The translations under genes were made by a program, and so were the position numbers. The notes below the pieces were generated by a model. That model ran no database searches. It saw only the letters and a list, made by a program, of their open reading frames with translations, and was not told the origin of the DNA. A stretch of 64,000 nucleotides of DNA from an uncultured Bacteroidota bacterium. GTDB lineage: Bacteria; Bacteroidota; Bacteroidia; Flavobacteriales; Flavobacteriaceae. Below, one piece after another: positions 1 through 64,000 of the stretch; positions within the stretch are counted from its first letter, which is position 1, and every line of letters begins with the position of its first letter. The stretch covers positions 1 through 64,000 of the forward strand of contig CACAZM010000006.1 of NCBI GenBank assembly GCA_902536935.1. The letters run 5' to 3'.

Positions 1-2
1 GT

Positions 3-611
3 CCAATTTATCAGGAAGTGGTTTTACCCAATTTGGTGACTGTTGGAGGCGGTTCGGAGTTGGCCTATTGGTTGCAGCTCAGCGCGGTATTTTCGAGCTT
101 TGATTTGCCCATGCCCATGCTCAAACTGCGATCTTCGATTTTGTTGATCGGCGATAAGCAGCAACAAAAGATCGACAAACTGGATATTTCGGTTGCGGAT
201 TTGTTTTTACCAACCAATGAGTTGATCAACCATCGGGTTCGTCAAATCAGCAATATCGATATCGATTTGGGGGAGTTCAAAGCGCATTTGGATCAGCAGT
301 TTGGAGCACTTTACGCGCTTGCAAAACAAACCGATGCTTCATTTTTGGGAGCAGTAGAAGCACAGGAAAAAAAGCAAAAAAAGGGAATTGATCTACTCGA
401 AAAAAGACTACTCAAAGCCCAACGTATCAAATTGGTGGATCACGTCAATCGCTTAACCGAACTCCAACAACAGCTATTCCCAATGGGAGATTTGCAAGAG
501 CGTAGGGTCAATTTTGCAGAGTTTGTTTTGCAGTATGGTGATGATTTTATCCCCTTTTTGATAAAGCATATCGACCCAAATGAAAAAGATTTTATCTCCT
601 TTTCGCTGTAA
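3..611 (+). CDS. bshC: BshC, bacillithiol synthase, C-terminal part (cut by window edge)
   Basis: BshC adds cysteine to glucosaminyl-malate, the last step of bacillithiol synthesis. The visible part is open from base 3 and lacks a start, so it continues left of the window. It begins with the family's conserved stretch PNLVTVGGGSELAYW and FDLPMPMLKLRSS, followed by a long charged coiled-coil (about residues 90-160 of this fragment) and the typical ending LQERRVNFAEF...YGDDFIPFL. About 200 residues are present; the family is usually near 530. It lies 50 bases upstream of guaA on the same strand. The assignment rests on recognising the C-terminal motifs. Confidence 0.85.
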   Translation, partial: PIYQEVVLPNLVTVGGGSELAYWLQLSAVFSSFDLPMPMLKLRSSILLIGDKQQQKIDKLDISVADLFLPTNELINHRVRQISNIDIDLGEFKAHLDQQFGALYALAKQTDASFLGAVEAQEKKQKKGIDLLEKRLLKAQRIKLVDHVNRLTELQQQLFPMGDLQERRVNFAEFVLQYGDDFIPFLIKHIDPNEKDFISFSL

Positions 612-650
612 AAAAGCAAGGGATATAGAAAAAGTACAAGGTAGAAATCG

Positions 651-658
651 TATTTTTG
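651..658 (+). promoter_or_regulatory. -7 promoter element of guaA
   Basis: TATTTTTG matches the Bacteroidota -7 consensus TAnnTTTG exactly. Only three bases separate it from the ATG at 662, so the transcript would start at or very near the start codon. No clear -33 TTG is seen. The position argues against the TTG codon at 656 as the translation start. Confidence 0.5.
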
Positions 659-661
659 ATC

Positions 662-2188
662 ATGCAAAACAAGGTTTTAATCCTAGACTTTGGTTCACAA
701 TACACCCAGCTAATTGCTCGACGCGTACGCGAATTGAACATTTATTGTGAAATTCACCCATTTAACAACCCACCAAAACAGATCGATACGTTTAAAGCGG
801 TGATCCTATCGGGTTCGCCCTTTTCGGTTCGTGGAGATGACGCACCCCATCCCGATTTAGCAGAAATCCGTGGAAAAAAACCCTTGCTTGGGATATGCTA
901 TGGCGCCCAATACCTGGCGCACTTTGGAGGTGGTAAGGTTGCACCTTCCAGTACGCGGGAATACGGACGTGCCAAACTCACAACGATCAACGATGACCCC
1001 CTATTTGCAGGAATTTGTCAAGGCACACAAGTATGGATGAGCCATAGTGATACTATTCAAACCCTACCCACAGGAGGAGTTTGTTTGGCCAGTACTAATG
1101 ATGTACACAATGCCGCTTATCGGGTTGAAGGCGAAACGACTTATGCCATTCAGTTTCACCCAGAAGTCTATCACACCACTGACGGTAAGCAATTGTTGGA
1201 AAACTTTTTGGTCTCCATTGCTGGAGTTGTTCAAGATTGGACACCCAGTTCATTTGCCGAGATGGCCATCGCAGCATTGCAAAATCAAATCGGAGAGGAT
1301 CGTGTTGTTCTGGGTCTTTCGGGTGGAGTCGATTCTTCCGTAGCAGCCATGCTTTTACACAAAGCAATTGGCCCTCAGCTCCATTGTATCTTTGTCAATA
1401 ATGGGCTGTTGCGAAAAAATGAATTTACCGATGTGCTTCAGCAATACGAGGGCTTGGGTCTCAATGTAAAAGGCGTCGATGCCAGTGATCGCTTTTTGGG
1501 ACACTTGGCTGGAGTATCAGATCCAGAAGAAAAACGCAAACGCATCGGAAAGGTGTTTATCGATGTTTTTGATGATCAGGCCACTGCCCTGACCAACATC
1601 ACATGGTTGGCACAAGGAACGATTTATCCAGATGTGATTGAGTCTGTTTCTGTCAATGGACCATCGGCAACGATCAAATCCCACCACAATGTTGGGGGAT
1701 TACCAAGCTATATGAAACTCAAAGTGGTTGAACCCCTGCGGATGTTGTTTAAAGACGAAGTGAGACGAGTTGGTAAAACCTTGGGCTTATCTCCAAACTT
1801 ACTCGGTCGACATCCTTTTCCGGGGCCGGGTTTGGCAATTCGGATTTTGGGGGATATCACAGGCGAAAAAGTACAGATGCTCCAAGAAGTCGATGCGATA
1901 TTTATTGATGGGCTGAAAGAAGAAGGGCTATACGACCAAGTGTGGCAAGCAGGTGCGATATTGCTACCTGTGCAAAGCGTAGGGGTCATGGGAGACGAAA
2001 GAACCTATGAAAAATGCGTCGCTCTACGGGCTGTTGAGTCCACCGATGGAATGACAGCAGATTGGGTGAATTTGCCCTATCCCTTTTTGCAAAATATTTC
2101 CAACAAAATCATCAATCGAGTCAAAGGAATTAATCGAGTAGTTTATGATATCAGTTCTAAACCGCCTGCCACGATTGAGTGGGAGTAG
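662..2188 (+). CDS. guaA: GMP synthase (glutamine-hydrolysing)
   Basis: Converts XMP to GMP with ATP and glutamine; cytoplasmic, last step of GMP synthesis. The 508 residues show the class I glutamine amidotransferase domain (about 5-190) with nucleophile Cys79 in LGICYGAQ and the His166/Glu168 pair in FHPEV. The ATP pyrophosphatase domain follows with P-loop SGGVDS (220-225), and the dimerisation domain ends in [10 protein letters not shown] chose the ATG at 662 because it gives the family's usual start [13 protein letters not shown]; a TTG two codons earlier overlaps the promoter. The LysM gene starts four bases after the stop, suggesting cotranscription. Confidence 0.97.
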
Positions 2189-2192
2189 GCGT

Positions 2193-3920
2193 ATGCTTTT
2201 CTTTTTTGGACTTGCGTTTTGGTTGTTCACCGCAAATCTGCAAGCACAGGACCCCAATGAGGACTATCGCACACACTTTTTGATTCATAAAGTCCGCAAA
2301 GGGGATACCAGCTTTAGCTTGACAAAACGATATGAAATCAGTGCGCAACAGTTGTTGTATTACAATCCCGAGCTCAAAGATGGTTTAAAGCGGAAAATGA
2401 AACTCAAAATTCCGCGGTATAAAGAGATTCCACCTCCACCAGAACCCCAAGCCAATACTCACACAGTCAAAAAAGGGGAAACTCCTTGGCGTGTGGCTTA
2501 TCAATATGGGATTACCCTTCAAGAGCTTAAAGCGGCAAATCCTGACATGGGTGTAGTCATGTCGATTGATCAAGTGCTTGTGATTCCAGAAACATCAGTC
2601 GAAACCAACTCATATGACCCCAATTATAACTATTATACGGTAAAACCCAAAGAGGGCTATTATCGCTTAGAAGTCAAGTTTGGCGTGAGTGAAGAAGAGC
2701 TGATTGCGCTCAATCCTGAGTTGTCTGAAAAGGGTTTGCTGGCAGGAATGATCCTGCGACTACCCAAACGCAATTCTCCGAACTATATTACAGAAGAGAA
2801 CTTGATCGTTGAAAAGGTCAACCTGCGCGATAGCTTGTTTCAACAGACTGAGTTAAAAGTGGCCTTGTTGGCGCCATTTCGCCTACCTACAGTTCCGATT
2901 GACTCGGTGGCACAAACGAATCAGATTTTACAAACACGAAATTTACAAACGATATCCCTTGACTTCTATGCAGGTGCACGCTTAGCTATGGAAGATCTTG
3001 TCGAACTTGGTCTGTCAATCGATTTCACGGTGTTGGATACGGAAAACAGTAATTTTCGGATCAACCAACTCTTGGATGCCAATGACTTTTCGTCCTTTGA
3101 CTTTGTAGTTGGACCTTTTGTACCAAGACACTTTAACACTGTCTCAGAAAAATTGGAAAACCTTAAGTTTCCCTTGGTTTCCCCACTCACGACGAAGCCG
3201 TTGGCTATGCGCAAAAACGTAGTTCATAGCTCAACTGATCGCAAATTTCTCAGAGAACGCATGCATCGCTATATTGACTCCCTAGACCAATCGCCAGAAA
3301 ATCCATGTGTGGTGATCGTGGCAGATTCCGAAAATCTGGCGGTTCAAAATCGATTGATAGAACAGTTCCCTTTGGCAGAAATTGTAAACCCCGACCCAGA
3401 ATTTAATTTTGTCAAGCCCGAACTGATCGACTCGCTGACCTCGCACTTGGAGCAAAACTGGGTTTTTTTGGAAACCAAAAAAACCAATCTAATTATCAGT
3501 ATGGTGTCAATGCTGAATGCCCAGCAAAACGAGCAGCGAAAAACAAAACTCATGACCTTGGATCGTTCTTCAGCATACGATGATGAAAATATCGACCAAT
3601 TACATTTGGGAAACCTGTCATTTACCTACGCAGAAACATTTGACGTTAATCCAATTGCATTGACCAGCTTGTACGAGCACTATGAGTCCGCCTATGGCAC
3701 GGTACCAACTCGTGAAGCCATCCGCGGGTATGAGTTGATGACCGATTTGTCACTCCGAACCGCTATTCGGGAAGAATTGATCGATGGCTTTGAGCTTGGT
3801 GAAACCCAATATTTACAGAACAAATTTCTGTTTCAAGAGCAAGCGGAGGGATTTCGAAACACAGCGGTTTATTTGCTCCAACATAAGGGATATGAAACTA
3901 TAATACTAACCGATGAATAG
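2193..3920 (+). CDS. Secreted LysM protein with periplasmic ligand-binding-like domain
   Basis: A 575-residue envelope protein. The ATG at 2193 gives a clean signal peptide (MLFFFGLAFWLFTANLQAQ); a longer frame exists but would overlap guaA. Three LysM repeats follow, about residues 31-75, 88-132 and 147-190, each with the pattern V-x-x-G-D/E-T or similar and a later NP; they are expected to bind peptidoglycan. From about 215 to the end the sequence resembles the type I periplasmic-binding fold of amino-acid receptor proteins (ALLAPFRLP, FYAGARLAMEDL, FVVGPFVPRH, FPLVSPLTTKP). Such fusions occur next to guaA in flavobacteria. The ligand is unknown. Confidence 0.85.
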   Translation: MLFFFGLAFWLFTANLQAQDPNEDYRTHFLIHKVRKGDTSFSLTKRYEISAQQLLYYNPELKDGLKRKMKLKIPRYKEIPPPPEPQANTHTVKKGETPWRVAYQYGITLQELKAANPDMGVVMSIDQVLVIPETSVETNSYDPNYNYYTVKPKEGYYRLEVKFGVSEEELIALNPELSEKGLLAGMILRLPKRNSPNYITEENLIVEKVNLRDSLFQQTELKVALLAPFRLPTVPIDSVAQTNQILQTRNLQTISLDFYAGARLAMEDLVELGLSIDFTVLDTENSNFRINQLLDANDFSSFDFVVGPFVPRHFNTVSEKLENLKFPLVSPLTTKPLAMRKNVVHSSTDRKFLRERMHRYIDSLDQSPENPCVVIVADSENLAVQNRLIEQFPLAEIVNPDPEFNFVKPELIDSLTSHLEQNWVFLETKKTNLIISMVSMLNAQQNEQRKTKLMTLDRSSAYDDENIDQLHLGNLSFTYAETFDVNPIALTSLYEHYESAYGTVPTREAIRGYELMTDLSLRTAIREELIDGFELGETQYLQNKFLFQEQAEGFRNTAVYLLQHKGYETIILTDE

Positions 3921-3947
3921 TCCTATTAATTTGTCATGGTCGTTTTG

Positions 3948-3955
3948 TACTTTTG
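3948..3955 (+). promoter_or_regulatory. -7 promoter element of pyrG
   Basis: TACTTTTG matches TAnnTTTG and lies 28 bases before the pyrG ATG in a 63-base gap. A TTG at 3931 is closer than the usual 19-21 base spacing, so only the -7 element is supported. Confidence 0.45.
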
Positions 3956-3977
3956 TTAACGAATTGGAAAAAAATAG

Positions 3978-5603
<1,626 letters not shown>

Positions 5604-5609
5604 CCCAAA

Positions 5610-7400
5610 ATGGAAGAAAAAAGAATAGACCCCTTACAAATTATCGGTTTCTTTTTGCTTTTCCTCGTTCTGATTTGGATGATGTATGACCAGTCGGAAA
5701 TGATGGAGCAAAATGCGCAGTTGGAGACCAATGCCACAACCACCCAATCCCAAGTGGATGATGCTCCACAACCCACCCTTACGGTTGCAAGTACTGCTCC
5801 CGTTGTGATGGATTCCATGCCCGAACAAGTCACAACAATACAAAATGAGTTGTTGCGCTTAACGGTAACTTCCAAAGGAGGATTTATCCAAGAAGCTGAA
5901 CTCAAACAACACACCAACCACCTCAATGAGCAGGTTTTTGTTGTCAAAGACGGAAACACAGATTTCAACTTGCGGATCGAAGCTAACGGAGCTTTGATCA
6001 ACACCCGTGACTTAGACTTTTTACCCATTTTCGACGGAAACCAACTCACGATGCGTTCTCAAGTCGCGGGAGGAACATTGGACTATATTTATACCCTCTC
6101 AAAAGAACGAGAAGACAGTCAGGCATATCGTTTTCAATTTGGGATACGTTCAAGTGGTTTGAACGTTCAGCCCAAAACCGATTTGTACTGGAGCTTGGAT
6201 GGGTTTCGCCATGCATTGAGTGCCGATTATGAAAACCGATACACTCAGTTGACCTATCAGTATGAAGGCAATAAAGTGCAGGCCTTGTCCGCGATGGGTG
6301 AAGATGATGATAAAGACAAAGCGGTGTCTTGGATTTCGTACCGACAGCATTTCTTTAGTATGATTCTTATTCCAAACACCAAATTTGAGTCGATTGATGT
6401 GGAGTCATCTTCTTTAATGAATCTCGACAGCAGCGACGATTCAGTGTTTTTAAAACGATTTGAAACCACAACAGCCATCGCTTCTCAAAATGGGGCTTTA
6501 AACACGTCATTTGAATGGTTTATCGGTCCAACAGATTATGAGATTTTAAAAACCTATGATGAGAATCTCTCCGAATCCATCTCTTTTGGTTGGGGAATCA
6601 TCGGATGGATGAACCGCTTTTTGTTTTTCCCTTTGTTTGGGCTGTTGAGTGGGTTCTTGCCATATGGAATTGCCATTATTGTGATGACAATCATCGTTCG
6701 ACTGGCACTATCTCCTGTTACTTACAAATCTTATTTATCACAGGCAAAAATGAAAGTATTACGACCTGAAATCAATGCACTCAATGATAAATATGGAAAT
6801 GACCGTGCGAAAAAGCAACAGGAAACCATGAAGCTCTACTCCAGGGCAGGGGCTAACCCCATGGCTGGTTGTGTGCCGAGTTTGTTGCAGTTGCCCGTTT
6901 TTTTGGGATTGTTTTACTTTTTTCCAGTTGCGTTCTCCCTTCGTGGAAAATCCTTTTTATGGGCGGAGGACTTGTCGTCCTATGACGCCATTTTAGACCT
7001 TCCTTTTTCCATTCCGTTTTATGGAGATCATGTTAGTCTGTTCCCGCTCTTGGCATCAATCGCTATTTTTGTGTATTCAAAAATGACCATGGGTCAGCAA
7101 ATGCAACCCACCCAACCCGGTATGCCAAACATGAAGTTTATGATTTACCTCATGCCGATCATGATGTTGTTTTTCTTTAATAACTACGCCTCTGGATTGA
7201 GTTTGTATTATCTGATTTCAAACCTAATTACCATTGGGATAATGTTGGTGATTAAAAACTATATCATTGATGAAGAAAAAATCTTTATCCAGATTGAAGA
7301 AAACAAAAAGAAGCCCAAAAAGCAAAGTCGATTTCAGCGAAAGATGGAAGAGATTATGGAACAAGCTGAACAGCAAAAACGGACAGGTCGCCGTCGCTAG
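5610..7400 (+). CDS. yidC: Membrane protein insertase YidC
   Basis: Inserts and folds inner-membrane proteins with or without SecYEG. The 596 residues show an N-terminal membrane anchor (about 8-25, IIGFFLLFLVLIWMMY), a large periplasmic beta domain (about 30-345) and the conserved five-helix 60KD_IMP domain starting at WMNRFLFFPLFGLL, with AGANPMAGCVPSLLQLP and the QPTQPGMPNMKFMIYLMP stretch. The tail is strongly basic and ends in TGRRR, as expected for ribosome contact. It follows pyrG by six bases. The long form with periplasmic domain is typical of Gram-negative bacteria. Confidence 0.96.
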   Translation: MEEKRIDPLQIIGFFLLFLVLIWMMYDQSEMMEQNAQLETNATTTQSQVDDAPQPTLTVASTAPVVMDSMPEQVTTIQNELLRLTVTSKGGFIQEAELKQHTNHLNEQVFVVKDGNTDFNLRIEANGALINTRDLDFLPIFDGNQLTMRSQVAGGTLDYIYTLSKEREDSQAYRFQFGIRSSGLNVQPKTDLYWSLDGFRHALSADYENRYTQLTYQYEGNKVQALSAMGEDDDKDKAVSWISYRQHFFSMILIPNTKFESIDVESSSLMNLDSSDDSVFLKRFETTTAIASQNGALNTSFEWFIGPTDYEILKTYDENLSESISFGWGIIGWMNRFLFFPLFGLLSGFLPYGIAIIVMTIIVRLALSPVTYKSYLSQAKMKVLRPEINALNDKYGNDRAKKQQETMKLYSRAGANPMAGCVPSLLQLPVFLGLFYFFPVAFSLRGKSFLWAEDLSSYDAILDLPFSIPFYGDHVSLFPLLASIAIFVYSKMTMGQQMQPTQPGMPNMKFMIYLMPIMMLFFFNNYASGLSLYYLISNLITIGIMLVIKNYIIDEEKIFIQIEENKKKPKKQSRFQRKMEEIMEQAEQQKRTGRRR

Positions 7401-7412
7401 ACCGCTTTTGGT

Positions 7413-7420
7413 TACCTTTG
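7413..7420 (+). promoter_or_regulatory. -7 promoter element of mnmA
   Basis: TACCTTTG matches TAnnTTTG and ends seven bases before the mnmA ATG, a spacing expected for a leaderless transcript. No well-placed -33 TTG was seen. Confidence 0.45.
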
Positions 7421-7427
7421 CTTCGCG

Positions 7428-8603
7428 ATGAAATCCGATTCAAAATGTGTAGTTGTTGGACTCTCTGGTGGAGTCGATTCGAGTGTGTCAGCTTTTCTGT
7501 TGCAACAGCAGGGCTATGAGGTGATCGGTTTGTTTATGAAAAACTGGCATGACGATAGCGTCACCATCTCCAAAGAGTGCCCTTGGCTCGAGGACAGTTA
7601 CGATGCGATGCTCGTCGCTGAAAAACTTGGGATTCCCTTTCAAACGGTGGATTTAAGTTCGGAATATAAACAACGTATTGTGGATTATATGTTTGCCGAG
7701 TATGAGCGTGGGCGCACACCCAATCCAGATGTCTTGTGTAATCGTGAAATCAAATTTGATGTATTTCTAAAAATCGCAATAAAATTGGGAGCTGATTTTG
7801 TGGCTACGGGCCACTATTGCCGAAAAGGACAAGTGGAGATTGAAGGAACAACGCACTACCGTTTGTTGAGAGGAGTGGACAATAACAAAGACCAATCTTA
7901 TTTTTTGTGTCAGCTCAATCAAGCACAATTGACCAAAACCCTATTTCCAATCGGTGAGCTAACCAAACCAGAGGTGCGGAAGATCGCCAAAGAACAAGGG
8001 TTGATCACTGCAGAAAAGCAGGACTCACAGGGTTTGTGCTTTGTGGGAAAAGTTAGTTTACCAGAGTTTCTACAGCAACAACTTGCCATTAAAACAGGTC
8101 GAATTATTCAGATTCCCGATTCCCATCCGATGTATCAAATCAAGCGCGAAGATACACCCGAAGGGCTTGCCGCCAAATATAGTTATTCGGCGGGCGATGG
8201 TGCAAAAGTTGGCACCCATGATGGAGCGCATTTCTTTACTGTAGGTCAACGGAAGGGCTTGGCTGTTGGCGGTACCAAAGAACCGCTATTTGTGCTGGCT
8301 ACGGATGTAGAACAAAACATCATTTATGTTGGCGAAGGAAAGTCTCACCCTGGACTGCTGCGCTCTGCCTTGTGGATTGCGCAAGCTGACATGCATTGGG
8401 TACGCCGAGATCTTGTACCCCATGAGTCCATACAGGTATGGGCGCGTATACGTTACCGTCAGCCATTGGCTAAAGCAACGCTACATCCAACATCAACGGG
8501 ACTGTATTTGGTCTTTGATCAACCCCAGACTGCGATTGCCGCTGGGCAATTTGCCGCTTGGTATCTGAAAGATGAGTTGATTGGCTCGGGTGTGATTGGG
8601 TAG
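7428..8603 (+). CDS. mnmA: tRNA-specific 2-thiouridylase
   Basis: Thiolates uridine 34 in the wobble position of Lys, Glu and Gln tRNAs. The 391 residues show the PP-loop SGGVDS (about 14-19), catalytic Cys104 in NPDVLCN and the second redox Cys204 in SQGLCFVGK, then the C-terminal beta-barrel with [11 protein letters not shown] short insertion around residues 240-260 is usual for Bacteroidota members. Sulfur may come through the cysteine desulfurase at 36.3 kb, but nothing in the sequence proves that. The stop codon abuts the stop of convergent lysA with no intergenic base. Confidence 0.96.
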
Positions 8604-9824
8604 TTATACCTTTACCGCAGCTAAGTCAAGAATAACTTGGTTGTTAAGTAAATCATCAAACTGTTCTGCTTTTCGAATCAATTTGGCTTCGCCTTGGTGC
8701 CAGAAAATTTCCGCTGGTCGGAAGCGTGAGTTGTAGTTGCTCGCCATGGAAAAACAGTAAGCACCCGCATTGTGAAAACACAACAAATCGCCTTCCGAAA
8801 TCTCATTGATTCTTCGGTTGTTGGCAAAGGTGTCCGTTTCGCAGATATAGCCCACTACAGAATAAAACCGCTCGCGTCCATTGGGATTGGAGATGTTTTC
8901 GATGTGGTGTTGTGAACCGTAGAGCATGGGTCGGATGAGGTGGTTAAACCCACTATTGACTTGCGCAAATACCGTAGAGGTGGTTTGTTTGACCACATTG
9001 ACTTGGGTGAGGAAATATCCCGCTTCGCTCACCAAAAATTTCCCGGGCTCAAACGCCAAGGTTAATTCTTTGCCGTAGTCCTTGCAAAACGATTGAAACC
9101 GCTCCCCAAGTTTTTGTCCAAGTTCTTTGATATTGGTCTCAATATCGTTGGGATGATAGGGCACCTTAAATCCACTCCCAAAATCCAAAAATTCGAGATC
9201 GTGAAAGGACTTTGCAGTGGTAAACAAAATTTCAGCCGCATGCAAAAACACATCGATATCAAGAATATCACTGCCAGTGTGCATATGAATTCCGTTTATG
9301 CACATACCTGTGTTTTCAACAATTCTAACAATATGTGGTAATTGATGGATACTAATTCCAAACTTGGAGTCAATATGTCCCACAGAGATATTGGCATTGC
9401 CGCCAGCCATCACATGTGGGTTGATACGTATGCATACGGGAATATCAGGGTTTTTGCTTCCAAATTGCTCGAGTAGAGAAAGGTTGTCGATATTGATTTG
9501 TACCCCGAGTGCTGCCGCTTCCTCGATTTCCTCAAGCGATACCCCGTTGGGTGTAAAGATGATCATCTGGGCTGGAACCCCTGCTGACAAACCGAGTTTG
9601 ACCTCCTGAATTGAGACGGTATCCAAACCAGCACCCAAACTGTGCATAAAGCTGAGGATATTCACATTGGACAGGGCCTTCACGGCATAGTTGATTCGCA
9701 ATTGCGGAACATTCTGAAATGCATGTACCAATCTCTTGTATTGATGTTCCATTTTCTCTGCGTTATAGACGTATATGGGACTTCCAAATTGTTTAGATAT
9801 CGATGTCAATAAGGTATTTTCCAT
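8604..9824 (-). CDS. lysA: Diaminopimelate decarboxylase
   Basis: PLP enzyme that converts meso-diaminopimelate to lysine. The 406 residues show the alanine-racemase-like barrel with the PLP lysine Lys49 in INYAVKALSN, the HIDSKFGI motif, the glycine-rich GSGFKVPY phosphate site and the active-site CETDTFA near the C-terminal beta domain. Length is normal. It stands alone between convergent mnmA and divergent sucC, with its own promoter; dapD at 18.4 kb belongs to the same pathway. Confidence 0.96.
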   Translation of the reverse strand: MENTLLTSISKQFGSPIYVYNAEKMEHQYKRLVHAFQNVPQLRINYAVKALSNVNILSFMHSLGAGLDTVSIQEVKLGLSAGVPAQMIIFTPNGVSLEEIEEAAALGVQINIDNLSLLEQFGSKNPDIPVCIRINPHVMAGGNANISVGHIDSKFGISIHQLPHIVRIVENTGMCINGIHMHTGSDILDIDVFLHAAEILFTTAKSFHDLEFLDFGSGFKVPYHPNDIETNIKELGQKLGERFQSFCKDYGKELTLAFEPGKFLVSEAGYFLTQVNVVKQTTSTVFAQVNSGFNHLIRPMLYGSQHHIENISNPNGRERFYSVVGYICETDTFANNRRINEISEGDLLCFHNAGAYCFSMASNYNSRFRPAEIFWHQGEAKLIRKAEQFDDLLNNQVILDLAAVKV

Positions 9825-9840
9825 CGTGATAATTTTGCTG

Positions 9841-9870
9841 CAAATCTAACTTTGTTCTTACTGATATCAA
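9841..9870 (-). promoter_or_regulatory. lysA promoter
   Basis: On the minus strand TTG (9870-9868) is followed after 19 bases by TAGATTTG (9848-9841), an excellent match to the Bacteroidota -33/-7 promoter. The lysA ATG lies 16 bases downstream of the -7 element. Confidence 0.65.
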
Positions 9871-9943
9871 AACCATTTCTGAGAATAATATAAAAATACA
9901 ACAAAATGTTATAATTATAACAAAACAAAAGAATAATTATCTG

Positions 9944-9972
9944 TTGTGATCCATGCTTGTTTTCTATTTTTG
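9944..9972 (+). promoter_or_regulatory. sucC promoter
   Basis: TTG (9944-9946), an 18-base spacer and TATTTTTG (9965-9972) fit the Bacteroidota promoter. The sucC ATG is 18 bases downstream. The lysA promoter reads away on the other strand about 100 bases to the left. Confidence 0.6.
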
Positions 9973-9990
9973 CAACAAACAAACAGCATA

Positions 9991-11184
9991 ATGAACGTAC
10001 ATGAGTACCAGGCCAAAGAGATTTTATCTTCATTTGGGGTTCGCATACAGAGGGGAAAAGTTGCCCAAAACACAAAAGACGCAGTAACGGCAGCCGAGGC
10101 CTTATCTCAAGAGACTGCTACATCTTGGTTTGTGATCAAAGCCCAGATTCATGCTGGAGGCCGTGGAAAAGGCGGTGGTGTGAAGCTTGCCAAAGGAATC
10201 GACAAGGTCGGGGAAGTGGCTGGTAGTATTTTGGGGATGGATTTGGTGACTCCACAAACCCCTTTGGAAGGCAAGCGTGTCCATCAAGTTTTGATTGCTG
10301 AGGATGTCTATTACCCTGGAGATTCTGAACCAGAAGAATATTATATGTCCGTTTTGTTGAATCGCTCTACAGGTCGCAACATGATTATGTATTCGACTGA
10401 GGGTGGAGTAGACATTGAGACCGTTGCAGAGGAAACCCCACATTTGATATTTACGGAAGATGTAGATCCTGCTGTTGGCTTGATGCCTTTTCAGGCACGT
10501 CGTGTTGCGTTTAATTTAGGTCTTTCGGGCAATGGGTTTAAAGAGATGGTTCTTTTTGTAACTTCACTTTACAAGGCCTATGTACAGTCTGATTCATCTC
10601 TTTTTGAGATCAATCCCGTGTTAAAAACATCAGATGATAAAATTTTAGCGGTTGACGCCAAAGTATCTTTAGATGACAATGCGCTATTCCGTCACAAAGA
10701 CTATCAGGCACTTCGCGATTTGCGAGAGGAGAGTCCCGTTGAAGTGGAGGCCAAAGAAGTTGGACTCAATTATGTGGCTCTCGACGGTAATGTAGGTTGT
10801 ATGGTCAACGGAGCAGGTTTAGCCATGGCGACCATGGATTTGATCAAACAAGCCGGTGGAGAACCGGCAAATTTTCTCGATGTGGGTGGCACGGCTGATG
10901 CAGCACGAGTCGAAACGGCTTTTCGATTGATTCTAAAAGACCCTAAAGTCAAAGCGATTTTGGTTAATATATTTGGAGGAATCGTTCGTTGCGACCGCGT
11001 TGCGCAGGGGATTGTAGATGCCTATAAAAATATGGGTGACTCGATTCAGGTTCCTATTATCGTGCGCTTGCAAGGTACCAATGCTGATATTGCCAAAGGG
11101 CTGATTGATAATTCAGGATTGGCTGTTCACAGTGCTGTTTTGTTTCAAGAAGCTGCCGAGAAGGTACAAGATGTTCTTCGATAA
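9991..11184 (+). CDS. sucC: Succinyl-CoA synthetase (ADP-forming) beta subunit
   Basis: Beta subunit of the TCA-cycle enzyme that makes ATP or GTP from succinyl-CoA. The 397 residues begin MNVHEYQAKEIL, the family hallmark, which fixes the start at 9991 (an upstream in-frame start would add 15 unrelated residues and cross the promoter). The ATP-grasp domain has KAQIHAGGRGKGGGVK and FEINPV, and the C-terminal ligase domain has FLDVGGTAD and VNIFGGIVRCD. The partner sucD is not adjacent, as is common in Bacteroidota; it must lie outside this window. Confidence 0.97.
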   Translation: MNVHEYQAKEILSSFGVRIQRGKVAQNTKDAVTAAEALSQETATSWFVIKAQIHAGGRGKGGGVKLAKGIDKVGEVAGSILGMDLVTPQTPLEGKRVHQVLIAEDVYYPGDSEPEEYYMSVLLNRSTGRNMIMYSTEGGVDIETVAEETPHLIFTEDVDPAVGLMPFQARRVAFNLGLSGNGFKEMVLFVTSLYKAYVQSDSSLFEINPVLKTSDDKILAVDAKVSLDDNALFRHKDYQALRDLREESPVEVEAKEVGLNYVALDGNVGCMVNGAGLAMATMDLIKQAGGEPANFLDVGGTADAARVETAFRLILKDPKVKAILVNIFGGIVRCDRVAQGIVDAYKNMGDSIQVPIIVRLQGTNADIAKGLIDNSGLAVHSAVLFQEAAEKVQDVLR

Positions 11185-11289
11185 ACAGACATTTTGTCAC
11201 TAAAATACGATATATAAATGCCATTATGACATAAATATTCATTTGGTTCACAATTTGATTATAGGTTGTTGAACTTAAAAATTAAAGTA

Positions 11290-11715
11290 ATGAATATTAT
11301 ACGTAAAACAACGCCTTGGTTTCCTTCCTTATTTGATGAGTTTTTCACACGTGATTTTGGGATTGACTTGGCACCGAGAACTTATCAAACCCCTGCGGTA
11401 AATATCACAGAAAAAGAGGATGCTTTTCATTTGGAGCTCGTTGCGCCAGGTAAGGAGAAAAAAGACTTCAGTGTGGAGTTGGAAGAAGACACCTTAACCA
11501 TTTCAACCAATTCTGATAGTGGAATAGTTGAAGACGATACGCAGTTCACACGTAGAGAGTTTGACTATGCGTCCTTTAATCGCAGTTTTCATATTCCAGA
11601 AACGATTGACACGAAAAGCATAAAAGCTAATTACAAAAACGGCTTACTTTCCATCGTTCTTCCCAAACTAAAAGAAGCAATTCCAGAGCCCAAAAAGCAA
11701 ATCGAAATTCGCTAA
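11290..11715 (+). CDS. Small heat-shock protein (Hsp20/alpha-crystallin)
   Basis: ATP-independent holdase chaperone. The 141 residues carry an alpha-crystallin domain from about 35 to 132 (PAVNITEKEDAFHLELVAPG, then KNGLLSIVLPK with the A-x-x-x-N-G-L-L-x-I/V signature) and the ending PKKQIEIR, which provides an I-x-I motif. The ATG at 11290 yields MNIIRKTTPWFPSLFDEFF, typical for Bacteroidota members; an earlier TTG frame is unlikely. It stands alone with a 105-base leader and a strong terminator behind it. I saw no CIRCE-type heat-shock operator in the leader. Confidence 0.95.
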   Translation: MNIIRKTTPWFPSLFDEFFTRDFGIDLAPRTYQTPAVNITEKEDAFHLELVAPGKEKKDFSVELEEDTLTISTNSDSGIVEDDTQFTRREFDYASFNRSFHIPETIDTKSIKANYKNGLLSIVLPKLKEAIPEPKKQIEIR

Positions 11716-11720
11716 ATCAA

Positions 11721-11747
11721 AACCAGCCCACGGGCTGGTTTTTTATT
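11721..11747 (+). terminator. Rho-independent terminator after the small heat-shock gene
   Basis: AACCAGCC pairs with GGCTGGTT around a four-base loop (11721-11740), followed by TTTTATTTTA. It lies between the convergent hsp20-like gene and uvrB; the T tract is better on the plus strand. Confidence 0.85.
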
Positions 11748-13742
11748 TTACGAACTATGATTTTTTTTGAGATGGTCTTGATAGATTCTCATTCGATCTC
11801 GAAGCCGTGCGGCTTCAATAAAATCAAGCTCTTTAGCGGCAGTTTCCATGGCTTTTCGGGTCTCGCGAATTAGCTTCTGAATCTGATCTGTAGTCAAATA
11901 TTCAATGTCTGGCTCTGCAGTGAGTTGAATATCCTCTCCTTTTTGCGTTTCATTGCCAAAGACTTGGTCAACGCCTTTATTAAGCGGAGTAGGTGTGATG
12001 CCGTGTTTTTCGTTAAATGCGAGTTGTTTTTCCCGACGGTAGGTGGTTTCGTCAATTGTTTTTTGCATGCTCTTGGTAATGGTATCCGCATACATAATTG
12101 CTTTTCCATTCAAATGTCTGGCTGCTCGACCTACAGTTTGGGTGAGTGAGCGTGCAGATCTCAAAAACCCTTCTTTATCTGCATCAATAATCGCAACTAA
12201 TGAAACTTCTGGCAAGTCTAGTCCCTCCCGAAGTAAGTTGACCCCAATAAGAACATCAAACAATCCGCGACGTAAATCTTGCATGATCTCCACACGTTCC
12301 AACGTATCAATGTCACTGTGGATATAACGACATCGAATCGAAATCCGCGATAGGTATTTGGTGAGTTCTTCCGCCATGCGCTTGGTCAGTGTTGTGACCA
12401 GAACCCGCTCATCTGCCTCAGCTCGAACTTGGATTTCCTCGACCAAATCATCGATTTGGTTTTGACTTGGCCTGACTTCAATAATCGGGTCAAGTAGTCC
12501 AGTTGGGCGAATGATTTGTTCGACATACACGCCCTCTGTTTGCTCCAATTCATAGTCAGCAGGAGTTGCACTCACATAAATCACCTGATTTTGAAGGGTT
12601 TCAAACTCTTCGTATTTCAAGGGGCGGTTATCCATTGCTGCAGGGAGTCGAAAGCCATATTCCACCAGATTTTCTTTTCGACTTCGATCTCCACCATACA
12701 TGGCATGCACCTGCGAAAGGGTTACATGACTTTCGTCAACGATCATCAAATAATCATCTGGAAAGTAATCCAACAGGCAAAATGGACGTGTTCCAGGAGC
12801 ACGACCATCGATATATCGAGAATAATTTTCAATACCCGAGCAATAGCCCAATTCCCGAATCATCTCCAAGTCAAAGTTGGTTCGTTCCTCTAATCTCGTG
12901 GCTTCCAAATGCTTTCCGATCTTTTTAAAATAACCCACTTGTGCGACCAAATCGTCTTGTATTTGGTGAATCGTATTTTGCAATACGTCGGGTGAAGTTA
13001 CAAACATATTCGCAGGATAAATGGTGAGTTTATCAAACTTTTCTTTGATGCTATTGTTAATTGGGTCAAAGCATTCAATCGCTTCGATTTCATCGCCAAA
13101 AAAATGGATTTTAAATGCATGATCTGCATAACTCGGAAAAATATCTACAACATCTCCTTTGACACGAAAAGTTCCATGTAAAAAATCCGCAGTCGTTCGG
13201 GCATAAAGACTTTGTACCAGTCGGTGTAAAAATGCTGTTCTTACGATGACTTGTCCCACTTCAACCCCGATGACATTTTTTCGAAATTCAATCGGATTGC
13301 CTATTCCATATAAACAAGAAACAGATGCAACGACCAATACATCCCGACGTCCCGACAGAAGAGAAGAAGTCGTGCTTAGTCTGAGTTTTTCGATTTCTTC
13401 GTTGATCGATAAGTCTTTTTCGATATAGGTTCCAGTTGTGGGGATGTAGGCTTCTGGTTGATAATAGTCGTAATAAGACACAAAATACTCAACAGCATTT
13501 TCAGGAAAAAACTGCTTAAACTCCGCATACAACTGCGCAGCCAGAGTTTTGTTGTGGGCAAGAACCAAGGTGGGGCGTTGCACCTTCTGGATTACATTGG
13601 CAACTGTAAAGGTTTTTCCAGACCCAGTAACGCCCAACAAGGTCTGAAATCGATCACGGCTTTTCAATCCCTCCACGAGTTGTCGAATGGCTTCTGGTTG
13701 ATCACCCGTTGGCTTAAAATCGGAGACAATTTGAAACTTCAT
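11748..13742 (-). CDS. uvrB: Excinuclease ABC subunit B
   Basis: Damage-verifying helicase of nucleotide excision repair. The 664 residues start MKFQIVSDFKPTGDQPEAI, the family consensus, so I use the ATG at 13742 rather than one ten codons upstream. Walker A is GVTGSGKT (37-44), the beta-hairpin region has YYDYYQPEAYIP, and a DEAD-box-like IVDESHVT and helicase motifs (TVGRAARH) follow. A C-terminal UVR domain (about 625-660, ELDFIEAARLRDRM) contacts UvrC. uvrA and uvrC are not in the window. Confidence 0.98.
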   Translation of the reverse strand: MKFQIVSDFKPTGDQPEAIRQLVEGLKSRDRFQTLLGVTGSGKTFTVANVIQKVQRPTLVLAHNKTLAAQLYAEFKQFFPENAVEYFVSYYDYYQPEAYIPTTGTYIEKDLSINEEIEKLRLSTTSSLLSGRRDVLVVASVSCLYGIGNPIEFRKNVIGVEVGQVIVRTAFLHRLVQSLYARTTADFLHGTFRVKGDVVDIFPSYADHAFKIHFFGDEIEAIECFDPINNSIKEKFDKLTIYPANMFVTSPDVLQNTIHQIQDDLVAQVGYFKKIGKHLEATRLEERTNFDLEMIRELGYCSGIENYSRYIDGRAPGTRPFCLLDYFPDDYLMIVDESHVTLSQVHAMYGGDRSRKENLVEYGFRLPAAMDNRPLKYEEFETLQNQVIYVSATPADYELEQTEGVYVEQIIRPTGLLDPIIEVRPSQNQIDDLVEEIQVRAEADERVLVTTLTKRMAEELTKYLSRISIRCRYIHSDIDTLERVEIMQDLRRGLFDVLIGVNLLREGLDLPEVSLVAIIDADKEGFLRSARSLTQTVGRAARHLNGKAIMYADTITKSMQKTIDETTYRREKQLAFNEKHGITPTPLNKGVDQVFGNETQKGEDIQLTAEPDIEYLTTDQIQKLIRETRKAMETAAKELDFIEAARLRDRMRIYQDHLKKNHSS

Positions 13743-13748
13743 AGCAAA

Positions 13749-13756
13749 CAAAAATA
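13749..13756 (-). promoter_or_regulatory. -7 promoter element of uvrB
   Basis: TATTTTTG on the minus strand (13756-13749) ends six bases before the uvrB ATG at 13742, a leaderless arrangement. No LexA-like palindrome was recognised. Confidence 0.45.
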
Positions 13757-13812
13757 GCACAAATTCAGGCACCGCTCAATTCATATTGTTCTTTAGATTG
13801 CGCAAAAGCCAT

Positions 13813-13820
13813 TACTTTTG
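13813..13820 (+). promoter_or_regulatory. -7 promoter element of the gene at 13825
   Basis: TACTTTTG on the plus strand ends four bases before the ATG at 13825, in the 82-base gap divergent from uvrB. The spacing implies a leaderless mRNA or a chance match. Confidence 0.4.
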
Positions 13821-13824
13821 TAAA

Positions 13825-14892
13825 ATGGCGTCTAATGACAAATTGATTACAACTAAAAAGCCGAGCTATCGGATTAGTCCGTTTTTGGGCGATTATCTCA
13901 CACATTATAACCGAACGGCCACTTTCCCAATCTTCTACCAAGACTTGATGCGTTTTTCTGGTTCCGTAGCTGTGATGGATAAAAACGATAACGACTCCCT
14001 ATGGGTTCGTGTTTTTTACAATGAAAGTGAGCGCAATGAAATCGAAGACAACCTAAAACGCATCTATACGCTTTTGCTTTCCGACGGAAGTACAGATGTA
14101 TTACGGTTTTTAAATGTGGACGCTGTTGACTATTGCACTTTTGGAAATTCGAAACCATTTCGAATCAAGATTCGAAACATTTTGAATGATAACTTTACCT
14201 ATTTCTATGTGAAAAAAGCAGATGCTTCTCGTGCCTATGGTTTGGAATTCGAGCATATGCTTTCTCCTTATAATCTCAACTTTTTGGTTTGTGATGACAC
14301 CTTGGTGGAAGAACACATCGCAGGGATTCCCGGCGATGAGTTTATCAAGGACTATCTGCCCAAATGTTCACAAAGCGAAAAGAGTCAAATCGCCAAACAG
14401 TTTGTAAAGTTCAACGAACGCTGCATGATTCGTTTGTTGGGCGACATGCGTTCATATAACTATGTGATTGTCCCCACTCACGATTTTGATCAGGTTGTTT
14501 ATAAAATCCGGGCAATCGATTTTGACCAGCAGTCTTATGAGGCCAAGCTAAAAGTCTATCGACCGCAATTTTTTAAGGAAAACTTTCCCATGGTCGAATT
14601 GGTACGTGCTCATCTGGACAAGCACGCAGTCAATCAATATAAAATCGAAGAACGAGCTATTATCGCTAAGCGCATACTCAGCTCGGAGAGTCGCCTTACC
14701 CAATTGATGAAGTGCATGCTAAAAGATGAACTCTCAACAACTGAGAATGTCCAGCAGTTAAAGTCTGAAATCTATGAGTATATCCCAGATAAAAACTTTA
14801 AAAACAGTCTTAATATGGGTGGAATTGTACGTGCTGCTTTTGAATTTGTAAAACGAAACTACGAAAATCACGAAATGCTCAGAGAGGGCTAG
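13825..14892 (+). CDS. Conserved unknown protein with kinase-fold-like motifs
   Basis: A 355-residue cytoplasmic protein with no signal peptide or membrane segment. I do not recognise a named family. Motifs in order resemble a divergent protein-kinase/phosphotransferase fold: YFYVKKADAS (about 127-136, possible ATP-contact lysine), EFEHML (141-146), VEEHIAG (161-167, hinge-like), LLGDMRSYNYVI (204-215, compare the HGDxxxxN loop) and IRAIDFDQ (228-235, compare DFG). A glycine-rich loop is not obvious. The ATG at 13825 was chosen over one 13 codons upstream because it follows the promoter element. It diverges from uvrB, and its stop shares a CTAG with the stop of the convergent gene. Function is unproven. 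Confidence 0.75.
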   Translation: MASNDKLITTKKPSYRISPFLGDYLTHYNRTATFPIFYQDLMRFSGSVAVMDKNDNDSLWVRVFYNESERNEIEDNLKRIYTLLLSDGSTDVLRFLNVDAVDYCTFGNSKPFRIKIRNILNDNFTYFYVKKADASRAYGLEFEHMLSPYNLNFLVCDDTLVEEHIAGIPGDEFIKDYLPKCSQSEKSQIAKQFVKFNERCMIRLLGDMRSYNYVIVPTHDFDQVVYKIRAIDFDQQSYEAKLKVYRPQFFKENFPMVELVRAHLDKHAVNQYKIEERAIIAKRILSSESRLTQLMKCMLKDELSTTENVQQLKSEIYEYIPDKNFKNSLNMGGIVRAAFEFVKRNYENHEMLREG

Positions 14893-15380
14893 TACCACTG
14901 ATCATCTGGATGGCCATTGTCTTCCCAACTTTCATGATCTGTATCAGATGATTCTTCACCAGCTTGTTCATATTGTTTGGGTGGTGCCTCATCGGGGACA
15001 ATACCATGGCTGAAGACTAGGTGGGGATAACTCACACCGGAGACTGATTCGGCTTCTTCAACACAAGTGACAAAAAAGGTCCACATGTTTAAAAAGTCAT
15101 AGACGTAGAGAGCTGTTTTTTGCTCCTCTGTAAAAATATCGTGAAGGGCGGTTTGCTCCATCAATCGAGATGGCTCCTCGAACATTTCCGTCAATGCAAT
15201 GGCTTCTCCCTGATTCCACTCGTCATCGGTGACATAAAAGGTTGCCATTTCATGTCCACTCAAACCAAAAGACTGAATAATGGCATTGTGTAAATCTTCG
15301 AAAGTCGAGCTACTCTCCAACTCCAAATCTCTGAAAATATCTTCTTCTGCGTCTAAAACAATTCTAAATCGGTAGATCAT
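14889..15380 (-). CDS. Plasmid pRiA4b ORF-3-like protein
   Basis: A 163-residue acidic protein. The N-terminal half (YRFRIVLDAEEDIFRDLEL...TFEDLHNAIIQSFG...FYVTDDEW) matches the pRiA4b ORF-3 family, a small alpha/beta fold found in many bacteria without a known role. The C-terminal tail is rich in Asp/Glu and ends HPDDQWY. It overlaps the COX15-like gene upstream by 17 bases, so it is the last gene of an operon with COX15, cca and the TsaC-type gene. Despite the family name, nothing around it suggests a plasmid or transposon. Confidence 0.8.
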   Translation of the reverse strand: MIYRFRIVLDAEEDIFRDLELESSSTFEDLHNAIIQSFGLSGHEMATFYVTDDEWNQGEAIALTEMFEEPSRLMEQTALHDIFTEEQKTALYVYDFLNMWTFFVTCVEEAESVSGVSYPHLVFSHGIVPDEAPPKQYEQAGEESSDTDHESWEDNGHPDDQWY

Positions 15381-16392
15381 AAGGTTTAATTTTTATACGG
15401 AATAACCAATACAATTGGGCACTGAACAACAGGGCTGCAATTAGTAAGTGAAGGGGTTGTGTTCCCAGAGGGAAATCAACATAGTACATTAAAATACCAA
15501 GTGCGATTTCTGCAAGGATACACCCAATGATAAATTGAATATACTTTTGTGCTAACCCCTCTTTTATCACCCGTTTATAAATCCAGATACTAAGCACTAC
15601 AACAATGAGCGACAAGGAGCGATGAACGTAAAAAGAGATTTCAGGATGATCGAGCCACAGCTGCGGAGCATTAGATCCTGCTTGTTTGATTTGGTAGTCG
15701 ATAAACTGGCGTACATCAACCCCGAGTCCAAATTGGACCAGCGTCAAAGCAAATGAACTGACAATCAGTGCCAGTGAGATTTTGGATGGCTGTTGAATTT
15801 GTTTTTCATGACTTTTTGCACGCACAAAAAGCAATACGCTGACGATCAGTAACGCCATAATCATATGCAGGGAGATTTTGCTCGGAAGCAAGTTCGAGTC
15901 CACAACTGTTTTTCCCAACCACGCTTGAATACCCATTCCAACCACTGCAAGAAAAGAAAAGAGCGATAGCAAGGGCTGCTTTCGGATCCACCAAAGACTG
16001 CGGATAAACAAACCGAGGATAATCAAACCTGAAATCGCTCCAAGCAAGCGATTGATAAACTCAACCCAAGTGTGTGTTGCATTAAACGTCGTGTAATCGT
16101 GTTTGGTGTATGCTTCCCAATTTTGTAAGTCGATAATTTTGCCACTCTCGAAAGTCTGGGTTGCCACCTGCAAGGTATTATCCAGAATAATCACATTTCC
16201 CTTTTCATAGTTTTTGTAGGGTTGCCAATCAAGTTGACTGCGTTCAGTAGGGGGGATGAAGTAGCCGAAACACTTTGGCCAGTCTGGACAGCCCATGCCG
16301 CTACCAGTCATGCGTACTACTGCTCCTGCAAGAATCACAAGATAAACAGACAATAATGCCCATTTTGACCAGGAAAATACTGATTTATTCAC
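15364..16392 (-). CDS. ctaA: Heme A synthase (COX15/CtaA family)
   Basis: Oxidises heme O to heme A for aa3-type cytochrome oxidase in the inner membrane. The 342 residues contain about eight hydrophobic helices; the N-terminal motif VVRMTGSGMGCPDWPKCFG is diagnostic. Heme-ligand histidines appear in FNATHTWVEFINR and FYVHRSLS. It starts with GTG inside the last codons of cca (8-base overlap), so translation is probably coupled. Its operon partners are RNA enzymes rather than oxidase genes, which suggests only shared transcription. Confidence 0.92.
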   Translation of the reverse strand: MNKSVFSWSKWALLSVYLVILAGAVVRMTGSGMGCPDWPKCFGYFIPPTERSQLDWQPYKNYEKGNVIILDNTLQVATQTFESGKIIDLQNWEAYTKHDYTTFNATHTWVEFINRLLGAISGLIILGLFIRSLWWIRKQPLLSLFSFLAVVGMGIQAWLGKTVVDSNLLPSKISLHMIMALLIVSVLLFVRAKSHEKQIQQPSKISLALIVSSFALTLVQFGLGVDVRQFIDYQIKQAGSNAPQLWLDHPEISFYVHRSLSLIVVVLSIWIYKRVIKEGLAQKYIQFIIGCILAEIALGILMYYVDFPLGTQPLHLLIAALLFSAQLYWLFRIKIKPYDLPI

Positions 16393-17827
16393 GTGTATTT
16401 TGTTTTGGTTGCAAGCCGAGCTCTTCTGCCTTTTTCAACATCATTGCATGAGCAGCTAGATATTCATTAGGAATTTCACCATCTAGTATGGCTTCTTTGA
16501 TATATTCTTTGATCAATCCAATTTCACGGCAAGGACCAACCCCAAAAGTTTTCATGATTTCATCTCCATCAACAGGGGGTTGAAAATTTCGTATTCGGTC
16601 TTTTTCTTCGACATCTATAATTTTTTGACGTACAATTTTAAAGTTGTTATGGTAGGTTTCAAATCGTTGTGGATTTTTGGTCGTAATGTCGGCCTCGCAC
16701 AATAGCAACAAATCGTCGATCAGCTCTCCAGCATCAAAAACCAAGCGCCGAACAGCAGCATCAGTCACAATCTTTTCCGAAATCACAATGGGACGAGAAC
16801 TCATAAAGACCAGTTTTTGTACATATTTCATCTTTTCGTTGAGGGGCATTTTGAGTCTTTTAAATAGCTTGTATACCATTTTGGCTCCAACAAATTCATG
16901 GCCGTGGAAAGTCCAACCTACTTTTTGATTAAACTTTTTGGTGGGTGCTTTCCCAATATCATGAAGTAAAGCAGCCCATCTCAACCAAAGGTTATCAGTA
17001 GTTTGGCAAATGTTGTCAACGACTTCAAAAGTGTGATAAAAGTTGTCTTTGTGCCGCTGACCCTCGACCTCTTCAATTCCTTTTAACGAGCAAAGTTCAG
17101 GAAAGATATGTTGGAGTAAGCCGAGTTCATCTAAAAGTAAAAACCCCTTCGAAGGTATTTGGGTTAACAAAATTTTATGAATTTCCTCTATGATCCGCTC
17201 CTGTGATAGGATTTTAATGCGTTGAGACATTATTCGAATGGACTTCATTGTTTGGGGGTCAATTGTAAAATCGAGTTGTGTGGCAAAACGAACAGCTCGA
17301 AGCATACGAAGGGGATCGTCAGAGAACGTTTGTGCAGCGGTCAATGGGGTTCTTAAGACTTTTTTGTCTAAATCTTCAAGGCCATCAAATGGGTCAATTA
17401 ATGTTCCAAACTCCTTTGGGTTTAGGGCAAACGCCAAGGCATTGACCGTAAAGTCCCTCCGTTTTTGATCATCTTCCAAGTTGCCGATTTCCACGACTGG
17501 ATTTCGACTGTTTTTTTGATAGCTCTCTTTTCGAGCACCCACAAACTCAAGCTCATAAGAACCAACACGCACCATGGCTGTTCCATAGTTTTTATAAACG
17601 GTTACTTTTCCGCTATTAGGGAGTTGATCAGCAACCGCTTTAGCCAATTCGATGCCGCTGCCTTCACAAACGATATCGATATCCTTAGACTGGTTGCGTT
17701 TCAACAAGGCATCTCGAACACAACCCCCTATGGTAAAAGCACGCGTTTGCATCTGTTCAGCGATTTCCCCAATGGCTGTAAACATTGGGTCTGAAAATGC
17801 TCGTTGCAAAGTTGCGTTTGTTGTCAA
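16385..17827 (-). CDS. cca: CCA tRNA nucleotidyltransferase / poly(A) polymerase family with HD domain
   Basis: Adds or repairs the CCA end of tRNAs. The 480 residues show the nucleotidyltransferase head (about 25-155) with TIGGCVRDALL and the catalytic DIDIV pair of aspartates, RRDFTVNALAF, then the RNA-binding region (DDPLRMLRAVRFA) and an HD phosphohydrolase domain (about 250-390; HTFEVVDNI, LLHDIGK). The start codon is TTG, overlapping the preceding stop as TTGA; the resulting N-terminus (LQRAFSDPMFTAIGEIA) fits flavobacterial homologues, so the start is kept. Confidence 0.93.
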   Translation of the reverse strand: MTTNATLQRAFSDPMFTAIGEIAEQMQTRAFTIGGCVRDALLKRNQSKDIDIVCEGSGIELAKAVADQLPNSGKVTVYKNYGTAMVRVGSYELEFVGARKESYQKNSRNPVVEIGNLEDDQKRRDFTVNALAFALNPKEFGTLIDPFDGLEDLDKKVLRTPLTAAQTFSDDPLRMLRAVRFATQLDFTIDPQTMKSIRIMSQRIKILSQERIIEEIHKILLTQIPSKGFLLLDELGLLQHIFPELCSLKGIEEVEGQRHKDNFYHTFEVVDNICQTTDNLWLRWAALLHDIGKAPTKKFNQKVGWTFHGHEFVGAKMVYKLFKRLKMPLNEKMKYVQKLVFMSSRPIVISEKIVTDAAVRRLVFDAGELIDDLLLLCEADITTKNPQRFETYHNNFKIVRQKIIDVEEKDRIRNFQPPVDGDEIMKTFGVGPCREIGLIKEYIKEAILDGEIPNEYLAAHAMMLKKAEELGLQPKQNTRE

Positions 17828-18378
17828 GGGCGTATCGTTTTAGTTATTCCGTCAATTGTCAACTGTATAATCCTTGAGGGTTTAACTGGATAAGTATCTG
17901 ATTTCAAAGGTACAACATAGTGAACTTGCTCCAAAATACGACGATCTACCTGACTTTCATTTTCAGGGATGGGCTCACCACTGAGGTTGGCCGAAGTGGC
18001 AATGATGGGTTTACCAAAGGATTTGACCAGGTCCAGTGCAAATCCACTTTTCGGAATTCGAAAAGCCATAGACCCATCTTCCGCCATGGCCATAGGGGCA
18101 ACACCTTTTGCCTTGGGATACACGATAGTAGTGGGCGAACTATTGTTTTTTATTATCTCCTGAACTGACTGTGGAACAAACTCGACATAAGTTGTCAGCA
18201 TTTCCATATCTGCAACCAATGCGATCAGAGATTTATTTTGTGGCCTATTTTTGATTAAAAAAATCGTGTTAACGGCGTCTTGATTTGTCGCATCACAGCA
18301 AAGTCCTAAAACCGTATCAGAGGGAAACAAAACAACCCCCGATTGGCCCAAGGCGTCCAAACTGTTTTGAAGTACCAT
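17824..18378 (-). CDS. tsaC: L-threonylcarbamoyladenylate synthase (Sua5/YciO/YrdC family)
   Basis: Makes threonylcarbamoyl-AMP from threonine, bicarbonate and ATP for the t6A37 tRNA modification. The 184 residues correspond to the short TsaC/YrdC form without the C-terminal Sua5 domain. Conserved segments are GVVLFPSDTVLGLCCDA, KNRPQNKSLIAL, SPTTIVYPKAKG and KPIIATSANLSGEP. It is the first gene of a tight operon with cca (4-base overlap) and COX15; both this enzyme and Cca act on tRNA. The family also has YciO-like members of other function. Confidence 0.9.
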   Translation of the reverse strand: MVLQNSLDALGQSGVVLFPSDTVLGLCCDATNQDAVNTIFLIKNRPQNKSLIALVADMEMLTTYVEFVPQSVQEIIKNNSSPTTIVYPKAKGVAPMAMAEDGSMAFRIPKSGFALDLVKSFGKPIIATSANLSGEPIPENESQVDRRILEQVHYVVPLKSDTYPVKPSRIIQLTIDGITKTIRP

Positions 18379-18408
18379 AAAACTGTTTAGGTGATCAAAT
18401 TTGTAGGT

Positions 18409-19224
18409 TTAAGCAGATATATTATAGCTTCGCAAGGCGTCATTTAGCGAAGTCTTTTTGTCTGTGCTTTCTTTTCGTTTTCCAATAATCAGCGCACATG
18501 GCACTTGGAAATCTCCTGCAGAAAACGATTTGGTATAACTCCCAGGGATAACAACGGAGCGCGCAGGTACAAGTCCTTTGGACTCGACGGGTTGATCACC
18601 AGTAACGTCAATAATTTTGGTCGATGCAGTGAGCACCACATTTGCACCAAGAACAGCTTCTCTTTCTACTCGAACGCCTTCAACAACGATACAGCGAGAA
18701 CCTATAAAAGCATTATCCTCAATAATTACAGGCGCAGCTTGTAGAGGTTCTAAAACCCCGCCGATACCTACACCACCACTCAAATGGACGTTTTTGCCTA
18801 TTTGAGCACAGCTCCCAACCGTTGCCCAAGTATCAACCATGGTACCCTTGTCGATATAAGCCCCTATATTGACGTAACTCGGCATCAGGATCGTTCCAGG
18901 AGAAATGTATGCACCATGGCGAGCCACCGCATGGGGAACAACTCGAATTCCTTTTTCTTTATATCCTGTTTTTAAAGGAATTTTGTCATGAAATTCCAAT
19001 GGCCCTGATTGTAATGTTTCCATATTTTGAATTGGGAAGTACAATACGACAGCTTTTTTTACCCACTTGTTGACTTGCCACCCATTAGATGTTGGTTCGG
19101 CAACGCGTAACTCTCCCTTATCAAGCTGATCGATAGCCGATCGAATCACTCCCTGAACGTTTTTACTGTCTAATAGTGTACGGTCTTCCCATGCTTTCTC
19201 AATGGTATTTTGAAATTGACTCAT
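18409..19224 (-). CDS. dapD: 2,3,4,5-tetrahydropyridine-2,6-dicarboxylate N-succinyltransferase
   Basis: Succinylates tetrahydrodipicolinate in the DAP/lysine pathway. The 271 residues start at ATG 19224 (MSQFQNTIEKAWEDR), ten codons inside the longest frame, giving the family's normal length. The N-terminal helical domain is followed by a left-handed beta-helix with hexapeptide repeats (about 105-215: VNIGAYIDKGTMVDTWATVG, GVGIGGVLEP, IEDNAFIGSRCIVVEGV). Lysine-pathway partner lysA is 9 kb away. Its promoter is divergent from ruvX. Confidence 0.96.
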   Translation of the reverse strand: MSQFQNTIEKAWEDRTLLDSKNVQGVIRSAIDQLDKGELRVAEPTSNGWQVNKWVKKAVVLYFPIQNMETLQSGPLEFHDKIPLKTGYKEKGIRVVPHAVARHGAYISPGTILMPSYVNIGAYIDKGTMVDTWATVGSCAQIGKNVHLSGGVGIGGVLEPLQAAPVIIEDNAFIGSRCIVVEGVRVEREAVLGANVVLTASTKIIDVTGDQPVESKGLVPARSVVIPGSYTKSFSAGDFQVPCALIIGKRKESTDKKTSLNDALRSYNISA

Positions 19225-19239
19225 CTTGCAAATTTTCTT

Positions 19240-19247
19240 CAAAGATA
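19240..19247 (-). promoter_or_regulatory. -7 promoter element of dapD
   Basis: TATCTTTG on the minus strand (19247-19240) matches TAnnTTTG and lies 15 bases before the chosen dapD ATG, supporting that start over the longer frame. Confidence 0.5.
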
Positions 19248-19298
19248 ACTTCATTTTATCAAAAAAAAGGGCAGTTCACAAAATCGATACAATAAGTG

Positions 19299-19306
19299 TA
19301 TTTTTG
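19299..19306 (+). promoter_or_regulatory. -7 promoter element of ruvX
   Basis: TATTTTTG ends five bases before the ruvX ATG at 19312, implying a leaderless transcript for the ruvX-def-mazG operon. Confidence 0.45.
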
Positions 19307-19311
19307 CATCA

Positions 19312-19737
19312 ATGGGTCGATTACTAGCGATAGATTACGGGGGAAAACGGTGTGGGATTGCAGTCACCGATTTAGATCAGGTGTTTGCCTTCGGCCACGG
19401 AACGGTTTCGACTACTGATTTGTTAGATTATCTCAAAGATTATACACTAAAAGAGAATGTAGAGGGGATTGTTGTTGGCATGCCTAAACGCCTTAACAAT
19501 GAACCCTCATCAATTGCCAAAGATATTGATCAATTTATTTCGGAGTGCAAGTTACAGTTTCCCAACCTTAAGTTGCATTCCTATGATGAGCGGTTTACTT
19601 CAAAAATTGCATCGCATGAGATTGCAATGGCAAGCTCTAAAAAACAAATTCGACAAAACAAAAAGCTCATTGATCAAGTCAGTGCAACCCTATTACTTCA
19701 GTCTTTCTTGTCACATAAACAAACAAAGACATCATGA
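19312..19737 (+). CDS. ruvX: Holliday junction resolvase-like RuvX (YqgF)
   Basis: RNase H-fold nuclease linked to pre-16S rRNA 5' processing and Holliday junction resolution. The 141 residues show the expected GRLLAIDYGGKRCGIAVTD start with catalytic aspartate, the IVVGMPKRLNN strand, and the YDERFTS and DQVSATLLLQSFL segments near the end. First gene of a three-gene operon; it overlaps def by four bases (ATGA). Confidence 0.94.
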   Translation: MGRLLAIDYGGKRCGIAVTDLDQVFAFGHGTVSTTDLLDYLKDYTLKENVEGIVVGMPKRLNNEPSSIAKDIDQFISECKLQFPNLKLHSYDERFTSKIASHEIAMASSKKQIRQNKKLIDQVSATLLLQSFLSHKQTKTS

Positions 19738-20327
19738 CACTTCCTATATACGCATATGGGCATCCTATTCTTCGTCAAAAAACAGAGGAAATAGATACGA
19801 ATTATTCAGATTTAAAGTCTTTAGTTAACAACATGTGGGAAACGATGTACAATGCGAATGGGGTGGGTTTGGCAGCTCCTCAAATTGGTCTTGCTCTGAG
19901 ATTATTTGTTGTTGATGCTAGCCCGTTTTCCGCTGACCCTGAACTTTCAGAGGAAGAACAACAACAAATCAAACGTTTCAAGCATGTTTTTATCAATCCA
20001 TCAATTAAGGCCTTTCGTGGAGATATGGTCGACTTTAATGAGGGTTGCTTGAGTATGCCCGATATACGTGGTGAAGTGACTCGCAAAGATGGTATTTTGA
20101 TATCATATTATGATCTTGACTTTAAATATCATGAGTTGGAGCTGAACGGATTAGCGTCTCGTGTTGTTCAGCATGAATACGACCATATTGAAGGGAAACT
20201 CTTTACGGACAAACTCAGCCCATTTAAGCGAAAGATATTGAAATCAAAGCTCCTTCAAATTGAAAAGGGGAATATAACAGTCGATTATCCCATGCAGTTT
20301 CCGATTAAGCAAAAAAACAAATTCTAA
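19734..20327 (+). CDS. def: Peptide deformylase
   Basis: Removes the N-formyl group from new proteins. The 197 residues contain all three metal-site motifs: GVGLAAPQ (43-50), EGCLS with Cys105, and HEYDH with His147, Glu148 and His151. Its start overlaps ruvX, and its stop overlaps the mazG start (TAATG), so the three genes are translationally coupled. Length is normal for type I deformylases with a Bacteroidota insertion around residues 65-82 (rich in Glu and Gln). Confidence 0.97.
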   Translation: MTLPIYAYGHPILRQKTEEIDTNYSDLKSLVNNMWETMYNANGVGLAAPQIGLALRLFVVDASPFSADPELSEEEQQQIKRFKHVFINPSIKAFRGDMVDFNEGCLSMPDIRGEVTRKDGILISYYDLDFKYHELELNGLASRVVQHEYDHIEGKLFTDKLSPFKRKILKSKLLQIEKGNITVDYPMQFPIKQKNKF

Positions 20328-21103
20328 TGTCAGATCGAAAGAAACAGTTGGAAGCCATTGATCGACTGCTGACCACAATGGATGATCTTCGAGAACAGTG
20401 TCCTTGGGATCGCAAGCAAACCTTTAAGAGTTTACGTCATTTGACGATTGAGGAGACCTATGAATTGAGCGAGTCTTTGTTGAAGGGGAGCCCTGAGGAC
20501 ATCAAGTCCGAACTTGGTGATTTGCTTCTTCACATTGTATTTTATGCAAAAATTGGTAGTGAGCAGTCTTCATTTGATATTGCCGATGTTGCCAATCGCA
20601 TTTGCGATAAGCTGATTCAGCGCCATCCGCATGTCTATGGGGATATTGAAGTGGCAGACGAAAAAGAAGTAAAGCGAAACTGGGAACAACTTAAACTCAA
20701 GCATGATCGTAAGGGAGTGCTCGACGGCGTTCCCGATTCACTGCCTTCTTTGATAAAGGCATATCGAATGCAAGAGAAAGCTGCAGGCGTAGGCTTTGAT
20801 TGGGATCAGACGGTAGATGTCATGCAAAAAATTGAAGAAGAATTACAAGAGTTTTATGACGAAGTTGATCGAAACGATAAAGCATCTGCAGAAGCCGAGT
20901 TTGGAGACTTGCTGTTTTCTTTGGTGAATTATGCTCGTTTTATTGGAATCAATCCAGACGATGCCTTATCGCGGACGAATCAAAAGTTTCGCAGCCGCTT
21001 TGTAGGCATGGAGAAAAAAATCTCAGACCGTCAAATCAATATGAATCAACTCAAACTTGATGATTGGGAAAAATTGTGGCAAGAGGTAAAATCTGAGAAA
21101 TAG
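20327..21103 (+). CDS. mazG: Nucleoside triphosphate pyrophosphohydrolase MazG
   Basis: Hydrolyses NTPs to NMP and pyrophosphate, a housecleaning or (p)ppGpp-level function. The 258 residues hold two MazG domains: N-terminal (about 14-115; CPWDRKQTFKSLRHLTIEETYEL and KSELGDLLLHIVFYA) and C-terminal (about 140-250; EKAAGVGFDWD, EFGDLLFSLVNYARF). Both keep the acidic metal-binding ExxxD-type clusters. Last gene of the ruvX operon; it ends one base before the convergent DUF349 gene. Confidence 0.95.
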   Translation: MSDRKKQLEAIDRLLTTMDDLREQCPWDRKQTFKSLRHLTIEETYELSESLLKGSPEDIKSELGDLLLHIVFYAKIGSEQSSFDIADVANRICDKLIQRHPHVYGDIEVADEKEVKRNWEQLKLKHDRKGVLDGVPDSLPSLIKAYRMQEKAAGVGFDWDQTVDVMQKIEEELQEFYDEVDRNDKASAEAEFGDLLFSLVNYARFIGINPDDALSRTNQKFRSRFVGMEKKISDRQINMNQLKLDDWEKLWQEVKSEK

Positions 21104-21104
21104 A

Positions 21105-23009
21105 TTATACTCTTTTGAAAGCGTCTAGCTTTTGTTGCAAATCATCAATGATTTTCTTTTGTTTTTCAAGGTCTTTCATAACCTTATTCACCAACGGGTT
21201 TTCCGATGAACTTTTAGAGAAAAACTCCATATTCGTTTCGAGTTGAATGTACTCTTGTTTGGCTTTGTCTAAGCGTTGCTTGATTTGTGATTTTTCTTTT
21301 TGAATAAGTTCAGTTCGTTCACCCATCAACTTGAGTTTAAGCTTATACTTAAACGCAGCAATAGATTCTTTATCCTCACCGAGTTTTTTTAGCGCATTAC
21401 CAATGGTCGCAACAAACTCGCTGTTAATTTGATTTGTTTTCTGACCCACAGATCCAATTTTGGTCCATTCCTCAATAAACTGATCGATACTGGTTCGGTC
21501 AAGACCCTCTTCTGATTGGAGTTTTTTCAGCAACTCATCTTTTTCTTCAAATGCGTGTTGTTCGCCTTCTGATAGTTTGTTTTTTCGATCACCGAGAAGC
21601 GTAAAATAATCATTACATGCTTTCCGAAATAGTTTCCACGCTTTATCGTTTTGTTTTCTAGAGACGGGTCCCATTTCTTTCCACTTTTTCTGTAGGGCGA
21701 TCACTTTAGGCGTTGTCGCTACAAAATCATCTGTTTGTAAAAAGATCTCAACTTGTTTTACAAGTTCCATACGTTGTTTAAAATTCTTGCTGTAGTCTCT
21801 TTTGAGTGACTTGTAAAATGTATTTCGCTTCCTACTAAAAAGCCGCATGACACCCTTAAACAATGCCCAAATTTCCGCATTATCACTTCGACTTACATGA
21901 CCACATTCAAAAAATGAGGTTCGTAAATTCTCCATGTCTCGGATCACCTTTTGCATCTCATTGTGGGTTCTGATCTCAACCTCAGCAAGTCGCTCCATTT
22001 GGACGATGATTGTTTTCTTTTTTTCGTAGTTGGCTTTATAAACCTGCGCTTGATTTTTTTGAAAAAACTGACGTTTTTCATGGATGACCTTTGTTGCTTC
22101 GCTAAAGCGCTCCCAGAGTGTTTCTCCGTGTTCTTTGGCGATTGGCCCCAACTCATCCTTCCAACGTTTGTGGAGTTCTTGTAGGTTTCTAAAGGCCTTC
22201 AGGATATTGTCCATTTTACCCAATGCTTCGGCTTGCTCAATAATTTTTAATTTCTCTTCGTAATTATATTTAAAATCAAGCTCTCTGAATTCTCTGTTCA
22301 GATGGAGAAAATCATAAAATATACCGACGTGATGGTGGTAGGTTTTCCAAATGTTATTTGCTTCTGCTCTGGGTACATGCCCAGATTCTCTCCACCGGGC
22401 TTGCAAGTCCTTGAACTGTTTGTAGGTATCTGAAATAGGTTGGTCAAGCCCAATAAGTCCTTTGAGTTCATCGATTAAGTTTTTTCGAATGACCAAATTA
22501 TTTTGAAACGAGTTTTCGAGTTCTTGATAATACCTTGCTTTTTCAGACTTATGTCTACGGATCAAATCATCATAGGTGGTTTTTTCTGGGATTTTAGCAT
22601 CAAAATCTTTGAGTTCTCCCCCAGCATTGATAAAATCTTCTTTTTTCTTCTCTAAAATTTGACTGAGTTTTGGCTCGATTTGCTTGGAGAGTGCTTCCAC
22701 ATCACGTTTGTTATGATGTACTTTTCCAGAAGATACTTTTTTATCTAGTGCTTTCAGTAGTTGGTCGAGATTGAGACAATCATAGTTTTCTTCTTCACTT
22801 TCTGTCAAAGAAGATTCATCTTCATCAAGATTTGAATCTTCTGAAGTGGTATTTTCACCCTGTTGATCTTCAGTATTCTCTATTTTTCCTTCATCAGTAG
22901 ATGGCCTAGCTTTGGTCACCTCCTGCTTTGGATGGTTTTCAGTTTCAGGGACTTTTTCGTCCACTTTATCTTCATTTGCATCTTGCAAATTGGCAACATT
23001 ATCTAGCAT
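21105..23009 (-). CDS. DUF349 repeat protein
   Basis: A 634-residue highly charged, helical protein. After an acidic, low-complexity N-terminus (about 1-90, rich in Glu, Asp, Ser and Thr) it carries a series of DUF349 repeats, recognisable by the recurring pattern L..RW...G.VPR...NDKAWKLF/IW..F (for example near FKDLQARWRESGHVPRAEAN and KKWKEMGPVSRKQND). A coiled-coil occupies the last 70 residues. The ATG at 23009 removes 27 basic and hydrophobic residues that overlap the aroE end. The molecular function of the family is not established. It lies downstream of aroE, 59 bases apart. Confidence 0.88.
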   Translation of the reverse strand: MLDNVANLQDANEDKVDEKVPETENHPKQEVTKARPSTDEGKIENTEDQQGENTTSEDSNLDEDESSLTESEEENYDCLNLDQLLKALDKKVSSGKVHHNKRDVEALSKQIEPKLSQILEKKKEDFINAGGELKDFDAKIPEKTTYDDLIRRHKSEKARYYQELENSFQNNLVIRKNLIDELKGLIGLDQPISDTYKQFKDLQARWRESGHVPRAEANNIWKTYHHHVGIFYDFLHLNREFRELDFKYNYEEKLKIIEQAEALGKMDNILKAFRNLQELHKRWKDELGPIAKEHGETLWERFSEATKVIHEKRQFFQKNQAQVYKANYEKKKTIIVQMERLAEVEIRTHNEMQKVIRDMENLRTSFFECGHVSRSDNAEIWALFKGVMRLFSRKRNTFYKSLKRDYSKNFKQRMELVKQVEIFLQTDDFVATTPKVIALQKKWKEMGPVSRKQNDKAWKLFRKACNDYFTLLGDRKNKLSEGEQHAFEEKDELLKKLQSEEGLDRTSIDQFIEEWTKIGSVGQKTNQINSEFVATIGNALKKLGEDKESIAAFKYKLKLKLMGERTELIQKEKSQIKQRLDKAKQEYIQLETNMEFFSKSSSENPLVNKVMKDLEKQKKIIDDLQQKLDAFKRV

Positions 23010-23068
23010 GTCTCGGTTAACTTTGACAATCACAATATAGTAAAACTTTGTGAGTTTACTTTTTTGTG

Positions 23069-23809
23069 TTAATCCATCCATAAGGACCATGAGGCCTCTG
23101 CTTGCTCGACTAGCATTTGATAGCCATTCAGGGCTGTGGCACCTTTGGCTTTACCCATTTGCATAAAAGTGGTGACTTTGGGGTTGTAGATCAGGTCATA
23201 TAACAAATGTTGAGCGTTGATTTGCTTATAGTCAATTGGTGGATATGCATCTGTTTTAGGATGGGTGCCAAGTGGAGTGCAGTTAATAAGCAAGCTATGC
23301 TCTTCATAATCTGTGGCTGAAAGTTGGTGATATGCCTTTCTGTCTGGCCCTTCACTTCGAGACACTTTCAGCACTTGTATATTTATTTGTTCTAAGACAT
23401 AACAAACCGCTTTTGAAGCCCCGCCAGTTCCCAAAACAAGTGCTTTATTGTGATGTGGTTTGAGATGATTCAAAAGGGTTTTTTGAAAGCCGATATGATC
23501 TGTATTATAACCTAATCGTTTGTCGTCTTTAAATACAATTGTATTGACAGCACCAATCGCTTTCGCAACTGGGTCAAGCCCATCCAGAAAAGGAATGACT
23601 TCCTCCTTGTAAGGAATAGTTACATTCATACCAGAGATGTTTTCCCGGCTGAGAAGACTTTTGAAGGTTGATAGATTTTCAAGATCAAAGTTAACGTACT
23701 TATGTTGGATATTTTCAACTCTAAACTTATTTGAGAAGTAATCTCTTGAAAAAGAGTAGCCGATATCCTTTCCTAATAATCCAAAAAGTTTATTGTCGCT
23801 TTCGATCAT
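23069..23809 (-). CDS. aroE: Shikimate dehydrogenase
   Basis: Reduces 3-dehydroshikimate to shikimate with NADPH. The 246 residues show the substrate-site YSFSRDYF, the catalytic-lysine motif NVTIPYKEEV, GAVNTIV and the dinucleotide-binding VLGTGGASKAV. The C-terminus retains GYQMLVEQA. An alternative ATG two codons upstream (23815) is equally possible; both overlap the upstream DUF368 gene, which indicates an operon. Other aro genes are not nearby. Confidence 0.95.
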   Translation of the reverse strand: MIESDNKLFGLLGKDIGYSFSRDYFSNKFRVENIQHKYVNFDLENLSTFKSLLSRENISGMNVTIPYKEEVIPFLDGLDPVAKAIGAVNTIVFKDDKRLGYNTDHIGFQKTLLNHLKPHHNKALVLGTGGASKAVCYVLEQINIQVLKVSRSEGPDRKAYHQLSATDYEEHSLLINCTPLGTHPKTDAYPPIDYKQINAQHLLYDLIYNPKVTTFMQMGKAKGATALNGYQMLVEQAEASWSLWMD

Positions 23810-24755
23810 AAACATCTATAATAATAACAATTAATAGGCCAACGCCAATCCAAAATAGAGAAAAATATTGATAGAACCCACTGCTTTCCATGGTATTGTT
23901 TATCAATGAGTTGTTGGTCAGCAGGCGAAAATCAGACCAAGGCCAAAGGATTGATAGGGAGCCAACGATAAATCCAATTATCAAAGCATTTAGTTTGTGT
24001 TCGAAACGCACAATAATATAGTGTAGTAAATTGGAAATGCTAACCAATCCAAACACCGAACCGCCAACAAAGACAACTAAAATGGTTAGCAATTCTTTGT
24101 ACTCTTGCAATAGGGCTGAGTATGCTGAGGGGTTTTGAAGTAGCTGAACGCTGAATTCCCATACCGCATTTACAGCATCAACCAGTAGGAGGGCATAGTT
24201 GCCAAGGAGAATCAATAAAAAAGAGCCCGAAAGTCCTGGAAGTGTCATACCAATGATGCTGATTAGACCACAGAAAAAGACAAACCATAGTTTTCTGTTT
24301 TCTGGAGCCGGCTCTAAAAATGTTAGGGACAAACCCACTGCAAGTCCAAGCAAACTGTATAACACGTATTTCAAATTCCATTTTCTAAAGTCTCTAATCA
24401 ATACAAAAGCAGACATGACGACCATTCCAAAAAATAAACCTTTTACGTGTTGTTCATAGTGTAATAATGCGATATCAAGTACTCTAGAAACGGTGAAATA
24501 GCTCAGTAATATCCCTAAAGCGATCAACAACAAAAACAAGGCGTTGGTGTATTGGTAAAATCGTTTAAATCGACCTGTTAACAGCATATAAAATGCTTTG
24601 AGGTTCAAGCGCTTGAGCGAGTATAAAAATTCTGGATAGAAGCCAGTTACGATAGCAACAATCCCTCCGGACACACCTGGAACTTTATTGGCAATGCCCA
24701 TAGCTAGTCCTTTGACAATAAGCAAAATATGATCATATAATCCTCTTTGACTCAT
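23790..24755 (-). CDS. DUF368 membrane protein, second of a tandem pair (polyprenyl-phosphate transporter family)
   Basis: A 321-residue inner-membrane protein with about eight to ten hydrophobic helices. The signature motifs are GLAMGIANKVPGVSGGIVAIVTG near residue 15 and GMTLPGLSGSFLLILLG near 170, the inverted-repeat glycine motifs of DUF368. Members of this family (PopT) were shown in other bacteria to recycle undecaprenyl phosphate across the membrane. It overlaps its paralogue by four bases and aroE by about 20, so it sits in the middle of an operon. Confidence 0.88.
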   Translation of the reverse strand: MSQRGLYDHILLIVKGLAMGIANKVPGVSGGIVAIVTGFYPEFLYSLKRLNLKAFYMLLTGRFKRFYQYTNALFLLLIALGILLSYFTVSRVLDIALLHYEQHVKGLFFGMVVMSAFVLIRDFRKWNLKYVLYSLLGLAVGLSLTFLEPAPENRKLWFVFFCGLISIIGMTLPGLSGSFLLILLGNYALLLVDAVNAVWEFSVQLLQNPSAYSALLQEYKELLTILVVFVGGSVFGLVSISNLLHYIIVRFEHKLNALIIGFIVGSLSILWPWSDFRLLTNNSLINNTMESSGFYQYFSLFWIGVGLLIVIIIDVYDRKRQ

Positions 24756-25669
24756 TGCTTTTGGGATTGACTCATTTTATGAATTGCGTAGATTACAAAA
24801 CTCCCAATAAGTATAAACGAAAGGCCAATCCACAGTTCGGAATTGCTGAGTTCAAAATTGGGTAAAACAGCGGTCTGGCCGTGGTTTTCATCTTTTATGA
24901 ATTGCTTCCATGGCCAGACCTTGTATAGAGAACCAAACATAAATCCAGCCATCGTCGCAAGCAAAGGATTCCGATAATTGAGATAGAGCTTTCCTACCCA
25001 GTGCGCAAACAGCTTAAGTCCAATTATCGCCCCCAACCCAAACGCAATAAGGTTTAAAAACCCTTGAATTTGAAAAGAACGAACGAGCTCAACAGTTTCA
25101 AGCGCAGTTTCATAAGCACCTAATAAAACCAAAATAAATGCTCCCGAAACTCCTGGAAGTATCATTGCCATAATCATCAACATTCCACATAGAAACAGGT
25201 AGGTTAGGGCTTCGTTTGCCGCTGCAGGAGATAAAAAGCTGATCAAAAATGAAATCAGTCCTCCAATAACCAAAACAAAAATTGTGCTTGGAGACCAATG
25301 TTTAACGTCCTTGCAAATCAAGATCGAACTAGCGAAAATCAGCCCAAAGAAAAAAGACCAAAGTTCAAGGGCGTGATTTTCTAGAAAAAAGCCAATGATG
25401 GAACTTAAAAACAAAATACTTGTGGAAATCCCTAAAAAAAGAGGTAATAAAAAGGGGCCATTGATTTTTTGCCATGAAGCCTTTCGATTTGCACCAAACA
25501 AAGCTAAAATTTCTTTTACATTGAGACGGTTTATTGAAGCAATTAAGTCTTCATATATATTTGTGATCAGAGCAATTGTACCGCCAGAAACCCCGGGAAC
25601 AAGATCTGCAATTCCCATTGCAATGCCTTTAAGATATATGCCTATTGTTGATTTATTGAATTTAATCAT
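24752..25669 (-). CDS. DUF368 membrane protein, first of a tandem pair (polyprenyl-phosphate transporter family)
   Basis: A 305-residue polytopic membrane protein. It has the same two DUF368 motifs as its neighbour: GIAMGIADLVPGVSGGTIALITN (about 14-36) and AMILPGVSGAFILVLLG (about 165-181). Here the first motif has ADLVPG, the usual form, whereas the downstream copy has ANKVPG. The two copies are clearly divergent paralogues rather than a recent duplication. The expected role is undecaprenyl-phosphate flipping. The stop overlaps the next start as ATGA. Confidence 0.88.
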   Translation of the reverse strand: MIKFNKSTIGIYLKGIAMGIADLVPGVSGGTIALITNIYEDLIASINRLNVKEILALFGANRKASWQKINGPFLLPLFLGISTSILFLSSIIGFFLENHALELWSFFFGLIFASSILICKDVKHWSPSTIFVLVIGGLISFLISFLSPAAANEALTYLFLCGMLMIMAMILPGVSGAFILVLLGAYETALETVELVRSFQIQGFLNLIAFGLGAIIGLKLFAHWVGKLYLNYRNPLLATMAGFMFGSLYKVWPWKQFIKDENHGQTAVLPNFELSNSELWIGLSFILIGSFVIYAIHKMSQSQKQ

Positions 25670-25698
25670 CGAGGCAAAAATACGAAATAAGAAGGTGC

Positions 25699-27087
25699 TT
25701 AGACCTTTAAAGACAGACTTTGCTTAACAAACGAGGAACTTTTAAACTCAGGAAAGGTTTCGTAAAAGTGGTTGAGTTGTTTGGCATCTGACATGTAGGC
25801 ATTTTTGAGGTAAAAACTCGCTTCAAGTGACTGTGAGGACAACAAATAAATCCCGCCGAGACGGAAGCTTATCACACTGCTTTCAGGATGAAATTCAAGT
25901 CCGTGTTGCAAAATTTCCAATGCTCTTGGATAATCGTGCATTTCTTTGAGAACATCTGCCCATTTAACCCATGTGTCAACCTCATAATTTCCAAGATTGA
26001 CACACTCAGTAAAACCCATATCTGCTTCTTCAAAAAAGCCCAAAGCAAAGTTGATTTCAGCGTACCTTTTCCATGTCGTAACATTGACATTGTCAATATG
26101 TATGGATTTCTTTACGTAGTATAGAGCTTTTTCGAAGTCTTTGTTATCAAAATATACATCGATTAAGGCAATCCATGCTTTTTCATATAAAGGATCTTCA
26201 TTTAATGTCCTTTTGAAATACTCTATGGCAAGTTTAGTATTTCCCAATTCTAGATGACAGTGTCCAATGTGCAATAGTGCAAATGCAGTTGGCTCATCGA
26301 TTGACAAGGTCATTTCGTAGGCGAGTATTGCTTCGTTATAGCGTTTCATTTTTTGAAGTGTTTTTCCCATCTCAAAATAGGCACCGATGAAGTCGTTATC
26401 GCAAATGACTGCAAAGTCATAGGAGCTTAAGGCTTGTTTAAGCAGCCCCTTACTCGCATATTGACGACCCAATTGATGCCATGCGATTTCGCTAAAGGGA
26501 TCAGCTTCTAAAAATTTATTGAGGAATTCAATTGCACCATCTGGGTTTTCTAAAGATTCAAAACAATATATCACATTGTATAAAGCATGGGTGTCTTTTG
26601 GGTCTTCGTTTAGACACTTTATAAAGTGCTCCTTTGCCATAGTATAGCTATCTAAGAAAAGATATTCCATCGCCAACATGCTGTGAAATTCGGCTTGACT
26701 CTCGCAGTACTCTAAGCCTTTGGTCAAGAATGATATTGCTTCCTGATGCCTTTTGGTTTTTGATAGGATAACTGCCTTGTGAATATACACATATTCGTTG
26801 TAGGGCTCCATTTCCCCAAGCTTATCAATCACCTCTTCAGCTTCCTTATACTGATTATTTAGCAGCATTAATTCGACATGAAGAAGTTTTAATCCGCTAT
26901 TTCCAGGGTGTTGATTTTCACCAATTTCAAGTGCTGTGTAAGCCAAACGAAGGCTGCCTGAATCAATGTAATATTGGATAATTTCTTCAAATTCAGTGGC
27001 GTCGAAAAAGTTCACTCGGTTTGATTGTAACATCAACTCAAAACGAGCGATTGGAGATTTGTGGTCTTTGTTAGAATTTGTATTCAT
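25699..27087 (-). CDS. Tetratricopeptide repeat protein
   Basis: A 462-residue soluble protein made almost wholly of TPR helices. Repeats appear about every 34 residues from residue 20 to 430, with the W/Y...G......A pattern clear in AWHQLGRQYASKGLLKQALSSYDFA, ALLHIGHCHLELGNTKLAIEYF and AWIALIDVYFDNKDFEKALYYV. There is no signal peptide, so it probably acts as a cytoplasmic scaffold. It stands 30 bases upstream of the DUF368 pair and is likely the first gene of that operon. No specific partner can be inferred. Confidence 0.88.
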   Translation of the reverse strand: MNTNSNKDHKSPIARFELMLQSNRVNFFDATEFEEIIQYYIDSGSLRLAYTALEIGENQHPGNSGLKLLHVELMLLNNQYKEAEEVIDKLGEMEPYNEYVYIHKAVILSKTKRHQEAISFLTKGLEYCESQAEFHSMLAMEYLFLDSYTMAKEHFIKCLNEDPKDTHALYNVIYCFESLENPDGAIEFLNKFLEADPFSEIAWHQLGRQYASKGLLKQALSSYDFAVICDNDFIGAYFEMGKTLQKMKRYNEAILAYEMTLSIDEPTAFALLHIGHCHLELGNTKLAIEYFKRTLNEDPLYEKAWIALIDVYFDNKDFEKALYYVKKSIHIDNVNVTTWKRYAEINFALGFFEEADMGFTECVNLGNYEVDTWVKWADVLKEMHDYPRALEILQHGLEFHPESSVISFRLGGIYLLSSQSLEASFYLKNAYMSDAKQLNHFYETFPEFKSSSFVKQSLSLKV

Positions 27088-27171
27088 TAAATGACTTACA
27101 TTCTAATTATAAAGTTAAACCCAAGGTTGATAAAAATGAAATAAACGGATTTATTGTTTTTAACAATTTAA

Positions 27172-28362
27172 TCAACAGATTTCGTCAAGGATATTTAAGA
27201 TGATATCACACCCTTTTTTGATCTCTTTTTTTGAGATTATTAGTGGAGGTGTAACCCGAACGGCTCTCTTTTCAAACAGCAAAAAAAACAACAACAACCC
27301 TCGTTCAAGAGCAATTTTCACCAACTGTTGTGCATGTTCTGGTGTTCGAAGAATTAGGGCTAACATCAGTCCTTTTCCGCGGATTTCTTCTATTCCCCGA
27401 TGTTGGAGTTGTTCTCTAATATATTGTTCTTTTTCAAGTGTTTCGGAGATTAAATTGCTTTGTAAAAGAGTTTTTAAAGTAGCGTGACATGCCGCTGCAA
27501 TGACTGGATGCCCACCAAAAGTTGTGATATGTCCCAGTATGGGTTTGTCTTGCAAGAGGTTCATAAGTTCTTTTGAGGCACAGAATGCACCTACAGGGAA
27601 TCCACCTCCAAGTCCTTTTCCAGTGACAAATATATCAGGAATCATATTGTAGTGTTCAAAGGCAAATAGTTTCCCTGTTCGACCCATTCCAGGTTGAATT
27701 TCGTCTAAAATCAATAGAGCTCCCACTTTGTCACATCTTTCTCGAACGGCTTTCATATAGTCATTGGTTGGAACGATAAACCCAGCACCCCCTTGTATGG
27801 TTTCTAAGATGACTGCTGCAGTTTGTTCATTGATTTGTTCTAAATCCCTAACATCATTAAATTGGATAAAAGACGTACCGGGGATTAGGGGTCGATAGGC
27901 TCGTTTTCGTTCTTCATACCCCATTACACTCATCGCCCCTTGCGTATTTCCATGATAGGCATTGTTGGCAGAGATAATTCGCTGTCTGCCAGTTGCTCTT
28001 TTAGCAAGCTTAAGTGCCCCTTCAATACCTTCCGTCCCTGAGTTGGTCAGGTACGTACATGACAATTGTTCTGGCAAATGATCAGCCAATAACTTGACCA
28101 GTTGAACAGGTTCATCTTGCACAAATTCCCCATATACCATAACGTGGAGGTATTTTCTCATCTGTCGGCGAACGGCCCGAATCACTTTAGGATGAGAATG
28201 ACCCAAAGTACAAGCAGAGACACCTGCGACAAAATCAAGATATTTTCTGTTATCCTTATCGATGATATAACTTCCACGAGCTTTTTTGACTTCAAGTCCG
28301 ATTGGTTGTGCGGTTGTTTGTGCCTGATGTGCAAAGAAGATATGTCGGATTGTATGTCTCAT
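27172..28362 (-). CDS. Class III (acetylornithine/4-aminobutyrate-type) aminotransferase
   Basis: A PLP-dependent aminotransferase of 396 residues. Conserved features are the TNSGTEGIEGALKLA phosphate-binding segment (about 106-120), YHG at 136-138, the LILDEIQPGMGRTG aspartate motif (218-230) and the PLP lysine Lys249 in VTGKGLGGG. Substrate is uncertain: the family includes acetylornithine, ornithine and GABA enzymes, and a clear ornithine aminotransferase (rocD) is present elsewhere in the window. It overlaps the OstA-like gene by four bases (ATGA), and that pairing is usual in flavobacteria. Confidence 0.85.
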   Translation of the reverse strand: MRHTIRHIFFAHQAQTTAQPIGLEVKKARGSYIIDKDNRKYLDFVAGVSACTLGHSHPKVIRAVRRQMRKYLHVMVYGEFVQDEPVQLVKLLADHLPEQLSCTYLTNSGTEGIEGALKLAKRATGRQRIISANNAYHGNTQGAMSVMGYEERKRAYRPLIPGTSFIQFNDVRDLEQINEQTAAVILETIQGGAGFIVPTNDYMKAVRERCDKVGALLILDEIQPGMGRTGKLFAFEHYNMIPDIFVTGKGLGGGFPVGAFCASKELMNLLQDKPILGHITTFGGHPVIAAACHATLKTLLQSNLISETLEKEQYIREQLQHRGIEEIRGKGLMLALILRTPEHAQQLVKIALERGLLLFFLLFEKRAVRVTPPLIISKKEIKKGCDIILNILDEIC

Positions 28363-30014
28363 TTCATTTTTAGTTTCATGCTAGACATTACTTCTTCTGC
28401 ATCTGTTTTTTTGGAAACAGTATCATTTTTTGCTGTATTCATTATTAGATCGGCTTTTGATCTTATCATTTCATCCCCACGCCAATAAAAACCGGTTAGT
28501 TGCTGCTGGTCTTTTGTAAGTTCCTCGTTTGGGTAAACCGCCCCTTCTGGCTTGGTCAAAAACGTAATGGATTGAATTTGATTGTCAGCCATTCGTAATT
28601 GCATCGCACTACAAATTGCCTTGTCAATGCCAATCAGGTCTTGGGTGGTATCATCGTATAGATAATACACCATTTCTGCGTTTTTGACGATGTCAATGGT
28701 TTGTAGCTCATTGTTTTCAAAGTTGCCTAGTAAGTTGATTCCTTTCATTTGGTTAAACTGACTGGGGTTAAGAGAATCTTGCTCAGCGACAATCGCATTT
28801 TTAAAAATTTTAAGCGAGTCTATGGCGTTAGAGGTTGAGTCTGTCAAAAGGTGAATGAGATCTCCACTCATTTGCGTTTTTGCTGACCACAACACGGGGT
28901 TTATTTTTGTTATGTCACGAGCAGACAAAAGTTGTGACTCACGATCGCTGATCGGTTGACGTAAGAGTTGGATAAGACCAGACTTTTGATCGATATGAAT
29001 TGAATCGGAAACACCACTAAGGTTGGTTTTAAAAATGCGAACCCCATAATAGCCTGTTAGTATTCTTTCTTCTGCGGGCCCAGTAGCCAATAGGGTGTCA
29101 GCATGGATAAAGAGGGAGTCTTTATCTACCAATTTTATTGCGATTGGATTTCGGGTTACGATGGCAGAATCCCGTTCTTTGAAAATTTCGCCGTATTGCC
29201 CTCGAATCACATTATTTCCAATGGTGTCTGTGATTTGTACATTCTGACTTGCGGAAGCATATTGTATTCGGTCATCAAAATAAATGCTATCACCTTCAAT
29301 ATTCCTTAGGTTATAGTCGATTGATGCACGGTCTTGGAAATACCCTTTTTTGAGATTCGAGTCAAAAAAACCTCTATTGCACTTAACGTCATAGGACTCA
29401 CCATTTATGGTGGTCGCCCCATAAAAATAAGCGTGCCGTAGCTCCGTGTAATAATCCATACGTTCTGAATGGATAGTAAAGGACGGATCTGTGACATTGA
29501 CATTCGTGATGAATTCATATTTATTGTCATCAGCAACATAGGTACCAGATTGACTGCGAATCACTGTCTCCTCACTTGTGATTTCTCCAAAAATATTGTA
29601 ATAAGCTTCTTGTTTTTTTCGATCAAAATACAAAGAGTCTGTGCGCAAAGTCGATTCTTGATTTTTGAGATGCACTTTAAGCTTGGCAACTGCAAATTTT
29701 GTTGTCCCACTATACTCGATGTATTCACTGTTTAACTGCAAACTATCTCCTTGTTTGACAACTACATTTCCTTTGGCTTTAAAGAAATTTTGAGTTTCAT
29801 AAAAATAGGCAATGTCTGACCAGATGTCCATTCCATCATGGTGCAGATGAACACGAATGTCTTTATTAGATTTTAGAATTTTAGCATCTGGAAAGCGATT
29901 TTCGTTGACTTCGAAAGAAGCGGCTTCCCGAATGTCGATTTTTTTCGTCTCCTGCCCATAGGTCTTGGTAAGTGTTAAAAGCAGAAACAGTATACAATTT
30001 GTGTATTTTGACAA
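28359..30014 (-). CDS. OstA-like periplasmic protein
   Basis: A 551-residue exported protein related to the OstA/LptA-type beta-jellyroll proteins of LPS transport. A signal peptide is at 1-20 (ending KTYGQ). The body repeats short beta-strand patterns such as FFKAKGNVVVKQGDSLQLNSEYIEY and YASASQNVQITDTIGNNVIRGQYGEI, typical of OstA_2. Translation appears to start at TTG: the next upstream in-frame codons include a stop, and no ATG precedes the signal peptide. A role in LPS export or assembly is inferred from the fold. Confidence 0.82.
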   Translation of the reverse strand: MSKYTNCILFLLLTLTKTYGQETKKIDIREAASFEVNENRFPDAKILKSNKDIRVHLHHDGMDIWSDIAYFYETQNFFKAKGNVVVKQGDSLQLNSEYIEYSGTTKFAVAKLKVHLKNQESTLRTDSLYFDRKKQEAYYNIFGEITSEETVIRSQSGTYVADDNKYEFITNVNVTDPSFTIHSERMDYYTELRHAYFYGATTINGESYDVKCNRGFFDSNLKKGYFQDRASIDYNLRNIEGDSIYFDDRIQYASASQNVQITDTIGNNVIRGQYGEIFKERDSAIVTRNPIAIKLVDKDSLFIHADTLLATGPAEERILTGYYGVRIFKTNLSGVSDSIHIDQKSGLIQLLRQPISDRESQLLSARDITKINPVLWSAKTQMSGDLIHLLTDSTSNAIDSLKIFKNAIVAEQDSLNPSQFNQMKGINLLGNFENNELQTIDIVKNAEMVYYLYDDTTQDLIGIDKAICSAMQLRMADNQIQSITFLTKPEGAVYPNEELTKDQQQLTGFYWRGDEMIRSKADLIMNTAKNDTVSKKTDAEEVMSSMKLKMK

Positions 30015-30038
30015 AGCTTAATCTATTAATCATGCATG

Positions 30039-30046
30039 CAAATTTA
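30039..30046 (-). promoter_or_regulatory. Possible internal -7 element before the OstA-like gene
   Basis: TAAATTTG on the minus strand (30046-30039) matches TAnnTTTG and overlaps the purA stop; the TTG start of the OstA-like gene is 24 bases downstream. No -33 element was identified. Confidence 0.35.
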
Positions 30047-31318
30047 TCGAAAAATCGTTTGTTTACGATCGGGTCCGACTGAGACAAGACCCACGGGTGT
30101 TTCTAGAAAATTTTCAATAAAACTTACGTATTCTTTCAGTTGACAAGGTAATTCATCGTAGGATTTGCAATTTGTAATATCCTCTTGCCATCCTTCCATT
30201 TCGATATATTTCGGATTGATGTGTTCTTTATCAAGCGAAAAGGGAAGATGACTGATCAATTCTCCATGGTATTCGTATTTAGTGCAAATCTTTAGGGTTT
30301 CGATTCCTGAAAGCACATCTCCTTTCATCATCATTAGTTGGGTAACACCATTTATTTGTACTGAATATTTTAGAGCAACCAAGTCAAGCCACCCACAACG
30401 CCGAGGGCGTCCAGTGGTTGCTCCAAATTCATGACCAACTTTGGCAATTCTTTCTCCGACTTCATCAAATAATTCAGTAGGAAACGGCCCACTACCAACT
30501 CGAGTTGTATAGGCTTTAAAAATGCCAAAAACGTCTTTGATTTTATTTGGTGCAATTCCTAAACCTGTGCAAGCGCCAGCAGCAGTGGTATTTGATGAAG
30601 TTACAAAAGGGTAGGTTCCAAAATCAATATCAAGTAACGATCCTTGTGCCCCTTCAGCAAGGATTTTTTTTTGTTTTGCTTGCGCATCAGCAATTACAGA
30701 TTCACTATCAACAAAACGGATCTTATCGACAATAAAATCAACAGCAGCAAAAAAGTCAGATTCTAGTGCCTGAAGGTCATAAGTCAGATCAACCTGATAG
30801 AATCTAATAAGTTCCTCATGCTTATTAGCGAGATCTCGGTACTTTTTTTTCCAATGGGGAAATTCTAAATCTCCAACACGAATTCCATTTCGACCAGTTT
30901 TGTCCATGTAAGTTGGTCCGATCCCTTTTAAAGTTGATCCAATTTTTTTGGCCCCCTTAGCTTTTTCGGAAGCAGCATCAATAAGTCGATGGGTTGGGAG
31001 AATAAGATGAGCCTTGCGGGAAATCAGTAAAGATTGATTGTAATCAATTTCAAATTTGTCAAGACTTTCGAGTTCTTGCTGAAAAATTACAGGGTCGATA
31101 ACAACTCCGTTTCCAATTAAATTTTGTGATCCTTGGTGGAAAATACCTGATGGGATGGTGTGTAAAACGTGTTTAATTCCATCAAATTTTAAGGTATGTC
31201 CAGCATTTGGACCCCCTTGAAAACGCGCAATGATGTCATAATTTTTGGTCAGTACATCGACAATTTTTCCTTTTCCTTCATCTCCCCATTGTAGCCCAAG
31301 GAGCAAATCTAATCCCAT
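30044..31318 (-). CDS. purA: Adenylosuccinate synthetase
   Basis: First committed step from IMP to AMP, using GTP and aspartate. The 424 residues begin with the phosphate loop LLLGLQWGDEGKGKIVD and contain GGPNAGHT, KGIGPTYMDKTGR and the arginine-rich TTGRPRRCGWLD. It lies two bases after the Fur-like gene stop, in a continuous run of minus-strand genes. guaA in the same window belongs to the other branch of purine synthesis. Confidence 0.97.
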   Translation of the reverse strand: MGLDLLLGLQWGDEGKGKIVDVLTKNYDIIARFQGGPNAGHTLKFDGIKHVLHTIPSGIFHQGSQNLIGNGVVIDPVIFQQELESLDKFEIDYNQSLLISRKAHLILPTHRLIDAASEKAKGAKKIGSTLKGIGPTYMDKTGRNGIRVGDLEFPHWKKKYRDLANKHEELIRFYQVDLTYDLQALESDFFAAVDFIVDKIRFVDSESVIADAQAKQKKILAEGAQGSLLDIDFGTYPFVTSSNTTAAGACTGLGIAPNKIKDVFGIFKAYTTRVGSGPFPTELFDEVGERIAKVGHEFGATTGRPRRCGWLDLVALKYSVQINGVTQLMMMKGDVLSGIETLKICTKYEYHGELISHLPFSLDKEHINPKYIEMEGWQEDITNCKSYDELPCQLKEYVSFIENFLETPVGLVSVGPDRKQTIFR

Positions 31319-31320
31319 AT

Positions 31321-31761
31321 TTATTTCTTGCTGTTGTTTTTAGTTGCATAGAAATAAAGAGAATGGTTGTGAATGTCAACATCAAAAACTTCTTCTATAC
31401 TTTTTTTTATCATTTGGATTCTAGGATCACAGAACTCTTTCACTTCTCCAGTATCTGTCAAAATGATATGGTCGTGCTGATTATCAAAATACGACTTTTC
31501 GTATTGAGCATGTTGAGGACCAAATTGATGTTTGCGGACAAGTCCGCAATCTAGGAGTAGCTCGATGGTATTGTATAAAGTGGCTCGACTTACCCTGTAT
31601 TTCTTCTCCTTCATTTTCAAATACAGAGACTCGATATCAAAATGATCGTCACTTCGATAAATTTCTTCTAAAATAGCGAAGCGTTCGGGTGTTTTTCGAT
31701 GGCTGTTTTTGTCCAAAAAAGCGATAAAAACATCCCGTACAATTTCTTGATTTTTATCCAT
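31321..31761 (-). CDS. Fur-family transcriptional regulator
   Basis: A 146-residue winged-helix metal-responsive regulator. The DNA-binding part has [20 protein letters not shown] and [22 protein letters not shown], the Fur signature. In the dimerisation domain the HDHI metal site is present, but the usual CxxC structural-zinc pairs are missing: the segment reads [12 protein letters not shown] with one cysteine, and no cysteines occur near the C-terminus. The inducing metal therefore cannot be assigned. It sits between spoT and purA, an order seen in other flavobacteria. Confidence 0.9.
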
Positions 31762-31770
31762 GATTCAATG

Positions 31771-31778
31771 CAAATTTA
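31771..31778 (-). promoter_or_regulatory. Possible -7 element of the Fur-like gene
   Basis: TAAATTTG on the minus strand (31778-31771) lies nine bases before the ATG at 31761, in the 28-base gap after spoT. No -33 TTG is visible. Confidence 0.4.
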
Positions 31779-31789
31779 CATAGGTTTTT

Positions 31790-33997
31790 TTACTCTCGTA
31801 TAACTTTATCTACTCCATTTATATTTTGAAGCTGCTTTATCATCTTTTTAAGTAGAGCAGTGTTTTTGACTTTCAACAAGATATTTCCCTCAAATGTACC
31901 ATCATTGGAGTCAAAAGACATCTGACTGATGTTCACATTGTTTGTATTTGAAATTACTTGTGTAACCTTGTTTACAAGTCCCAAATCGTCCAGTCCTGTG
32001 AGTTTTAGTTTTGCGGTAAATTCATTCTGTGAAGAGTCAATCCATTTGGCATTCACAATGCGATATGCATAGTTTGAGCGTAATGTTAGGGCGTTTGGAC
32101 ACTCATTTTTATGAACTTTAACCCCGTCGCTTATTGTGACAAAACCAAATACATCATCACCAGCAATTGGATTACAACATGGACTCAGTTGATAATCGAG
32201 CTGTTCCTCGGTTTTTCCAAAAACGATTTGATCGAATTTGTCAGTGATTTTGTCCTGTTCGATAGGAATAGGTATCGGATTTTTTTGTGCTTTTCTTTTG
32301 AAAAAGTTAAAGAATCGATTGTTGCGATCAGCACTAAATTTTTTGAGCTTTGCATTGTCAATGGTACCAATCCCGACGCGATAGTACAGATCTAGAGTTG
32401 TTTTGAGTTTGAAGAATGTAAGGAGTTTATCAATCGTTTTATCGTTAAAACCGATTTTGAGTTGTTTGAGCTTTCTTCTCAAAATTTCTTTGCCTTCAAT
32501 AGCAATTTTCTTTTTATCCTCTCTCAAAAAGGAGCGAATGCGGGAACGTGCTCGAGTTGTGATTACATAGTCCAACCAGCTGGGATTTGGAAATGATTTT
32601 TCAGAAGTAATGATCTCAACTTGATCACCACTTCTCAAACGATAGCTCAGAGGCACGATTTTACCATTGATTTTTGCTCCTCTGGTATGCATGCCTATTT
32701 CAGTATGAATATTAAATGCAAAATCAACTGGAGTTGCACCTTGTGGTAATGATTTTAAATCTCCATCAGGTGTGAACACAAATATTTCACTGGCATAAAG
32801 ATTGAGTCTAAAGTCTTTGACAAAATCAACTGCATCAGAATTTGGTTGTTCAAGAACATCTCGTAAACGGTTCAGCCAGACCTCCAAACCTCTTTCATCT
32901 TGCTTTCCATGCTTGTATTTAAAATGTGCAGCATAACCCTTTTCTGCAATTTCGTGCATGCGCTGAGACCGGATTTGAACCTCAACCCAGCGACCTTCGG
33001 GACCCATAACAGTAATGTGCAATGCTTCATAACCTGTTGATTTTGGTGCTGAAATCCAATCCCTAAGCCGTAGTGGATTTGGTTGAAAAAAATCAGTAAT
33101 AACAGAGTAAATTTTCCATGCCAAGAATTTCTCTTCTTGTGGATCAGCTTTATAGATAATGCGAATTGCAAAGCGATCAAAAATTTGATCAAAATCTAGT
33201 TTTTTTGAAACCATTTTTTTTCGGGTAGAAAATATCGATTTCGGACGCCCATCAATTTTACAAGACAACCCCTCTCGTCGTAAATGCTTTTTTGTAAGCT
33301 TGACAAATCGATCGATAAACTCCTCTTGACTATCAAAATTTTCTTGAATACGCTGTTGAATCTCATCATAGACTTCTGGTTCGGTGTATTTTAGTCCCAA
33401 GTCTTCGAGTTCGGTTTTAATATTATACATTCCAACACGATGTGCGAGTGGTGCATATATGTACAAGGTTTCGGATGCGATCTTTATTTGTTTGTGTCGC
33501 GGCATGACATCCATTGTTTGCATATTGTGCAAACGATCTGCAATTTTGATGATGATTACTCTTGCATCGTCATTTAGTGTCAATAGCATTTTTCTAAAAT
33601 TTTCAGCTTGCAAAGAGACATTTTTGTCTTTTTTTAAACTGGAAATCTTGGTTAGACCATTCACAATTTTTGCAATCTGAGCCCCGTGTAACGACTCAAT
33701 GTCATCAATGGTGTATTTTGTGTCTTCTACCACATCATGAAGTAGGGCTGATGCAATAGAAGGTGCCCCCAAACCGATATCATCAGCAACAATTTTAGCC
33801 ACAGCGATAGGATGTAAGATATAGGGTTCTCCAGATTTTCTTCTTTGATCTTTATGCGCATCAACAGCGGTATCGAGCGCCAGTCGAATCATTTTTTTAT
33901 CAGCAGCGGTTAGCTTTTGGTAACTTGTGCGTAGCAGGTCTTTGTACGCTTTTGCGATTTGGGCATTTTCCGCAACCGTTTCTATTGCACTAACCAT
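31790..33997 (-). CDS. spoT: Bifunctional (p)ppGpp synthetase/hydrolase (RelA/SpoT family)
   Basis: Controls the stringent-response alarmone. The 735 residues show the HD hydrolase domain (about 45-195; YILHPIAVAKIVADD, SALLHDVVEDT), the synthetase domain (about 245-370; FDRFAIRIIY, PKSTGYEALHITV, RSQRMHEIAEKGYAAH), a TGS domain (about 405-465; VFTPDGDLKSLPQGATPVDFAF) and a C-terminal ACT domain (about 660-735). Both catalytic centres look intact, so a bifunctional enzyme is likely. It follows the SpoU-type methyltransferase by 12 bases and precedes the Fur-like gene. Confidence 0.96.
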   Translation of the reverse strand: MVSAIETVAENAQIAKAYKDLLRTSYQKLTAADKKMIRLALDTAVDAHKDQRRKSGEPYILHPIAVAKIVADDIGLGAPSIASALLHDVVEDTKYTIDDIESLHGAQIAKIVNGLTKISSLKKDKNVSLQAENFRKMLLTLNDDARVIIIKIADRLHNMQTMDVMPRHKQIKIASETLYIYAPLAHRVGMYNIKTELEDLGLKYTEPEVYDEIQQRIQENFDSQEEFIDRFVKLTKKHLRREGLSCKIDGRPKSIFSTRKKMVSKKLDFDQIFDRFAIRIIYKADPQEEKFLAWKIYSVITDFFQPNPLRLRDWISAPKSTGYEALHITVMGPEGRWVEVQIRSQRMHEIAEKGYAAHFKYKHGKQDERGLEVWLNRLRDVLEQPNSDAVDFVKDFRLNLYASEIFVFTPDGDLKSLPQGATPVDFAFNIHTEIGMHTRGAKINGKIVPLSYRLRSGDQVEIITSEKSFPNPSWLDYVITTRARSRIRSFLREDKKKIAIEGKEILRRKLKQLKIGFNDKTIDKLLTFFKLKTTLDLYYRVGIGTIDNAKLKKFSADRNNRFFNFFKRKAQKNPIPIPIEQDKITDKFDQIVFGKTEEQLDYQLSPCCNPIAGDDVFGFVTISDGVKVHKNECPNALTLRSNYAYRIVNAKWIDSSQNEFTAKLKLTGLDDLGLVNKVTQVISNTNNVNISQMSFDSNDGTFEGNILLKVKNTALLKKMIKQLQNINGVDKVIRE

Positions 33998-34009
33998 ATT
34001 ATAAAAGTA

Positions 34010-34831
34010 CTAAATTCCTTTTATATCTCTGTAAAAATTACGTTGGCGCGTCGCTTCAAAAAGAAGTATGGCTGCAGCGACTGATACGTTCATCGAGTCC
34101 AAAGTTCCAAGCATGGGGATTTTAATATTTGACTTTGATTCTTTTATCCAAAACTCGCTTAACCCTGTCGCTTCTGTACCTACAACTACAGCAGAGGGTA
34201 TCGAAAAATCAATTTTTTCGTAAGATATGCTGTCTTGTAAACTTGCTGCGTAAATAGTGATTTGGTTCTGTTTTAAAAAATCAAGAATATCATCATTTGA
34301 ACCGATCCCGATTGGCACAGTAAATAACCCCCCAACACTAGATCGAACAACATTTGGATTATATATATCAGTTCTAGGGTTAGTAACCAAAAGACAGTCA
34401 ATGTTCGATGCATCTGCCGTGCGAAGCATAGCGCCAATATTCCCCGGTTTTTCAATGTTTTCAACTATGAGAATCAATGGGTTTGGATTTTTAAATACAA
34501 TGGAATCTAGGTCAAACGTTTTCTTTTTTACCAAGCCAATAATTCCCTCTGTTTTTTTTCGATAACTGATTTTTTCATATACATTATCTGTCACAAGAAC
34601 GATATTGCTCGTATCTAAGTTCCTGGTACTCCATTCTTTCAATGATGATGGCGTAAATAAACTTTGGCAGCAAAATATGGTGTCGATTGTAAACCCTCCC
34701 TTATTTGCTAACTGCAATTCGCGTTTTCCCTCAACAACAAAGACTTTACTTTTCTTTCTCAAGGATGCCTTTTCAATCAATCCCGTAATGGATTTGATGG
34801 TCTCGTTATGCAAGCTGGATATCGTCTTCAT
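34010..34831 (-). CDS. TrmH/SpoU-family RNA 2'-O-methyltransferase
   Basis: A SPOUT methyltransferase of 273 residues that probably 2'-O-methylates a ribose in rRNA or tRNA. The N-terminal substrate-binding domain has KVFVVEGKRELQLA. The C-terminal knot carries the three motifs: ILIVENIEKPGNIGAMLRTAD, AVVVGTEATGLSE and IKIPMLGTLDSMNVSVAAAI. The exact target cannot be told from the sequence. First gene of the spoT/Fur/purA run. Confidence 0.93.
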   Translation of the reverse strand: MKTISSLHNETIKSITGLIEKASLRKKSKVFVVEGKRELQLANKGGFTIDTIFCCQSLFTPSSLKEWSTRNLDTSNIVLVTDNVYEKISYRKKTEGIIGLVKKKTFDLDSIVFKNPNPLILIVENIEKPGNIGAMLRTADASNIDCLLVTNPRTDIYNPNVVRSSVGGLFTVPIGIGSNDDILDFLKQNQITIYAASLQDSISYEKIDFSIPSAVVVGTEATGLSEFWIKESKSNIKIPMLGTLDSMNVSVAAAILLFEATRQRNFYRDIKGI

Positions 34832-35012
34832 TTTGATTGTAAATTTAAATCAACTAATTCATCTAAATTCAAAATTTATTGTGTTACAGTAAAAAATCTC
34901 AGTTTTGTGATGTCAAATGACTTTAATTTGTCTTTGCTTAGAGACAAGTAGAAAAGCTTTATAATCAGATTAAGAAAATTTTTGGTATGTCGTTCTAACT
35001 TTTTTTTTGCTT

Positions 35013-35020
35013 TAGATTTG
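35013..35020 (+). promoter_or_regulatory. -7 promoter element of rocD
   Basis: TAGATTTG matches TAnnTTTG and lies 24 bases before the rocD ATG at 35045, within the 213-base divergent region between the TrmH-like gene and rocD. The rest of that region is A+T-rich and shows no other feature I can support. Confidence 0.45.
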
Positions 35021-35044
35021 CCTAATTTCGTCAAAACTTTGATA

Positions 35045-36331
35045 ATGAATCCAAAGACTGCACCCAGAACCGATCGCTACATTCATGATGAGTTTCGGTA
35101 CGGGGCACACAATTATCATCCTTTACCAGTCGTTCTAAATAGGGGTGAAGGAATTTATGTTTGGGATGTGGAGGGGAAGAAGTATGTTGATTTTTTATCT
35201 GCATACTCAGCAGTAAATCAAGGACATTCAAATCCTACAATTTTAAAAGCCCTAATGGAACAAGCGCAGCAATTATCACTCACATCTCGGGCATTTCATA
35301 ATGATCAATTTGGTCAGTTTGCAAAACTGGTAACTTCTTATTTTGGTTTTGATATGATGCTTCCTATGAATAGCGGTGCAGAGGCAGTGGAAACAGCAAT
35401 AAAGCTCGCTCGCAAATGGGGTGTTCAGAAAAAAGGGGTTTTGGAAAATCAGGCAGAAATTGTGGTATGTCAAAATAACTTTCACGGAAGAACAACAACT
35501 ATCGTCTCTTTTTCTTCCGATCCAGTTGCACGAAAAGATTTTGGTCCGTTTACCCCGGGATTCGTCACCATCCCATATAATGATACAGTTGCGCTCGAAA
35601 AAGTTTTACATGAACGCCCTAATGTTGTTGGCTTTTTGGTTGAACCCATTCAGGGAGAAGCGGGTGTGAATACCCCTAGTGATGATTTTATGAAGAAGTC
35701 ACAAGAGTTGTGCAATACACACAACGTTCTTTTTATAGCCGATGAGATTCAAACTGGAATTGGCCGCACGGGCTCTTTGCTCGCGGTATGTGGTGACTGC
35801 TCGTGTGAATCTTCCTGTATGCAACAGAAAGACACCTATGCTCGTCCTGATGTTCTGATTCTTGGTAAGGCCTTAGGAGGAGGAGTTTACCCTGTTTCTG
35901 CGGTATTGGCAGATCGGCATATTATGCAGGTAATTCAACCTGGAGAACATGGCAGTACTTTTGGAGGTAACCCTGTGGCAAGTGCAGTAGGAATGGCATC
36001 TTTAGAAGTCATTAGAGATCAAAAACTTGCCCAAAATGCTCGTTACTTAGGGAAAATATTCAGGGAACAACTAAACGGTTATAAAAAACAAAGCGAAGTC
36101 CTTGTTGGAGTTCGCGGACGTGGCCTACTCAATGCCATAGTCATCAACGATAGTCAAGATGGATCTTTGGCTTGGGACATTTGCATGGCCTTTAAAGACA
36201 AGGGTCTTTTGGCAAAACCCACACACGGGAACATCATTCGATTTGCTCCTCCGTTGGTAATTGATGAAATGCAACTTTTGTCTTGTGTTCAGATTATCAT
36301 TGATACCTTAAGCGAGTTTGAACCCTCATAA
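35045..36331 (+). CDS. rocD: Ornithine--oxo-acid aminotransferase
   Basis: Class III PLP enzyme converting ornithine to glutamate semialdehyde. The 428 residues start at ATG 35045; a longer frame would extend through the promoter. Family motifs are MNSGAEAVETAIKLARKWG, FHGRTTTIVSFSSD, FLVEPIQGEAGV, ADEIQTGIGRTG and PLP lysine Lys275 in LILGKALGGGVYPVSAV. Just before that lysine a short insertion contains Cys249, Cys252, Cys254 and Cys258, a small possible metal-binding cluster known to me from flavobacterial homologues. The cysteine desulfurase follows nine bases later. Confidence 0.93.
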   Translation: MNPKTAPRTDRYIHDEFRYGAHNYHPLPVVLNRGEGIYVWDVEGKKYVDFLSAYSAVNQGHSNPTILKALMEQAQQLSLTSRAFHNDQFGQFAKLVTSYFGFDMMLPMNSGAEAVETAIKLARKWGVQKKGVLENQAEIVVCQNNFHGRTTTIVSFSSDPVARKDFGPFTPGFVTIPYNDTVALEKVLHERPNVVGFLVEPIQGEAGVNTPSDDFMKKSQELCNTHNVLFIADEIQTGIGRTGSLLAVCGDCSCESSCMQQKDTYARPDVLILGKALGGGVYPVSAVLADRHIMQVIQPGEHGSTFGGNPVASAVGMASLEVIRDQKLAQNARYLGKIFREQLNGYKKQSEVLVGVRGRGLLNAIVINDSQDGSLAWDICMAFKDKGLLAKPTHGNIIRFAPPLVIDEMQLLSCVQIIIDTLSEFEPS

Positions 36332-36340
36332 GATTTGTTT

Positions 36341-37489
36341 ATGGATTCCATTTACTTTGACAATGCGGCTACAACTCCTGTACTTCCAGAAGTTGTCGAA
36401 AAAATGAAGGAGGTTTTGTCTATTTCATTTGGAAATCCATCATCGATCCACAGTCTTGGGAGAACTGCAAAAAGCTTGATTGAAAACACAAGGAAATCAA
36501 TAGCCAAGGAATTGGGTGCTATACCCAGCGAGATTATTTTCACTTCTGGTGGAACTGAAGGTGATAATATGGTTTTACAGGGAGCTGTACGTGGGCTTGA
36601 TGTTGAGACAATCATCACTTCCAAAATTGAACATCATGCTGTAATTCATGCTGTGGAAAGCCTTAAGCAATCAGATGATATCAAGGTTCATTATGTAAAG
36701 GTGTCAAGTAACGGAAGCCCTGATTTCGATGATCTTGAACGGCTTCTTCAGCATGACGATTCCAAGAAACTAGTGAGTTTGATGCATGTTAACAATGAGT
36801 TGGGGACGATTTGTGATTTAGAGGCAATCGGAAATCTTTGCCGACAGAATGATGCACTCTTTCATTCGGATATGGTTCAATCGATTGGCCATTTCCGACT
36901 AAACCTACAAGAACTACCCATCGACTTTGCAGTTGCTGCTGCCCATAAATTCCACGGCCCTAAGGGGATTGGTTTTGTATTTATACGAAAGACAACTGGT
37001 TTGGAGGGTTTATTTTTTGGAGGAGGTCAAGAAAGAGGTTTGCGAGCTGGCACAGAAAGCGTACATAATATCGTTGGTTTAGGTGAAGCGTTTTCTCATG
37101 CGTATACAAATTTGGATGCTGACAAATCTCAAATTACAGATTTAAAAATGTATTGTATTAATCAGCTTAAAAGCACATTTTCGGATATTTCGTTTAACGG
37201 CTGCTGTGACGATTTGACAAAGAGTACATATACGATTGTCAATGCCAGAATTCCAATGAGTCCAGAGAAAGCAAATCTTCTTGGATTTACACTTGACCTG
37301 AAAGGAATATGTTGCTCAAAAGGAAGCGCCTGTCAAGCGGGTAGTGAAACAGGATCTCATGTTTTGAATCATATACTTTCCAAAAAACAATTGCAATCCC
37401 CATCTATTCGCATTTCGTTTTCGAAATACAACACCAAAAAAGACGTTGATCAACTTGTTGATGTGTTAAACGACTATGTCAGCTCTTAA
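36341..37489 (+). CDS. Cysteine desulfurase (NifS/IscS class)
   Basis: PLP enzyme that takes sulfur from cysteine for Fe-S clusters or thiolation. The 382 residues show IYFDNAATTP, SGGTEGDNMVLQGA, the PLP lysine Lys203 in AAHKFHGPKG, GGGQERGLRAGT and the catalytic-loop Cys331 in CCSKGSACQAGS. The start is the ATG at 36341. The family form with a long catalytic loop (IscS/NifS) fits. It ends convergently with a TonB receptor gene, the two stop codons sharing one TTAA. It may supply sulfur to MnmA, which is inference only. Confidence 0.93.
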   Translation: MDSIYFDNAATTPVLPEVVEKMKEVLSISFGNPSSIHSLGRTAKSLIENTRKSIAKELGAIPSEIIFTSGGTEGDNMVLQGAVRGLDVETIITSKIEHHAVIHAVESLKQSDDIKVHYVKVSSNGSPDFDDLERLLQHDDSKKLVSLMHVNNELGTICDLEAIGNLCRQNDALFHSDMVQSIGHFRLNLQELPIDFAVAAAHKFHGPKGIGFVFIRKTTGLEGLFFGGGQERGLRAGTESVHNIVGLGEAFSHAYTNLDADKSQITDLKMYCINQLKSTFSDISFNGCCDDLTKSTYTIVNARIPMSPEKANLLGFTLDLKGICCSKGSACQAGSETGSHVLNHILSKKQLQSPSIRISFSKYNTKKDVDQLVDVLNDYVSS

Positions 37490-39912
37490 AAACCAGCACT
37501 CAATTTCAGATTAAACACCCGAGGAGTCATATAATTTGGGATACCAAATTGAGACTTGCTTGACACATCACGTACCCAGGTCATGGTTATGGCATTTTGC
37601 ACATTGAACACATTGAAAATTTCAAAACCAATCATTAGGTCTTTCAAAAACGGAACCCAAGACTTATTGTCATCATTGACTACATAAAAAATCCCCAAAT
37701 CAGCACGTTTATAATCTCGAAGTCGGCTACCGTAATTGTATGGATCGGCATAATTTGGTGCTCCACCAGGCAGACCAGAATTGTAAACAAGATTCAAGTT
37801 CATTTTTAAAAATGGCATGGAAGGAACATAGTCCTGGAACAGCATCGCAAACTTAAAGCGCTGGTCGGTTGGTCTTGGAATATACCCTCTGTTGTTTCTG
37901 TTTTCTTCTGTTGACATGAGTCCTAAGCTTATCCACGACTCCGTACCGGGAACAAACTCTCCATTTAATCTAAAGTCAAGGCCATAAACGAAACCCTTGG
38001 TATAGTTGTTAGCATCATAGCGAATTCGAACATTTTCAACGGAGTAGGCATTAAGTTGATCCAAAAACTTATAGTAAAGCTCAGACTTGAATAAAAACGG
38101 TCGATCCCACATGGAAAATCGATATTCATTTCCGAGGGATATATGAATTGATTTTTGTGCATCAACGTTTGGATTGATTACCCCATCTCTTGTGCGTAAT
38201 TCTCGATAGAAAGGTGGTTGAGCATAAAGCCCGGTGGCAAATCGATAAAGCACATGATTCTTATTTTTTGGACGGAAGCTTAACTGAATTCGGGGACTGG
38301 CAATATATTTACCCTTTTTATTTTCCAACTGCCACCGTTGGCCCCGGATCCCAGCTGTGAGCCAATAAAGCGTATTTCCTAAAAGCCCTCTACGACTCCA
38401 TTGAAAAAAGCTGCTAATGCGCTGAATCTGGGTTTGATTGGTAGCTCGAACGTATTCGAAAGGGACAAGCGGACCTCTAAACGAGGTGTAGGGCTGGTCA
38501 TTGGTAATCGATCCACTTGGGGGGCGAATAGAAAACCCTGCGGAATCGACAACTTCCCACTCTACCAGACGGTCATCTATATGTTCCCATTTATAGCCAA
38601 TTCCCCAGTCCAGCAGATGATTACCTATGATATGTTTCCCTCTTAATTTTCCATCAATAATCTGTGCACCGTAGTTATTTCGACCATGTGTGAGTTGCGA
38701 ACCAACCCCCTCAGTAAAAGTGACTACTCCCAAATCGTCGCCGCCTATTGAGGAGTTAGGGTCCCCCAAGCGATACTGTGCCAAAATATCAAAATGTTCA
38801 TTTTCAACGGTTTGGTAGTTTGATAAAATCAGTCGATAACTATTCTTGTTATTTGGAATCCAAGTGGTTTTTAGTGCCCCTGTAAAGGCGGTGTAATTAT
38901 CTTTTTCGTTTCCATCATAGTATACCACAAGTGCCTTTGGTTGTTCGATCGTACCGAAGTTGGTTTGTCGTACCAATGGCTTATATCGATATGTGTTGGC
39001 AGAGAAGGCACCCAATACATTGAAGAACAATTGGTCAGATTGGGCGTAAGAAATAAAGGTTTGTAGATCTGAAAAACTGGGATTAAAATTGGTTTCTGTT
39101 TCCTTCAAATCTACTAGCAAACCATTGTCTCGATAACGAAATCCTGTGATCACACTCCACTTTTCCTTGCCAAGAGACCAACTCAGATTACCACCCAATC
39201 GACTCAGTGATATGAGCATTTGATTTTCAGAGAAACTTTTGTATGTAATATCAAGGACAGATGATAGCTTATCGCCGTATGATGCTTCAAATCCACCAGC
39301 GGAAAACTGCACTTGCTGAATCATGTCAGGGTTTAAAAAGCTCAAACCTTCTTGTTGACCAGATCGAATCAGTTGAGGTCGATAAACTTCGATTTCATTC
39401 ACGTAAACTAAGTTTTCGTCATAGTTTCCACCCCGAACAGCATATTGTGTGCTGAGCTCATTATTGGAGTTCACACCCGGTAGACTTATCAATAGATTTT
39501 CCACGCCAGCATTTGCTCCAGAAATACTGCGAATCGTTTCTGGTGTCAAAGTTGTCATTCCTTTAATCACACGCTGCTTGTTTGCCTGTACAATAACCTC
39601 GGCAATTTGCTCTTCTGATTCGTTGATCACAGGATTTAACTCATAGATCTCTCCGGGATCAAGCTGGAGTTTTACTATGCTATTTTGATATCCAATATGC
39701 TGAAAGATGACTTGGATTTCTTTATTCGATTGAACTTGTAAAGAGTAAAATCCATTTTCATTCGTAGTGGTACCACTAGTTCCAGAAACAACCGTCGCAT
39801 TTTGAATTGGAACTTGATTGTAGTTTGTGATGATACCACGCACAATGGCTTGTTGGGCTAGGGAGCTACCAAAGATCAATCCACAAAAAACAATATTCAA
39901 TTTTGCTCTCAC
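37486..39912 (-). CDS. TonB-dependent receptor with carboxypeptidase-regulatory-like N-terminal domain
   Basis: Outer-membrane transporter of 808 residues. After a signal peptide (1-19) comes a CarboxypepD_reg domain (about 22-105; IVRGIITNYNQVPIQNATVV, TTNENGFYSL), a plug domain with GVENLLISLPGVN and YAVRGGNYDENLVYVNEIEVYRP, and a beta-barrel ending in phenylalanine (LKLSAGF). Substrate is unknown. Start is GTG, overlapping the stop of the M23 gene by four bases, so both are made from one mRNA. No SusD partner is adjacent. Confidence 0.92.
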   Translation of the reverse strand: MRAKLNIVFCGLIFGSSLAQQAIVRGIITNYNQVPIQNATVVSGTSGTTTNENGFYSLQVQSNKEIQVIFQHIGYQNSIVKLQLDPGEIYELNPVINESEEQIAEVIVQANKQRVIKGMTTLTPETIRSISGANAGVENLLISLPGVNSNNELSTQYAVRGGNYDENLVYVNEIEVYRPQLIRSGQQEGLSFLNPDMIQQVQFSAGGFEASYGDKLSSVLDITYKSFSENQMLISLSRLGGNLSWSLGKEKWSVITGFRYRDNGLLVDLKETETNFNPSFSDLQTFISYAQSDQLFFNVLGAFSANTYRYKPLVRQTNFGTIEQPKALVVYYDGNEKDNYTAFTGALKTTWIPNNKNSYRLILSNYQTVENEHFDILAQYRLGDPNSSIGGDDLGVVTFTEGVGSQLTHGRNNYGAQIIDGKLRGKHIIGNHLLDWGIGYKWEHIDDRLVEWEVVDSAGFSIRPPSGSITNDQPYTSFRGPLVPFEYVRATNQTQIQRISSFFQWSRRGLLGNTLYWLTAGIRGQRWQLENKKGKYIASPRIQLSFRPKNKNHVLYRFATGLYAQPPFYRELRTRDGVINPNVDAQKSIHISLGNEYRFSMWDRPFLFKSELYYKFLDQLNAYSVENVRIRYDANNYTKGFVYGLDFRLNGEFVPGTESWISLGLMSTEENRNNRGYIPRPTDQRFKFAMLFQDYVPSMPFLKMNLNLVYNSGLPGGAPNYADPYNYGSRLRDYKRADLGIFYVVNDDNKSWVPFLKDLMIGFEIFNVFNVQNAITMTWVRDVSSKSQFGIPNYMTPRVFNLKLSAGF

Positions 39913-41585
39913 TTTCTGTAAAATTCTAGTTCGTGGTTCGATTCATTTCCCACATTATCAATAACTGTAATTTTGAGAGAATGTTTTGCTCCTTCAAAAG
40001 AAAAATATTCATCAAAATTAAACGTGATTTCCTTTTTCTTGGGTTCATATTCAAATAAGGCCCATTTACCATCGATAGTTGCCTGATAAGAACGGATCCC
40101 GGTTTCTTTATCGTCTATTGTAAAACGCAAGGTTTTAAAATTGGAAAGCCAACGTTGATCATAGACTTGAGATGGTTTTATGATTGGGGGTATGGTGTCT
40201 TGCGCTATGGTGTATGTTCCTGTTTTTTTGATTTTCGCGACAAAGTAGTTGTCGCGTATTGTAGCGCTGATGAATCCTTTCTTTCCATTTTTTAATTTAA
40301 TGCCTAAATAATGACCAACCACAGATTCTGGTGTCGAGACTTTGATCTGAAAAGCTTTTCGTAATGCAACATGATCTGCTTTGATTTGCAGCTCTTTATT
40401 GTCAAAACCAAGCACAAATCGATTACTGTCATAGACTGCATTTTTAGGGATATAAATTTGAGCACCATCATATTTAAAAAGATACTCTCGATTTGGTTCA
40501 ATTTCTTTTCCCTCGGGTAGTTCCTTAGTTAGTATGGCGATCTCTTGTTCTTTTCCTTTAATCTGCACAAACAGGTATCGGTTATTATTATTGGCATCTG
40601 AAACTTTGATTTGGTAGGCATAATCCTTTCCGTTTTCCACATCGATTAGGCCATCTTCCAAGTGACTGAAGAAGTCCAAGTCATTTCCTGGAGATCGAAA
40701 TAGCTTTTGTATGCGTTGCCTTGTACGGCTGTATCGGGGGTAGTCAATCAGCGTGTTGAGGTATTCAGAGTCTGAAAATCGAATTTTAGAAAATTGGAGA
40801 CCTTTAATTTGGGTTCCGTTCAACTTAGCAGTTATTGAATATACACCGTTTTTATTGTATGTATTGTCATGTCGGTCATAGGTTCCTATTCCCAAACCGA
40901 CTTTTCCAATTGCTTCAATTGGGTCAGCAGCATAAATACTATCATTAATTTTTTGAAAAGGGATTTGTAGTTCTTGATTTGTAGAATTAACAATAGCATC
41001 TTCACTTATAGGGTAAGCGATAAGCGAATGAATTACTGGTCTGACCGAGTCTTGAATATCATAGTGAGACAATAAAGGGTTGATAGGTTTTTGGGTTGTG
41101 GTTTCACGCAGTTCAAAGTGTAGATGGGGACCAAATGATCCACCAGTGTTTCCTGAAAATCCGATAATTTCGTTTTTAGAAACTGGCAACTCTGTTGGCT
41201 CAAAAAATAATTCTACTACATAGGATTGTTTTTCATATTGTTTTTTCCTGACCTGAAACACAATGGGCGCTGAGAATTTTTTTAAGTGTGCATAAACAGA
41301 GGTTTTACCGTCAGGGTGATTGATGTAAATTGCTTTGCCATAGCCAGAAGTCGAAACCTTGATCCGTGACACATATCCATCGGAAACTGCTTTCAGGGGA
41401 AACCCTTCACGTCCTTGTGTTTTGATATCAATTCCGGCATGAATATTTGAACTTCTCAGCTCTCCAAAAGTGCCTGATAGGAAGATGGGAATATCGATAG
41501 GGAGGGAGTACTGCTCAGGATCATTCTGTTGCGCACAAACTAGAAATGAAATCCAAAAAAAGGCCAAAGTTGCCGATGCTCGCAT
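39909..41585 (-). CDS. M23-family peptidase (LytM-type), secreted
   Basis: A 558-residue exported protein; signal peptide about 1-18 (ending FLVCAQ). The peptidase domain is N-terminal, about 30-165, with HAGIDIKTQGREGFPLKAV (metal His and Asp), GYGKAIYINHPDG, VYAHL and GPHLHFELR. The remaining 390 residues are beta-rich and of no recognised family. Metal ligands are complete, so a zinc endopeptidase acting on peptidoglycan cross-links is expected. It is cotranscribed with the TonB receptor behind it. Confidence 0.9.
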   Translation of the reverse strand: MRASATLAFFWISFLVCAQQNDPEQYSLPIDIPIFLSGTFGELRSSNIHAGIDIKTQGREGFPLKAVSDGYVSRIKVSTSGYGKAIYINHPDGKTSVYAHLKKFSAPIVFQVRKKQYEKQSYVVELFFEPTELPVSKNEIIGFSGNTGGSFGPHLHFELRETTTQKPINPLLSHYDIQDSVRPVIHSLIAYPISEDAIVNSTNQELQIPFQKINDSIYAADPIEAIGKVGLGIGTYDRHDNTYNKNGVYSITAKLNGTQIKGLQFSKIRFSDSEYLNTLIDYPRYSRTRQRIQKLFRSPGNDLDFFSHLEDGLIDVENGKDYAYQIKVSDANNNNRYLFVQIKGKEQEIAILTKELPEGKEIEPNREYLFKYDGAQIYIPKNAVYDSNRFVLGFDNKELQIKADHVALRKAFQIKVSTPESVVGHYLGIKLKNGKKGFISATIRDNYFVAKIKKTGTYTIAQDTIPPIIKPSQVYDQRWLSNFKTLRFTIDDKETGIRSYQATIDGKWALFEYEPKKKEITFNFDEYFSFEGAKHSLKITVIDNVGNESNHELEFYRK

Positions 41586-41631
41586 GATGTAAAAATAAGC
41601 GTTTACTTGTTAAAGTAAAAGCTTGTATTTC

Positions 41632-41662
41632 TTGTTTCGGTAGTTCTATTCTTATACCTTTG
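41632..41662 (+). promoter_or_regulatory. Promoter of the coiled-coil/zapA/6S RNA unit
   Basis: TTG (41632-41634), a 20-base spacer and TACCTTTG (41655-41662) match the Bacteroidota promoter. The first ATG is 20 bases downstream. Confidence 0.65.
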
Positions 41663-41682
41663 GGTGTTATTAATTGAATTGA

Positions 41683-41976
41683 ATGGCAAACACATCTCAA
41701 CTTGTTGACTCAATTACCCTTCGCTTGCAAACTGTTGTTGAGCAAATGAAACAGTTGCAGCAGGAAAACCAATCATTACATGAGCGATTAGAACATTCAA
41801 AGCAAGAGTTAGCACAAAAACATGGTAATATTCGTGAGTTGAAAATGAAACTAGAAGCCGTACAAACAGCTAAATCGATCAAAGGGGTTGGACAAAGTAG
41901 TGCCAGAGCCAAAACACAAATTGACAAGCTCATTGGAGAAATAGATGCTTGTTTAGAGGTTATATCGCTATCTTAG
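41683..41976 (+). CDS. Small coiled-coil protein upstream of zapA
   Basis: A 97-residue protein, nearly all predicted coiled coil (about 5-65; LRLQTVVEQMKQLQQENQSL then KQELAQKHGNIRELK), with a short C-terminal helix ending CLEVISLS. No signal peptide. It is not recognisable as a named family, but size, coiled coil and the position five bases before zapA suggest a division-associated partner, comparable in form to ZapB. That role is inference from context. Confidence 0.8.
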   Translation: MANTSQLVDSITLRLQTVVEQMKQLQQENQSLHERLEHSKQELAQKHGNIRELKMKLEAVQTAKSIKGVGQSSARAKTQIDKLIGEIDACLEVISLS

Positions 41977-41981
41977 ATTCT

Positions 41982-42260
41982 ATGCAAAAGATTAAAATTA
42001 CTATTGGTGACAGAGTTTATCCTTTGAGTGTAACTGAGGGGCAAGAGGCATTTTTGAGAAATTCAGCCAAGCAAATCGATCAAATGATGAAGCACTACGA
42101 ACAAAATTATGCAGTACAGGATAAACAAGATGTACTAGCAATGTGCGCGTTACAGCTTGCTCTTCAACTCCGGCAAGAGGAGACAAAAAGCAGTGAGAGC
42201 TCTGATGAGATCGATAAAAAATTACGTACGATTGACACATTGTTATCTAAAATAACATAA
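41982..42260 (+). CDS. zapA: Cell division protein ZapA
   Basis: FtsZ-associated ring-stabilising protein. The 92 residues from ATG 41982 start KIKITIGDRVYPLSVTEGQE, the conserved ZapA beta-strand region, followed by the long helix (AKQIDQMMKHYEQNYAVQDKQDVLAMCALQLA) and a terminal coiled coil. A longer frame overlapping the preceding gene is unlikely. A 6S RNA candidate follows directly; ribonuclease Y, which often follows in flavobacteria, is absent here. Confidence 0.9.
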   Translation: MQKIKITIGDRVYPLSVTEGQEAFLRNSAKQIDQMMKHYEQNYAVQDKQDVLAMCALQLALQLRQEETKSSESSDEIDKKLRTIDTLLSKIT

Positions 42261-42280
42261 ATAAATACGTTCATTTCAGT

Positions 42281-42451
42281 ATACTGCCTGCACTGGTTTT
42301 ATTTTTGATAAACTCAACGCTAATTCAATTAGAAGAGGTGAGTTTAAATTGCAAAAGCAAGCCACCATCGAGTGGATCCTTGAACAATTTGGTAGCCTCA
42401 AACCTGTTTTTTCAGAGTTTATACAAAACTCTACCAGTGTGGGCTTTTTTA
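42281..42451 (+). ncRNA. ssrS: 6S RNA candidate (6S-Flavo type)
   Basis: A long, rod-shaped fold is visible by hand. The terminal helix pairs GCCTGCACTGGT (42287-42298) with ACCAGTGTGGGC (42434-42445), 12 pairs including two G-U, followed by TTTTTT (42446-42451) as terminator. Inside, ATAAACTC pairs with GAGTTTAT. Then comes a large open region, next GAGG with CCTC, AAATTG with CAATTT, and an apical CCAC/GTGG hairpin (42364-42376). A closed rod with a central bubble after zapA is the layout of 6S RNA, which binds RNA polymerase. The exact 5' end is not known; a -7-like TACGTTCA at 42267 would place it near 42280. Confidence 0.75.
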
Positions 42452-42453
42452 GA

Positions 42454-43344
42454 CTAATAATTGGTTGGAATCTTATTTTTTTCAAACATCATATGAATCC
42501 ACAAGATCATAACTCCAAATCCAACAGCTGTAACAATTAGAACTGAATTTAGTAACCCTTCAGTGCCAAAAGACAGTTTGACTAAAATCGTGGAAATCAC
42601 AAATCCTGAATTGCGAATTACTTTATTGAACTTGTCAGTATGTGTGAAAGAGAACAATAACAACAACACATCAACAAGAATGAGTACAGTAAAGAATTCG
42701 TCAAAAAACAGATTATTGATATTTGCTAAGTCTGTAATTTCTGATGGATTGATTAATGTTGCATATGCCCAATTTCCAAAAGCATACATTGCCATTATTA
42801 AAAACAACGGAATCAACACCAAAGCAATAATTTTCTTGATTTCAATAAAGCGAATGATTTCAGCTCTAGTCTCAGTCAATTTTAGTAGTTTTCGTACTCG
42901 GTTTTTATTCATTTTGTAAAACAGATGAATCAAAATGAAAAGAATAATCGTTGCGAGTAAATCATATGTAAATTGAAGATCTTCTTGAACACTAAACCAA
43001 TTGTTACTGAGCTCGAGTTGAGACAAATCTTTATACAACCTACGGATTACAATCAGCATGATAATTTCGTACTGTTTTCCAATGTAGATAGTCATCGATT
43101 TAGGTAAGTAATAAATCAATAGATAGACCTCATATAAAAGTATAAAGGAAAAAGGGGTGTAAATTGCAGCGATCGGACTTGAAAAAAAACTTGAGGTTTC
43201 ATATCTATCTCCAAAAAATCCAAAATTACTGAGTAAAATTAAAATCAAGTGAACAACAAAACTGAAAATCGCAATGTTTATGATAATTCGTTCGCTCAGT
43301 TTTTTTATTTTTTCTGAGAAAATATTTTCAATAAATGTTGTCAT
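42454..43344 (-). CDS. Polytopic membrane protein, function unknown
   Basis: A 296-residue protein with about six or seven hydrophobic helices (roughly residues 24-44, 65-85, 130-150, 175-195, 218-235 and 250-283). A basic segment, VIRRLYKDLSQLEL, follows the second helix. The overall layout, with paired helices and charged loops, is reminiscent of small ion-channel-like flavobacterial proteins, but no selectivity filter or known motif is visible, so no function is claimed. Start at ATG 43344. Its stop lies two bases from the end of the 6S RNA terminator on the other strand. Confidence 0.8.
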   Translation of the reverse strand: MTTFIENIFSEKIKKLSERIIINIAIFSFVVHLILILLSNFGFFGDRYETSSFFSSPIAAIYTPFSFILLYEVYLLIYYLPKSMTIYIGKQYEIIMLIVIRRLYKDLSQLELSNNWFSVQEDLQFTYDLLATIILFILIHLFYKMNKNRVRKLLKLTETRAEIIRFIEIKKIIALVLIPLFLIMAMYAFGNWAYATLINPSEITDLANINNLFFDEFFTVLILVDVLLLLFSFTHTDKFNKVIRNSGFVISTILVKLSFGTEGLLNSVLIVTAVGFGVMILWIHMMFEKNKIPTNY

Positions 43345-43479
43345 ATTCAAATTTTAAGTATTTAAAGTTATTAATTTTTTTATCAATGTTATATTTGGCT
43401 TATCATAAAAAGAATTATGGATACAATTCAAATAAATTAGTTATGTTCAAAGCAAAATCGTTGTTTATTAATATTTGAT

Positions 43480-45204
43480 ATGGCAACCATAGATCCTTAC
43501 ACAGGTACATTGGGCTCTAGATTAGCAAAGCATTTATTGCGGCGTGCAACCTTTAATGTTACACAAACACGTATATCCGAATACGCTAATTACACGGTTG
43601 ATCAGGCTCTTACTAATTTACTTACAACAAGTAACAAAAACCTTAATCAACCAATTCATTATGTCAATGGAAATTTAACTTCGCCCGCCCCGTGGATAAA
43701 TGACGACTCAATTTTTGGTACGATTAATAAAGATAACGGCTCTGGATCTCAACGCCAAAACGATTTTGTGACATCTTGGTGGATGGATGAGGCAAGGCGT
43801 GACATCTCTTTACGCTCAAAGATGACTTATTTTTTGTTTACAAATTTAACTGCACCTCAGAATGACAATGGTGATAGCGCTTACTATTATGATTATCTTA
43901 TGCTTCTTGAACATTTTTGTCTTTCAGACTGGAAAGAGCTTGTTTTTCAAGTTTCAATAAACCCCAGAATGTTGGAATTTTTGAATAACGACGAAAATAC
44001 GGTTGATAACCCTAATGAAAACTACGCTCGTGAATTGCTTGAACTTTACACAATAGGGGTTGGAAAGCCTATTTATATAGACCAAAACGGAAACGTAGCA
44101 TTTGAGGGTAATCCATTGAATTATACAGAATCGGATATTGAGAAAATTGCAGAAGTTTTGACAGGATGGAGGTTTGATAAAAATCAACGTTCATCAATGC
44201 CATTAAATGGTATAAGTAATGGAAATTTTCCATGTGGATATGCCGTGCCAAGTGATCATAACTATTCCTCAAAGCAATTAAGTAACCATTTTAACAATCA
44301 TATTATTCCTGCTTGGGACCCAACTGGACAAACTGAGAGTCAGAAAAAAGCCCAAATGGAGGTTGAACTTCGTGGTTTAATTGATGTAATATTAGCGCAA
44401 GATGAAACGGCCAAATACATTTGTAGAAAACTTTATCGTTTTTTTGTCTCTCGTAACATTTCATCAGAGATTGAGGACGATATCATTGTTCCTCTTGCAA
44501 ACACCTTCCGTACGAATTATAATTTGCAAGAAGTAATGTCACAATTACTAAAAAGCAAACACTTTTATGATGCTGATGACAGTGAATCTACGGATGAAAT
44601 TATAGGTGGTTTAATTAAATCTCCATTAGAACTTGCTCTCCAATCTATTTCATTATTGGATTTCCCTGTTCCCCATCCAATAGATGAGGGAGAGCTTCAT
44701 TACAAATCGTTCTATTCCAACAACCTTATTAATAAGTTTTTAGTTCAAAGTGCCCAACCTACTTTCGGCGAGACAACAACACCTCCTGCAGGATTTCCAG
44801 CGCATTATTCGGGACCAAGCTATGATAAAAGTTGGTTTAATTCATCCACAATTATTTTTCGATACAATATCTGCAAAAATGTGTTATTTAGAGGGGTATA
44901 TGGTTTCAATGCTGCTGCCTATATACAATCAGTTGTCACGGATCCAACAGATCCAGAAGAAATTTTGACAACACTCACTGACATGATGTTTCCTGAAGCA
45001 CCTAGTAATGAAAGAAAACAATACTTTATTGACACGTTTTTATTTGACGGAGGAAGTTTGTTACAAGACGGAGACTCCAAGTATTACTATTGGGAATCGC
45101 TCTGGGCAGATTATTTAGACGGAAAGAAAGTGAACACGGTCAAAGACATTCTAAAATCTTTGATTGAAGCTCTTATTTGGTCACAAGAGTTTCAAACTAC
45201 ATAA
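43480..45204 (+). CDS. DUF1800 family protein
   Basis: A 574-residue protein of the DUF1800 family. Signature features are LAKHLLRRATFNVTQ at the start, LRSKMTYFLFTNLTAP, NPRMLEFLNNDENTVDNPNENYARELLELYTIG (split over residues about 163-195), YTESDIEKIAEVLTGWRF and AKYICRKLYRFFVS. There is no obvious signal peptide. Family function is unknown, but it is almost always paired with DUF1501, and here the DUF1501 gene follows after ten bases, so the two are likely to act together. Confidence 0.9.
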   Translation: MATIDPYTGTLGSRLAKHLLRRATFNVTQTRISEYANYTVDQALTNLLTTSNKNLNQPIHYVNGNLTSPAPWINDDSIFGTINKDNGSGSQRQNDFVTSWWMDEARRDISLRSKMTYFLFTNLTAPQNDNGDSAYYYDYLMLLEHFCLSDWKELVFQVSINPRMLEFLNNDENTVDNPNENYARELLELYTIGVGKPIYIDQNGNVAFEGNPLNYTESDIEKIAEVLTGWRFDKNQRSSMPLNGISNGNFPCGYAVPSDHNYSSKQLSNHFNNHIIPAWDPTGQTESQKKAQMEVELRGLIDVILAQDETAKYICRKLYRFFVSRNISSEIEDDIIVPLANTFRTNYNLQEVMSQLLKSKHFYDADDSESTDEIIGGLIKSPLELALQSISLLDFPVPHPIDEGELHYKSFYSNNLINKFLVQSAQPTFGETTTPPAGFPAHYSGPSYDKSWFNSSTIIFRYNICKNVLFRGVYGFNAAAYIQSVVTDPTDPEEILTTLTDMMFPEAPSNERKQYFIDTFLFDGGSLLQDGDSKYYYWESLWADYLDGKKVNTVKDILKSLIEALIWSQEFQTT

Positions 45205-45214
45205 ATCCAAAAAA

Positions 45215-46846
45215 ATGAAACGAAGAAAGTTTATCCAACTAACATCATCAGGTTCTCTTGCTGGGTTTATGCTCAATGGTCATCTGGTCAGTGCATTCAC
45301 AAGAACAAAACTTTTGACTAATATTTCGGAGGATGTAATTCGTGACCGAAGCATTGTTATGATTCAGTTGAGTGGAGGTAATGATGGTTTAAATACAATT
45401 ATTCCCAAAAATCAGTACGATAAATATGCAAATATTCGCCCTACGATTCGAATTCATAACTCTGGCAATCATGCAGGAATTGAACTGGATTCGTCATTAT
45501 CAACATCTGATGAGACATTGTTGCACCCAAATTTAACTTCACTTAAGGAATTATGGGACGATGGAAAGTTAAATATCGTTCATGGCGTGGGATATCCGCA
45601 GCTTAACAAGTCTCATTTCCACGGAAGAGCTATAATGTCTAAAGGCGGAGATGGATCTGAGTCAAATAGTAATAAACCTGATGGATGGATGGCTCGATAC
45701 CTTCATTCTGGATTTGATCATTTGCAATATGATGATCCACTTGGCATTCAACTAGGAAATAAAAAACCAGCAGATGATTTTCATTCTGATGAGGAGCACA
45801 AAGTAGACATTAATTTATCTGGTCAAGACACCTCAGGGTTTTACTCTCAATTATCTAATATTGGAAATCCAGTACCTGATTTTGGAAACAATTCCTCTGA
45901 ATACATCCAAAATATTGAATTCATCAATGGAATGGAGGTTACAGCGACAAACTATGCACAGAGAATAAGCACCGTATTTAATACAGGAACTAACTCAGTG
46001 AGCTATCCGTCGTATGATTTGGCCGATCAGCTCAAAACTGTGGCTAGAATGATATCTGGAGGTTCAAAAACCAAGATTTTTTTACTAAGAATTGATGGCT
46101 TTGATAACCATGCCAATCAAGTTGATAGTCAAACGAACAGTCACCTTGGCAAGCACGCGGATTTGCTCACTGAGTTAAGTGAATCAATTAAAGCATTTCA
46201 GGACGATTTAGAGCAACTGGGGATAGACGAGAATGTTGTTACAACAACTTTTACCGAATTTGGCAGAAAACCAATTGAAAATGGGAATAAAGGAACTGAT
46301 CATGGCAACCTTGGTCCAATGTTTGTAATTGGCACTGGTGTTAAGCCAGGATTTACGGGGACGCATTTGTCTTTGGATAATTTTACATATGGAGGGAATG
46401 TCAAACATTTTGATTTAGACACTCAAATGCAACATGATTATAGACAAGTTTATGCTTCATTAATTGGAGATTTTCTAGGTGCCTCCTCGTCAACAATAAT
46501 TGATACGGATTTTGACGCCTATGACGTTAATCGCTTAAACCTGATTTCAAACCCAATCTTAAGTAATCCCTATGAAAAGGGCCCTAATAAAAATTTGCTA
46601 AAGATTGTACCAAACCCTGTAGTCAATGATATGATTATTTGGTTTAGTAGTTCGGAATGGTTGCGCGGTGGTATTCAAATACACGATTTGCAAGGGCGAA
46701 TCGTTGAGGATTTAACAGTGGATCTTTCAACAGGAATCAATCAAATCCCGTTGAACTTGTCTAATCTTTCAAATGGATTGTATGTGATAAAGGTTGTTGA
46801 TGATAGGAATCAAACCATCGCAACATCCAAATTCTCCAAGCAATAG
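45215..46846 (+). CDS. DUF1501 family protein with Tat-like signal and T9SS sorting domain
   Basis: A 543-residue exported protein of the DUF1501 family (alkaline-phosphatase/sulfatase-like superfamily). The ATG at 45215 gives MKRRKFIQLTSSGSLAGFML, a twin-arginine-type leader. Conserved parts include IVMIQLSGGNDGLNTIIP, NIVHGVGYPQLNKSHF, VVTTTFTEFGRKPIENG and GTDHGNLGPMFVIG. The last 75 residues form a type A T9SS sorting domain (LKIVPNPVVNDMIIWF, IQIHDLQGRIV, LSNGLYVIKVV), so the protein should be carried to the cell surface. The function of the DUF1800/DUF1501 pair is not known. Confidence 0.9.
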   Translation: MKRRKFIQLTSSGSLAGFMLNGHLVSAFTRTKLLTNISEDVIRDRSIVMIQLSGGNDGLNTIIPKNQYDKYANIRPTIRIHNSGNHAGIELDSSLSTSDETLLHPNLTSLKELWDDGKLNIVHGVGYPQLNKSHFHGRAIMSKGGDGSESNSNKPDGWMARYLHSGFDHLQYDDPLGIQLGNKKPADDFHSDEEHKVDINLSGQDTSGFYSQLSNIGNPVPDFGNNSSEYIQNIEFINGMEVTATNYAQRISTVFNTGTNSVSYPSYDLADQLKTVARMISGGSKTKIFLLRIDGFDNHANQVDSQTNSHLGKHADLLTELSESIKAFQDDLEQLGIDENVVTTTFTEFGRKPIENGNKGTDHGNLGPMFVIGTGVKPGFTGTHLSLDNFTYGGNVKHFDLDTQMQHDYRQVYASLIGDFLGASSSTIIDTDFDAYDVNRLNLISNPILSNPYEKGPNKNLLKIVPNPVVNDMIIWFSSSEWLRGGIQIHDLQGRIVEDLTVDLSTGINQIPLNLSNLSNGLYVIKVVDDRNQTIATSKFSKQ

Positions 46847-46866
46847 GTCTGAGAGCATTTAAAGAA

Positions 46867-46892
46867 AAAGCCCACAGTGTCATGTGGGCTTT
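46867..46892. terminator. Bidirectional terminator between DUF1501 and Oar-like receptor genes
   Basis: AAAGCCCACA (46867-46876) pairs with TGTGGGCTTT (46883-46892) around GTGTCA. The flanking A and T tracts let the hairpin serve both convergent genes. Confidence 0.85.
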
Positions 46893-46914
46893 ACTCATCT
46901 AACTGTAACAATCA

Positions 46915-49900
46915 CTAAAATATATATCGCAATCCAAATTGCATCTGCCATCTAGATTGTAAACTTGAGTCATAAACGAATGAATCAACTAAGTTATTAT
47001 CAAACGTGTAGCTTGGTACGCCATCTGTAACAGTTACACCAATTGGCTGAATGGAAGTTGGCTGTTGGACTAGCCCCCAATCTGAACTGATTAGGTTTCC
47101 AAGGTTTAGGATATCCATGCTAAATTGAATTACATTGGTCTTACCAGAGCTTCTTTGGATGCGGTAGTCCTGTAAAAAGCGCACATCCCAACGGCTCGTC
47201 CATGGACTCAGTGCTCCATAACGCTCCGCATACTTTCCTCTTCGGCTTTTCAAGTAGTCATCCTGTTCTATAAAAGCATTGTATGCACTTGCATCAGCAG
47301 GATTGGCAAAATTCATTTGCAACACCTGCGAGCTAGTTGGCACGTATAGTAAGTCATTTCCACCTCTTCCATCACCATTGATATCACCTGCATAGGTATA
47401 GCTATACCTTCCTCCTCTGTTGTATTCAAAGAAAGTTGTAATGGTTGACCCCCATCTATTATTTGTTCCATAGTTCCACGATTGACTAGCTACACCAATA
47501 ACTCTATGCATATCACCATATTTTGAGTAAGATAGATTTTCTGCGTTGGCATCACCCACAACAGGGTTGAAATCAAAAGCATCTCCTGTGATTTCAGCTT
47601 CGATTGAGTTTACGTCTTTTGCATTTAAATGATTGTATGCAAGACTAGTGTAAAGACCGCTATCAAACGTTTTTTGGAGTTTTAAAGAGTAATTCCAAAT
47701 TCTACCCAAATCTGAATTGGAGAAAACATATGCGCTAGCATTAGCAGGAAATGGGACGTCAACTTGCACAAAGTCTCCTTCTAAATATACTGCTCTATTG
47801 TCAACTCCTGACAGAGTACCAGATGGGGTTTTGAAGCCCCAGTTTTGAACTTGTGGGCCATTTATGTCTTTTGTGTATGAAACATCTAAAGATAGAGTAA
47901 GCTCATTATCATATTCTTGATCAATACCTAAATTAGTTCTCCAAACTTGAGGAAATTGGTAATCGGGATCAACCATTTGATGAAACCACCAGTTCGGGTT
48001 GCCGATTTGGTTACCCAACCACACAAAGGGAAAACGACCAGTAAACAGACCAGATCCACCACGAACCTGAGTGGTATCATCCCCATTTACGTCATAATTA
48101 AAGCCTAATCTTGGAGAAATCACCAATTTATCTGAGGGCATTTTTGTATTGTCTAGAAATTGAACTTGCCCAGTATTTGGATTAACATATGGAGTTTTTG
48201 GCGCATAATCGCCAGTACCATCAATCACTTCTTGTGCTTTTTTATCAGAATCAAAGTATAATGGTTTATCCATTCTCAACCCATAGGTCAATTTAAATTT
48301 ATCATTAACAAACCACTCGTCTTGAAGATAAAATGACATTTGACCAACATTGGTTTCGGCTAAGGACCAGCTATCGTTTTCATAGGTAGCAGTTGCTGCA
48401 GCAATTGCATCCCTAATCAAACCATTGTTTATCGCTGTTGTGAAATCGCTTAGTGATCCAAATGCTCCAAATGCACCCGCATATCCTCTGTCATCACCAT
48501 ATCCGTAAACCCCAAGGTTGAAAGAGTTGTCAAATTCAAATTTCTCATAAGAAAAACCTAGAGTGTAAGTATGGTTACCTTTTACAAAAGTTAAATTATT
48601 CGTCAGTTGCATCACTTTTTGATCCAATCGGTTATTTATTGAAAAAGGCTCGTGACCAACAATTATATAATTAGCTCCAGCTCCATCTTGGATTGTCATT
48701 GCAGGAGCTGGGCTTGACATAGGATTTCGGAAGTCATCAAAGTGGGTATACCCAATCTGTAGTTTGTTTGAAACTGCATCACTTAGGGTTGAGTTAAGCT
48801 CCATTTGAACAGAGTTCAATTTGTTGTTGATTTGATAACCGGAGTTTTCAAATTGTAAAATAGAAGCATTCGGTCCTCTAAACCCAAGTGCAGTTGGGTG
48901 TGCTGGCTTGTCCTTTGAAGCATCTAAAAAGTTGTAAATGAGTGCCATTCTATGGTTGTCATTGATGTTCCAGTCAAGCTTTACAATTCCCTTACTTGAA
49001 CCAGCCTCATGAATGAAGCCTTCGTAAGTGCCAGTGTCATATCCCAAGTCAGATAAAGCAGATTGTACAGTTATTAAATCGGATTCTAAAACTCGGGATT
49101 CATTAATACCTCCAGTTCCTCTATTTGGCAGCCATGATTGACCAAGATCTTCTCGATTATCCTGCTCAAAATTGAAAAAGAAAAAGAGTTTATTTTTGAT
49201 TATTGGTCCCCCAATGCTGATTCCTGTTTGAGACTGAAGAAGCTTAGGAACAAAAATACTTTGCCCCTTTATTTTAGAACCTGTCATATCTTCATTTCTG
49301 TAAAAACCGTAAAGAGTTCCGTTAAACTCATTAGTACCACTTTTAGTAACTGCATTTACCGAAGCACCAGTGAAACCAGCTTGAGTAACATCATAAGGCG
49401 CAGTTGAAACTGTGATTTGCTCAATAGCATCTATTGAAATTGGTTGAGCTTCTGTTTGTCCACCCGGCGTTGCTGCATCCAAACCAAATGGATTATTAAA
49501 TATTGCCCCATCAAGAGAATAATTGTTAAACTGATCATTGCGCCCGCCAAACGAACCGTTACTTGCTGTTGGCTCAAGGCGAGTATAATCTGAAGCTGAA
49601 CGGCTGATAGAGGGTAAGGTAGATAGCTGTCTTCGCCCAACACTTGTTTTAGCACCTGTTCGATCACTACTAAACACATCTGATGCGCTAGCTGTAACTA
49701 CTACGTTGTCTAACTCTTGTGAGTCGGGAATCATTGCAAATGAAATGGTTTCACTTTTACCCAGAGTAAGGAATATGTCTTCAAAATTTTGCTCATTAAA
49801 GCCAATATAACTGATAGAAACCGTGTAAGGTCCGCCTACACGCATGTTAACCATATTGAAGCGACCATCTTGATTGGTTACAACTCCATAGGTAGTACCT

Positions 49901-50043
49901 GTTGGTACGTGCACAGCAACCACATTGGCTCCTTCAAGCTCCATATTAGCATCATCAACGACAACTCCAGAAATCGATGATGTTGTTATCTGAGCAGAGA
50001 TAAATCCACTAATGAAGAGCAATAGTATAATTAGTTTTTTCAT
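46915..50043 (-). CDS. Oar-like TonB-dependent outer-membrane protein
   Basis: A 1042-residue outer-membrane protein. Signal peptide 1-18 (ending FISAQ), a carboxypeptidase-regulatory/CnaB-like domain (about 22-105; ISGVVVDDANMELEGANVV, VTNQDGRFNM), then an Oar-type plug (SASDYTRLEPTASNGSFGGRNDQ, IDAIEQITVSTAPYDV, FTGASVNAVTKSGTNEF) and a large barrel ending in QFGLRYIF. Oar proteins were described in Myxococcus as adhesion or transport proteins, some for protease export. It has a 200-base A+T-rich leader and stands alone without SusD or a lipoprotein partner, so its cargo is unknown. Confidence 0.9.
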   Translation of the reverse strand: MKKLIILLLFISGFISAQITTSSISGVVVDDANMELEGANVVAVHVPTGTTYGVVTNQDGRFNMVNMRVGGPYTVSISYIGFNEQNFEDIFLTLGKSETISFAMIPDSQELDNVVVTASASDVFSSDRTGAKTSVGRRQLSTLPSISRSASDYTRLEPTASNGSFGGRNDQFNNYSLDGAIFNNPFGLDAATPGGQTEAQPISIDAIEQITVSTAPYDVTQAGFTGASVNAVTKSGTNEFNGTLYGFYRNEDMTGSKIKGQSIFVPKLLQSQTGISIGGPIIKNKLFFFFNFEQDNREDLGQSWLPNRGTGGINESRVLESDLITVQSALSDLGYDTGTYEGFIHEAGSSKGIVKLDWNINDNHRMALIYNFLDASKDKPAHPTALGFRGPNASILQFENSGYQINNKLNSVQMELNSTLSDAVSNKLQIGYTHFDDFRNPMSSPAPAMTIQDGAGANYIIVGHEPFSINNRLDQKVMQLTNNLTFVKGNHTYTLGFSYEKFEFDNSFNLGVYGYGDDRGYAGAFGAFGSLSDFTTAINNGLIRDAIAAATATYENDSWSLAETNVGQMSFYLQDEWFVNDKFKLTYGLRMDKPLYFDSDKKAQEVIDGTGDYAPKTPYVNPNTGQVQFLDNTKMPSDKLVISPRLGFNYDVNGDDTTQVRGGSGLFTGRFPFVWLGNQIGNPNWWFHQMVDPDYQFPQVWRTNLGIDQEYDNELTLSLDVSYTKDINGPQVQNWGFKTPSGTLSGVDNRAVYLEGDFVQVDVPFPANASAYVFSNSDLGRIWNYSLKLQKTFDSGLYTSLAYNHLNAKDVNSIEAEITGDAFDFNPVVGDANAENLSYSKYGDMHRVIGVASQSWNYGTNNRWGSTITTFFEYNRGGRYSYTYAGDINGDGRGGNDLLYVPTSSQVLQMNFANPADASAYNAFIEQDDYLKSRRGKYAERYGALSPWTSRWDVRFLQDYRIQRSSGKTNVIQFSMDILNLGNLISSDWGLVQQPTSIQPIGVTVTDGVPSYTFDNNLVDSFVYDSSLQSRWQMQFGLRYIF

Positions 50044-50240
50044 AAAAATAGGTTTTAGTTAACTTTTACAAATTAGTGGATTATTATTAAGCATTGGAAA
50101 ACTGTTAATAAGTTGTAAAAAAAACTTAAATTAAAATTTATAAATATTCAATTTTAAGACACTTAAAGTGCATTTAATGTAAAAAATTATTCTTTATCCT
50201 TAAACTATAGGTTTTAGAATAAATTTATTTTCTTCTTACA

Positions 50241-50268
50241 AAAAAGCCACCCATTGGGTGGCTTTTTT
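50241..50268 (-). terminator. Terminator after the methyltransferase gene
   Basis: AAAAAGCCACCC pairs with GGGTGGCTTTTT around a three-base loop (50241-50267). It lies 20 bases beyond the stop of the minus-strand methyltransferase gene and its U tract reads in that direction. Confidence 0.8.
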
Positions 50269-50286
50269 TATTTTTAAAATATTGAC

Positions 50287-50829
50287 TTATAAACTACAAC
50301 GATAGACAAAGGCAGGAGGGAAGTTTAGTAATGAAAAATTAATTTTCACCTTTCCAAAGTGGGTCTTCAATCTCCTATAGTCAAAAGGTGCATATTGAAA
50401 TTGTAGAAACTGACCTACCTCACTTAAAAAGTTAGTAGCATTTTGTAGAATGGATTCTTTTAGCTCTAGAGAAAACATGGAAAGTGGTAGGGATGAAATT
50501 ATATGATCAGCTTTTTCAAATTGATGTTTTCGTAAATACTTTCCAATATGTTCAGCACTTTCATTGATGATTACAACTCTTTCATCTTGGATTTCAGAAT
50601 TCAATTTTTTACAAAAAGCTTCATTAACTTCAAATACCAAAAGTTTACAATTCGGATTTAATAACTTTATAATTTCATGTGTAAAAACTCCTCTACCGCC
50701 TCCGAGTTCAACAATAACTTTCGCATCTATGTAGTTAAGGTTTCCAAACATAAACCTTCCCAAGGACTTACTGCTAGAGGATACTGCTCCAACACTTCTG
50801 TTTTTGATGAATTCGCTCAAGTATGACAT
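50287..50829 (-). CDS. SAM-dependent methyltransferase, phospholipid N-methyltransferase-like
   Basis: A 180-residue class I methyltransferase. The SAM site is VIVELGGGRGVFTHEI (about 38-53), followed by LLVFEVNEAF (acidic residue for the SAM ribose) and IISSLPLSMFS, where NLPF-like residues occur in related enzymes. The ending LNFPPAFVYRC is typical of the COG3963 group annotated as phospholipid N-methyltransferases. The substrate could also be RNA or another lipid. It is a single gene with its own terminator. Confidence 0.8.
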   Translation of the reverse strand: MSYLSEFIKNRSVGAVSSSSKSLGRFMFGNLNYIDAKVIVELGGGRGVFTHEIIKLLNPNCKLLVFEVNEAFCKKLNSEIQDERVVIINESAEHIGKYLRKHQFEKADHIISSLPLSMFSLELKESILQNATNFLSEVGQFLQFQYAPFDYRRLKTHFGKVKINFSLLNFPPAFVYRCSL

Positions 50830-50945
50830 AAACCCTAGTTTTTTTGGTCCTCGAATTTACTTATTTTTTGCGAGCATTTAAGAGGAATCAAAAACAAAAG
50901 TTTTTATGATTTACACTAGGTTTGACTCGAATTTAAATTTAGCTT

Positions 50946-53387
50946 TCACCTTTTTATGAGATTAAAATCTATCAAATAATTTATTCTTAGTGAAAACTGG
51001 TGCTGCGCAGTATGATCAAAAAGATTATTTAAGCTTCCTAAGTAATCAAGTTTTGTAGCACTATCTCTTTTGAATAATTGATTTCGGTATAATAGCACCA
51101 AATTACTTCCTGGGGCAAACCACCATTCAAAATTAATGTCAAGGTTCCAGATGTTAAAGTTTGTATCTGGGTCAAATTCTAGAACTGAAAAGTCTGTTAC
51201 GGTACGTTTTCCGTTTTCATTTAGTAGAAACAGATTACGATCGTACTTTGCTCTACTCCAATAGTTTCTAAGTTTTAAGTTAACCCATTTCTTACTATCA
51301 AAAAAGTAGTTAAGGTCAATGTTGTTTTCTATAGATTGAATATCTCTTATTCCAAAATAAATATTTTGGTTCATTGACTCAAGATATCCCACATCGTCCT
51401 TAAAATGAAGATGGCTGGACTTTACTTCTAATGAGAATTGTTCTGAAAAACGATAAAGTGTGGATAAATTAAGTCTATTTTGTGATTTTTTTTCTTCAAA
51501 ATCTTCTTTAAAATAGGAAAAGTTGTTCCATTGAATCCTATATGAGAAATCCTTATTTTTATTGGACTGCATCACCAGCTTTGCTTGGAAGTTCTCAGGT
51601 TCTTCTATGTAGCGGTCTAATGTTCTGGGTTTATCATAATCTCTTGTTTTAGATGAGTAAGCAAAATCAGCCTCAAAAACCATTAAGTTTTGTGTTGAGA
51701 AATCATTTCCAAACCTTATGCCCCATAACTTTCTTTCAGAAGAATGAAACGTTCGCGTGTTATGAAACCATAAATAGTTCCTGTACTTTCTAAGAAAGCC
51801 GTACTCTTTGAGAATTTGATAGCTTATCCTAGATGAAAAACTTTGATGATCTAAAAAATTAAAATATCCCAACTCATTCTGTTTGTAATGTTTATCAACA
51901 CCCCACCAGCTGACATTGTATCTAAAATTACCTTTGAGCTCACTCAAACTAATTCCTGACCTAAATCCATTTTTACTGTTATCTTTTGGTGCTTTACTGC
52001 CAAAAGCTTTTAACTTAACATTGAAGTCTCTGTTGTCATCAAACAAATCTGCTACAAATACAAAATTATTCCCATACAAACCATCATTTCCAGTTTTGTT
52101 GGTGTTAAGCATACTAACCGATGAATAGTCATTAAGCAGTTGCTGAGACAAGGAAAGTATATTATAATTTACCAAAGGTTGTATGGTTTGTTTCCTTCTT
52201 TGATTTGAAGATAAATTTTCGATTCCAGCATCAACCTTGTCAGTAATTGCGTTTAAGAAACCTAAGCTTAGGTTTTTATTTGTTGTTCCAGTTACCTTAA
52301 CCGTGTTTATTAATTGTGGGGTGTCATTAAAATCAAAAATCACCTCATCATTTTCAAGCAAATCGTCTCCTAGCGATACCTTTTCTCCAATCCTTCGGCT
52401 GTAAAAAAAAGATCCGCCGCCCATATCTCCGTCTGCAATCTCAAAAAGGGTGGCACCTTCCGTGAAAAAAGCTCTGTTTTCAGAGAATTGTTGCTCAAAA
52501 GGCCCTAGATTGAGTTCTACATTATCAAAGGCAACTTGGCCAAAATCTGGGATCAAAGATGCATCTAAGGTAAAACTGCTACTTAAACCGTATTTTAAGT
52601 CCATACCTGCTTTATAAGAAGTTGCTGGCTTCGCTCTTTTTTGAAGATTAATTGAAGACTGAACATAGGGATAAAAAAACAGTCTTACAGGGGGACTAAT
52701 ATTTTTTAATCCAGTTAGTGTTCCATTGGACTCATGATATTCCAATTCATTAACATTAACAGGACTCCACACAAAGGTTTCATCTAAACTTTGAATTTTT
52801 CTACCAAAGTTCAATCCCCATAGTTGTTCCTCTTTTTCAGGAAATCGAATGGCACTGTAAGGGATTGCCATTTCTACACTCCAACTATCTGAACTTATAT
52901 GAGTTTTAGCATCAAAAACAGTATCGTATAAAAAATCATCGGAGTCAATAGATCCAGAAGAATATACATCACCAACTGTACCAGCACTTGTTATTTGAAA
53001 ACCAAAAAAGTTTAAATCGTCGTTATATGTATTGAAAGTTACAAAAAAAGTTTCCGCATTTACATTCCAAATTTCATCACGCTGACTAAATTCTTTTGGC
53101 ATCTTGTCTGGATTTGGATGTTTGAGAATAGCACCAATATAAATCGAACTCTGATCATAACCCAAATATGCAACAGTCTCATAATTCGCGGGTATTTTAT
53201 TACCATGACGTGTTTCAGGCCACATCAGAGTGAAGTTAGTAGCAGGAACTAAATTGCTCCAAATCTTCTCAGATAATATTCCATCTATAATGGGTGCGCT
53301 TTCTACAGGAAATGCTTCATAACTCTTACTTTCTTGAGCTTGAATTATATTTAATATTAGAACAAGAGAAACAAATATATACCTCAC
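50946..53387 (-). CDS. DUF5916 protein with CBM9-like domain, outer-membrane
   Basis: An 813-residue exported protein. Signal peptide 1-18 (ending NIIQAQ), then a family 9 carbohydrate-binding-like domain (about 25-225; APIIDGILSEKIWSN, YLGYDQSSIYIGAIL, WSVEMAIPYSAIRFP). The DUF5916 region runs to the end with FTLDASLIPDFGQVAFDNVELNLGPFEQQFSENRAFFTEG split across residues about 280-320, and ends in beta strands that suggest a barrel. Start is GTG; upstream in-frame codons reach a stop. Such proteins are common in algal-polymer degraders; binding or gating of a carbohydrate is inferred. Confidence 0.85.
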   Translation of the reverse strand: MRYIFVSLVLILNIIQAQESKSYEAFPVESAPIIDGILSEKIWSNLVPATNFTLMWPETRHGNKIPANYETVAYLGYDQSSIYIGAILKHPNPDKMPKEFSQRDEIWNVNAETFFVTFNTYNDDLNFFGFQITSAGTVGDVYSSGSIDSDDFLYDTVFDAKTHISSDSWSVEMAIPYSAIRFPEKEEQLWGLNFGRKIQSLDETFVWSPVNVNELEYHESNGTLTGLKNISPPVRLFFYPYVQSSINLQKRAKPATSYKAGMDLKYGLSSSFTLDASLIPDFGQVAFDNVELNLGPFEQQFSENRAFFTEGATLFEIADGDMGGGSFFYSRRIGEKVSLGDDLLENDEVIFDFNDTPQLINTVKVTGTTNKNLSLGFLNAITDKVDAGIENLSSNQRRKQTIQPLVNYNILSLSQQLLNDYSSVSMLNTNKTGNDGLYGNNFVFVADLFDDNRDFNVKLKAFGSKAPKDNSKNGFRSGISLSELKGNFRYNVSWWGVDKHYKQNELGYFNFLDHQSFSSRISYQILKEYGFLRKYRNYLWFHNTRTFHSSERKLWGIRFGNDFSTQNLMVFEADFAYSSKTRDYDKPRTLDRYIEEPENFQAKLVMQSNKNKDFSYRIQWNNFSYFKEDFEEKKSQNRLNLSTLYRFSEQFSLEVKSSHLHFKDDVGYLESMNQNIYFGIRDIQSIENNIDLNYFFDSKKWVNLKLRNYWSRAKYDRNLFLLNENGKRTVTDFSVLEFDPDTNFNIWNLDINFEWWFAPGSNLVLLYRNQLFKRDSATKLDYLGSLNNLFDHTAQHQFSLRINYLIDFNLIKR

Positions 53388-53743
53388 AAAATATTAATTT
53401 TGATAAAAGAAATTAAATGATGGTGAAAATAGCATTTAATAACTTAAAATAACTTAGAAAGTAATTATATATAATCTTTTCTAAAAAAAATATTATGCCA
53501 AAAAAGGAGAACTAATTCCAGCGAATCAATTCTCCGATTAAGTGACCCAAGCTTTTGGAAGTTCGAACTTCTTCACAATAATAAATAATTTGGAAAAAAT
53601 TATTTAGGTATTTTCACCTTAGTTTTAAATTTTAGCTGTGCATTTAGTGCACAAACTGTTATTTTTATGTTAATAATTGAAATTATTGAAATAAGCCTTT
53701 ATTTTACAATCCTTAAATTTAGATATCTAAAATTCAAAATAAA
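53388..53743. other. 356-base non-coding A+T-rich region with two inverted repeats
   Basis: No gene can be supported here. It separates the divergent DUF5916 gene and the decayed carbohydrate-binding gene. Two symmetric sequences stand out: a perfect 14-bp palindrome GAAGTTCGAACTTC at 53558-53571, and TGTGCA/TGCACA around TTTAG at 53637-53653. Either could be an operator; neither is followed by a T tract that would make it a terminator. Confidence 0.5.
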
Positions 53744-54622
53744 ATGAAAAAAATTTTATTCCTTACACCATTATTTTTTATAAGTTTTTCTTACGGACAA
53801 ACATTTAGTGGTTTTGTGAAAAACCCTAGTTTCGAAGATGGCTCAATTGGAACTATAATTAAAAATCGATCTTATAATGATTGGAAATTAGGGGGTCCAA
53901 ATTCTGATGGTACTGGAGTTTCAGCAAGCATTCAAACAGCTAATGTCCATGCCGGAGATGGCACTAAAGCCTTAGAGGTCACTTCAGTAAATAACAATAC
54001 AGAATGGGGTATAAGACTTATCAACACAACATATCCTTTTGACGCAGATAATACAAATCCTATTGATGTTACAGTTTCATTTTGGGCAAAAACGTCTGAT
54101 ACTGATCCAGGGAGTGTGGTTCCTACTGGAGATATGAGATTATTAATAAAGGATACTGGTTCGTTGAACTATGCAAATGAAAAACAAACAGCTAATGGTT
54201 TTGTGGATAAAACACGTCGTGTTCTTCTTACTACTGATACATGGGTTTATATAACTAAAACTTTTACATTTCCAGCAGCAGAAAGTTATAATCTTTCTCT
54301 ATTTCTTGAATTTGGGAAAGTGGATGGTGTTACTCAAATAGACGGTATAACAACAACGGTTACTGGTGGTGCAACCTTATGAACACAAGACATAGCAAAA
54401 GATAAATCAAGTGTATCTTTTATCTAAATCCATCAACGGATTTCTTAAATTATAGATCTGAGGGAGTAAAAAATATTGAAGTATATAATTCGCTTGGTCA
54501 AAAATTAAATGAAGAAAAGGCTGATGGGAGTGTATACATCAGCTTTTCCTAAGGGTTCCTATTTACTAAAACTATTAGCTGATAACGGAGAGGTGTCAAC
54601 CAAACAATTTATTAGAGATTAA
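53744..54622 (+). pseudogene. Decayed secreted carbohydrate-binding-like protein with T9SS sorting domain
   Basis: The intact part (212 codons, 53744-54382) has a signal peptide (1-18, ending FSYGQ) and a jelly-roll resembling CBM4/9-type modules (NPSFEDGS, ALEVTSVNNNTEWGIRL, VTVSFWAKTSDTDPG, TWVYITKTFTFPA). It stops at TGA 54380. Beyond it, a T9SS sorting domain can still be read: DKSSVSF, a lost T in the run 54418-54421, YLNPSTDFLNYRSEG and IEVYNSLGQKL in another frame, an extra T in the run 54544-54547, then FPKGSYLLKLLADNG...KQFIRD back in the original frame to TAA 54620. The product would have been about 292 residues. The truncated protein may still be exported but would lack its surface anchor signal. 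Confidence 0.85.
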
Positions 54623-54675
54623 GAAAAAAAACTAATTATATTTAAAATATAATTTTTGCCTGATATTATAATACA

Positions 54676-57171
54676 CTATTTAACTTTGAAGCTCCAAACG
54701 TTTCCTTTTTGAATTTTATTTTTGATAATTCCATCTATTCTCCAATAGTAGGTTTTTCCAGGGTTTAGTTTTCCTGGAGAATAGATATTATTTTTTTGAT
54801 TTCCTTTATACTCAGGTGATTTGTTAGATGCATATTTTACACTATTGAAATCTTCACCAAAATATATATCACTTGAATTAGCTTCATAAGCATTTAGCCA
54901 CATTAAATCTGCGTTAGTTTTAACTGTTTTAGATTTATTGGGGGGAACTGGTGTCGATGCTATTTTATCTTGAAATCCTGGGATCCAATAATTTATATCT
55001 CCAAACTCATAAGGACCAATATCTGGTGCTTTTCCTAAATATTGTATTTCTTTTCCTTCAACAAGTGATCCATTATCAACTAGCTCAGAGTCTTTTTTGG
55101 GTCTAAAGTCTAAATTATCAGGGTCTCTTAATTGACTTCTTATATCAGCATTTTTAAAATTACCAGACCAGTTATGATCGACTATTCCCGGGACGGGATA
55201 ATCTTTACCTGGTCTTGTTCTGTGCCCTGAAAATTTATTTGAGATATTGTTTCTGGTAATTGTTTCATAATTTCTTCCTTGAATAGACACTTTGCTAGAC
55301 ACAATTAAATCATTTAGACGATTATCAAAACTTAAATTATTGTAAATAAAATGTTTGTCTCCCTTAAAGAAAACTCTATCAGTTTTCCAGGCAACATTAT
55401 GGTGCATAGTTCCATTCTCACCCCATCGAGAATTTGGGAGATTCGAATTGTCAAAACGTAATCCAATTTTTACTGAATTGTGTACCCAATTATAACGTGT
55501 TTGAGATTGATCTTGTTCTTTTGCACTTATTTGGATGAGTGATCCGTCATTCTGTAAATATCCTGATCGAGATAAATTGTTTAATTCAATAGTATTTCTA
55601 GCACCTGCTTTATACATTTCTGAAGCTCCGGCAGTATGTACAGTATTTCTTCTAAATAATAAATCAGTTGATCTTAACATATTTATGGTATAACCTCCTC
55701 TAAAAGTGCAGCTGTAATCAATAGAATGCATATAATTATTTTCAACGATATTATTTGATCCATTCATATTAAGAACTGGCCCATCCATATATTCAAATTT
55801 GCAATTTCTTATAATGTTGAATGATTCACTTTCATTCTTTTTCATTAACATAGAAGTTACTTTTATTTGGGACAGATCATTCAACATTCGCTTGGAATAA
55901 CTTGGGTATTTGAAATTGCAATTTTCAATAGTTATGTTATTACTTTCATAAGTATTAAATGTTGTTCCAAAGAAATTTATCCCTTGAATTTTTATGTGTG
56001 ATGAGTTCTGAATATCAAAAGCATAAGATTGTGTTTTTCCTCTAATTTCAAATCCTCTAGGATGTCTTCCTTTGGGAGTCCATAAATAAACTGTCTTACT
56101 TTTTGCATTGTAGAACCACTCATTTTCTTCATCCAATAACCCCAATTTACCCTCTAAAAAATAACCGTGTCTTTCCACTTTGCCTTCATAGCTGAAATGT
56201 ACTTTTATACCTTTCCTTTTAGTGTCGTATTTAAAATTGTCAGTATTGGGGCTATGCTCAATCACATTAGATTTAAAAGTTTTAAATGAACCTGAATTTA
56301 CAAGAATAATTGCTCCTGTTAAGTCTTCGTTTATCAAAGCTAATTCTTTATTGAAGTGATGTCCATAACTACTTTTTTCTTTTTCAGGCCAAGCCATTGA
56401 TTTGGTTTTATCCCAAACGGATCCATCATACCAATTTCCATTTGGCCATCTGGCTGAAGTCATACTTTTTTTATTTACGAATAATTGCCAGATATCTTTT
56501 TTGATTTTAGCTTTATAAATATTACCGTCGTACTTTCTCCAAGTTGTTTTTATCAATTCGGTTCCATCTAAAACAACATTTTCGTTCTTGTATGCCTTGA
56601 ATGTTATAGGGGAATTATATTTTCCGTGGGTTTCATACAACGAGATAGTTTCATGATAAATTCCTTCTCGAATATAACATGTATCACCAGCTTGCATTTC
56701 TTTTGAAGCTTTTGAAATTGTTTTAAAAGGCTTGTTAAAAGTTCCTGGGTTGGAATCTTCTCCCTTAGGGGAAACGTAAAAGGAGGTAACTGTTAAACGT
56801 ACTTTTTTGTCTTTAGATTTACTTTTTTTTGATTTTAGATAAGCATTGTATTTTGCTTTAAAGTAATCATGATATTTTATCATTTTTTCTTGTCCTACGA
56901 CATCCTTTACCATTTCATTGTAAATTGGATTTAGTTTTTCAATTTCCCCTCTTAATGTATCCTTATCGTCTTTGTATTTGTTTCTCAGAAGGTTGAATTC
57001 AGTCTCTTTTTCAACAAGTATATCATAAACCTGTACATTTTCGGTTTCTGTTAATCCTAAGATTTCTGATAATTTTTCTGTGTTTTCTTTAGCGAAGATT
57101 TCTGCCCTTGTTTGGGCATTTATAGAACCCGTAATTATAAATCCAAATAACAATAAGAACAGTTTTTTCAT
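54676..57171 (-). CDS. Secreted right-handed beta-helix protein with N-terminal helical domain, candidate carbohydrate-active enzyme
   Basis: An 831-residue exported protein; signal peptide 1-19 (ending SINAQ). Residues about 20-110 form a charged helical domain homologous to the small protein at 63556-63897. A right-handed parallel beta-helix region follows, opening with the DUF1565-like FYVSPKGEDSNPGTFNKPFKTI and containing repeated NITIENC- and NNIVENN-like turns and ARWPNG. It ends with APDIGPYEFG. The last 90 residues are fibronectin type III-like (PGKTYYWRIDG). The layout fits beta-helix glycoside hydrolases or lyases such as GH141-like proteins, but the family and catalytic residues are not assigned. 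It is divergent from the fucose operon. Confidence 0.8.
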   Translation of the reverse strand: MKKLFLLLFGFIITGSINAQTRAEIFAKENTEKLSEILGLTETENVQVYDILVEKETEFNLLRNKYKDDKDTLRGEIEKLNPIYNEMVKDVVGQEKMIKYHDYFKAKYNAYLKSKKSKSKDKKVRLTVTSFYVSPKGEDSNPGTFNKPFKTISKASKEMQAGDTCYIREGIYHETISLYETHGKYNSPITFKAYKNENVVLDGTELIKTTWRKYDGNIYKAKIKKDIWQLFVNKKSMTSARWPNGNWYDGSVWDKTKSMAWPEKEKSSYGHHFNKELALINEDLTGAIILVNSGSFKTFKSNVIEHSPNTDNFKYDTKRKGIKVHFSYEGKVERHGYFLEGKLGLLDEENEWFYNAKSKTVYLWTPKGRHPRGFEIRGKTQSYAFDIQNSSHIKIQGINFFGTTFNTYESNNITIENCNFKYPSYSKRMLNDLSQIKVTSMLMKKNESESFNIIRNCKFEYMDGPVLNMNGSNNIVENNYMHSIDYSCTFRGGYTINMLRSTDLLFRRNTVHTAGASEMYKAGARNTIELNNLSRSGYLQNDGSLIQISAKEQDQSQTRYNWVHNSVKIGLRFDNSNLPNSRWGENGTMHHNVAWKTDRVFFKGDKHFIYNNLSFDNRLNDLIVSSKVSIQGRNYETITRNNISNKFSGHRTRPGKDYPVPGIVDHNWSGNFKNADIRSQLRDPDNLDFRPKKDSELVDNGSLVEGKEIQYLGKAPDIGPYEFGDINYWIPGFQDKIASTPVPPNKSKTVKTNADLMWLNAYEANSSDIYFGEDFNSVKYASNKSPEYKGNQKNNIYSPGKLNPGKTYYWRIDGIIKNKIQKGNVWSFKVK

Positions 57172-57230
57172 GGTTTAATAATTTTAATAAATTAAAATTA
57201 ATTCAATTATAAAGAATAAAGTGTTTCGAT

Positions 57231-57251
57231 TTGTATCATATCATGATACAA
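57231..57251. promoter_or_regulatory. 21-bp inverted repeat, candidate operator of the fucose locus
   Basis: TTGTATCAT (57231-57239) and ATGATACAA (57243-57251) are perfect inverted arms around ATC. It lies in the 234-base region between the divergent beta-helix gene and the SDR operon, 60 bases from the former's start. No T tract follows, so a terminator is unlikely. The size and symmetry fit a dimeric repressor such as a GntR- or LacI-type protein, which is inference. The rest of the region is A+T-rich. Confidence 0.6.
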
Positions 57252-57405
57252 ATATTTCATATTTAGTAAAGGCTAACTGCTATTATTTTAGTAAATTGAG
57301 TTTATTTTTCAACTATAAGATTTTACAATTTAAACTTAATTTAAATGCTCCGGTCTTGATTGGACCTGCTGGATATATAACATCTGAAGAAGATTAGTAC
57401 TTAAA

Positions 57406-58194
57406 ATGATAGAACCAAAATTTTCCTTAAAAAATAAAGTGAGTTTGATTACCGGTGGTGGAAGTGGCATTGGCAAAGCAATCGCAAAAACTTTTGCAAT
57501 GCAAGGTTCATACGTCTATATACTTGACTACAACGAAATAACAGCTGCTGAGGTGGTTCTTGAAATTAATAATGAGGGATTTAAGTCCAAAGCATATAAA
57601 TGTGATGTCTCAAAATCAGAAGAAGTATCAAATGTAATAGAGAAAATTTCACAAGAATCTTCGATTGACATTTTAGTAAACAACGCTGGCATCGCTCATG
57701 TAGGAAATATTGAAATGTGCGAAGAAGAAGACTTGGATAGACTTTACAATATTAATATTAAAGGAGTTTTTAATTGTTTAAAAGCTTGTATACCCCTTAT
57801 GAAAATCAATGGTGGTGGTGTAGTTCTAAATTTAGCCTCTATCGCATCTTCTGTTGGGATATCAGATCGTTTTGCATATTCAATGTCTAAAGGAGCTGTT
57901 CTAACAATGACTTATGCAATTGCTAAGGATTACATTGACCATAATATCCGTTGTAATTGTATTTCACCAGCTCGAGTTCACACTCCATTTGTAGATGGAT
58001 TCATAAAGAAAAATTATCTTGGTAAGGAAGAAGAAATTTTTGAAAAGCTTTCAAAAACACAACCCATTGGACGTATGGGAAAGCCACAAGAAATAGCAGA
58101 TTTGGCATTGTTTTTATGTAGTGATGAAGCGAGTTTTATTACAGGTTCAGACTACGGAATTGATGGCGGGTTTATAACACTTAATTCAAAATAA
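57406..58194 (+). CDS. SDR-family dehydrogenase, probable 2-keto-3-deoxy-L-fuconate dehydrogenase
   Basis: A 262-residue classical short-chain dehydrogenase. The cofactor motif is TGGGSGIG (16-23) with Asp41 favouring NAD, the NNAG motif is at 92-95, and the catalytic Ser145, Tyr158 and Lys162 are present. The segment CISPARVHTPFVDGFI is characteristic of SDRs that neighbour FAH-family hydrolases in Bacteroidota sugar-acid loci. Context (FAH hydrolase seven bases downstream, fuconolactonase remnant, lactate dehydrogenase, fucosidase) points to oxidation of 2-keto-3-deoxy-L-fuconate. First gene of the operon. The exact substrate is inferred. Confidence 0.85.
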   Translation: MIEPKFSLKNKVSLITGGGSGIGKAIAKTFAMQGSYVYILDYNEITAAEVVLEINNEGFKSKAYKCDVSKSEEVSNVIEKISQESSIDILVNNAGIAHVGNIEMCEEEDLDRLYNINIKGVFNCLKACIPLMKINGGGVVLNLASIASSVGISDRFAYSMSKGAVLTMTYAIAKDYIDHNIRCNCISPARVHTPFVDGFIKKNYLGKEEEIFEKLSKTQPIGRMGKPQEIADLALFLCSDEASFITGSDYGIDGGFITLNSK

Positions 58195-58201
58195 ATCTAT
58201 T

Positions 58202-59056
58202 ATGAAACTTATTCGATTTGGGGAAACCAATAAAGAAAAACCTGGTGTAATTTTATCAAATGGAAAAAAAATAGATGTCTCAGATTTTGTTACAGATTAT
58301 GATGAAAACTTTTTTGGAAATGATGGAATTGAGAAATTAAGAGATTGGTTGTCAAAAAATCAAGATTCTTGCCCAGAAATTCATGATGATATCCGATTAG
58401 GATCTCCATTGAGTCGTCCTTCAAAAATAGTATGCGTCGGATTAAATTATGCCAAGCATGCTGCTGAAAGTGGTATGGATATTCCCGAAGAACCCGTACT
58501 TTTTTTTAAATCTACTTCATCTATAGTTGGGCCCTTTGACCCGATCGTAATTCCAAAGGGAAGTGAAAAAACAGATTGGGAGGTTGAATTAGCTGTTGTA
58601 ATTGGTAAGAGTGCATCATATATATCCGAAGCAGATGCGCTAAATCACGTAGCAGGCTATGTGTTGCACAATGACGTTAGTGAACGTGCATTTCAATTGG
58701 AAAAATCAGGTCAATGGGTAAAGGGAAAAAGCTGTGATACTTTTGCTCCATTGGGCCCATTTATCGCAACGACGGATGAAATTAATAACCCCAATGACTT
58801 AAATCTTTGGTTGAAGCTCAATGGAGAAATAATGCAAGATAGTAGTACATCAGATTTTATATTCAACATTCAAGAAGTCGTAAGCTACATCAGTCAATTC
58901 ATGACCTTACTTCCTGGAGATATTATTTCAACCGGAACACCCTTTGGAGTTGGATTGGGTTTAAATCCTCCTCGATATCTGAAAGAAGGTGATGTAGTCG
59001 AACTGGGGATAGATGGTTTAGGTATTGCAAGACAATCATGTAAAGCATATAAATGA
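58202..59056 (+). CDS. Fumarylacetoacetate hydrolase family protein, probable 2,4-diketo-3-deoxy-L-fuconate hydrolase
   Basis: A 284-residue FAH-family enzyme. The N-terminal small domain is followed by the catalytic core with VCVGLNYAKHA, the metal-binding WEVELAVVIG (two Glu) and HNDVSERAF with Asp, KGKSCDTFAPLGP and STGTPFGVG. In the non-phosphorylating L-fucose pathway such an enzyme cleaves 2,4-diketo-3-deoxy-L-fuconate to pyruvate and L-lactate. Its stop overlaps the start of the lactonase remnant as ATGA. The family also includes ureidoglycolate lyase-like annotations, but the neighbours support fuconate breakdown. Confidence 0.85.
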   Translation: MKLIRFGETNKEKPGVILSNGKKIDVSDFVTDYDENFFGNDGIEKLRDWLSKNQDSCPEIHDDIRLGSPLSRPSKIVCVGLNYAKHAAESGMDIPEEPVLFFKSTSSIVGPFDPIVIPKGSEKTDWEVELAVVIGKSASYISEADALNHVAGYVLHNDVSERAFQLEKSGQWVKGKSCDTFAPLGPFIATTDEINNPNDLNLWLKLNGEIMQDSSTSDFIFNIQEVVSYISQFMTLLPGDIISTGTPFGVGLGLNPPRYLKEGDVVELGIDGLGIARQSCKAYK

Positions 59057-59217
59057 TTATTGATATTCATTACCATTTTTGGAAAAATATTGCTTTTTGG
59101 GATGTATGGATTGAGCAGTCTATGTCTGTGATTCGAAAAGATTTTCTTCCAACAGATTTGGAATCTTTTTTTCAAGAAAACGTGGTTGCAAAAAATTTAT
59201 GGCTTAAATCAAAATGA
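59053..59217 (+). pseudogene. Remnant of L-fuconolactonase (amidohydrolase family)
   Basis: A 54-codon reading frame that starts with the N-terminus of COG3618-type amidohydrolases: MIIDIHYHFW (metal-binding HxH, here HYH) followed by MSVIRKDFLPTDLESFF. Full-length L-fucono-1,5-lactonases have about 270-290 residues; about 80 percent is missing. The last ten residues (VAKNLWLKSK) resemble the family's C-terminal ending, so an internal in-frame deletion joining the two ends is possible. The start still overlaps the FAH stop (ATGA), and the lldD-like ATG follows immediately after the stop, so the remnant still sits in the translational chain. It is unlikely to be active. Confidence 0.75.
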
Positions 59218-60372
59218 ATGAAATTAGAAATAAATTATAAATACCCCTCAGTGCCAGATCTTAAAGCACGTGCAAAAAGAAAAATTCCAAAATTTGCTTT
59301 TGAATATTTAGATGGAGGGTGTAACGATGATGTAAACCTCAAAAAGAATACAGATCGGATTAGAGCTGTAGAGCTAAAGCCAAAATATCTAGTTGAGTAT
59401 ACACCACCTAGCTTAAAAACGAAACTTTTTGGACATACATACGACGCACCCTTCGGTATTTCGCCAGTCGGCTTGCAAGGACTGATGTGGCCCAAGTCAC
59501 CAGAGATATTAGCCAGAGCAGCATTTGATCATAATATTCCTTTTGTATTAAGTACTGTTACCACAGCTAGTATTGAAAAAATTGCTGAAATTACAGAAGG
59601 TAATGCTTGGTTTCAGCTTTATCATCCTTCAGAGGAACGAGTCACCAAAGATATTTTGAAACGCGCCGAAGCAGCAGGATGCCCTGTATTGATTATCCTT
59701 GCTGATGTTCCTTCTTTTGGTTATCGCCCTAGAGATATTCGTAATGGTTTGTCCATGCCACCAAAAATGACTTTGACCAATATTATTAATGCAGCTAAAA
59801 GACCCCATTGGGCATTGCAAACTTTAATTCATGGTCAACCAAGTTTCGAGATACTCAAACCTTATATGTCAAAAAACTTAAATTTAAATCAACTTGCTAA
59901 ATTTATGGATGCTACGTTCTCAGGTCGTTTAGATGAAGAAAAAATCAAAAAGATTCGTCATCTGTGGAAAGGTAAATTAGTGCTCAAAGGAGCTGAGTCT
60001 GCTCATGATGTAGAAAAAGCTTACCAACTGGGCTTAGACGGAGTTATTATTTCCAATCATGGTGGACGTCAAGTTGACGTTGGTCAAGCGACTATAGATT
60101 CATTAAAAGACATTGCACCACTTTATAAAGACAAGTTAACTGTGATGATGGATAGTGGTATTCGAGGTGGGGCTGATGTGGCGCGCGTGATGGCAAGTGG
60201 AGCGGATTTTAGTTTTTTAGGTCGTACTTTTATGTATGGTGTTTCTGCTCTTGGAAAAAAAGGAGGGCATCATACAATTGCGATGTTAAAAACACAATTG
60301 ACTCAAGTCATGGAGCAGCTAAGTTGTGCACAAATTGATGATTTACAAAGTAAAATAATTCAAACTTTATAA
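59218..60372 (+). CDS. lldD: FMN-dependent alpha-hydroxy-acid dehydrogenase, probable L-lactate dehydrogenase
   Basis: A 384-residue member of the lactate dehydrogenase/glycolate oxidase family. It has the FMN-binding barrel with APFGISPVGLQGL, WFQLYHP, the catalytic histidine in ISNHGGRQVD (about 279-288), and MMDSGIRGGADVARVMASGADF with FLGRTFMYG at the phosphate site. It starts directly after the lactonase remnant. In this operon it would oxidise the L-lactate produced from fuconate to pyruvate, feeding electrons to the respiratory chain. A different 2-hydroxy acid cannot be excluded. Confidence 0.85.
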   Translation: MKLEINYKYPSVPDLKARAKRKIPKFAFEYLDGGCNDDVNLKKNTDRIRAVELKPKYLVEYTPPSLKTKLFGHTYDAPFGISPVGLQGLMWPKSPEILARAAFDHNIPFVLSTVTTASIEKIAEITEGNAWFQLYHPSEERVTKDILKRAEAAGCPVLIILADVPSFGYRPRDIRNGLSMPPKMTLTNIINAAKRPHWALQTLIHGQPSFEILKPYMSKNLNLNQLAKFMDATFSGRLDEEKIKKIRHLWKGKLVLKGAESAHDVEKAYQLGLDGVIISNHGGRQVDVGQATIDSLKDIAPLYKDKLTVMMDSGIRGGADVARVMASGADFSFLGRTFMYGVSALGKKGGHHTIAMLKTQLTQVMEQLSCAQIDDLQSKIIQTL

Positions 60373-60404
60373 ATGCAATTCATGAAAATTTCTTAAATTA
60401 AAGT

Positions 60405-61919
60405 ATGAAAAAATTAGGCTATCTCTTTTTAAAAGCGAGAACTATGCATTTGGTGCTCCTTATGCTAATATTCAATGTTGTTAATAGTCAGACCAATGCT
60501 TTGAACATGTCATCTGTTGACAGTACTTCATATAAAAAGATGCAGAATTCAAAACACAAAGCCATTAGTCATTTTAATGATTCTAAATATGGTATGTTTA
60601 TTCATTGGGGATTATATGCTATACCCGGGGGAGTGTGGAAAAATCAAAGGATGGAGGATTTGAAAGGTCCAAAAGTGGCAGAGTGGATCCAACTCGCGGC
60701 ACAAATTCCAAGAAATGAATATTCGGAATTAGCTAAACAATTTAATCCAACTAATTTTGATGCCACTGCTATTGCCAAATTAATCAAATCTGCTGGAATG
60801 AAGTATTTAGTTATTACTGCAAAGCATCACGATGGTTTTGCGCTCTATGACTCTGAGGTAAGTAAGTATAATATTGTAGATGCTACCCCTTACAAAACTG
60901 ATGTTATTGATGCGTTATATGAAGCATGTAAATCTGAAGGTATCGATTTTGGTTTATACTACTCACACAATATTGATTGGTTTGATGGTAATGATTGTGG
61001 TTATAGTGAAATCATGGCATCTGGTTTACCCTTAAACGAAAAAGCCCAAAGAAAATTTGGAGCTAATACCTGGGATCCTAGTCCGAATACATTCTCAGAT
61101 TATCTATATAAAAAAGCTTTTCCTCAAGTCAGAGAATTGCTTACCAAGTATGCTGACATGACAACCTTGTGGTATGATATGCCACATTATTTAACCCCAA
61201 AACAGAGTTATGAATTTTATAAACTAGCATATGACTATCAACCTCAATTATTAATAAATTCTAGAGTTGGCAATTCCCTTGGTGATTTTGATATTCCAGG
61301 TGATAATAAAATTCCTGAAAACCCACTGAGTATCTCAAAACCTTGGCAAACAGTTGGAACTACAAATAATTCTTGGGGGTTTAAATCTTATGATAATGAT
61401 TGGAAAAGCCCTAATGAACTTTTGTTTTGGCTCATTGAAATTGTTAGTAAAGGAGGAAATTATATGCTAAATATTGGGCCAGACAGTATGGGAGATGTAC
61501 CAGAAACATCTTTTAAAAATTTAATTGCCCTTGGAAACTGGTTGAAAATTAATGGTGAAGGCATTTACAATACTAAACGTTGGAAAATTACCCATGAGGG
61601 TCCTACCCAAATTTTTATGAAGGGCACAAATCATAGAGAAAAGAATAAAGGTAAATCTCTAGAATTTACTACCAAAGATTTTTGGTTTACCATCAATTCT
61701 AATTACCTGTTTGCAACAGCTTTGGTTTATCCTCAAGAAAACGAATCTATAATCATAGAAAGTTTGTCAAAATTTTCGGGGTATAAAGTAAAAAGCGTAA
61801 ACCAACTAGGATCTATAAATTCGATAAAATGGAAGCAAACCAAAACCGGTTTGAGAATTAGTGGGGTACAGAGAACAACTTCCGGATTGGGTTACACATT
61901 AAAAATTGATATAGATTAA
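60405..61919 (+). CDS. GH29 alpha-L-fucosidase, secreted
   Basis: A 504-residue glycoside hydrolase family 29 enzyme releasing terminal L-fucose. The N-terminus holds a signal peptide ending VVNSQ; a second ATG at codon 14 gives a neater one and may be the true start. The catalytic barrel shows [26 protein letters not shown] (140-148) and the probable nucleophile Asp258 in [21 protein letters not shown] and a C-terminal beta domain follow. It lies 32 bases after the lactate dehydrogenase gene and supplies the substrate for the enzymes upstream in the operon. Confidence 0.93.
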
Positions 61920-61986
61920 TATATAAAAACACTAAAAATATTAAGGCTGTTATCTAAAGTTGAAAAATCTCTTATTTCCTTGTTAC

Positions 61987-63513
61987 TTACAATTTGGTAG
62001 TTCCCTTAGTTTTTACAATTTTTTCTTCTTTTCCTTCCGCTGAATTTGGGTCAGGGTAACCAGAACCCTCAAAAACATCTTTTGCCCAACCCTGGTGAAG
62101 TGCAAGTAGTTCTTTTAATATTTTGGGTTCTTTCAATGAATAATTTATTTCTTCTGGTTTTTCATCATCTAAGTTGGCTAAGTAGTATTCAGGCATTTCA
62201 AATTCCTTTTCAGGATGAATAGAGAACTTTCCTGTGGTATCATGGCCATCATAAATAAGTTTCCAGTTTCCTTTTCTAACTGCCCACATACCTTGCCACA
62301 TCCAATGCATAACTTCGTGAGGTGATTTAGCATCATCAGATTTTATAATATCTAAAATACTTTTGCCATCGAGTTTATTCTTTGGTTTTGGAATATCAAG
62401 TATTTCACAAATGGTAGGTAGTATATCAAGATTTACAATTGCTTGATCTCTTGTTTCACCTTGTGGAAATAATTTAGGATAACTTATTACCGCTGGTACT
62501 CTAATGCCACCTTCAAAGAAGCTACCTTTTGCACCTCGCCATTTTCCAGTAAAGCCGCCTCCACCATTTCCTCCATAACTTTCATTCCAGTTATAATAAT
62601 CTTCAGTTGAGTGCCCATTATCACTCATATAAATTATTATGGTGTTGTCTCTTAATCCAAGTTCGTCTAGTTTTTCTAAAATTTGCCCCATTCTGTGGTC
62701 AAGAGTGGTAATCATTGGTGCGTATGAGCTTCTGGGCCATTCTAGATGTTTATATTGTTTTATGAAAGTTGAATCCGGTTGCTCAGGATAGTGCGGTAGA
62801 CTAAACGGAACATAAAGGAAGAAAGGATCATTTTTACTTTCTTCTAAAAACCTATTTGCCTCTGAAACCTGCATATCTGGAAAATACTTTCCATCTTCAA
62901 ATATTTCTTCTTTATTTTTATAAAGATCATGGAATTGTGGTCTTTGCCAATTCGCATGTAAAAATTTATGAGAATAATAATCAATAAAACCTCCTCTAAA
63001 ACCAAAGAATTCATCAAACCCTTGATCTAAAGGCCCATGATCCATGGTCGCTCCCAGATGCCATTTTCCAATTAGTCCAGTCTTGTAGCCATAGGATTTT
63101 AAATGCTCAGCAATTGTAATTTCTTTAGGATCCATTACGCGACCTTGATGGTCGTCGGGATGACAAGAGGTCCATTGATTAACTCCACTACGTTGTGGCG
63201 CACGGCCGGTTAAAAGTGCAGCTCTAGAGGGACAACAAACCGTATGACCATAGGCTTGTGTAAATTTTATTCCTTGAGTGGCTAACTTGTCTAAAACTGG
63301 TGTTTGAATGTCAGATGCGCCATAGCACCCAGCATCTAGAGTTCCTTGGTCGTCAGTAAAAAAAAGTAGTATGTTGGGTTTTTTCTCGTTTAACCTTGCA
63401 GTCGACGTTTCTTTTGCTGTGCTTTTATTTTGTGAATTGGTATTACAAGAAGTTAGGCTCGCAACTACAATGATAGTTACAATCTTGAAGAAAGTATTTT
63501 TTATGACTCGCAT
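61987..63513 (-). CDS. Sulfatase (S1 type), lipoprotein
   Basis: A 508-residue sulfatase. The N-terminus is a lipoprotein signal with lipobox LTSC (Cys23). The metal-binding start PNILLFFTDDQG gives Asp54 and Asp55, and the formylglycine motif is CCPSR with Cys93 (CxPSR type, needs a formylglycine-generating enzyme not seen here). Further motifs are TGLIGKWHLG, FLYVPFSLPHYP and YMSDNGHS. The ATG at 63513 is preferred to a TTG two codons upstream. Its position facing the GH29 gene suggests removal of sulfate from fucose-containing polymers; the exact subfamily cannot be told. Confidence 0.92.
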   Translation of the reverse strand: MRVIKNTFFKIVTIIVVASLTSCNTNSQNKSTAKETSTARLNEKKPNILLFFTDDQGTLDAGCYGASDIQTPVLDKLATQGIKFTQAYGHTVCCPSRAALLTGRAPQRSGVNQWTSCHPDDHQGRVMDPKEITIAEHLKSYGYKTGLIGKWHLGATMDHGPLDQGFDEFFGFRGGFIDYYSHKFLHANWQRPQFHDLYKNKEEIFEDGKYFPDMQVSEANRFLEESKNDPFFLYVPFSLPHYPEQPDSTFIKQYKHLEWPRSSYAPMITTLDHRMGQILEKLDELGLRDNTIIIYMSDNGHSTEDYYNWNESYGGNGGGGFTGKWRGAKGSFFEGGIRVPAVISYPKLFPQGETRDQAIVNLDILPTICEILDIPKPKNKLDGKSILDIIKSDDAKSPHEVMHWMWQGMWAVRKGNWKLIYDGHDTTGKFSIHPEKEFEMPEYYLANLDDEKPEEINYSLKEPKILKELLALHQGWAKDVFEGSGYPDPNSAEGKEEKIVKTKGTTKL

Positions 63514-63555
63514 CGTCAAAAAATTTAGAATAAAGGATGTTTGATAGAGATAACT

Positions 63556-63897
63556 CTATTTTTTAGAATTTTCCCTTTTTGCTCTAAAATGTGCATGTAT
63601 TTTCTGCATACTTTCGCCTCCAAGAAAATCTTTCATAACACGGTTTGTAGCTTTGTTTAATACTTTCATTTCAGCTTTGAAAGTTTCATTATTATCTTTG
63701 TGTTTTTCTTTTAAAACTGTAATTTTTTTCTCCTTTGCTAAAAGAGCCTCGTATACTTTTACAGTTTCTTCTTTATCAAGCGATAATACTTTAACAATTT
63801 CATCAGTTCTATTCTGAGCTTTTTTTTCTTCTTTGGATTGGGCAGAGACCGAAAATGTAAAGAATAATAAAACGATTGAGGTGATAATATGTTTCAT
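63556..63897 (-). CDS. Small secreted helical protein, paralogous to the N-terminal domain of the beta-helix protein
   Basis: A 113-residue exported protein: signal peptide 1-20 (MKHIITSIVLLFFTFSVSAQ) and a charged helical domain. About 85 residues align without gaps to residues 20-110 of the beta-helix protein at 54676, with about 31 identities by eye, including VYxxL, KEK/KE, LN...N, MKDxxG and HxxFxAK. It resembles in style the short helical DUF3826 or Spy/CpxP-like proteins, but no family is assigned. The ATG at 63897 fixes the signal peptide. It is 42 bases upstream of the sulfatase and probably cotranscribed. Confidence 0.8.
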   Translation of the reverse strand: MKHIITSIVLLFFTFSVSAQSKEEKKAQNRTDEIVKVLSLDKEETVKVYEALLAKEKKITVLKEKHKDNNETFKAEMKVLNKATNRVMKDFLGGESMQKIHAHFRAKRENSKK

Positions 63898-63926
63898 AAC
63901 CTTTAGTTTATAATTTATTTTAATAA

Positions 63927-63934
63927 CAAAGTTA
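63927..63934 (-). promoter_or_regulatory. Possible -7 element of the small protein/sulfatase unit
   Basis: TAACTTTG on the minus strand (63934-63927) matches TAnnTTTG and lies 29 bases before the ATG at 63897. It sits inside a short inverted repeat AATAAC/GTTATT. No -33 element is clear. Confidence 0.4.
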
Positions 63935-64000
63935 TTTTTGAAACGTAATTTTCTTATAATCATTTATTTCAAAAATTACCACAAAAGTTACAAATGCTAA

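Follow-up and report, generated by a model that had tools for sequence, protein, structure and literature searches.

A helical domain with apparent LTxxQ/Spy kinship is linked to sulfatase loci and fused to a GH141-like beta-helix enzyme in one lineage of marine Flavobacteriaceae

Results

Within a 64-kb stretch of flavobacterial DNA (here called the window), a GH141-like beta-helix enzyme carries at its N-terminus a small helical domain that also occurs in the same locus as a free protein. The two copies are homologous, and their family is related by profile to LTxxQ-type proteins. The fusion is conserved in related genomes, an orthologous locus holds the enzyme and a helical gene unfused, and the clade to which the copies belong is linked to sulfatases. 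As a tentative reading, to which we would give slightly worse than an even chance, we propose that the domain is a dedicated periplasmic Spy-like folding or assembly helper for sulfated-glycan loci, fused in cis to the GH141-like enzyme.

Organization of the fusion protein and its locus

The fusion protein, taken from the ORF list and its translation, is 831 residues long and encoded on the minus strand at 54676-57171. Its signal-peptide-like start (residues 1-19, 57115..57171, judged by eye) is followed by the N-terminal helical domain (residues 20-115, 56827..57114), a putative relative of the LTxxQ/Spy superfamily as characterised by alignment, profile comparison and dN/dS, and by a basic linker (residues 116-128, 56788..56826) in which residues 117-126 have a pLDDT under 50. 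The right-handed beta-helix enzyme, a beta helix by Pfam and GH141-like by Foldseek, occupies residues 129-740 (54952..56787), and is followed by a C-terminal module (residues 741-831, 54679..54951), recognised from other proteins whose similarity to the fusion is confined to this end. This last module is poorly modelled, and Pfam found no T9SS tail on the C-terminus.

When compared with the GH141 family (BT_1002 and the endo-fucanases Wf141_1-4), the enzyme resembles it in its beta-helix body, whose best solved match, and top match in Foldseek, is the GH141 enzyme BT_1002 (5mqp; E 3e-20; TM 0.44 by query and 0.60 by target, for a model of moderate quality with a mean pLDDT of 71). It differs in that its match to Pfam GH141_M stays below that family's cut-off (E 0.0057), Pel9A-like_beta_helix being the only family to score above its own. 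The predicted structure nevertheless has the GH141 beta-helix fold. GH141 members are described as degrading fucoidan (PMC12786026), and a sulfated fucose glycan is the probable substrate of the fusion's enzyme.

The free copy, which we call FREE1, is a 113-residue protein with its own signal-peptide-like start (63556..63897, minus strand; ATG at 63897, within the ORF 63556-63963). It lies between two sulfatases, one of which (61987..63519, minus strand; Pfam PF00884, E 2.7e-54) is found 36 bp downstream of it on the same strand. The plus strand carries a GH29 alpha-L-fucosidase (60405..61919; Pfam PF01120, E 4.4e-79), a block of three genes (57406..60372) and a 212-residue ORF (53744..54382). 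The ORFs of the block, named by eye as an SDR dehydrogenase, an FAH-type hydrolase and an FMN alpha-hydroxyacid dehydrogenase, look like a putative set for fucose or deoxysugar catabolism, and are also kept in relatives G306, G308 and G309. The 212-residue ORF combines a short N-terminal stretch with the C-terminal module of a GH141-like protein that the relatives have at 912 residues, of which it aligns to 625-831, and is without the enzyme part of that protein.

The genome is about 78% complete at 1.56 Mb, and the window takes up the opening 64 kb of one of its contigs, which is 82.9 kb long and was read past the window's end, to 81 kb. There the locus goes on with three more sulfatases, a GH141-like paralogue and a second GH29 fucosidase (by similarity), together with two more beta-helix proteins and a large sensor-regulator (named by eye). 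Because the locus continues in this way, FREE1 sits inside it, and not, as the earlier note had it, on one flank with the fused copy on the other. The count of two copies given there also falls short, as three relatives hold a third next to the fusion.

Homology of the fused and free copies

The fusion protein and FREE1 align without gaps over residues 1-107, and the signal peptides that had been claimed for both can be recognised by eye as signal-peptide-like stretches, each ending in ..AQ. The earlier estimate of about 31 identities, made by eye, was confirmed at 31 of the 87 mature positions (residues 21-107), again without gaps. The mature parts score 166 with BLOSUM62. Simple shuffles (2000) averaged 36 (sd 6.7, maximum 65), shuffles in blocks of 7 residues (2000) averaged 46 (maximum 105), and reversing the sequence gave 39. 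Since the observed score is far above the shuffled, block-shuffled and reversed scores, the relationship is one of homology and not of coiled-coil likeness. The possibility, raised with the original claim, that the alignment might be no better than one between unrelated coiled coils therefore fails.

Conservation of the fusion in related genomes

The fusion is present in four of the 13 genomes of the genus sample, the window's own included. The other three fusion proteins, from relatives recorded as AG-908-E14, AH-326-E05 and AG-920-I17, are 91-92% identical to it over all 831 residues, and an assembly artefact was rejected because the fusion is contiguous, at this identity, in those three other assemblies. 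The four genomes have a common gene order, in which two beta-helix proteins, three sulfatases, FREE1 and a fourth sulfatase are followed on the opposite strand by the fucosidase and the three-gene block, and then by the fusion; FREE1 is thus found in all four.

The third copy in the relatives, FREE2, is a free protein of 116 residues encoded directly behind the fusion in all three, and was not found in the window genome. FREE2 and the relatives' fused domain are 84-85% identical in DNA over 369-389 bp and 84-87% identical in protein. The DNA match begins 14-40 bp before the start codon and ends in the last codons of FREE2, beyond which the fusion continues into its linker. FREE2 may have been lost from the window genome, or it may have been gained by tandem duplication in the sister lineage; a tree groups it with the relatives' fused domain (support 80), which is the tandem-duplication direction, and dS points the opposite way.

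Comparison of the window with the three relatives gave a dN/dS of 0.29-0.31 for the fused domain, about 0.06 for the enzyme body and 0.16-0.21 for FREE1. The value of about 0.3 against the window copy indicates that the fused domain is under purifying selection. In terms of dN (0.12-0.13 for the domain versus 0.02 for the body) the domain has evolved roughly six times faster than the enzyme, a point that counts against a helper role.

Profile kinship of the domain with LTxxQ-type proteins

The helical domain has no match of its own above cut-off in Pfam or NCBIfam, and the sub-cut-off Pfam matches of FREE1 (the best being FAM76, E 0.0027) look like chance. A sequence search of solved chains with the family profile gave none (best E 0.046, a Mediator subunit), which speaks against the helper reading, and no relative was found in the viral contigs searched. 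A profile seeded with the two window sequences did draw three flavobacterial LTxxQ-type proteins as weak matches (E 0.02-0.09). As the seed profile itself picked them up, these three were not a blind choice for comparison, and they are of LTxxQ/DUF4890 type by weak Pfam matches only (LTXXQ for one of the three, E 6.5e-5; DUF4890 for two, best E 0.00083). Compared with them in hhalign, the family alignment A4 reached a probability of 96.4 (E 1.1e-9, score 54), with maximum control scores of 25 (probability 33) for 60 block-shuffled alignments, 16 for 60 column-shuffled alignments and 11 for the reversed alignment. A smaller alignment, A3, reached a probability of 94.6 (score 46), its controls scoring at most 28, with one block-shuffled alignment at probability 42. 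The Pfam LTXXQ family (PF07813) does not match the window copies and matches two of 32 family members (best E 0.091), and DUF4890 (PF16231), while matching 17 of the 32 members of the family alignment, gave no match for the window copies, FREE1 included.

A tree of 80 domain sequences (97 columns, quick method) has one strongly supported split (SH-aLRT 100), which separates clade A (34 rows, with all the window copies) from clade B (46 rows). An AlphaFold 2 model of mature FREE1, built on the 32-member family alignment, has a mean pLDDT of 95.5 and four helices (3-19, 23-46, 51-73 and 75-93), with two half-motifs at the H1-H2 and H3-H4 junctions. In the window copies these half-motifs read LDKEE/LGGES and LTETE/VGQEK. 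A strict L[TS]xxQ motif is found at least once in 4 of 34 clade-A rows and twice in none, compared with 41 and 26 of 46 rows in clade B, whereas the second-motif form [LIVA]Gx[EDA][KRSD] is found in 29 of 34 clade-A rows and in two of 46 in clade B. Because the profile kinship is present but the motif pair has changed, we interpret the helical domain as a divergent lineage within the LTxxQ/Spy superfamily, and not as a strict member of the LTXXQ family. On this profile evidence the domain is not wholly unmatched, as the earlier note had supposed when it found no described system for it, and the note's guess of a chaperone-like role fits the superfamily to which the profile points.

Searches with the domain model gave no significant match in Foldseek (best E 0.67), and VIA reached no Z above 8.1, a level typical of chance matches between helical bundles, with an unrelated-looking Salmonella protein at rank 1. 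The matches listed by Foldseek and VIA include neither Spy nor CpxP, an absence that says little because Foldseek gave no significant match at all. A metal sensor of the CnrX/ZraP type was considered and set aside: cysteine occurs in only 2 of the 34 clade-A rows, and histidine in 23.

Linkage of clade A to sulfatase loci

Genomic context was taken from a family scan with mature domains only, in which 45 of 299 genomes had a match. An initial scan that included the signal peptide matched 110 of 299, a count we do not use, and the scan was redone because many of those rows matched only profile positions 1-40. Context for the 49 rows of the mature scan excludes G194, G105, one of two rows in G288, G027, G167 and G043. 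From a second list of 38 rows it was taken for 15, two being the window's own and 21 lying outside the sample. L052, which is below the domain threshold, enters neither clade count. The fusion loci were left out of the linkage counts because they are the finding itself, and the loci L176-L178 because they were found through the enzyme; L099, a different locus in a genome of the same genus (G300), is included.

Of the 18 clade-A loci, 14 have a sulfatase within the stretch examined around the gene (10-19 kb), whereas none of 41 clade-B loci does (Fisher 2e-10), as scored with sulfatase and SusD profiles whose source proteins come from these very loci. Of 20 background stretches, placed at hand-chosen offsets on 19 contigs of the same genomes, three held a sulfatase (clade A versus background, p 2e-4) and five a sulfatase or SusD. 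A sulfatase on the same strand within 5 kb was found in 10 of 18 clade-A loci and, again, in none of 41 in clade B. The link to sulfatase or fucosidase loci suggested in the earlier note, which a random spread of the domain was to have told against, has thus survived.

The next genes at the eight highest-scoring loci include sulfatases, SusD, GH92, an esterase, phosphomannose isomerase and T9SS-tailed proteins. Fucosidases neighbour the helical gene in L050, L123, L176 and L178, and a GH120-type beta helix adjoins it in L124. In L034-L037 it lies 13-19 bp upstream of a T9SS-tailed protein of about 500 residues, with the helical part first, as in the fusion, an arrangement in favour of a helper. 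Against one, the surroundings of four clade-A genes (L041, L044, L051 and L117) look like housekeeping regions. The sulfatases of L043 and L044 are more than 5 kb away and on the opposite strand. The branch of the LTxxQ/Spy superfamily represented by the helical domain is mostly tied to polysaccharide-utilisation loci (PULs).

Outside the window's lineage, the helical gene often runs in the same direction as genes for sulfatases, fucosidases or secreted T9SS cargo.

Unfused orthologues of the enzyme

Relatives of the enzyme were sought with one peptide pattern in 84,980 species genomes, which yielded 216, of which the best 80 were kept; some of these lack the enzyme's N-terminus (for example L180 and L230). 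Among the best 80 of 216, the helical domain is joined to the enzyme only in the three relatives and is absent from the other 77, so that most such enzymes do without a fused domain, which weighs against the helper reading.

The nearest unfused orthologues are those of L176-L178, comprising two Polaribacter records (71%) and one Flavobacteriaceae record (L177, 69%). Their enzymes begin directly with a signal-peptide-like stretch, and the helical domain is encoded by a gene of its own lying 1.6 kb downstream; the genes run BH736, BH760, enzyme, sulfatase 3, helical gene. This series is followed by a fucosidase and a regulator in both Polaribacter records and by a GH141-like gene in L177. A more distant orthologue in Puteibacter (60%) has no helical gene within the 14 kb examined. 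Outside the window's lineage the helical domain was found only as a separate gene, and because the two are unfused neighbours in L176-L178 and fused in the window's lineage, enzyme and helical gene make up a Rosetta-stone pair.

Discussion

Within the superfamily, Spy is described as a periplasmic chaperone that works without ATP, carries two LTxxQ motifs and dimerises into a cradle shape (PMC4791398). By analogy, a clade-A protein, presumably located in the periplasm, would give ATP-independent help in folding or assembly to the secreted enzymes of its own locus. A complete copy with its signal peptide is joined, in one marine lineage, by a basic flexible linker to the GH141-like enzyme, which would deliver the helper in cis, and the free copies may serve other enzymes of the locus or pair physically with the fused copy.

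Several described systems come close to such an arrangement. The window clade is like Spy/CpxP of E. coli (PF07813) in consisting of small secreted helical proteins with half-motifs at helix starts, and is related to that family by profile via the flavobacterial LTxxQ-type proteins. It differs in lacking strict LTxxQ motifs, in having a second motif that is mostly LGx[ED][KRS]-like, and in being PUL-linked, with one copy fused to an enzyme. DUF4890 (PF16231) is alike in matching about half of the family alignment (17 of 32) and differs in leaving the window copies unmatched. Spy-like proteins of Bacteroidota are described for Phocaeicola vulgatus (M0N98_01576 and M0N98_01970), where a SusC/D pair lies directly downstream of the region of M0N98_01970; these, however, stand in sigma/anti-sigma operons and are not reported to serve glycan enzymes (PMC13114119). 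The literature covered, as titles and abstracts on Spy/LTxxQ, DUF4890, DUF3826, GH141 and PUL chaperones, holds no description of the clade or of the fusion. A dedicated helical helper made in the periplasm beside its secreted client has a precedent in the lipase-specific foldase, an operon-encoded steric chaperone, and the likeness of this system to the proposed helper is one of description.

The best placed of the alternatives, which we regard as unlikely though by no means negligible, is that the domain is an assembly module for dimerisation or docking: the fused and free domains would join in a stable complex, keeping the GH141-like enzyme next to the sulfatases, with no role in folding. 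Four genomes retain both kinds of copy in a single locus, and FREE2, being close in protein to the relatives' fused domain, could form mixed assemblies with it. The window genome, however, is without FREE2, and since FREE1 is about 35% identical to the fused domain, a mixed assembly is less obvious. A comparable layout is seen in two DUF3826 proteins, BT1017 and BT1022, which we take to be encoded in one locus. In this nearest published parallel, from an RG-II system, one secreted domain is both fused to an esterase (BT1017) and free (BT1022); it forms the C-terminal domain of the pectin methylesterase BT1017, whose catalytic module is active alone, and neither the DUF3826 domain of BT1017 nor BT1022 bound RG-II by ITC (PMC7939467). 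The fusion is C-terminal in BT1017 and N-terminal in the window protein. Two DUF3826 structures, 3kdw and 3g6i (the latter being BT1022), rank second and fourth among fold matches to the domain model (93 residues aligned within residues 1-94, Z 6.9 and 6.8, rmsd 3.2), in a list in which no match is significant. By sequence the kinship is not significant either: hhalign gave probabilities of 4.9 and 8.5 (scores 21.7 and 22.9, a little higher than the control maxima of 20.4 and 18.8). DUF3826 (PF12875) was not matched in any of 20 genomes searched, the window's included, and in the same search it was matched in five of 148 genomes of the phylum. Membership of the same family, which the fold match had raised, was therefore set aside, and DUF3826 is treated as an analogue only. 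The parallel carries a warning, namely that the helical domain, too, may be a subunit of unknown use.

Two further readings seem to us improbable. In one, the domain is a passenger, a small locus-borne gene fused by chance and kept because it is harmless, which would be consistent with its fast evolution compared with the enzyme body and with the lack of any fused copy beyond the three relatives in the best 80 of 216 related loci. A dN/dS of about 0.3 and not 1, the in-frame fusion in four genomes, all of which have FREE1, and the clade-level linkage to sulfatases argue against it. In the other, a basic helical patch binds sulfated (acidic) glycans and so retains the enzyme on sulfated oligosaccharides. 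Net charge per residue is indeed higher in high-scoring and middle loci than in lower-scoring members of the domain family drawn from the same taxonomic family (median 0.103 versus 0.053; Mann-Whitney p 0.001), although the middle group of this test was hand-picked, and the unfused copies have net charges of +18 and +17 in Polaribacter and +10 in L177. The window's own fused domain, in contrast, has a net charge of -1, and the nearest parallels, the DUF3826 domain of BT1017 and BT1022, bound no RG-II in the published account (PMC7939467).

A role as an envelope-stress or locus sensor or regulator is the least probable, and we consider it very unlikely. Such a protein would be CpxP- or CnrX-like, these being LTxxQ relatives with roles in sensing, and the window's locus does hold a large sensor-regulator, while in L041, a different locus, a sensor-like ORF lies about 1 kb from the helical gene (both by eye). 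Although spy genes of Bacteroidales are described behind sigma/anti-sigma pairs (PMC13114119), incidental inspection noticed no such pair and no dedicated kinase beside the PUL copies, cysteine is as scarce in clade A as noted above, and fusion to a catalytic enzyme would be odd for a sensor.

If the domain is instead a folding or assembly helper, a broader suggestion follows, one that we think has a chance well short of even: that in marine Flavobacteriaceae the sulfated-glycan loci come with a periplasmic chaperone class of their own, derived from Spy and tuned to hard-to-fold sulfatases and beta-helix enzymes, which in one open-ocean lineage has become the N-terminal domain of its client. 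To our knowledge, the folding and solubility of marine Bacteroidota sulfatases and beta-helix glycanases during export have been little studied, and these enzymes matter for the turnover of algal carbon. The natural fusion offers a direct test, in that the enzyme can be compared with and without its domain, and a true helper could aid the production of such enzymes. A small class of genes in these loci, which Pfam does not name and annotation can easily pass over as hypothetical, would then be a new accessory part of the systems by which these bacteria use sulfated glycans.

Gene content at the end of the fusion locus

The GH141-like protein of 911-912 residues is intact in the three relatives from the same genus that carry the fusion (a helical domain joined to a GH141-like beta-helix body) in a syntenic locus (G306, G308 and G309), whereas the window possesses a 212-residue ORF (53744-54382) that contains the C-terminal module of this protein and lacks its enzyme part. 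Since FREE2, the relatives' free helical copy behind the fusion, is also absent beside this ORF, the end of the locus differs between the window and the relatives by at least one deletion or insertion. Beyond the fusion region, the window codes for a DUF5916 protein, an OlsG-like methyltransferase and a TonB-type outer-membrane protein (50287-53387 and 46915-50043), for which no match was found in the locus stretches examined of the three relatives.

Gene neighbours in other genomes and a GH141-like paralogue

In four Flavobacteriaceae genomes, a free helical gene is followed after 13-19 bp by a gene for a T9SS-tailed protein of about 500 residues, with a repeat N-terminus that appears beta-helix-like by eye and with SusC/D nearby, and the two form a recurring two-gene unit (L034:6574-8428, L035:6477-8352, L036:6465-8379 and L037:6442-8283). 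In several Flavobacteriaceae, genes of clade B, the sister clade in the domain tree, adjoin a longer LTxxQ-type gene (146-155 residues beside 109-129), as in L045:7394-8250, L047:7743-8608 and L048:8182-9104, where the surrounding genes look like housekeeping genes.

A GH141-like paralogue (L033:12515-14650) is 43% identical to the fusion body and lacks the helical domain. Its C-terminal end resembles, by eye, a T9SS sorting tail; the two paralogues may therefore act in different compartments.
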